Part shown: piece by piece, positions 1 to 21,132 of the stretch | Layout: every line of letters starts with the position of its first letter | How positions within the stretch are numbered: position 1 is the first letter of the stretch | From: Planctomycetota bacterium | Lineage (GTDB): Bacteria; Planctomycetota; Phycisphaerae; FEN-1346 | Length of the DNA: 21,132 nt | NCBI GenBank assembly: GCA_026386995.1 | Contig: JAPLMO010000194.1 | Location: forward strand, 1-21,132 | Direction: 5' to 3' | Notes under the pieces: generated by a model | The model's database searches: none | Told to the model about the DNA's origin: nothing | The model's input: the letters and a program-made list of their open reading frames with translations, nothing else | Position numbers and translations under genes: made by a program

Positions 1-35
1 TGCCCGCCGCGGTGGGCAAGACAGCCCACCCCGCG
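1..35. repeat. REP-like palindrome at window edge
   Basis: An imperfect hairpin has arms GGTGGGC (11-17) and GCCCACC (24-30) around a short AAGACA loop, with CGC (8-10) and GCG (33-35) pairing outside a small bulge. The core closely resembles the two hairpins at 5895-5922 and 5939-5966, so it is probably another copy of the same dispersed palindrome family. It lies just upstream of the histidine kinase gene. It may extend beyond the window. Confidence 0.5.
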
Positions 36-65
36 ATTTGGAGGAGGCAGTTGGTCGTGATTTAG

Positions 66-1502
66 TTGCGTCGCATGGGGGCCGCGCTTTTGCTGTTCTT
101 CGGCGTGGGGGTGGGTCTGCACCTCCTCCTGAGCCCCCTGCGCGAAATGGAGCAGCCTGCCGCCGCCAAGGCGATGACGTTGGCGCTGGGCCTGGCCCTT
201 TCCGTCATGGGCCTGATCGGCGGGTACCTGGTGGCCCGCATGCCGAAAGAGCGGGTCCAGGGCGTTGCCGAGTACCTGGAGAACATGGTGCGTCGCGGCA
301 CGGTGGGGCTGGTGCTGAGCGAAAGCCAGGCCGACGCACTCGGGCGTCTCGGCCACGCCGTCAACCACTACATGGCGTTCGTCAAGGACGAGATCGAGCA
401 GTCGGGCCTGACGGCGAAGGAGCGGCAGATCCAGATCAAGGTGCTGGAGGCGGAACGCCGGCACATCGAGTCGGTCATCCACGCCATCAGCGACGGCGTC
501 ATCGTGACGGGGGCGTTCGGCGACCTGCTGCTGGCCAACGAGGCGGCCGAGCGGATCTTCGGGTTCCGCTTCGAGACCGCGGTCCGCAAGCCCATCGAGG
601 AGGTCATCGCCGACAAGGGGTTCCTGACGCTCCTTCGGGAGATGCGGGAGACCGGCCTCTTCGTGCCGCACCGGACGCTGGAGTGGGTCCAGGGCGCCGG
701 CGAGCAGGCGCGGGTCTGGCGCGTGGTCCTGAACACGGTGGTGGAAGGCAAGAAGCGCGAACGCATCAGCGGCGCGGTGGCCGTGCTGCACGACGTGACG
801 AAGGAAAAAGAGATCGCGAAAATGAAGAGCGACTTCGTCTCGAACGTGTCGCACGAACTAAAGGCGCCCCTGGCGAGCATCAAGGCGTACACCGAGATGC
901 TCCTGGACGGGGAGATCAAGGAACCCGCGCAGATACGCGAATGCTTCCAGACGGTCGCCTCCGAGACCGACCGGATGAGCCGGCTGATCCAGAACATCCT
1001 GAACCTCAGCCGCCTGGAGTCCGGCCTTGTGCCCGTCAACAAGGTGGACCTGGCCGTGACGGAAATCCTGCGGGCCGTCAGCGACGCCATTACGCCCCAG
1101 GCGGCCAAGAAAAACCTCAGCCTGGAAACCGACCTGGCGCCGGTCTTCTTCTGCGTCAACGGCGACCGCGACATGCTCTACCAGGCTTTTCTGAACGTGC
1201 TCTCCAACGCCGTCAAGTACACCCTGGAGGGCGGCCGGATCCGCGTCTCGACGTACCTGGCGAACGGTTCCATCGTGGTCGAGGTGGCCGACACCGGCCT
1301 GGGCGTGCCGCCGGAGGAGTTGCAGAAGATCTTCGAGAAATTCTACCGGTCTCGCCATTCCGGCAAGGCCGCGCCGGGGACCGGCCTCGGGCTGGCCCTG
1401 GTGAAGCACGTGATCGAGGTCGTCCACGGCGGCAAGGTGACGGTTGAAAGCGATGTCGGCAAGGGGTCGGTGTTCCGGCTTTCGTTGCCGGCGGTGCGGT
1501 AG
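66..1502 (+). CDS. Membrane-bound PAS sensor histidine kinase
   Basis: This 478-residue protein looks like a complete two-component sensor kinase of the inner membrane. Two hydrophobic segments (about residues 4-22 and 36-57) precede a short HAMP-like linker. A PAS-like domain follows at about 123-245, ending in the typical HDVT motif. The HisKA H-box is VSHELKAPLASI, with H263 as the expected phospho-acceptor. The ATPase part shows the N-box (NVLSNAVKYT, N381), G1 box (DTGLGVP, D409), F-box (KFYRS) and G2 box (GTGLGLAL), so the enzyme should be active. The start is uncertain: TTG at 66 or ATG at 75, since earlier in-frame starts run into a stop. A GGAGGAGG run lies near 40-47, rather far from either. 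The response regulator 112 bp downstream is the likely partner. The input signal cannot be told from the sequence. Confidence 0.93.
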   Translation: MRRMGAALLLFFGVGVGLHLLLSPLREMEQPAAAKAMTLALGLALSVMGLIGGYLVARMPKERVQGVAEYLENMVRRGTVGLVLSESQADALGRLGHAVNHYMAFVKDEIEQSGLTAKERQIQIKVLEAERRHIESVIHAISDGVIVTGAFGDLLLANEAAERIFGFRFETAVRKPIEEVIADKGFLTLLREMRETGLFVPHRTLEWVQGAGEQARVWRVVLNTVVEGKKRERISGAVAVLHDVTKEKEIAKMKSDFVSNVSHELKAPLASIKAYTEMLLDGEIKEPAQIRECFQTVASETDRMSRLIQNILNLSRLESGLVPVNKVDLAVTEILRAVSDAITPQAAKKNLSLETDLAPVFFCVNGDRDMLYQAFLNVLSNAVKYTLEGGRIRVSTYLANGSIVVEVADTGLGVPPEELQKIFEKFYRSRHSGKAAPGTGLGLALVKHVIEVVHGGKVTVESDVGKGSVFRLSLPAVR

Positions 1503-1614
1503 GCCGGCGGCAAAGACGGGCACGCGGGTGCATGGGGTGGTGCGGCCGGGCCGCTGACCGGTCGTACGGACGGCACGGTACGGCGCCGGGGCGTTAGTCA
1601 GGAACGAGAGAACG

Positions 1615-1992
1615 ATGGCAAGGAAGATCCTGGTTGTGGACGACGAGGCGCCCATCGCCAACGCGGTGGCCATGAAACTGCGCAACGCCGGCATGGAGGT
1701 CATCGTGGCCCTCGACGGCCAGGAGGCCTACGAGAAGGTGATGGCCGAGCGGCCGGAGTTCATCGTCACGGATCTTCAGATGCCAGGCATGAGCGGGCTG
1801 GAACTCTGCGCCCGCCTGGCGGCGGAACTGCCGCCGGGGATTCCGACTATTCTCGTGACGGCCAAAGGCTTTGAACTGGAGGCTGAAACGCTCGAAGGGC
1901 TTCCGATCAGACGCGTCATGACCAAGCCGTTCAGCCCGCGCGAACTCCTGGCTTCGGTCCAGGACGCACTCGGCGAGGCGGTTGCCTTGTAG
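1615..1992 (+). CDS. Single-domain response regulator (CheY-like)
   Basis: This 125-residue protein is a stand-alone receiver domain with no output domain. Phosphorylation-site residues are in place: acidic pair D9-D10, phospho-acceptor D53 (VTDLQMPG), T82 (ILVTAKG) and K104 (MTKPFSP). GGAACGAGAG sits a few bases before the ATG and can act as a ribosome binding site. It follows the histidine kinase and probably takes phosphate from it. Lacking a DNA-binding or enzymatic domain, it must act by protein contact, perhaps on the HD-GYP or STAS proteins encoded next, or as a phosphate shuttle. The partner assignment is inference from gene order. Confidence 0.93.
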   Translation: MARKILVVDDEAPIANAVAMKLRNAGMEVIVALDGQEAYEKVMAERPEFIVTDLQMPGMSGLELCARLAAELPPGIPTILVTAKGFELEAETLEGLPIRRVMTKPFSPRELLASVQDALGEAVAL

Positions 1993-2134
1993 ACAAGGGG
2001 AATGACAGCATGGCGGTAAAGTCCGCCAGGCAGTAGCGCAGGGTGGGGGGTTCTCAGGCGCGCCGCAGAGGGTGTGGGGCTTCACGGGTGTGTGACTGCG
2101 GCGCTTCTGTGAGTGTAATCGTAGGGGCACAATA

Positions 2135-3700
2135 ATGGCCGTTACTCAAACGACGCTTCCGGCGCCGGCGCTGGCCGTGCCGGCGGGTTTGGCCACGGAC
2201 ATTGAGCGCGAGACCGGCGTTTCGGTAGCCTTCTTCGGACCGGCCGGCCGGGCGGTGCGCGAAGCCGGGGCAGAAGGCGCGCCGGCGGACGTTCCTGTTT
2301 CGAGTGATACAGCGGCGCGGCTGGCCCGCGAGGCGATTGCGCGCGCCGCGGACCAGTTCGAGATCAACCACACGTGCCTGCGCGGGGCGTGGCGGATCGG
2401 CCCTCGCACCAAGGCGAGCCTCATCGTCGTCTGCGAACTGGCCCTGTCGTGCCCGGAGGGCCTGGACATGGGCCGCCGGCTGATGTGGGCCGCAGCCGAG
2501 ATCGCCCGGGCCCGCGTCCACGAGGCCGCCGTCCGCGCCGAGAACGAAGCCGCCTCCGAGTCCCTGCTTCAGAGTTTCGAGGAGGTCAGCCTCCTTCATC
2601 ACCTCGGCGAAGTCCTGCGCATCGACCGGCCCGAAGAGGAACTCCTGGGGCGCATCTGCTCCGAACTGTGCGAAACGATCAAGGCTGAGGCGACCGTGGC
2701 CTTCCTTCCGAACCCGGACGGGGCGCCGCCGCGCGTTATCCTGTCCGGCCGGTTGCCGTTTGCCGTGGACGACCTGGCGCCAATCGTCGAGCACCTGCTG
2801 GAGGGCCCGGGTCCCGAGGCCTCGCTCTTTATCAACAACCATTGCCAGGACGACGCCACCCTGGCGTCCCTGGCCCGCACGCTGAAGCAGGTGGTCGTTG
2901 TGCCTCTGCCGCTCGGTGACGGCCTGCGGGGCGCCTTGCTGGCGATCAACCGGGCGGGCGAAGAGTTCGGCAGCCCGGACGCCAAACTCGTGCGGTCCAC
3001 CTCCAGCGCCAGCGCGATCTTTATCGAGAACCGACGGCTCTTCCGCGAACTCCAGGAACTGATGCTGGACCTCGTTAAGGCCCTCGTATCCAGCGTCGAT
3101 GCCAAGGACCCGTACACGTGCGGTCACAGCGAGCGCGTGGCCCTGCTGGCGAAGCGGCTGGCCTCGGAAATGCACCTTGGGGCCGATGAGATCGAGCGCG
3201 TTTACCTGGGTGGGCTCCTCCACGATATCGGCAAGATCGGAACGCCCGAACGCATCCTGCGCAAGGCAGGGCGCCTGGAGCCCGATGAATTCCGCATCAT
3301 CAAGCAGCACCCCGAGGTGGGCTACAACATCCTCTCGGGCGTTCACAAACTGGGGCTCATTCGCGAGGTTGTCCTCAGCCACCACGAGCGGATCGACGGC
3401 AAGGGGTATCCCTGGGGCCTGAAGGGGGATCAGATCCCGTTGCTGGCGCGTATCGCCGGCATGGCCGATGCATTCGATGCAATGACAAGCGACCGGCCGT
3501 ACCGGGCCCGAATGCCGCTGGAACAGGTCCAGAGCGAGATCCAGCGCGGTATCGGGGCCCAGTTCGACGAGCGGGCCGCCAAGGCCCTCTTGGGGCTCGA
3601 CCTGGACTCGCTTCTTCTGGAACTGAGCGCGAACGTCAGCCGCAGGACGGAATCGGAGGCGCAGAAATGCCAACCGTTGCAGACGCCTACGGGAGCATGA
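2135..3700 (+). CDS. GAF / HD-GYP cyclic-di-GMP phosphodiesterase
   Basis: This 521-residue cytoplasmic protein has an N-terminal ligand-sensor-like region (about 20-125), a helical linker, a GAF-like domain (about 150-300) and an HD-GYP domain (about 308-490). HD-GYP proteins hydrolyse c-di-GMP, usually to GMP. The metal-binding signature is intact: H331 (CGHSERV), H363-D364 (LLHDIGKIG), H391 (KQHPEVG), H416-H417 (SHHERIDGKGYP, the HHE and GYP motifs) and D445 (MADAFDAM). It should therefore be active. A GTAGGGG element precedes the ATG. The 3' end overlaps the STAS gene by 34 bp, so the two are probably translated together. With kinase and regulator upstream and a c-di-GMP-binding-type protein downstream, it likely sets local c-di-GMP levels. 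The signal sensed by the GAF domain is unknown. Confidence 0.93.
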   Translation: MAVTQTTLPAPALAVPAGLATDIERETGVSVAFFGPAGRAVREAGAEGAPADVPVSSDTAARLAREAIARAADQFEINHTCLRGAWRIGPRTKASLIVVCELALSCPEGLDMGRRLMWAAAEIARARVHEAAVRAENEAASESLLQSFEEVSLLHHLGEVLRIDRPEEELLGRICSELCETIKAEATVAFLPNPDGAPPRVILSGRLPFAVDDLAPIVEHLLEGPGPEASLFINNHCQDDATLASLARTLKQVVVVPLPLGDGLRGALLAINRAGEEFGSPDAKLVRSTSSASAIFIENRRLFRELQELMLDLVKALVSSVDAKDPYTCGHSERVALLAKRLASEMHLGADEIERVYLGGLLHDIGKIGTPERILRKAGRLEPDEFRIIKQHPEVGYNILSGVHKLGLIREVVLSHHERIDGKGYPWGLKGDQIPLLARIAGMADAFDAMTSDRPYRARMPLEQVQSEIQRGIGAQFDERAAKALLGLDLDSLLLELSANVSRRTESEAQKCQPLQTPTGA

Positions 3701-4002
3701 CGGTCCTGTCTGTGGAGCCGGCACTGACGAAGGCCGAGGCGGAGGATTTCCGCCACGTGGCCGAGGGCCAGGTCCGCGCCGGCGGCCGCTGGTTCGTTCT
3801 CGACATGGCCCGCGTCGGCGCTTTCGACAGCCAGGGCCTCGAGGACCTCCTCTGGTTCCACGAGCAGGTGGATGCGGTCGGCGGCGCGGTCAAGGTGGCC
3901 AGCCTGAAAGGCCACGGCCGCAAGATTTTCGAGATGGTCCGGTTCGACAAGAAATTCGAGGTCTTCGATAACGTTCACGAGGCGGTCAAGAGTTTTCAGT
4001 AG
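3667..4002 (+). CDS. STAS-domain protein (anti-sigma antagonist type)
   Basis: This 111-residue protein is almost entirely one STAS domain. The strand-helix signature FVLDMARVGAFDSQGLEDLL is followed by a GGAVKVAS strand and a C-terminal helix ending near VHEAVKSF. In SpoIIAA/RsbV-type antagonists the Ser after Asp in a DSxG motif is phosphorylated by a partner kinase. Here D54-S55-Q56-G57 keeps that Ser, so a phospho-switch is possible. A GGAGG at 3655-3659, 7 bp before the ATG, supports the start inside the end of the phosphodiesterase gene. No HPK-type anti-sigma kinase or sigma factor is encoded nearby, so the partner is unknown. The next gene begins 9 bp after its stop, consistent with one operon. 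Confidence 0.85.
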   Translation: MPTVADAYGSMTVLSVEPALTKAEAEDFRHVAEGQVRAGGRWFVLDMARVGAFDSQGLEDLLWFHEQVDAVGGAVKVASLKGHGRKIFEMVRFDKKFEVFDNVHEAVKSFQ

Positions 4003-4011
4003 GACTGACGC

Positions 4012-5769
4012 ATGGCCACGATCAACAAAAACCGCGTGCGGCTCGGCGACTTGATGATTCAGCGGGGCGCCTTGACGCAGGAGCAACTGGCGCGGGCGCT
4101 CGAGACCCAGCAGCAGAGCCAGCAGCAACGCCTGATCGGCGAGATCCTCGTCGATCTCGGCTACGCCACCAAGGAGCAGGTGTTGTCGGCCGTGACGGAG
4201 TCGAGCGGCCTGCCGTATGCTCGACTTGTGCCGCAACTGGTGGACCAGTCGGTCCGCAGCGCCTTGCCGGAGTCGTTCCTCCAGAAGCACGGGGTGCTGC
4301 CGCTCTTCCGTATCCGGGACATGCTTACGGTGGCGACCTCGGAGCCGTCGAACCTGTTCCTGTTGGACGAGATCGCGCACGTGGCCGGCCTGAGCGTGCA
4401 GTTGGTGGCCGCCACGCCGGAAAACATTTACCAGATGATCGAGTACGCGGCGGCGGAAGGCAAGGATCAGCCGCCCGCCGAGGAGACTAGCCCCGAGCAT
4501 TTCTTCGCCACCGACATGGCGCTGCCGGACGACTACGACACGGCCTACGGCACGTGGCCGCCCGACAAGGTCATGAGTTTGCTGGTGCGCGAGGCGGTGC
4601 GGTCGCGGGCCAGCGCCATCCACCTGGAGCCCGATGAGAAGATGCTGCGCGTGCGGTTTTGCATCGACGGCGCCCTGCGTGTCGTGATGCGGCCGCCGGC
4701 CAGACTGGCAGCAGGGCTGACGGGCGCCTTGGAAGAAATGATGGGGTGCGCGGCCCACGGAACCTCGGGCGGCGAGTCGCGCCTCAGCGCGCGGCTGCTG
4801 GTGCAGGGCAAGGCCGTCCAAGTGCACCTGACCGCGTTGGGGACCGCCTTCGGACCGCGCGTCACCGTGTGCCTCGTACGCGACGACGAGGCCCAGCGGC
4901 CGCTGGAGAAACTCGGCTGCGACTTCGAACTCCTGGCCCGGTACCACGAGATGATCGCGCCGCTGCGAGGGTTGGTCGTCGTGGCCGGGCCGCGCGCCAG
5001 CGGCACAACGACCACCCTCTACAGCAGCCTGAACGCCCTGGACCCGATCCGGCTGAACCTCTGTACGTTTGAGAGCAGCATCAACTTCAACATTCCGGGC
5101 GTCAGCCAGTTTTCCCCCTCGACCTGTGGGGCGCCGGACGTCGAAGCGGCGCTCGGGCGGCTCCTCTTGCAGCGGCCGGACGTCCTGGTGCTGGACTGCG
5201 AGTTTAGCGACGCCGCTCTCGTGATGGCGGCCGAGGCGGCCCGCGACGGCGGCCTGGTGCTGGTTCGCCTGCGGGCCGGCGACGCGGCAGATGCGATTGC
5301 GCGGCTGGCGGCCCGTGTGCCGGCGGACGTCCTGGCCGTCGCCCTGCGCGGGGTCCTGGCGCAGCGCCTCGTCCGGACGATCTGCCCCCATTGCCGCATA
5401 ACGTACGAGCCGCCCCCCAATGTCAAGCGGCAGGTGGCTGAGAAATACGGCCCGGTGGAGGCGTACGTCAAGGGCCGCGGATGCTCGTACTGTACCCGGA
5501 CCGGCCTGGTGGGTCAGATCGGCCTGTTTGAACTGGCGCCGATGGACGCCGGCCTCGCCCCGCACCTGGAGCAGCCGATGGGCCACGCCGAGTGGCGGGC
5601 GGCGATCCGGGCGGCCGGATACCCGTCGCTGTGGGTGGATGGGATCAACAAGGTTCGGGCCGGCATCACCTCGCTCGATGAGGTGGCGGCCGTGCTGTCC
5701 GGATGCCCCGACGGGCCGGCGCAACCGGCCGCGGGGCGTGTGCGGTCTGCCGCAGCCAATCCGAACTGA
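4012..5769 (+). CDS. PilB/GspE-like protein, degenerate ATPase site
   Basis: This 585-residue protein has the layout of type II secretion / type IV pilus ATPases. The N-terminal MshEN-type domain has RLGDLMIQRG...QEQLARALETQ at 10-33, fitting the c-di-GMP-binding pattern RLGxxLxxxG...LxxxLxxQ, and a second, slightly altered copy at 40-66. The core follows from about 185, with ASAIHLEP and RVRFCIDG. A C-terminal four-cysteine zinc site is intact (C458/C461 and C491/C494). Catalytic motifs are damaged: Walker A is GPRASGTTTT with T332 where Lys is required, the Asp box reads ESS (354-356) instead of EDP, the Walker B GEIRD is CEFSD (396-400), and the His-box His is absent. It is therefore probably a non-hydrolysing paralogue that could read c-di-GMP controlled by the upstream HD-GYP protein. 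No pilin or secretin genes are nearby. Confidence 0.85.
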   Translation: MATINKNRVRLGDLMIQRGALTQEQLARALETQQQSQQQRLIGEILVDLGYATKEQVLSAVTESSGLPYARLVPQLVDQSVRSALPESFLQKHGVLPLFRIRDMLTVATSEPSNLFLLDEIAHVAGLSVQLVAATPENIYQMIEYAAAEGKDQPPAEETSPEHFFATDMALPDDYDTAYGTWPPDKVMSLLVREAVRSRASAIHLEPDEKMLRVRFCIDGALRVVMRPPARLAAGLTGALEEMMGCAAHGTSGGESRLSARLLVQGKAVQVHLTALGTAFGPRVTVCLVRDDEAQRPLEKLGCDFELLARYHEMIAPLRGLVVVAGPRASGTTTTLYSSLNALDPIRLNLCTFESSINFNIPGVSQFSPSTCGAPDVEAALGRLLLQRPDVLVLDCEFSDAALVMAAEAARDGGLVLVRLRAGDAADAIARLAARVPADVLAVALRGVLAQRLVRTICPHCRITYEPPPNVKRQVAEKYGPVEAYVKGRGCSYCTRTGLVGQIGLFELAPMDAGLAPHLEQPMGHAEWRAAIRAAGYPSLWVDGINKVRAGITSLDEVAAVLSGCPDGPAQPAAGRVRSAAANPN

Positions 5770-5808
5770 TCCTCCGCACGCCCGCTCCGGGTGCAGGAAA
5801 AAGAAAGA

Positions 5809-5828
5809 GGAGCCGGCGGACCGGCTCC
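5809..5828. terminator. Hairpin terminator after the signalling cluster
   Basis: A perfect 8-bp stem, GGAGCCGG / CCGGCTCC, encloses a CGGA loop 40 bp after the GspE-like gene. A purine-rich run precedes it and only a weak CTGGGTTTCT tract follows, so termination on the plus strand is plausible but not textbook. It lies between convergent genes. Confidence 0.55.
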
Positions 5829-5855
5829 CTGGGTTTCTGAGTGAACGAAGCGGAC

Positions 5856-6002
5856 GGGGCTATAGCAGTTCACGCTTGACTGTAGTGAGTGTGTGCGCGG
5901 TGGGCAGTCTTGCCCACCGCGCCGCCTCTCGACATTCCGCGCGGCGGGCAGGACTGCCCGCCGCGCGAGGGGCTACAAGCAAGCGTGAACTGCTCTATCC
6001 CC
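5856..6002. repeat. Nested palindromic MITE-like element
   Basis: Arms at 5856-5878 and 5980-6002 are inverted copies matching at 21 of 23 positions (shared core GCAGTTCACGCTTG). Between them stand two near-twin hairpins. One is at 5895-5922, a 12-bp stem GCGCGGTGGGCA with loop GTCT. The other is at 5939-5966, a 12-bp stem GCGCGGCGGGCA with loop GGAC. The whole 147-bp unit contains no reading frame of interest. It sits between the 3' ends of convergent genes, a typical place for REP/BIME or MITE insertions, and resembles the palindrome at 1-35. I see no clear target-site duplication. Confidence 0.75.
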
Positions 6003-6046
6003 CCTTGTTGTACCTCTTCGGCTCGTTCTTGCCGGCGTCGGCGCCG

Positions 6047-7297
6047 CTACGTGCTGCGGGTGCCGAGTTTGCTCTTGAGCGCCTGGATTTTCGCGTGCAG
6101 TTTTCCGCCCTTCTTGATGTCCTTCTTGTCGTCATCGGACATGGCTTCATAACACGTTTTTAGAACAACCATTGCGCTCCTGATGTCGCTCGCCTTTTCG
6201 CACAGGTCGGCGAGTTTTTGGCCCATTCCCAAGTCCTTGCCGCGCTCTTTCTCCGGGATGGCGTCCCAGACAGCCTTGTAGGCGAGCAAGGCGCTGCGAA
6301 TGTCGCCTGCCTTCTCGCAGAAGTCGGCGAATTCTCTGCCGAAGCCGGCGTCCTTGCCGCGTTCTTTCTCGGGGATGGCCTCCCAGAGGCCCTTGTACAA
6401 GGCGAGGGCGAACCGGACGTCCCCGGCATCCCTGCATGCCTTGGCGACCTCTTCGACGAGTTTCCGGTCCTTGAGGCGCTCTTTCTCTGGAACCGCGTCG
6501 AGCATGCTCTTGTAAAGGGCTACGGAGTTCTTCATGTCGCCCGCGCCCTTGTAGAGGGCGGCGAGTTCCATTTTCATCTCGCGACTGCGATTGGCCTCGG
6601 GGGTCATCTGGTAGATGATCAGTTGGGCCTTGAGGGCGTTCTTATAATCGGCGCACCGCGTGAAGCAGATGACGACCTTCTCCAGGGTCGAGCGGTACTT
6701 GTCGGAGGCACGCTTGGAGAGGTTGTCGATCCTCATCTGAAGGCTTGGCGTGACCCTGTCGCGGTCGCGCTCGAGTGGCTTCATCATGCCGATGATCCGC
6801 TCGTACTTCTCGGAGAGCCCCAGCCATTGCGCTGCGACCCCCTGCATGGCCGCCCGGTACTCCAGGTGATCTTTCTTCTTACTGCCGCTGGCAAGTTGCT
6901 TGCGGATCTCTTCTATATCCGCGCCCTTGGCAGCCCCCTGGGCCGTCACCTGGGCGAGGCTGGCCTGGCCCTCCTCCTGCTGAAGGCCCCTCAGCCGGTC
7001 TTCGATGCTGAGGAGCTGTTTTTCGATCCTGGCAAGTGTCGCCTCGTCGGCCTTGGGTGTGTCGGCCTTCGGTGCTTCTGCCTCGGGCGTATCGGTCTTC
7101 GGTGTTTCTGCCTTGGGCGTATCGGCCTTGGGTGCTTCTGCCTTGGGCGTATCGGCCTTGGGTGTGTCGGCCTTCGGCGCGTCGGCGCCGGTCTGGGCCG
7201 GCGGTTTCTCCTCGCTGCTGCCCGATGCGGGCCACAAAGTCACCCATCCCGCAACGGCCAGCACCCCGAGCGCCAATCGTATCTGCCACGCGCCCAT
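6047..7297 (-). CDS. Exported protein with pentapeptide linker and TPR-like repeats
   Basis: This 416-residue protein begins with a short charged stretch and a hydrophobic segment (about 7-25), a signal peptide or membrane anchor. Residues 41-84 are a low-complexity linker of PKADT/PKAET/PKAEA pentapeptides. A coiled-coil-like segment (about 85-135) follows. The C-terminal half has helical TPR-like units of about 45 residues, with VPEKER or IPEKERGKD spacers recurring near 270-375. Such proteins usually act as periplasmic scaffolds, and no enzymatic motif is visible. A GGAAGAGG element 6 bp before the ATG supports the start. The gene lies 79 bp downstream of rplU on the same strand without an evident promoter, so co-transcription is possible. 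The specific function is unknown. Confidence 0.8.
   Translation of the reverse strand: MGAWQIRLALGVLAVAGWVTLWPASGSSEEKPPAQTGADAPKADTPKADTPKAEAPKADTPKAETPKTDTPEAEAPKADTPKADEATLARIEKQLLSIEDRLRGLQQEEGQASLAQVTAQGAAKGADIEEIRKQLASGSKKKDHLEYRAAMQGVAAQWLGLSEKYERIIGMMKPLERDRDRVTPSLQMRIDNLSKRASDKYRSTLEKVVICFTRCADYKNALKAQLIIYQMTPEANRSREMKMELAALYKGAGDMKNSVALYKSMLDAVPEKERLKDRKLVEEVAKACRDAGDVRFALALYKGLWEAIPEKERGKDAGFGREFADFCEKAGDIRSALLAYKAVWDAIPEKERGKDLGMGQKLADLCEKASDIRSAMVVLKTCYEAMSDDDKKDIKKGGKLHAKIQALKSKLGTRST
7043..7177 (-). repeat. 15-bp coding minisatellite (nine pentapeptide units)
   Basis: Nine consecutive 15-bp units encode PKADT-like pentapeptides in the exported repeat protein. Units differ by a few substitutions but keep frame. 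The longest near-identical block alternates units for PKAEA, PKADT and PKAET. Length change by slippage would add or remove five residues without a frameshift. Confidence 0.8.
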
Positions 7298-7376
7298 GAC
7301 TTACCTCTTCCGCGCGTCCCCTTGTCTGCTTATGCGGAACGGTCTTCTTATGGTACGAAGATTGCTGCGCGGGCCA

Positions 7377-7688
7377 CTAGGCTTCGATGGCTGTCACGCG
7401 AACCCTGAGGTACCCTTGCCGATGCCCCGTGCGGCGGCGAGAACTCTTGCGGCGGCGGAGTTTTACGATCTCCACCTTCGGGCCCTTCGACTCGCCCACG
7501 ACCTCGGCCGTCACCTTGGCGCCCTGGACCAGGGGCTTGCCGATCCGAACACCCTTCTCGTCGGCCACCAGGAGCACCCGGTCGAACGTTACGGTCTCGC
7601 CAGGCGCGGCCTTACGAAGGTCGATGTCCAGGGTCTGGCCCTGCTCGACACGCAATTGCGTGCCGCTGTCTTCGATAATAGCGTACAT
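7377..7688 (-). CDS. rplU: 50S ribosomal protein L21
   Basis: This 103-residue protein matches the usual length of bacterial L21, which binds 23S rRNA in the large subunit. It starts MYAIIEDSGTQLRVEQGQ, has the family core VTFDRVLLVADEKGVRIGKP, and ends in the basic segment RRKSSRRRTGHRQGYLRV. I chose the ATG at 7688 because GGAG lies 6 bp upstream and L21 normally begins MYAI. A longer frame adds eight unlikely residues. A sigma70-type promoter lies at 7731-7759. The usual partner rpmA (L27) does not follow; the next gene on the strand is the exported repeat protein. This is therefore probably a detached rplU, with L27 elsewhere. Confidence 0.95.
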   Translation of the reverse strand: MYAIIEDSGTQLRVEQGQTLDIDLRKAAPGETVTFDRVLLVADEKGVRIGKPLVQGAKVTAEVVGESKGPKVEIVKLRRRKSSRRRTGHRQGYLRVRVTAIEA

Positions 7689-7730
7689 GCTTGTCTCCAC
7701 TCGCTTGCGCACAGTCTCCAGAGAGCGGGA

Positions 7731-7759
7731 ACTTTACCGCTTTCGTGGGCAAGAATCAA
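7731..7759 (-). promoter_or_regulatory. Sigma70-type promoter of rplU
   Basis: On the minus strand TTGATT (7754-7759) and TAAAGT (7731-7736) are separated by exactly 17 bp. Transcription would start about 35 bp before the rplU ATG. Confidence 0.7.
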
Positions 7760-7831
7760 GGGCGATTTCCACCCAAGACGAATCTCGCCATGCGGCCGGT
7801 TTCCGAAATGCCTCGGGTGCTTTGAGACCGC

Positions 7832-7855
7832 AGGGGCGAGGCGTGTTTCGCCCCT
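7832..7855. repeat. Inverted repeat between divergent genes
   Basis: Arms AGGGGCGA (7832-7839) and TCGCCCCT (7848-7855) form an 8-bp stem with an 8-base loop between rplU and the CxxC protein gene. It could be a different dispersed palindrome or a regulatory site. No run of T follows on either strand. Confidence 0.45.
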
Positions 7856-7906
7856 ATGGCGGCGAACGCCCGTGATCAAGGGGTTGCTCCGAAATGCCCA
7901 ATTATG

Positions 7907-7934
7907 TTGACTGTCATGGCCTTGGGGTTAGTAT
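7907..7934 (+). promoter_or_regulatory. Promoter of the exported CxxC protein gene
   Basis: TTGACT (7907-7912) is followed by TAGTAT (7929-7934) at 16 bp. An overlapping alternative, TATAGG at 7932-7937, has 19-bp spacing. Either gives a leader of roughly 50 bases before the ATG at 7990. Confidence 0.55.
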
Positions 7935-7989
7935 AGGTTCAGTTGCACATCGCGATCCCCAAGGCGACTGCCGAGAGAGAGGGAACAAC

Positions 7990-9102
7990 ATGGACTCGCG
8001 TCGTTACGTCCTTTCGCTTGCTTCGGCCGCGCTGGTTCTGGCGCTGGTTGTGTTCGCGAAGGCCGAGGCGCCCTTGCCGCCCGCTGTCACGCCTCCGGCT
8101 CCGGTCGCTGCGCCGCCCGCTCCAGGCGTTCCACCCGCCCAGCCGGGGGCCGGCCCTGCGTCGCCCGCGAAGGGGCCGCCGGTCATCCTGTCGGCGCTGC
8201 CGCCAATGTCGGGGGTCTTCGGCGGCAAGGTCGAATTCGCCGAAAAGGCGTTCCCCATCGTGGTGGAGTCCAAGGAGGTGGCCGTACAGAGTGCCATTCG
8301 CGCCGTCAAACCACTCGTTTGCGCGACGTGCAAGGGCACGGGCAAGGTCGGCAAACGCGTGTTGATCACGCCGGCCGCCGGAGTTGTGGGCAGCCCGGTA
8401 TTGCAGACGTGGGAAGAGGATTGCCGGGGCTGCGGCGGCTTCAAGGACGTCCTCGACCCTAGGATCGGGCAGCGCATGCTGGAGGTGATCGATCGCCTGA
8501 GCCACGCCGCAAGGGACGACAAGTTCGACGAACTCCGCAAGGCAGCCGAAGGGTGTCTGGCTAGGGCGTCGGAAGTCCGCGACAAGTCGATCACCACGTT
8601 TATCTGCAAACCTATCATCAAGACGGAAACTCACACGGAGCCCAGCGCCTCCGGCGAGTACCACACCAGGACGGTCCGCACCTTGACGGGCGCCACGAGG
8701 CAGCCGGACCAGCAGAAATCGTTCCACATGGAAGTTGCGCCGCTGGTCGAGCCCCTCTGGGCGCGCGTGGGGCCCCAGGCCCCGGTCGGCCAAGCGGTCC
8801 TCGTCATCGGCACGATGAGCGAGAAGGCCGAGGCCGGCGGCTGGGTCTGGATGCGGATAAAACCGTCGGGCAAGGGCCCCGAGGCGATCATCCTTTGCGG
8901 CACTGCGCAGGCCAATGTCGCGGTCGAGGGCAAGATTGTCCTGGGGGGCCTCATGGTCGGCCGCTGGATTCCAGACGGTAGCGCGGCGGCGGCGCCTACG
9001 TCGGCGGCCGGTGCGAAGGGGCCCCCGCCGCCTATGGCCGGACCGCTCCAGCAAGGCACGTTGCCTGTCCTCCTGGCTGTCGTGACGGCCGAAGGAAAGT
9101 AG
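7990..9102 (+). CDS. Exported protein with DnaJ-like CxxC pairs
   Basis: This 370-residue protein starts with an uncleaved-anchor or signal-like segment (about 6-24), then a Pro/Ala-rich spacer (27-65). Two CxxC motifs, C111/C114 in CATCKGTGKVG and C145/C148 in CRGCGG, resemble half of the DnaJ cysteine-rich zinc finger and could hold one zinc ion. The C-terminal part (about 230-350) is predicted to be beta-rich and contains MSEKAEAGGWVWMRI; I do not recognise it. The ATG at 7990 is preceded by GAGAGAGGGAACAAC, a reasonable ribosome binding site, and gives a clean signal peptide. The gene stands alone. The role is unknown; a structural or redox-sensing envelope protein is possible. Confidence 0.75.
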   Translation: MDSRRYVLSLASAALVLALVVFAKAEAPLPPAVTPPAPVAAPPAPGVPPAQPGAGPASPAKGPPVILSALPPMSGVFGGKVEFAEKAFPIVVESKEVAVQSAIRAVKPLVCATCKGTGKVGKRVLITPAAGVVGSPVLQTWEEDCRGCGGFKDVLDPRIGQRMLEVIDRLSHAARDDKFDELRKAAEGCLARASEVRDKSITTFICKPIIKTETHTEPSASGEYHTRTVRTLTGATRQPDQQKSFHMEVAPLVEPLWARVGPQAPVGQAVLVIGTMSEKAEAGGWVWMRIKPSGKGPEAIILCGTAQANVAVEGKIVLGGLMVGRWIPDGSAAAAPTSAAGAKGPPPPMAGPLQQGTLPVLLAVVTAEGK

Positions 9103-9245
9103 GGCCGCCCTCCAGCACTACAACGCCACTTCGGGCTTTGCGAGGTGCAATTGTTGCCCCGAATCGGGCATCATGGGTCCGGGAAGTGCCTTTTCAGGCC
9201 GGGCAGGGAAGACGAAATCGCCAAAGGCACCAGGAAATCGCATGT

Positions 9246-10781
9246 CTACTGGTGCCGAAGGGGGGAGTCGAACCCCCACCAGGGGTTATCCTGACGGGAT
9301 TTTGAATCCCGCGCGTCTGCCAGTTCCGCCACTCCGGCACTCACCAATTCGGGGCGTGATTCTACGGTCCTTTCCGCAGATTCGCAAGGGTTTACGTCGC
9401 GCGCGTCGCGCGGCGTCGCGCCGCTCTCGCGTTCGCCCAAGTTCGCCGAAGGTCGCTCTTTTCCGCCCGAAAGCGCCAAGCAACGCGCAAGACGGCGCGG
9501 GGTGGTTTCGGCCGCCCCGTCCTGCCCCACGGCCAAGGCCAGGGCCTCGCGGGGCGGGGCGGCCAGGTCGGGCAGCCCGGCCACGGCGTCCGACTCTTGG
9601 CCGATCAAGACGTGGCTGTATCGACTCATGGTCAGGTTGATATCCGAGTGCCGCATGAGGCTCTGTGCCACCTTCGGATGCGTGCCGGTTGCGGCCAAGA
9701 AACTCCCGCACGTGTGCCGCAAAGCGTGAAAGTCAACTACGCGCCCGGCGTCGTCTCGGTAGTCGATGCCGGCGGCGGCCAGGTCCCCCTTGAAGCCCCG
9801 GATTGTCCGGTCACGGTTCGGCAGGGCGAAGGCCGCCGCGTTGGGCATCTTGCCGGCCAGAAAGGCCCGCAGTTCGGCCGCCGTGTCGGCCCGCAGGGGC
9901 AGCACGTCGCGCCGCCTGTGCTTGGAGTAGGCCGCTTCAACCGTCACTGTGGGCTTGGGGCCTTCAAGGTCGAAACTCGCCCGCGTCAAACTCGCCAGTT
10001 CGCCGCGCCGCAGGCCGCTTTCCACGGCCAGGCGGTAAAGCGAGGCGCGCTCGGGGCCGGTCATGCCTGCCCGGTCGGGGCCGCCGCGGGTCTTGGTCAG
10101 CAGGCGGCGGACTTCATCCACGGTAAGCGCCCGCCGGTCGCGCCGGCAGTCGGTTCGGGCGTTCAGGCCGTCCAGGTAGGCAACGGGCGACTCGCCGGCC
10201 CGGCCGTCCTTGACCATCCAGCGGCAGAAGCCCTTGAAGGCCGTCAGGTAGTGGTTGAAACTCGCCGCGCCGATGCCGGCCTTGACGTGCCCCTTTTCAT
10301 CGGCCTTGTCGGCCCGCAGGTCATTCAGCACCGCCAGCACCTTGCTGGCCGTGATCTCGCTCCAGAAGGTAAGGCCGCAGCCGTTGACCACGCGCCGGAC
10401 GCGGGCGCAGGACTTCTCTACATGCTCGGCCGTGTTGCCCTTGGCCGCCAGGTACGCGCCGTAGTCGGTCACGTGTTCGGCCAGCGGCTTCATGCCCGCC
10501 GACTGCCGGCCGTCAAGGAAGCCCTGCCGCGCCAGCAGGGTTTGAAGGCGGCCGGGCAGCCCCTCAAGCCACTTCACCAAGGCCGGGTCGGGTATCTGCC
10601 CGGACCCCTTGAAGTTGACGAGGCGCACGAGTTGCCGGCCGAAGGCTTCCGTTGCCTTGGCGTCGGTGAAGCCCGGCACTCGCCGCAGGACGCCGGCGGC
10701 GTTGCGAAGTTCCACGTACCACTTGGCCGCGCGGCGAGTCTCGCCCGTCCGGTCACGGTAGGTCGGTTGAAAGACTCTCAT
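9246..10781 (-). CDS. int: Tyrosine recombinase integrase running into tRNA-Leu
   Basis: This 511-residue site-specific integrase has a SAM-like core-binding region (about 95-200) and a catalytic domain (about 215-395). Active-site residues are R258 (SGLRRGEL), K287, H352 and R355 (FHALRHTCGS), H378 (LMRHSD) and the nucleophile Y388 (MSRYSHV). After the catalytic domain comes a long tail. Its end, AGVAELADARDSKSRQ and onward, is encoded by the tRNA gene itself, with the stop TAG 2 bp past the CCA. In the other att copy the frame continues into a different, protein-like tail (15759-15953), which is probably the native end. The ATG overlaps the stop of the XRE gene (ATGA), so int is coupled to it and read from the promoter at 11048-11076. 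Confidence 0.93.
   Translation of the reverse strand: MRVFQPTYRDRTGETRRAAKWYVELRNAAGVLRRVPGFTDAKATEAFGRQLVRLVNFKGSGQIPDPALVKWLEGLPGRLQTLLARQGFLDGRQSAGMKPLAEHVTDYGAYLAAKGNTAEHVEKSCARVRRVVNGCGLTFWSEITASKVLAVLNDLRADKADEKGHVKAGIGAASFNHYLTAFKGFCRWMVKDGRAGESPVAYLDGLNARTDCRRDRRALTVDEVRRLLTKTRGGPDRAGMTGPERASLYRLAVESGLRRGELASLTRASFDLEGPKPTVTVEAAYSKHRRRDVLPLRADTAAELRAFLAGKMPNAAAFALPNRDRTIRGFKGDLAAAGIDYRDDAGRVVDFHALRHTCGSFLAATGTHPKVAQSLMRHSDINLTMSRYSHVLIGQESDAVAGLPDLAAPPREALALAVGQDGAAETTPRRLARCLALSGGKERPSANLGERESGATPRDARDVNPCESAERTVESRPELVSAGVAELADARDSKSRQDNPWWGFDSPLRHQ
9250..9338 (-). tRNA. tRNA-Leu(CAA)
   Basis: The 89-base gene folds as a class II tRNA with CCA encoded. Acceptor strands GCCGGAG and CTTCGGC pair, with discriminator A. 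The anticodon loop TTCAAAA sits on a CGGGA/TCCCG stem and gives anticodon CAA, which reads UUG. There is a long variable arm, and a GGGGG/CCCCC T-stem carries TTCGACT. It closely resembles the familiar enterobacterial leuX-type tRNA. The 5' half (9294-9338) is the att core of an integrated element, so the current 5' half and promoter region come from the element and the 3' half from the chromosome. Confidence 0.97.
9294..9340. repeat. Left attachment site within tRNA-Leu
   Basis: These 47 bp recur in direct orientation at 15954-16000 with one mismatch (9299 versus 15959). The 41 bp 9300-9340 are identical. They run from the tRNA anticodon arm to two bases upstream of its 5' end. Similarity ends abruptly on the right at 9341 versus 16001. 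Confidence 0.92.
9359..9387 (-). promoter_or_regulatory. Element-borne promoter for tRNA-Leu, inside int
   Basis: On the minus strand TTGCGA (9382-9387) and TAGAAT (9359-9364) are 17 bp apart, with the -10 ending 20 bp before the tRNA 5' end. The stranded native promoter at 16020-16048 has the same TAGAAT -10 and a nearly identical distance (21 bp) to its half-tRNA. The site lies in the integrase coding sequence. Confidence 0.7.
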
Positions 10782-11041
10782 GGCTTCATCCCTTTCTTCG
10801 GCTTCGGCCCGCGTTTCGCCGGCGGGGATACCCGCACCGGGCCGCGCGCCACAAGGTCAAGCCCCAGCACGTCGGCCACGGCGTCAAGGTTCGCCTGAGT
10901 CAACCCCACCTTGCCCGCCATGAACCGCGAGAAGGAAGCCTGATCAATGCCCGTTTCCATGCAGATTCGATAGCGGCTCGTGCCGGACGAATCCACGGCC
11001 CGCCGCACCTGTTCGCTCAGTTTCACTCGCTTGCGTTCCAT
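10778..11041 (-). CDS. XRE-family helix-turn-helix regulator
   Basis: This 87-residue protein contains a Cro/cI-type helix-turn-helix: RYRICMETGIDQASFSRFMA (about 23-42) followed by the third helix region LTQANLDAVADVLGLDL. A basic tail, PAKRGPKPKKGMKP, follows. Such proteins usually repress the genes of their own element. The -10 hexamer of a near-perfect promoter ends 6 bp before the ATG, leaving no room for a ribosome binding site, so the message is probably leaderless. The stop overlaps the integrase start, giving a two-gene regulator-integrase operon. Repeats at 11211-11284 may be its binding sites. Confidence 0.88.
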   Translation of the reverse strand: MERKRVKLSEQVRRAVDSSGTSRYRICMETGIDQASFSRFMAGKVGLTQANLDAVADVLGLDLVARGPVRVSPPAKRGPKPKKGMKP

Positions 11042-11047
11042 GGCGCT

Positions 11048-11076
11048 ATCCTACTCCACACTTGGTTTGCTGTCAA
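11048..11076 (-). promoter_or_regulatory. Near-consensus promoter of xre-int
   Basis: On the minus strand TTGACA (11071-11076) and TAGGAT (11048-11053) are 17 bp apart. The expected start, about 7 bp beyond the -10, falls on or next to the A of the XRE gene ATG at 11041. Confidence 0.85.
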
Positions 11077-11210
11077 GCACAATCCGGCCCATTGCCGGGT
11101 TTTTTTTCGGGTTTTCGCCGCCCTGCGGGCACGGCAAGCGCCCCCCCTGAAAAAGCGTGCTACGCCTTTTTTTCGCCTTTTTTCGTCCGCCCGCCCGCAA
11201 GCCGCCCGGC

Positions 11211-11284
11211 GCCGCCTTATAGGCGTTCACTTTGTCAAGTTTTCCCCCCGTGGCTCTCAGCCCTGCCGCCTTATAGGCTTTCAC
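11211..11284. repeat. Paired operator-like repeats upstream of xre
   Basis: Two direct 20-bp copies, GCCGCCTTATAGGC(G/T)TTCAC at 11211-11230 and 11265-11284, differ at one base and are 54 bp apart. Each contains the palindrome GCCTTATAGGC. The surrounding 11085-11333 region is non-coding, with runs of C, G, T and A. The sites could bind the XRE regulator or be remnants of a repeat expansion. Confidence 0.55.
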
Positions 11285-11333
11285 GGTTTTCGCCCCCCAT
11301 AAACGCGGCGGACCCGTTTTTTTGCCGTTTTTT

Positions 11334-12404
11334 TTACCCCTCCCCCCGCGCGGCTCCTGGGTCGTCCCGGCGCTCCTGGGACAGCACTCCGGCCGCGGGT
11401 CCGACTTCCGGCCAGTTCTCTGCCTGTGACCTGTAGCCAAGAATCTCGTCAATCATCTTCTGCTCGGCCTCCGTTCGACCCTTTGGTTTCTTCGGCCCGC
11501 AGAGTCCGTCCACCCAGCCGAACAGTTCCGTCAGCGTCTTGGCCTCACACTTCGACCAGAACGCCCGGCAGCGGCCGAGGAATGCCGCCGTCTTTTCGCC
11601 GATCTCCTGAATCCGGTCCCAAGGTTTGGCGCCGTCCAGTTTCTGGCTCTTGACGCCCCATGCGATCAATTGCGGGGTCGCTCCGAGTCTGAGGGCCTCG
11701 CCGATCCGGTCAAGGCAGGCGTCTCTGGCTGCGGCCGGCGGGTTACCGGAGAGGAAGGCATGGGCGATGATCTTGTCGATGTCGTTTTCCTTGCCGCCGC
11801 CGTTGCCGTTGCTGTTGCCGTTGCCGTTCTTACTTCTCTGCAAGACAGAGGGAGCGAGAGAATCCTTGCCGGCGGCAGTCTTCTCTCTCTCTTCTTGGTG
11901 TTCTTGGTTTTCTTGATCTTCTTGGTGTGTGCCAGGGCGGGCAGTAGTTCCTGTGCCACCTGTGGCAGTAGCCTTGGCAGTAGGCTTGGCAGTAGTTCCT
12001 GTGCCATCTTCGGCAGTAGCGCTACTGCCCGCCTTGGCAGTAGTGCCATGCTCGGCAGTACCGGCGGGGCGGTACTCCGGCGGCGGCCAGACGACCCAGC
12101 GCACGACCGCCTGCCCTTTGCCGTCTGCGGACCCGTACAGCCCAAGCCTCGCCAACTCCTTCAGGGCACGGTTGGTGTGGGGAATGTCCAAGTTCTGTCT
12201 TCCGTTCCGGTCAGTCGAGAACATGCCCGCATGCTCTGCGATCTGGCTTAGGCTTACTTCGTCGCGCTCCTTGCCGTAACCCCAGGTCAAGTCCGCCAGG
12301 GCGAGATACACGCGGATGACGGCCCAAGACAGGTCGCTTCTGGCCAGCAGTGCGGCCAGGTGGTCATGCCGTAGTCGCCAGAACCCGCCGTCCGAGTTGC
12401 TCAT
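11334..12404 (-). CDS. Phage O-like replication initiation protein
   Basis: This 356-residue protein resembles the replication protein O family of phages. Residues 8-92 fit its winged-helix domain, with LADLTWGYGKERDEVSLSQI and then IPHTNRALKELARLGLYGS. A long low-complexity linker follows: Thr/Ala/Gly-rich at 115-157, Gln/Glu-rich at 160-173 and Asn/Gly-rich at 192-204. The C-terminal domain (about 207-340) probably makes helicase or other contacts. In lambda, O binds iterons located in its own gene; the linker-coding DNA here also carries regular repeats. The start at 12404 has GGGAGG upstream. A longer frame from 12521 lacks a binding site. The function is inferred from the N-terminal match and layout; a transcriptional regulator is the alternative. 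Confidence 0.7.
   Translation of the reverse strand: MSNSDGGFWRLRHDHLAALLARSDLSWAVIRVYLALADLTWGYGKERDEVSLSQIAEHAGMFSTDRNGRQNLDIPHTNRALKELARLGLYGSADGKGQAVVRWVVWPPPEYRPAGTAEHGTTAKAGSSATAEDGTGTTAKPTAKATATGGTGTTARPGTHQEDQENQEHQEEREKTAAGKDSLAPSVLQRSKNGNGNSNGNGGGKENDIDKIIAHAFLSGNPPAAARDACLDRIGEALRLGATPQLIAWGVKSQKLDGAKPWDRIQEIGEKTAAFLGRCRAFWSKCEAKTLTELFGWVDGLCGPKKPKGRTEAEQKMIDEILGYRSQAENWPEVGPAAGVLSQERRDDPGAARGEG
11892..12060. repeat. Iteron-like repeats in the replication gene (possible origin)
   Basis: GGCAGTAG occurs at 11940, 11964, 11976, 11988, 12012 and 12036, with a 7-base version at 12054 and an inverted copy at 12022-12029. All direct spacings are 12, 24 or 18 bp. Copies at 12012 and 12022 form the palindrome GGCAGTAGCGCTACTGCC. 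A 19-bp longer unit is repeated at 11940 and 11988. Immediately to the left, four tandem 9-mers of TTCTTGGTG type (11892-11927) make a strand-asymmetric pyrimidine-rich tract. Iterons beside such a tract inside the initiator gene is the layout of the lambda origin. Confidence 0.6.
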
Positions 12405-12585
12405 TGCCGCCTGCCTCCCTTCCGGCAAAGGCCCGCGGCGCGAAAAGGTGGCCGCAGCAAGGGGTTTTTCGGCGCGGAAGGTTTTACGGGTAGGGTGGGC
12501 CTCACAAGAGCCTCCGCGCATCCATTTGCTTGCGCCTGCCCATGCCGGGAAGATTCCAGGCCCATCGTAGAGGGTGTCTCAGGCG

Positions 12586-12870
12586 TCACCGGCAATCCTC
12601 CATCGGCGTCTGCGCGTCGGGCATGGCCGCCGGGTCAAGAAACCGCGCCAGCGGTCCCTTGCGGACCGTGGCGGGCCGCTTGCCGAAGCGGAAAGGCCAG
12701 AGGGCACAGCGCGTTGAGTTCACGCCGTCCAGAGTGCAGAACTTGACCGCCTTGAAACTTCCGCAGCAGCAGTCCAGGCACTTCGCGCGGATCGCCGCCA
12801 AGGGCGATGTGGCCGCGCGGTCGTGGTGCGGGGCCTTGACGGCATCGGGTGAGGCTGGTAGGGTAGGCAT
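12586..12870 (-). CDS. Small Cys-rich phage-type protein
   Basis: This 94-residue protein has a conserved-looking centre: IRAKCLDCCCGSFKAVKFCT, then NSTRCALWPFRFGKRP, with cysteines at about 31, 34, 35, 36, 45 and 55 that could bind zinc. Small proteins with a CLxCxGG...V+.C....C.LWP+R.G+ pattern are, from memory, frequent in prophages and integrated elements, with no known activity. It lies upstream of the replication gene on the same strand, separated by 181 bp. A GC-rich hairpin lies just before its start. Confidence 0.7.
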   Translation of the reverse strand: MPTLPASPDAVKAPHHDRAATSPLAAIRAKCLDCCCGSFKAVKFCTLDGVNSTRCALWPFRFGKRPATVRKGPLARFLDPAAMPDAQTPMEDCR

Positions 12871-12887
12871 GTTGAAGGTTCCCTTAA

Positions 12888-12913
12888 GGCCCGGCGTCGG
12901 CGGACGCCGGGCC
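12888..12913. promoter_or_regulatory. Perfect GC-rich hairpin between two small genes
   Basis: An 11-bp stem, GGCCCGGCGTC / GACGCCGGGCC, encloses a GGCG loop in the 54-bp gap between the AlpA-like and Cys-rich genes. No T-run follows on the minus strand, so pausing, mRNA processing or protection is more likely than termination. Confidence 0.5.
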
Positions 12914-12924
12914 GCGTTCTTGGA

Positions 12925-13191
12925 TTACGCGCCGCCGCGCGTACGGTTTTCCTTCATGGCCTGCCAGCGGTCACGGCCTGGGCAGCCCGCCGCGATCCAC
13001 GCGGCCAGTTCCTCGCGCCGCCACAGCACGCGCCGCCCCAAGCGCACCGGCAGGGGCACGCGGCCCGACGAGTGCAGTTGAAGCCAGAGCGTGCGGCCGA
13101 TTCCGGCCAGCCGCGCGGCGGTTGCGGCGGACACCAGAAGCGGCGGGGCGGCAGGCGGGCACAGGGCGGGGGTGGTCGGGGCATCACTCAT
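12925..13191 (-). CDS. AlpA/excisionase-like DNA-binding protein
   Basis: This 88-residue protein has a MerR/AlpA-type winged helix-turn-helix: LLVSAATAARLAGIGRTLWL, then SGRVPLPVRLGRRVLWRREE and LAAWIAAGCPGRD. Small proteins of this type are recombination directionality factors or regulators of integrases. The ATG at 13191 has GGAAGGGG upstream and overlaps the stop of the preceding 56-residue gene (ATGA). A longer frame to 13326 would cover that gene and is unlikely. A role in excision is inferred from the family and from the integrase in the same element. Confidence 0.82.
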   Translation of the reverse strand: MSDAPTTPALCPPAAPPLLVSAATAARLAGIGRTLWLQLHSSGRVPLPVRLGRRVLWRREELAAWIAAGCPGRDRWQAMKENRTRGGA

Positions 13192-13358
13192 GGGCGCGGC
13201 CCCTTCCCAAGCGCGGGCAATGGTCGTGGGCGCGGTCTTGACCGCCGGGCCAGTTCGCGGCGCAGCGCCAGGACGGATGCCGAGTCCGGCCCCAGCGCTT
13301 TTTCCGTCGCCCGCAGAGAGCGCCACAGTTCGCGGGTTGAAAGTTCGGTAATCTTCAT
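13188..13358 (-). CDS. Small coupled protein, function unknown
   Basis: A 56-residue frame begins MKITELSTRELWRSLRATEK, continues GPDSASVLALRRELARRS, and ends in an Arg/Pro-rich tail. The first 40 residues look like two amphipathic helices. The TGA stop overlaps the ATG of the AlpA-like gene, so the two are translationally coupled, the main argument for it being real. No clear ribosome binding site precedes the ATG. A palindrome lies immediately upstream. I recognise no family. Confidence 0.65.
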   Translation of the reverse strand: MKITELSTRELWRSLRATEKALGPDSASVLALRRELARRSRPRPRPLPALGKGPRP

Positions 13359-13360
13359 GG

Positions 13361-13375
13361 CCGTCAATATGACGG
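13361..13375. promoter_or_regulatory. Operator-like palindrome CCGTCA-ATA-TGACGG
   Basis: Perfect 6-bp arms around ATA lie 2 bp upstream of the 56-residue gene start. Size and position suit a dimeric regulator such as the XRE or AlpA-like protein, or translational control through an RNA hairpin. The regulator is not known. Confidence 0.5.
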
Positions 13376-13399
13376 CAGAGACCGTTGGCGTGTTGTCAG

Positions 13400-13515
13400 C
13401 GGACGCTGGACGGACGCCGCCGGACGCTTGAAAACGGCAGAAGCGGGGTCAAGAATGCGGGTTTTTGGGGAAAGATTTTTTACGTCGGACGTTTGGCGGA
13501 CGCTTTGACGGACGC
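13400..13515. repeat. Two phased clusters of CGGACG(C) repeats
   Basis: CGGACGC starts at 13400, 13411 and 13421. A second trio starts at 13486 (CGGACG only), 13497 and 13509. Spacing inside clusters is 10-12 bp, about one helical turn. The T/A/G-rich stretch 13461-13481 lies between clusters. The second trio covers the 3' end of the 231-residue gene. This resembles cooperative binding sites for an accessory protein or an origin-like element. Confidence 0.6.
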
Positions 13516-14175
13516 CTTTAGCGCCTCGATTACGGCCCGCACCTTCCCAACATGGTAGAGAAACGTCGGTTGCTGTCGAGCGTGCTCGGGCACTTCCGCG
13601 AAGCAAGTCAAGTCTCGGCGGCGCAGCCGTTCAAGCCTCTTACGCAACGCCTCAGCGGGCACTCCGAAGGCTTTGGACAACTCCGCAACGCTCATCTTGG
13701 CATCGTCGGAAACGGTCGTGGGGGTCACGGCCGGGGCTTTCCGGCCGCCTGCGGTCTTGCCGCCGCTTGCGTGAACGTCGGCGGCTTCATGTCGCGGCGC
13801 TGCCACGGCCCCGGCCTTGTCAAATTCGTCGGCCCAGCGCTCCAGTTCGTCGGGAAACCCCACCGGGACCGGACTTCCGCACAGTTGCGGCTGCGTGAAT
13901 GCCCCCCACCAGCCTGAATACTTCCCGAAATCTTTGCGCCCTCGTTCGGCGGTGATTTCTGAGAGTTTATCCAGAGCGCGGGCTGCCCCCCCGTGGCAAC
14001 CCCATCTGTTGCTCGCATCTGTGATGATGTCGAAGTGGCGCGTCGCCAAGTCAAGGGCGGTTCGCGTAGCCTCAAGGGCTTCCGGCGAATTGGCGCCCTG
14101 GAACTTTCCCCAAGCCAGTAGGGCCTCTGCAACTTTGCGTAGTGCAGCCGCTTTGCGAGTGGCATCATTCGACAT
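13480..14175 (-). CDS. Element protein with C-terminal HTH-like region
   Basis: This 231-residue protein begins MSNDATRKAAALRKVAEALL and is helical throughout the first 80 residues. It has a Gly/Trp-containing middle (GKYSGWWGAFTQPQLCG), an Ala/Thr/Pro linker (about 122-158) and a C-terminal segment MSVAELSKAFGVPAEALRKR followed by basic residues, which looks like a helix-turn-helix. It is the first gene of the leftward element operon, with a good promoter at 14292-14320 and GAAAGGG before the ATG. A regulatory or DNA-binding role is likely, but I do not recognise the family. Confidence 0.75.
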   Translation of the reverse strand: MSNDATRKAAALRKVAEALLAWGKFQGANSPEALEATRTALDLATRHFDIITDASNRWGCHGGAARALDKLSEITAERGRKDFGKYSGWWGAFTQPQLCGSPVPVGFPDELERWADEFDKAGAVAAPRHEAADVHASGGKTAGGRKAPAVTPTTVSDDAKMSVAELSKAFGVPAEALRKRLERLRRRDLTCFAEVPEHARQQPTFLYHVGKVRAVIEALKASVKASAKRPT

Positions 14176-14291
14176 GGCTTACCCTTTCGATTCGGGCCGG
14201 TCGGCCGGGGGCGGCGGCAAAGGGTAGAGAACCGCCGGCCCGCGGCCGGACCGCCACGGCGGATGATCAGTCCGCCGCTTGATTGCAGCCC

Positions 14292-14320
14292 ATCATAACC
14301 CGGCCCGGCCAGACCGTCAA
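14292..14320 (-). promoter_or_regulatory. Leftward promoter of the element operon
   Basis: On the minus strand TTGACG (14315-14320) and TATGAT (14292-14297) are 17 bp apart. Transcription toward the 231-residue gene would carry a leader of about 110 bases. It is arranged back to back with the rightward promoter at 14344. Confidence 0.75.
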
Positions 14321-14343
14321 CGCATGCCCGGCAGGAGAAAAAT

Positions 14344-14372
14344 TTGCATCTGCCGGTTTCGTGATGTATAGT
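14344..14372 (+). promoter_or_regulatory. Rightward promoter of the PEP-CTERM leader
   Basis: TTGCAT (14344-14349) and TATAGT (14367-14372) are 17 bp apart. The predicted start, near 14379, coincides with the first bases of the closing stem of the structured leader. Confidence 0.8.
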
Positions 14373-14377
14373 TCCCC

Positions 14378-14463
14378 TGCTGAGGGTAGCCGGGCCGGGT
14401 CGCTTTCGGGAGTGAGCGGCCGCAGCCCGTCCTCAGCAAAGACAATCCGAATCTGTAACGCTT
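14378..14463 (+). ncRNA. Structured leader RNA, possible riboswitch or attenuator
   Basis: Predicted pairings nest within each other: TGCTGAGG (14378-14385) with CCTCAGCA (14431-14438), CGGGC (14391-14395) with GCCCG (14425-14429), and CGCT (14401-14404) with AGCG (14415-14418). A single-stranded stretch (14439-14463) leads to an intrinsic terminator, then the gene. This is the order of a ligand-sensing leader. I could not match it to a named riboswitch class, including the c-di-GMP classes. It could instead be a free small RNA. Confidence 0.55.
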
Positions 14464-14499
14464 GGGCGATCTCCGGGGGAAACGGAGACCGCCCTTTTT
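14464..14499 (+). terminator. Intrinsic terminator in the PEP-CTERM leader
   Basis: GGGCG-A-TCTCCG pairs with CGGAGA-C-CGCCC around a GGGGGAA-type loop and is followed by TTTTTCTTT. This is a strong plus-strand terminator. It ends 33 bp before the ATG of the PEP-CTERM gene. Its left arm contains ATCTCC, also complementary to GGAGAT (14522-14527) in the ribosome binding site. Confidence 0.88.
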
Positions 14500-14532
14500 C
14501 TTTGGGACAGCATGGCATAAAGGAGATTGGCG

Positions 14533-15681
14533 ATGATCAGCGTAAAGAACGTGACGAGGGCGGCGGTGGTAAGCGTTGTGGTTCTGGCGATGGCCGCCAA
14601 TGTGTCTTGGGCCACTGTGGCAACGTTTCAGGGCTTGGGCGATCTTCCCGGCGGGCAGTTCTGGAGCGAAGCCCTGGGCGTCTCCGCTAATGGGAAAGTT
14701 GCGACGGGCGCCAGCGTGTCGGCACAAGGAACAGTGGCGGTATCATGGACGGCGGCTGGTGGCTTGGTCAGTCTGGGCTTGACGCCCAGCGGGCTTCAGA
14801 CCGCCGCTTATGACATCTCCCCGGACGGCTCATCCATTGTCGGTTCTACCGCGCCCGTAGCCGTAGAACAAGCCTTTCTGTGGACGCAATCGCAGGGCTA
14901 CGTGATGCTCGGTTACCTGTCCGCCGGTCACACCTACAGCCGAGGACACGCCGTATCCAACGGCGGGACCATTGTCGTTGGGGAGAGCGGAGTGAGCAAG
15001 TCAGCGGATGGTCTGGAGGCTTTCCGCTGGACGCAGGCTACGGGGATGGTTTCCCTGGGGTCTCTGGGCGACAAAGGACACTTCGGAACCGCGCACGACA
15101 TGTCTGGCGACGGGACGGTGATCGTTGGCCAGGGCCTTTCCACAAGCGGCTACGAGGCGTTCCGGTGGACGGCTGCAACGGGAATGTTGGGGCTTGGGGA
15201 CTTACCTGGGGGCGGGTTTCATAGCAATGCGTATGGCGTCTCAGCCGACGGAAAAGTCGTGGTTGGACAGGGTGAATCTGCCTTTGGACAGGAGGCTTCT
15301 CGGTGGACGGCGGCAGGAGGGATGGTCGGACTGGGAGACTTTGCGGGGGGCGCCTTCAAGAGTAGAGCGATGGCCGCATCTGCGGACGGTTCGGTCGTGG
15401 TCGGCTATGGTACGTCTGGTTCGGGGATGGACGCTTCCGTTTGGGACGCGGTACAGGGGATGCAGAGCGTGAAGGGCATTCTTGTCAGCGAATACGGATT
15501 GGACCTGACGGGGTGGACTTTGCTCGAAGCCTGGGGCGTATCCGCAGACGGCAAGACCCTTGCCGGATACGGGACAAATCCCGCTGGGAATATCGAGGGT
15601 TGGGTTGCCACCTTGCCCGAGCCCGCCACGCTCTCGCTGTTGGCCCTGGGCGGTCTTATGGCGCTCCGGCACCGCCGGTAG
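14533..15681 (+). CDS. PEP-CTERM surface protein with HAF-type repeats
   Basis: This 382-residue exported protein has a signal peptide (about 5-28, ending ANVSWA) and about seven imperfect repeats of 45-50 residues. Each follows the scheme GLGDLPGG...A.GVSADGKVVVG...G.EAFRWTAA.GM, the HAF repeat pattern, which probably forms beta-propeller-like blades. The C-terminus LPEPATLSLLALGGLMALRH is a textbook PEP-CTERM sorting signal: PEP motif, hydrophobic helix, then Arg-rich end. It should be processed by an exosortase and displayed or released. AGGAG precedes the ATG at 14533; a TTG two codons earlier is less likely. It is the only plus-strand gene of the integrative element and appears to be cargo. 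No exosortase is encoded in the window, so the host must supply it. Confidence 0.92.
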   Translation: MISVKNVTRAAVVSVVVLAMAANVSWATVATFQGLGDLPGGQFWSEALGVSANGKVATGASVSAQGTVAVSWTAAGGLVSLGLTPSGLQTAAYDISPDGSSIVGSTAPVAVEQAFLWTQSQGYVMLGYLSAGHTYSRGHAVSNGGTIVVGESGVSKSADGLEAFRWTQATGMVSLGSLGDKGHFGTAHDMSGDGTVIVGQGLSTSGYEAFRWTAATGMLGLGDLPGGGFHSNAYGVSADGKVVVGQGESAFGQEASRWTAAGGMVGLGDFAGGAFKSRAMAASADGSVVVGYGTSGSGMDASVWDAVQGMQSVKGILVSEYGLDLTGWTLLEAWGVSADGKTLAGYGTNPAGNIEGWVATLPEPATLSLLALGGLMALRHRR

Positions 15682-15758
15682 TTCACCGCCGGATTTGCCG
15701 CATTTGCCCAAGTGCGTACCGGCGTCTGGCCCGGCGTGCGGCGTCACTTCGCGGGTGT

Positions 15759-15992
15759 CTAGCCCGCCGCCCGCACCATCGCCACGATGCCCGCCCTGAG
15801 CGCTTCGGGCAGGGCCGGCCAAGCGGAAACGACGGCGGCCAGGTCGGGGGCTTTGGGGCCGATTTCAGCGGCAAAAGCGCCAAGCAGAGCGCCAAGCGCC
15901 TTTGGGGGGGTGTTGTAAGTGCCTGTGTTTTCAGGTACTTGCGCCGGAGTCATACGGGTTTTTGAATCCCGCGCGTCTGCCAGTTCCGCCAC
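15759..15992 (-). pseudogene. Detached C-terminal tail of the integrase
   Basis: An open frame runs from the att copy leftward to a TAG at 15759. It shares AELADARDSK with the integrase frame through the att core, then diverges into TRMTPAQVPENTGTY and continues ALGALLGAFAAEIG, DLAAVVSAW, PALPEALRAG and IVAMVRAAG. The composition and helical pattern look like real protein. As the two att copies are exactly 6660 bp apart (a multiple of 3), excision would join the integrase body to these 66 residues and give 560 residues in total. In the integrated state this piece has no proper start and is probably silent. Confidence 0.75.
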
Positions 15993-16000
15993 TCCGGCAC
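15954..16000. repeat. Right attachment site (5' half of tRNA-Leu)
   Basis: This direct copy of 9294-9340 has one mismatch. It holds the tRNA 5' half without the variable arm, T-arm or acceptor 3' strand, so it cannot make a tRNA. The original chromosomal upstream sequence of the tRNA follows from 16001. Confidence 0.92.
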
Positions 16001-16019
16001 GAACCTGATACGGCTGAAG

Positions 16020-16048
16020 ATTCTAGCCGCTGCGGCGACGCCTGTCAA
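16020..16048 (-). promoter_or_regulatory. Stranded native promoter of tRNA-Leu
   Basis: On the minus strand TTGACA (16043-16048) and TAGAAT (16020-16025) are 17 bp apart, 21 bp before the first base of the half-tRNA. It would have driven tRNA-Leu before integration. It now points into the tRNA fragment and the detached integrase tail. Confidence 0.85.
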
Positions 16049-16227
16049 TTCAACCGCTGACATTCCTGTGCGTGGTATTCCTGCCGCGGACGCCCATTGT
16101 TGTGCCCCGGCGCAACCGCCGCGGCGACCCTCTTGGCATCGCGGCACCGGGCCGCGTATACTCTGGCTGTGGCAAGGCCGTTGGCGGGGCGGGGGCGAAG
16201 GGCAGAACTCTACGAAGGAACCACCAG

Positions 16228-17604
16228 GTGCGGAATCGATTCGGAATTGACGTGCGGTGGCCGGCGAAGTGGGTGAGGTGTGCTCCGGCCTTCTTGGCGA
16301 TCGCCCTTGTCGTGGGCCATGCGGCAGGAGAATCTGCGCCCCGTGCGGCCGGCGATGCGGCGAAGCTGGCGCAAACGGGCTGGCCGGAGTTCCGCGGCCC
16401 GTGGGGCAACGGCTTGGCCTCGGCCCCCGGCGATAGCACGCCGCGCGGCCTGCCGCTGCGCTGGAGCGAGACGGAGAACATCAAGTGGAAGACCCCCATT
16501 CCGCACAGCGGCTGGTCGACGCCGGTCGTGCTGGGCGGCCAGGTGTGGCTGACCACGGCAACGCTCGACGGCCACGATTTTTTCGCGATCTGCATCGACG
16601 CCGACACCGGCAAGATCGTTTTCAACGAGAAGGTGTTCCACGCCGATGCGCCCGAGCCGCTCGGCAACAACGTCAACGGCTACGCCTCGCCGTCGCCGGC
16701 GACAGAGCCGGGGCGCGTGTACGTCCACTTCGGCAGTTACGGGACGGCTTGCCTCGACACGGCCACGGCGAAAGTTTTGTGGGAGCGGCGTGACCTGGCG
16801 TGCCGCCACTTCCGCGGGCCGGGCTCGTCGGTGATCCTCTTCGAGGACCTGCTGATCCTGACGTTCGACGGCATCGACGTCCAGTACCTCGTGGCGCTCG
16901 ATAAGAACACGGGCAAGACCGTCTGGAAGACCGACCGCTCGACCAAGTGGGACGACCTCGACGACCAGGGCAAGCCCGTGCGGGAAGGCGATTACCGGAA
17001 GGCGTTCTCCACGCCGCTTGTCATCGACGCCGGCGGCAGCCGGCAGTTGATCAGCGCCGGCTCCAAGGCGCTCTTCTCCTACGATCCCCGCACGGGGCTG
17101 GAACTCTGGACGGTCCGCCACACCGCCCACACGGCCGTCCTGTGCCCGGTGTTCGGCCGCGGCATTGTGGTGTTCTGCACCGGCCTGGGGAAGCCCGAAC
17201 TGTGGGGCGTCCGGCCCGACGGCCGGGGCGATGTGACTGCCACCCGCGTGGCGTGGAAGATGGAGAAGGGCGCGCCGAAGACGCCCTCGCCGATCATCGT
17301 GGGCGACCTGCTTTATACGGTCAATGATGAGGGTATGGGTATGTGTCTGGAGGTCGCGACGGGCAAGGAGGTCTGGCGTGAGCGGATCGGCGGCTCGTTC
17401 ATCGCCTCGCCCGTTTACGCCGACGGGCGGCTCTACGTCTTCAACCAGCAGGGCCGGGCGATGGTCCTGAAGGCCGGCCGCACGTTCGGGGTCCTGGCCA
17501 CCAACTCACTCGATGCCGGGTGCATGGCCTCGCCGGCGGTGGCGGGGAAGGCCCTGTTCGTCAGGACCAAGACGCACCTGTACCGGATCGAGGCCGATCC
17601 GTGA
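16228..17604 (+). CDS. Exported PQQ-like beta-propeller protein
   Basis: This 458-residue protein has a signal peptide (hydrophobic stretch about 20-36, ending VVGHAAG) and a beta-propeller made of PQQ-like repeats. These include CIDADTGKIVFNEKV, CLDTATAKVLWERRD, ALDKNTGKTVWKT, YDPRTGLELWTV and CLEVATGKEVWRERI. The N-terminus, WPEFRGPWGNGLA, followed by WSETENIKWKTPIPHSGWST, is a hallmark of a large planctomycete family annotated as PQQ-binding-like or BamB-like. No cofactor-binding or enzymatic residues can be assigned. I chose the GTG at 16228, which has GAAGGAA 7 bp upstream and gives a compact signal peptide; a longer frame to 16072 adds non-protein-like sequence. Its stop directly abuts the stop of the convergent glycosidase gene. 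Confidence 0.85.
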   Translation: MRNRFGIDVRWPAKWVRCAPAFLAIALVVGHAAGESAPRAAGDAAKLAQTGWPEFRGPWGNGLASAPGDSTPRGLPLRWSETENIKWKTPIPHSGWSTPVVLGGQVWLTTATLDGHDFFAICIDADTGKIVFNEKVFHADAPEPLGNNVNGYASPSPATEPGRVYVHFGSYGTACLDTATAKVLWERRDLACRHFRGPGSSVILFEDLLILTFDGIDVQYLVALDKNTGKTVWKTDRSTKWDDLDDQGKPVREGDYRKAFSTPLVIDAGGSRQLISAGSKALFSYDPRTGLELWTVRHTAHTAVLCPVFGRGIVVFCTGLGKPELWGVRPDGRGDVTATRVAWKMEKGAPKTPSPIIVGDLLYTVNDEGMGMCLEVATGKEVWRERIGGSFIASPVYADGRLYVFNQQGRAMVLKAGRTFGVLATNSLDAGCMASPAVAGKALFVRTKTHLYRIEADP

Positions 17605-20600
17605 TTACCACTCCACCACCGCCTCCAACGCCTTGCCGGGCTCGATGATCGTCTCGGCGCCGAGGGTGATGGTGAGATGATGGCCGTCGAGCGAGTGCCC
17701 TGCGGCGGCGGGGTGGCCGCCCAGGCGCACGGTTACGTTCTTCGGGTGGCCGTTTTCGGGCAGCGCGACCTTGAGGGTCCGAAGGTGCAGGCGGCCGTGC
17801 TTGATGTCGATGGTCGCCCGCTGGCTGCGGCCGTCGCGTTTCTGCGTAAACGTGCCCCAGCCCTCGGCGCTCGTGAAGGCGGCCTTGAAGTCTTCGGGCG
17901 ACAGGCGCGTCTCGAACCCCAGATGCCCGTGGGGGCCGTGGTACTCGTAGCCGCACGCCGCCAGGAAGACGCCGTACGATGCCATCGAGCGGGCGTAATG
18001 GTCGCCGCACTCGACCTCGTTCCACGGGTTGCGGTGGGAGGGATGATAGCGGTCGTGGACGGCCCTGGTGATCGCCAGGCCCTCCTGGACCATGCCTTCC
18101 CAGACCATGTGGCCGGCCACCTGGTACTCAAAACCGTTCATGCACTCGTTGAAGTAACCGGCGAAGCCCGGGTTCTTGTTGTTGCCCTTGGACTTGTCGA
18201 AGTCCCAGTCCTTCCGCGGGAAGGTGCACATGAGCAGGCCCGCCTCGCCCGGCATGGCGTACCAGCGGCCGGGCTTGTAGGCGGCGCGGTAGGGGCCGAC
18301 GTCGGTGGCGAAGTTGTACTTCCAGAGCGCCTGGAGGGCCTTGCGGCTGTGCTCCTCGTCGAAGACGCGGCCGAGGTTCACCTGGAATGCCCACGACTGG
18401 CCCATGACCTGGTCGATGTGGCAACCGGTGCCGGAGTTGATGGCCTCGGGGTGTTTCGGGTCGGGGATGTTGATGAAGTACTCGCCGCCCCAGAGGCGGT
18501 CGAGGATGTTCTTGCGGCCCTTGTCGAAGATCTCACGGGCCTTGCGGGCGAACGCCTCGTCGCCCACCTCGCGCGCCATCTCTTCGCCGGCCGCCAGGGC
18601 CGCCACGTACAGGCCGCTCAGCCACGCGATGGGACCGAACCAGTCGGCGTCCAGGGTGTTGTGCTGGGCGCCCTCGATGATGCCGTCGCCGTTTCCATCG
18701 TGCTCGATGAGGCACTCCAGCGCCCGCTTGATCCTGGGCCAGTTGCGCTTGAGGAACGCATCGTCGGCCGACATCTGGTGCTCGCGGTACGAGCGCAGGA
18801 TGACGCCCGACTGGCCGTCGATCGCCAGGCCCTGGCTCTCGGCCCTGATGCGGACCACGCCGGTCCTCTGGTCGAACCCGATGCCGAAGTCCGTGCGCTC
18901 CCTGAGGTCGCGCTCCAGTTCCGGGAAGAGCCGGGCCGGGGCGTGCGCGTAGTGCCACACGTGCGTGCACGTGCCGGGGCAGCAGCCGACGCCTTCCCAT
19001 CCGTAGAACCGCCCGTCGGCGAACCAGTGGCAGGTGCTCGTTGCCAGGATGGACGTGTTGAGGAACGTGCGGTCGAGGAACCAGCGCGGCAGTGTCGAAT
19101 CGTACCACGTGTCGTGCCAGAGGCGCGTCTGCCGGGCCAGCGCGTCGAAGTTCTTGCGAACGTGCTCGGCCACGGCGGCCGCCGATGCGAACCGCGCGGC
19201 ATACCGCTGGCCGCGCGAGCCTCTCACGGGCCTCAGCGCAAGGTTCGGGAAGTGCCACGTGATGACGAACGTGGTCACGGCTTCCTTGCCGGGCTCCAGC
19301 GAGAACTTTCGCGCCAGTGCGCCGACGAGTTTCTGGCCGAACGGTTTCTCGGCGGCGGGGTCGGAGGCGAGGCCGACGTCGGCGAAGATGCTTGCCGGGC
19401 GCGGGCCGTCGGGCACCGACGCGGCGCCCTGGCCGCCATCGTCCCGCTCGAGGATCGCCAGGCCCATCGTGCCGAAGTCCTCCAGCCCGGCCAGGGCCGC
19501 GGGCGTACCGCCGGCCTCGTCCGTGAAGACGATCTCGTCGACGCCGACGTTGCCCCACGGGCCTTTCTCGTTGTCCATGATCGCCAGTTTGGCGGTCTTG
19601 CCGGCCCACTTGCGCACGTCGAATCTGTCCGGCTCCATCTTGTTGTTGTTCCTGCCCGTGGCTGAGAGGACGACCTTGTCGTCGACGACCAGGTTGATGC
19701 ACGTCTTGTCTTTGTGCGCCCCGCCGCCGATCAGGAAGGTGATGTAGTTGCGCTCGATGGTGAACGGCTTGCTCGTGAGCGTACCCGTGGCGGCGTCCCT
19801 TTCGGCCACCTCGTCGCCGGGGGCCGAGGCGTGCGAGTTGACCACGCGTTTGCCTTTGCCGCCGACGTTCTCCTGGTAGTCGGGGATCTTGCTGATTTCA
19901 ACGGGGCCGCTGCCGAAGGCATTGCCCGTGACGGTCCAGCCCTCGTAGGTCTCCTTCTCGAAGTTCTCGAAGATGATGTCCGGCCGCTTGGCGGAGGGAC
20001 TCTCCTGCGTCTGTGCGCTGGCGAGGCATTCCAGGAAGAACCACTTTTCGCCCGGCACGAGGCGGTTGCGCCGCACGCCCATGCCCGGCCGGCCGGAGTG
20101 CAGGCATACGGCGTTTTCCAGCCAGCCGGCGAGTTCCGCCTCGACCTTCGCGGCGCTGGTGTTCTTGACCGTGAACTGCATGACGGTGGCCGGCAGGGCC
20201 GAGTCGTCGGCATTGAGCGGCACGAAAGGCGAGAACGCTTGCAGCGACACCGCCACGGGCGAGTCCGGGTCGCGGTACTCCACGTAGCCGATGGGGTACT
20301 CGCCGCGGAACGAGACGTCCTTAAAGCCCGTGCGGTCCAGCGAGCGGACATCTTTCTTTCCGCCGGCCGTCACGCGGATCGCAAAGCCTTGTTCCAGCGG
20401 CGAGGCAGGAACGGGGGGCTTAGAGTAATTGCCGTCGCCCGTGCCGATGTGCTTGTTGAAGATGTCCCAGTGCCAGAGTTTGCCGTCGCCGCCCAGGTAG
20501 ACCTGGCCGGAGCAGATGCCGCCCACAGGCATGCCGATGAACTTCAGATCCTCGCCGCGATAGACCGCCGGCCCGCCGCGCGCCGTGAGCGACGCCAGCC

Positions 20601-20802
20601 AGTCGGCCTTGAGTTTCTTGTCGGGCGGGACGAGCGTCGCCAGGTCCGGCGGCGGGGCCGACCCGGCCAGCACGCCGTCCGCCAGGGCGGCGGCCGCGGC
20701 GCTCAGGCCGACCAGTTTCAGAAAGTCCCGGCGGCTCGTTCCATCGCCGCAGCATCCGCCGCCCTTGCCGCCGCAGCAGCCTTCGTTCGTATCGTCCGTC
20801 AT
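17605..20802 (-). CDS. Tat-exported GH116-type glycoside hydrolase
   Basis: This 1065-residue protein begins with a Cys/Gly-rich leader (GCCGGKGGGCCGDG) and a Tat signal, SRRDFLKLVGLSAAAAAL (23-40). A GBA2-type N-terminal beta domain starts at about 80. It is interrupted by a beta-sandwich module (about 275-428) with INLVVDDKVVLSATGRNNNK and GPWGNVGVDEIVFTD, of the kind attached to other glycosidases. The (alpha/alpha)6 catalytic domain (about 555-1000) has EGVGCCPGTCTHVWHYAH, HNTLDADWFGP and GTGCHIDQVMGQSW; the Asp in the last is the likely acid/base. GH116 enzymes are beta-glucosidases, beta-xylosidases or glucosylceramidases; the substrate here is unknown. AAGGAGG precedes the ATG. Confidence 0.88.
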   Translation of the reverse strand: MTDDTNEGCCGGKGGGCCGDGTSRRDFLKLVGLSAAAAALADGVLAGSAPPPDLATLVPPDKKLKADWLASLTARGGPAVYRGEDLKFIGMPVGGICSGQVYLGGDGKLWHWDIFNKHIGTGDGNYSKPPVPASPLEQGFAIRVTAGGKKDVRSLDRTGFKDVSFRGEYPIGYVEYRDPDSPVAVSLQAFSPFVPLNADDSALPATVMQFTVKNTSAAKVEAELAGWLENAVCLHSGRPGMGVRRNRLVPGEKWFFLECLASAQTQESPSAKRPDIIFENFEKETYEGWTVTGNAFGSGPVEISKIPDYQENVGGKGKRVVNSHASAPGDEVAERDAATGTLTSKPFTIERNYITFLIGGGAHKDKTCINLVVDDKVVLSATGRNNNKMEPDRFDVRKWAGKTAKLAIMDNEKGPWGNVGVDEIVFTDEAGGTPAALAGLEDFGTMGLAILERDDGGQGAASVPDGPRPASIFADVGLASDPAAEKPFGQKLVGALARKFSLEPGKEAVTTFVITWHFPNLALRPVRGSRGQRYAARFASAAAVAEHVRKNFDALARQTRLWHDTWYDSTLPRWFLDRTFLNTSILATSTCHWFADGRFYGWEGVGCCPGTCTHVWHYAHAPARLFPELERDLRERTDFGIGFDQRTGVVRIRAESQGLAIDGQSGVILRSYREHQMSADDAFLKRNWPRIKRALECLIEHDGNGDGIIEGAQHNTLDADWFGPIAWLSGLYVAALAAGEEMAREVGDEAFARKAREIFDKGRKNILDRLWGGEYFINIPDPKHPEAINSGTGCHIDQVMGQSWAFQVNLGRVFDEEHSRKALQALWKYNFATDVGPYRAAYKPGRWYAMPGEAGLLMCTFPRKDWDFDKSKGNNKNPGFAGYFNECMNGFEYQVAGHMVWEGMVQEGLAITRAVHDRYHPSHRNPWNEVECGDHYARSMASYGVFLAACGYEYHGPHGHLGFETRLSPEDFKAAFTSAEGWGTFTQKRDGRSQRATIDIKHGRLHLRTLKVALPENGHPKNVTVRLGGHPAAAGHSLDGHHLTITLGAETIIEPGKALEAVVEW

Positions 20803-20876
20803 GGCGCAGCCTCCTTGGAATTCGTACCCCGTGCCGCTTGCCGCCGTGACTCGCTTTGCTGGTCACAGTGTCGCCT

Positions 20877-20975
20877 TTACAGTAGTGGGGCGACTCCTCT
20901 ATAGGGGTTACAGAGGACGGGCTTCTCGACCGGCTGAATCGGCACGTCGCCCCTTGCGGCACTGGAATCGCTCAT
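20877..20975 (-). pseudogene. Short coupled frame, possible remnant of a helicase gene
   Basis: A 32-codon frame starts with an ATG overlapping the stop of the upstream gene (ATGA), with AGGAAGG before it. It reads MSDSSAARGDVPIQ, then VEKPVLCNPYRGVAPLL. The VEKPVLCNPY part recalls, from memory, the N-terminus of type III restriction-like helicases (xNPxLxxPYEEPxxHW). Shifting by one base after NPY gives EESPHYCKGD, which would continue that pattern. A truncated and frameshifted helicase start is therefore possible, but the piece is too short to be sure. Confidence 0.3.
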
Positions 20976-21132
20976 TGCCTTCCTGCCCCCAAGATTTCCT
21001 CGCGCAGGTAGGCTTCAATCCGGTCCCGGGCGCCGAGCGACGCAAACAGTTTGCCGGCCACGTCTGACAACTGGGCCACGGCCCGCCGGTTGATCTCCGT
21101 TTGGTCCTCAAACATAGCGATGCTGGCGAACC
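20972..21132 (-). CDS. C-terminal end of a gene running off the window
   Basis: An open frame enters from the right edge and ends at 20972. The visible 52 residues include MFEDQTEINRRAVAQLSDVA, KLFASLGARDRIEAYL and REEILGAGRQ, mostly helical and charged. It could be the end of a larger protein, or a 47-residue protein starting at the internal ATG. The coupled downstream frame suggests an operon. I do not recognise the family. Confidence 0.55.
   Translation of the reverse strand, partial: FASIAMFEDQTEINRRAVAQLSDVAGKLFASLGARDRIEAYLREEILGAGRQ

Follow-up and report, generated by a model that had tools for sequence, protein, structure and literature searches.

Attachment sites located inside the integrase gene itself have been described in both bacterial and archaeal systems. 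In Mx8, a phage of Myxococcus xanthus, attP lies inside int, and integration provides int with a new 3' end and does not inactivate it; Mx9 is said to work on a principle like that of Mx8 (PMC6070905). Islander exempts integrases with attP inside int from a filter, naming Mx8 and SSV, and its account reports a 5' tRNA fragment in 159 of 3919 islands (PMC4383910). In the SSV types, integration is described as parting Int(N) from Int(C), the latter carrying the catalytic domain; the same account gives PF16795 (Phage_integr_3) as the domain of suicidal integrases, and calls self-disrupting recombinases exclusively archaeal (PMC8371274). In the integration-dependent immunity described for mycobacteriophages, the protein of the attP-bearing gene obtains a changed C-terminus (PMC4557955).

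We analyzed a 21,132-nucleotide stretch of a planctomycete genome (contig JAPLMO010000194.1), referred to below as the window. It contains an element of ∼6.7 kb, whose int frame runs across the att core and tRNA-Leu(CAA) (Table 1). The int product matches PF00589 (Phage_integrase) at residues 219-391 in a Pfam scan (E 1.3e-14) and has the R..HxxR..Y catalytic domain of tyrosine recombinases, with GLRRGEL at position 256, HALRHT at 352, and Tyr388. The catalytic domain is wholly upstream of the core, and all catalytic residues are kept in the integrated state. A scan of the window yielded a 52-nt repeat with 94% identity and the spacing of 6660, containing a 41-bp identical block that ends in the anticodon loop. 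With ARAGORN, the int end and the joined empty site each gave a tRNA-Leu call, and the tail end gave no tRNA. The original prediction, that int crosses the core, reads through tRNA-Leu and stops 2 nt after CCA, and that integration swaps the end of int downstream of Tyr388, was borne out, the stop codon being at 9248-9246. The displaced core, 6,660 bp from the int-end core, is continued in phase by a C-terminal tail separated from int, the orphan tail. The tail was predicted to be in frame after the core, which is correct, and to have 66 codons, while it has 64 and a TAG. The 496 residues through the core and the 64 residues of the tail would form a joined int of 560 residues, as anticipated.

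Table 1. Features of the element in the window.
Feature	Position	Strand	Remarks
int, integrated (attL) form	9246..10781	-	Tyrosine integrase, 511 aa; final residues encoded by att core and tRNA-Leu
tRNA-Leu(CAA)	9250..9338	-	Target gene, remade by element-borne 5' half; int reads through in sense direction
att core at int end (attL)	9294..9345	-	Identical block 9300-9340
Candidate P arm-type site	9470..9488	-	Within int frame, 129 bp before core repeat; part of repeat D4
Cro/C1-type HTH protein	10778..11041	-	Just upstream of int; candidate repressor; Pfam matches below cut-off
Phage replication protein O-like	11334..12521	-	Pfam and NCBIfam matches below cut-off
HTH_17 / excisionase-like small protein	12925..13326	-	Candidate recombination directionality factor; weak matches
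HTH-containing protein	13480..14175	-	Weak match
Cargo-like repeat protein	14527..15681	+	Weak PEP-CTERM match; adjoins attR
Orphan C-terminal tail of int	15759..15953	-	64 codons and stop (TAG); conserved part about 30 aa
Candidate P' arm-type sites	15874..15897	-	Two 10-bp copies (15876-15885, 15888-15897), 12 bp apart, within orphan-tail frame
att core at tail end (attR)	15954..16005	-	Displaced tRNA-Leu 5' half; identical block 15960-16000

For comparison with related loci, 60 regions (59 distinct, L163 being present twice) were hand-picked from tail matches, partly by contig room; G001 was present in both tail-match searches. Among 71 unfused tail matches examined (50 + 21), an att repeat was missing from the stretch examined in 35, and in five a repeat was present without a recognised int ORF; two tails shared by L003 and L169 are counted twice among 19 rows without a repeat. 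Int, the att repeat and the orphan tail were all present in 31 loci, including the window, with incomplete int frames in two of them (L055, 314 aa, and L194, 195 aa). A clear set of all three, L035, comes from Planctomycetales bacterium ZRK34 (CP050848), where six tail matches were counted. L148, which repeats L048, and L162, which repeats a tail of L161, were left out of the phase test. In 30 of the 31 loci, the core was located inside int and led into the tail without a phase change, the chance of an in-phase join being one third per locus; one locus was ambiguous, and none was out of phase. The targets of this set span about 14 tRNA types. The core spacings in relatives are 0, 1, and 2 modulo three, and the phase is kept nonetheless. 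Therefore, a multiple-of-three spacing, from which the restoration of int had originally been argued, was rejected as a requirement: whether the tail joins in phase depends on how the core is phased within each frame, not on the core-to-core distance. In a narrower test with a single integrase profile, all 20 distinct loci with the repeat score of at least 25 were in phase; among the short repeats, that of L159 (13 bp) kept the phase and that of L160 (16 bp) did not, while the 11 bp matched in L147 were attributed to chance. L178, with the full stretch searched, had an exact 48-bp repeat and was in phase. As side observations, the site of L159 seems to be tandem or rearranged, and the repeat of L166 is not located at a tRNA.

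Overlap with a tRNA gene was seen for 45 of the 68 int ORFs of the family, compared with 7 of 589 among the other ORFs with 300 aa or more. The remaining 23 family integrases include L028, L030, and L032, which stop ahead of a nearby tRNA-Arg(tct), and thus the int-core-tail layout is not universal. Such homologues ending before the core, looked for as evidence against the prediction, were only a minority. On the other hand, the predicted homologues, in which a tRNA-like core runs straight into the tail, were found as unsplit genes with the catalytic domain, core, and tail, namely P0005, P0076, L014, and L188. No tRNA lies within 400 bp of the end of the unsplit L014 gene. In L188, a 390-aa open frame begins inside the catalytic part, and no tRNA was called within 1.5 kb on either side.

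The tail had matches in at least 100 of 392 Planctomycetota genomes, a lower bound, as at most 17 candidates were scored per genome. In 19 out of 19 tail pairs pN was lower than pS, these pairs having been picked at amino acid identity of at least 0.55, a choice that lowers pN/pS. The same held for all 14 pairs picked by int similarity, where loci needed a detectable tail and the tails were compared in register on a conserved tryptophan. By these measures the orphan tail is selected as protein. It had no match in Pfam or PHROGs, and a profile search against solved structures in PDB gave a single match with E 0.99. A protein search with the tail region yielded P0005 itself alone at E<=0.001 among 1286 candidates. 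In phage and plasmid collections (70 and 21 records, respectively), all integrases were below 60% identity and none covered 80% of the query.

The core is flanked by element-specific direct repeats, mostly as two sites 12 bp apart. Over the 31 loci, the score of repeats shared between the pre-core and post-core sides was 17.7 for matched pairs, compared with 8.4 for mismatched and 8.2 for inverted ones. A locus's own pairing beat every other pairing in 23 loci (0 out of 10000 permutations), and the tandem score was at least 6 in 22 loci, with the period of 12 in 21 of these. Hence direct repeats are found on both sides of the core, as in lambda-type attP, albeit the P arm of the window is imperfect at its second site, and one mismatched pairing there equalled the own score; the tandem of the window's P' arm was recovered in a second scan as well. 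The repeats are probably bound by Int. As both the arms and the core are inside the int frame, we infer that the whole attP lies within the int coding sequence. We also considered that the peptides repeated around the core are protein repeats; this was rejected, as the frame agreed in just 15 of 31 loci and the matches are element-specific DNA repeats. The frame count was made with mis-set cores of L152 and L160, while the repeat scores use the corrected ones.

Taken together, the anatomy, the phase, and the conservation of the tail as protein are established at the level of sequence, and the earlier reading of the C-terminus swap is supported at that level. We consider it probable that this is an integrative element with the attachment region inside its own int, and that the tail lost on integration is regained on excision. 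In the circular form, the gene order would be the catalytic domain, P-arm sites (∼130 bp before the core), the tRNA-derived core, P'-arm sites (∼60 bp after it), and the tail. On insertion at the anticodon-loop side of tRNA-Leu, int would keep the P arm beside it at attL, while the P' arm would end up at attR together with the tail. Prophage Int would retain all catalytic residues and acquire a tRNA-encoded end, while excision would remake the tailed enzyme. Integration may be driven by the tailed form, and the tailless form may be less active or biased, stabilising the integrated state and leaving excision to Int and an excisionase. In Mx8, excision is performed by Int together with an excisionase, and the integrated state is stabilised. 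A switch favouring integration is a plausible function of the planctomycete layout.

The placement could also be neutral, which we regard as possible if somewhat doubtful: attP in int would merely form a compact integration module, with the tail aiding the enzyme of the circular state and its loss being a tolerated by-product without a regulatory role. Indeed, the linker with the arms and the core diverges fast, as the mean amino acid identity is 0.15 in the 60 residues before the core, compared with 0.40 in the tail and 0.29 in the catalytic part; the amino acids encoded by the core simply follow whichever tRNA is used; and, as mentioned above, some integrases end before the core. Still, the tail is kept in phase and selected as protein, and therefore the two forms of Int differ by a conserved part.

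It is unlikely that integration is suicidal as in SSV, with a dead integrated enzyme and excision requiring a complete integrase from elsewhere. The similarity to SSV, noted in the original prediction, holds insofar as the att site is in the integrase gene and the gene is divided on integration, the cut of the reading frame being shared with archaeal suicidal integrases as described (PMC8371274). However, the SSV gene is broken and Int(C) with the catalytic domain is split off, whereas the window gene remains intact with a new end. PF16795 was absent from the integrases of the window and of L014, in which Pfam at E<=0.1 found PF00589 alone. As integration leaves the catalytic residues in place, SSV-type inactivation was rejected, and Mx8 is a closer precedent.

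Separate expression of the orphan tail from attR, as a small protein that might for instance regulate the prophage Int, seems very unlikely. The tail had been predicted to lack a start of its own, which is literally incorrect, as in the window an ATG codon (15953-15951) directly follows the repeat, and some ATG, GTG, or TTG lies between the core and the conserved tryptophan in 26 of the 29 orphan tails. Nevertheless, the starts are not conserved: an in-frame ATG between the core and the conserved part is present in six of 29 tails, compared with 16 in the +1 frame and three in the remaining one, a start with an SD-like sequence occurs in three, and the positions vary by locus. For this reason a separate tail gene was rejected. 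Finally, an accidental tail created by read-through is hardly conceivable: judged by eye, the window has a high GC content, and DNA of this kind often holds frames with few stops (the window has 122 ORFs of 60 aa or longer), yet the phase, the presence of tails across genomes, and the codon-position bias in our view already refute this.

Turning to known systems, Mx8 shares with 30 of the 31 loci, including the window, the attP core within the int frame and the replacement of the int 3' end. Unlike Mx8, the planctomycete elements form a whole group with a conserved tail and many tRNA targets. Mx8 Int had no BLASTP similarity to the window int (best E 3.0) and was not matched by the tail HMM. 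The kind of scan applied to the 31 loci showed no evident arm repeat on both sides in Mx8, where a tandem 11-bp repeat precedes a candidate core. As in the anticodon-loop islands of Islander, the core is half of a tRNA gene up to the anticodon loop and an intact tRNA is restored; in contrast to most of these islands, the window element displaces the 5' half, and its core is also protein-coding. In mycobacteriophage immunity, attP lies in the repressor gene, while in the window it is in int, and the HTH gene is separate.

Tentatively, these genes may constitute a phylum-wide class of integrases, with a translated complete attP between the catalytic domain and the tail and with an origin independent of Mx8, used at ∼14 tRNA types. 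Its C-terminus would report the integration state and set the direction of recombination, the tailed enzyme serving integration and the tRNA-tailed one not. Two natural forms of one enzyme would make it testable how integrases set direction, and the core phase together with the flanking repeats could serve as a sequence test mapping element ends and attP sites. Many odd integrase C-termini could be explained as translated tRNA, and self-cutting of the integrase frame on integration is not restricted to archaea. Mx8 is the closest precedent, and the planctomycete layout looks like an independent, wider version of it; a mechanism known from individual myxophages seems to be common across a bacterial phylum, where it comes with a tail that is conserved and separable.

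The int frame of the window was confirmed to cross the att core, the tRNA-derived repeat (52 nt) found at each end of the element, then to traverse tRNA-Leu(CAA) and to reach its stop codon 2 nt beyond the CCA. The identical block of the two repeat copies is 41 bp long and terminates in the anticodon loop. Of the two ends of the element, only that with int has a tRNA called by ARAGORN; the joined empty site has one as well. The tail, i.e. the C-terminal segment of int displaced on integration, does follow the second core in phase, as the original prediction had it, with 64 codons and a stop in place of the 66 codons proposed. In this sense-oriented case, the element has replaced the 5' flank of the tRNA gene; therefore, its transcription has to come from the int side. 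Processing of the tRNA could cut the int message ahead of its stop codon. The gene adjoining the tail end (attR) is opposite in direction to the other element genes, and its product is likely cargo.

Features of the integrated element, in window positions
Feature	Position	Strand	Remarks
int, tyrosine recombinase, 511 aa	10781..9246	-	Phage_integrase at residues 219-391, Tyr388
tRNA-Leu(CAA)	9250-9338	-	crossed by the int frame
Second copy of the 52-nt repeat, displaced 5' half of the tRNA	15954-16005	-	
Orphan tail, 64 codons and stop	15953-15759	-	same phase as int through the core
C1-type HTH protein	between cores		weak match
O-like replication protein	between cores		weak match
Excisionase-like HTH_17 protein	between cores		weak match
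Repeat-rich, secreted-looking protein	14527-15681	+	weak PEP-CTERM match; adjoins attR

At E<=1e-3, the tail profile has matches in at least 100 of 392 Planctomycetota genomes, and frames <160 aa hold the majority of those listed from this search; in a second search at E<=0.05, six of seven genomes had matches, one genome (G001) being common to both sets. The genome of locus L003 (G006) has nine tail matches in one bin at E<=0.05, which suggests many elements or remnants. Among 50 unfused tails of the first set, 31 had a downstream repeat, and 27 of these repeats fell within an int frame, each of them in phase; four repeats had no recognised int, and 19 tails had no repeat within the DNA stretch examined. 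The second set of 21 unfused tails yielded four more in-phase cases and one repeat without int, the other 16 having no repeat within the stretch examined.

The cores were re-checked by requiring the repeat to overlap an ARAGORN-called tRNA. By this rule, the top-scoring repeats of L152 and L160 are arm repeats, not cores; the core of L152 is in phase, and the phase of L160 is ambiguous because its displaced fragment carries an indel of 2 nt. A tRNA was found for 29 of 31 loci, of which 28 are in phase, while L179 and L182, with no tRNA call, retain their in-phase status from the earlier repeat-based test. Thus, 30 of the 31 loci are in phase, one is ambiguous, and none is out of phase, against a chance expectation of one third; these loci include a few related ones (e.g. 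L151 and L200) and two incomplete int frames (L055, L194). The targets of the 29 tRNA-called loci comprise 14 tRNA types (His only via L160) and 21 anticodons. The int gene is antisense to the tRNA in 24 of the 29 loci and has the tRNA sense in five (the window, L001, L081, L158, L176). The same layout occurs in a more distant integrase group (L149, L150, L152, L164, L182, L184). The ARAGORN-called target at L183:10567-10663 is a selenocysteine tRNA gene.

Of 7999 candidates scored in a protein search with int, 2002 matched at E<=1e-5. By eye, many of the 120 listed relatives have tRNA-like C-terminal peptides, derived from different tRNAs in both orientations. The tail profile matches three of the 120: P0005 and P0076, which, as anticipated for homologues of int, carry the tail behind a tRNA-like core, and P0072, with the tail and no core. 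In P0002, a 75% identical integrase, the tRNA-Leu-type core is apparently, by eye, in a different frame, and hence the frame through the core does not seem fixed.

A tRNA gene is overlapped by 45 of 68 family int ORFs (those with a complete 3' end in the examined relative loci and the window) compared with 7 of the 589 remaining ORFs that are 300 aa or longer. Contrary to the original prediction that homologues do not end before the core, a minority (L028, L030, and L032) end ahead of a nearby tRNA-Arg(tct) and are an exception to the layout; in L028 and L030, the end directly follows a motif resembling the L014 P arm, a candidate arm-type site before the core. The 23 ORFs without overlap also include L003, with a masked base in its 3' part, and L014, an unsplit form with a 579-aa frame. 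The contig of this planctomycete-type integrase is labelled Paceibacterota, probably due to a binning error or host transfer. The L078 int ends, by eye, in a tail-like stretch with no tRNA overlap. L078 and P0072, lacking the tRNA-derived core, possibly represent the ancestral form; alternatively, they may have lost attP, the site of the circular form, by recombination between arms.

The tail itself is conserved as protein. In all 19 tail pairs pN<pS, the differences numbering 183, 139, and 307 at the first, second, and third codon positions, although this test is biased, as the pairs were picked by protein identity. The same was observed in 14 of 14 pairs picked by integrase similarity (192, 143, and 250 differences). 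Over 378 pairs, identity averaged 0.40 in the tail, 0.29 in the catalytic part, and 0.15 in the 60-residue segment that precedes the core; the loci of this comparison and of the 14-pair test were required to have a detectable tail. The consensus, roughly PDLAxVVxAWPxLPxxIRxxIxAMVxA, probably forms two helices. A solved-structure search with the tail gave no match at E below 0.99, and the orphan tails examined have no conserved start codon in front of them.

In 31 loci, a short direct repeat specific to the element occurs both in the stretch from the catalytic domain to the core and in that from the core to the tail. Best scores averaged 17.7 when the two stretches came from the same locus, 8.4 when they came from different loci, and 8.2 in inverted orientation; the own score exceeded all 30 mismatched pairings in 23 of 31 loci, and the observed sum was reached in none of 10000 permutations. 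The repeat is tandem (score >=6) in 22 loci, with a 12-bp period in 21 of them. The first arm typically ends ~125 bp ahead of the core, and the second starts ~50 bp behind it. As the reading frame of the repeats is the same on both sides in only 15 of 31 loci, they look like DNA sites, and we read them as candidate arm-type Int sites, which would place an attachment region complete with arms inside the int gene. In the window, the P' arm (behind the core) has two 10-bp copies 12 bp apart, and the P arm shares a 19-bp match with it, with an imperfect second site; the score of the window's own pairing is equalled by that with one mismatched locus.

The sequences show that, on integration, the attachment region is divided within int, the tail is left at the opposite end of the element, and the integrated int keeps all catalytic residues, its last residues being tRNA-encoded. 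Excision would restore the tailed enzyme. In the circular state, the tail may influence recombination, and its loss on integration may lower or redirect activity, so that the integrated state would be favoured. The prophage form of Int from the Myxococcus phage Mx8 reportedly has lower activity in the original work, which would fit such a bias.

Among the papers listed in a literature search that covered few subscription journals, none described the layout in Planctomycetota by title or abstract opening. Mx8 and SSV-type archaeal elements are known to carry an att site within the integrase gene (PMC4383910, PMC6070905, PMC8371274), and a review ascribes a similar principle to Mx9, another Myxococcus phage (PMC6070905). 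In Mx8, according to this review, int acquires a different 3' end on integration and is not inactivated, which does not by itself amount to a bias towards the integrated state. Mx8 Int has no detectable similarity to the window int and lacks the conserved tail of these elements. In the SSV types, integration separates the catalytic residues, whereas in the window-type int they stay together.
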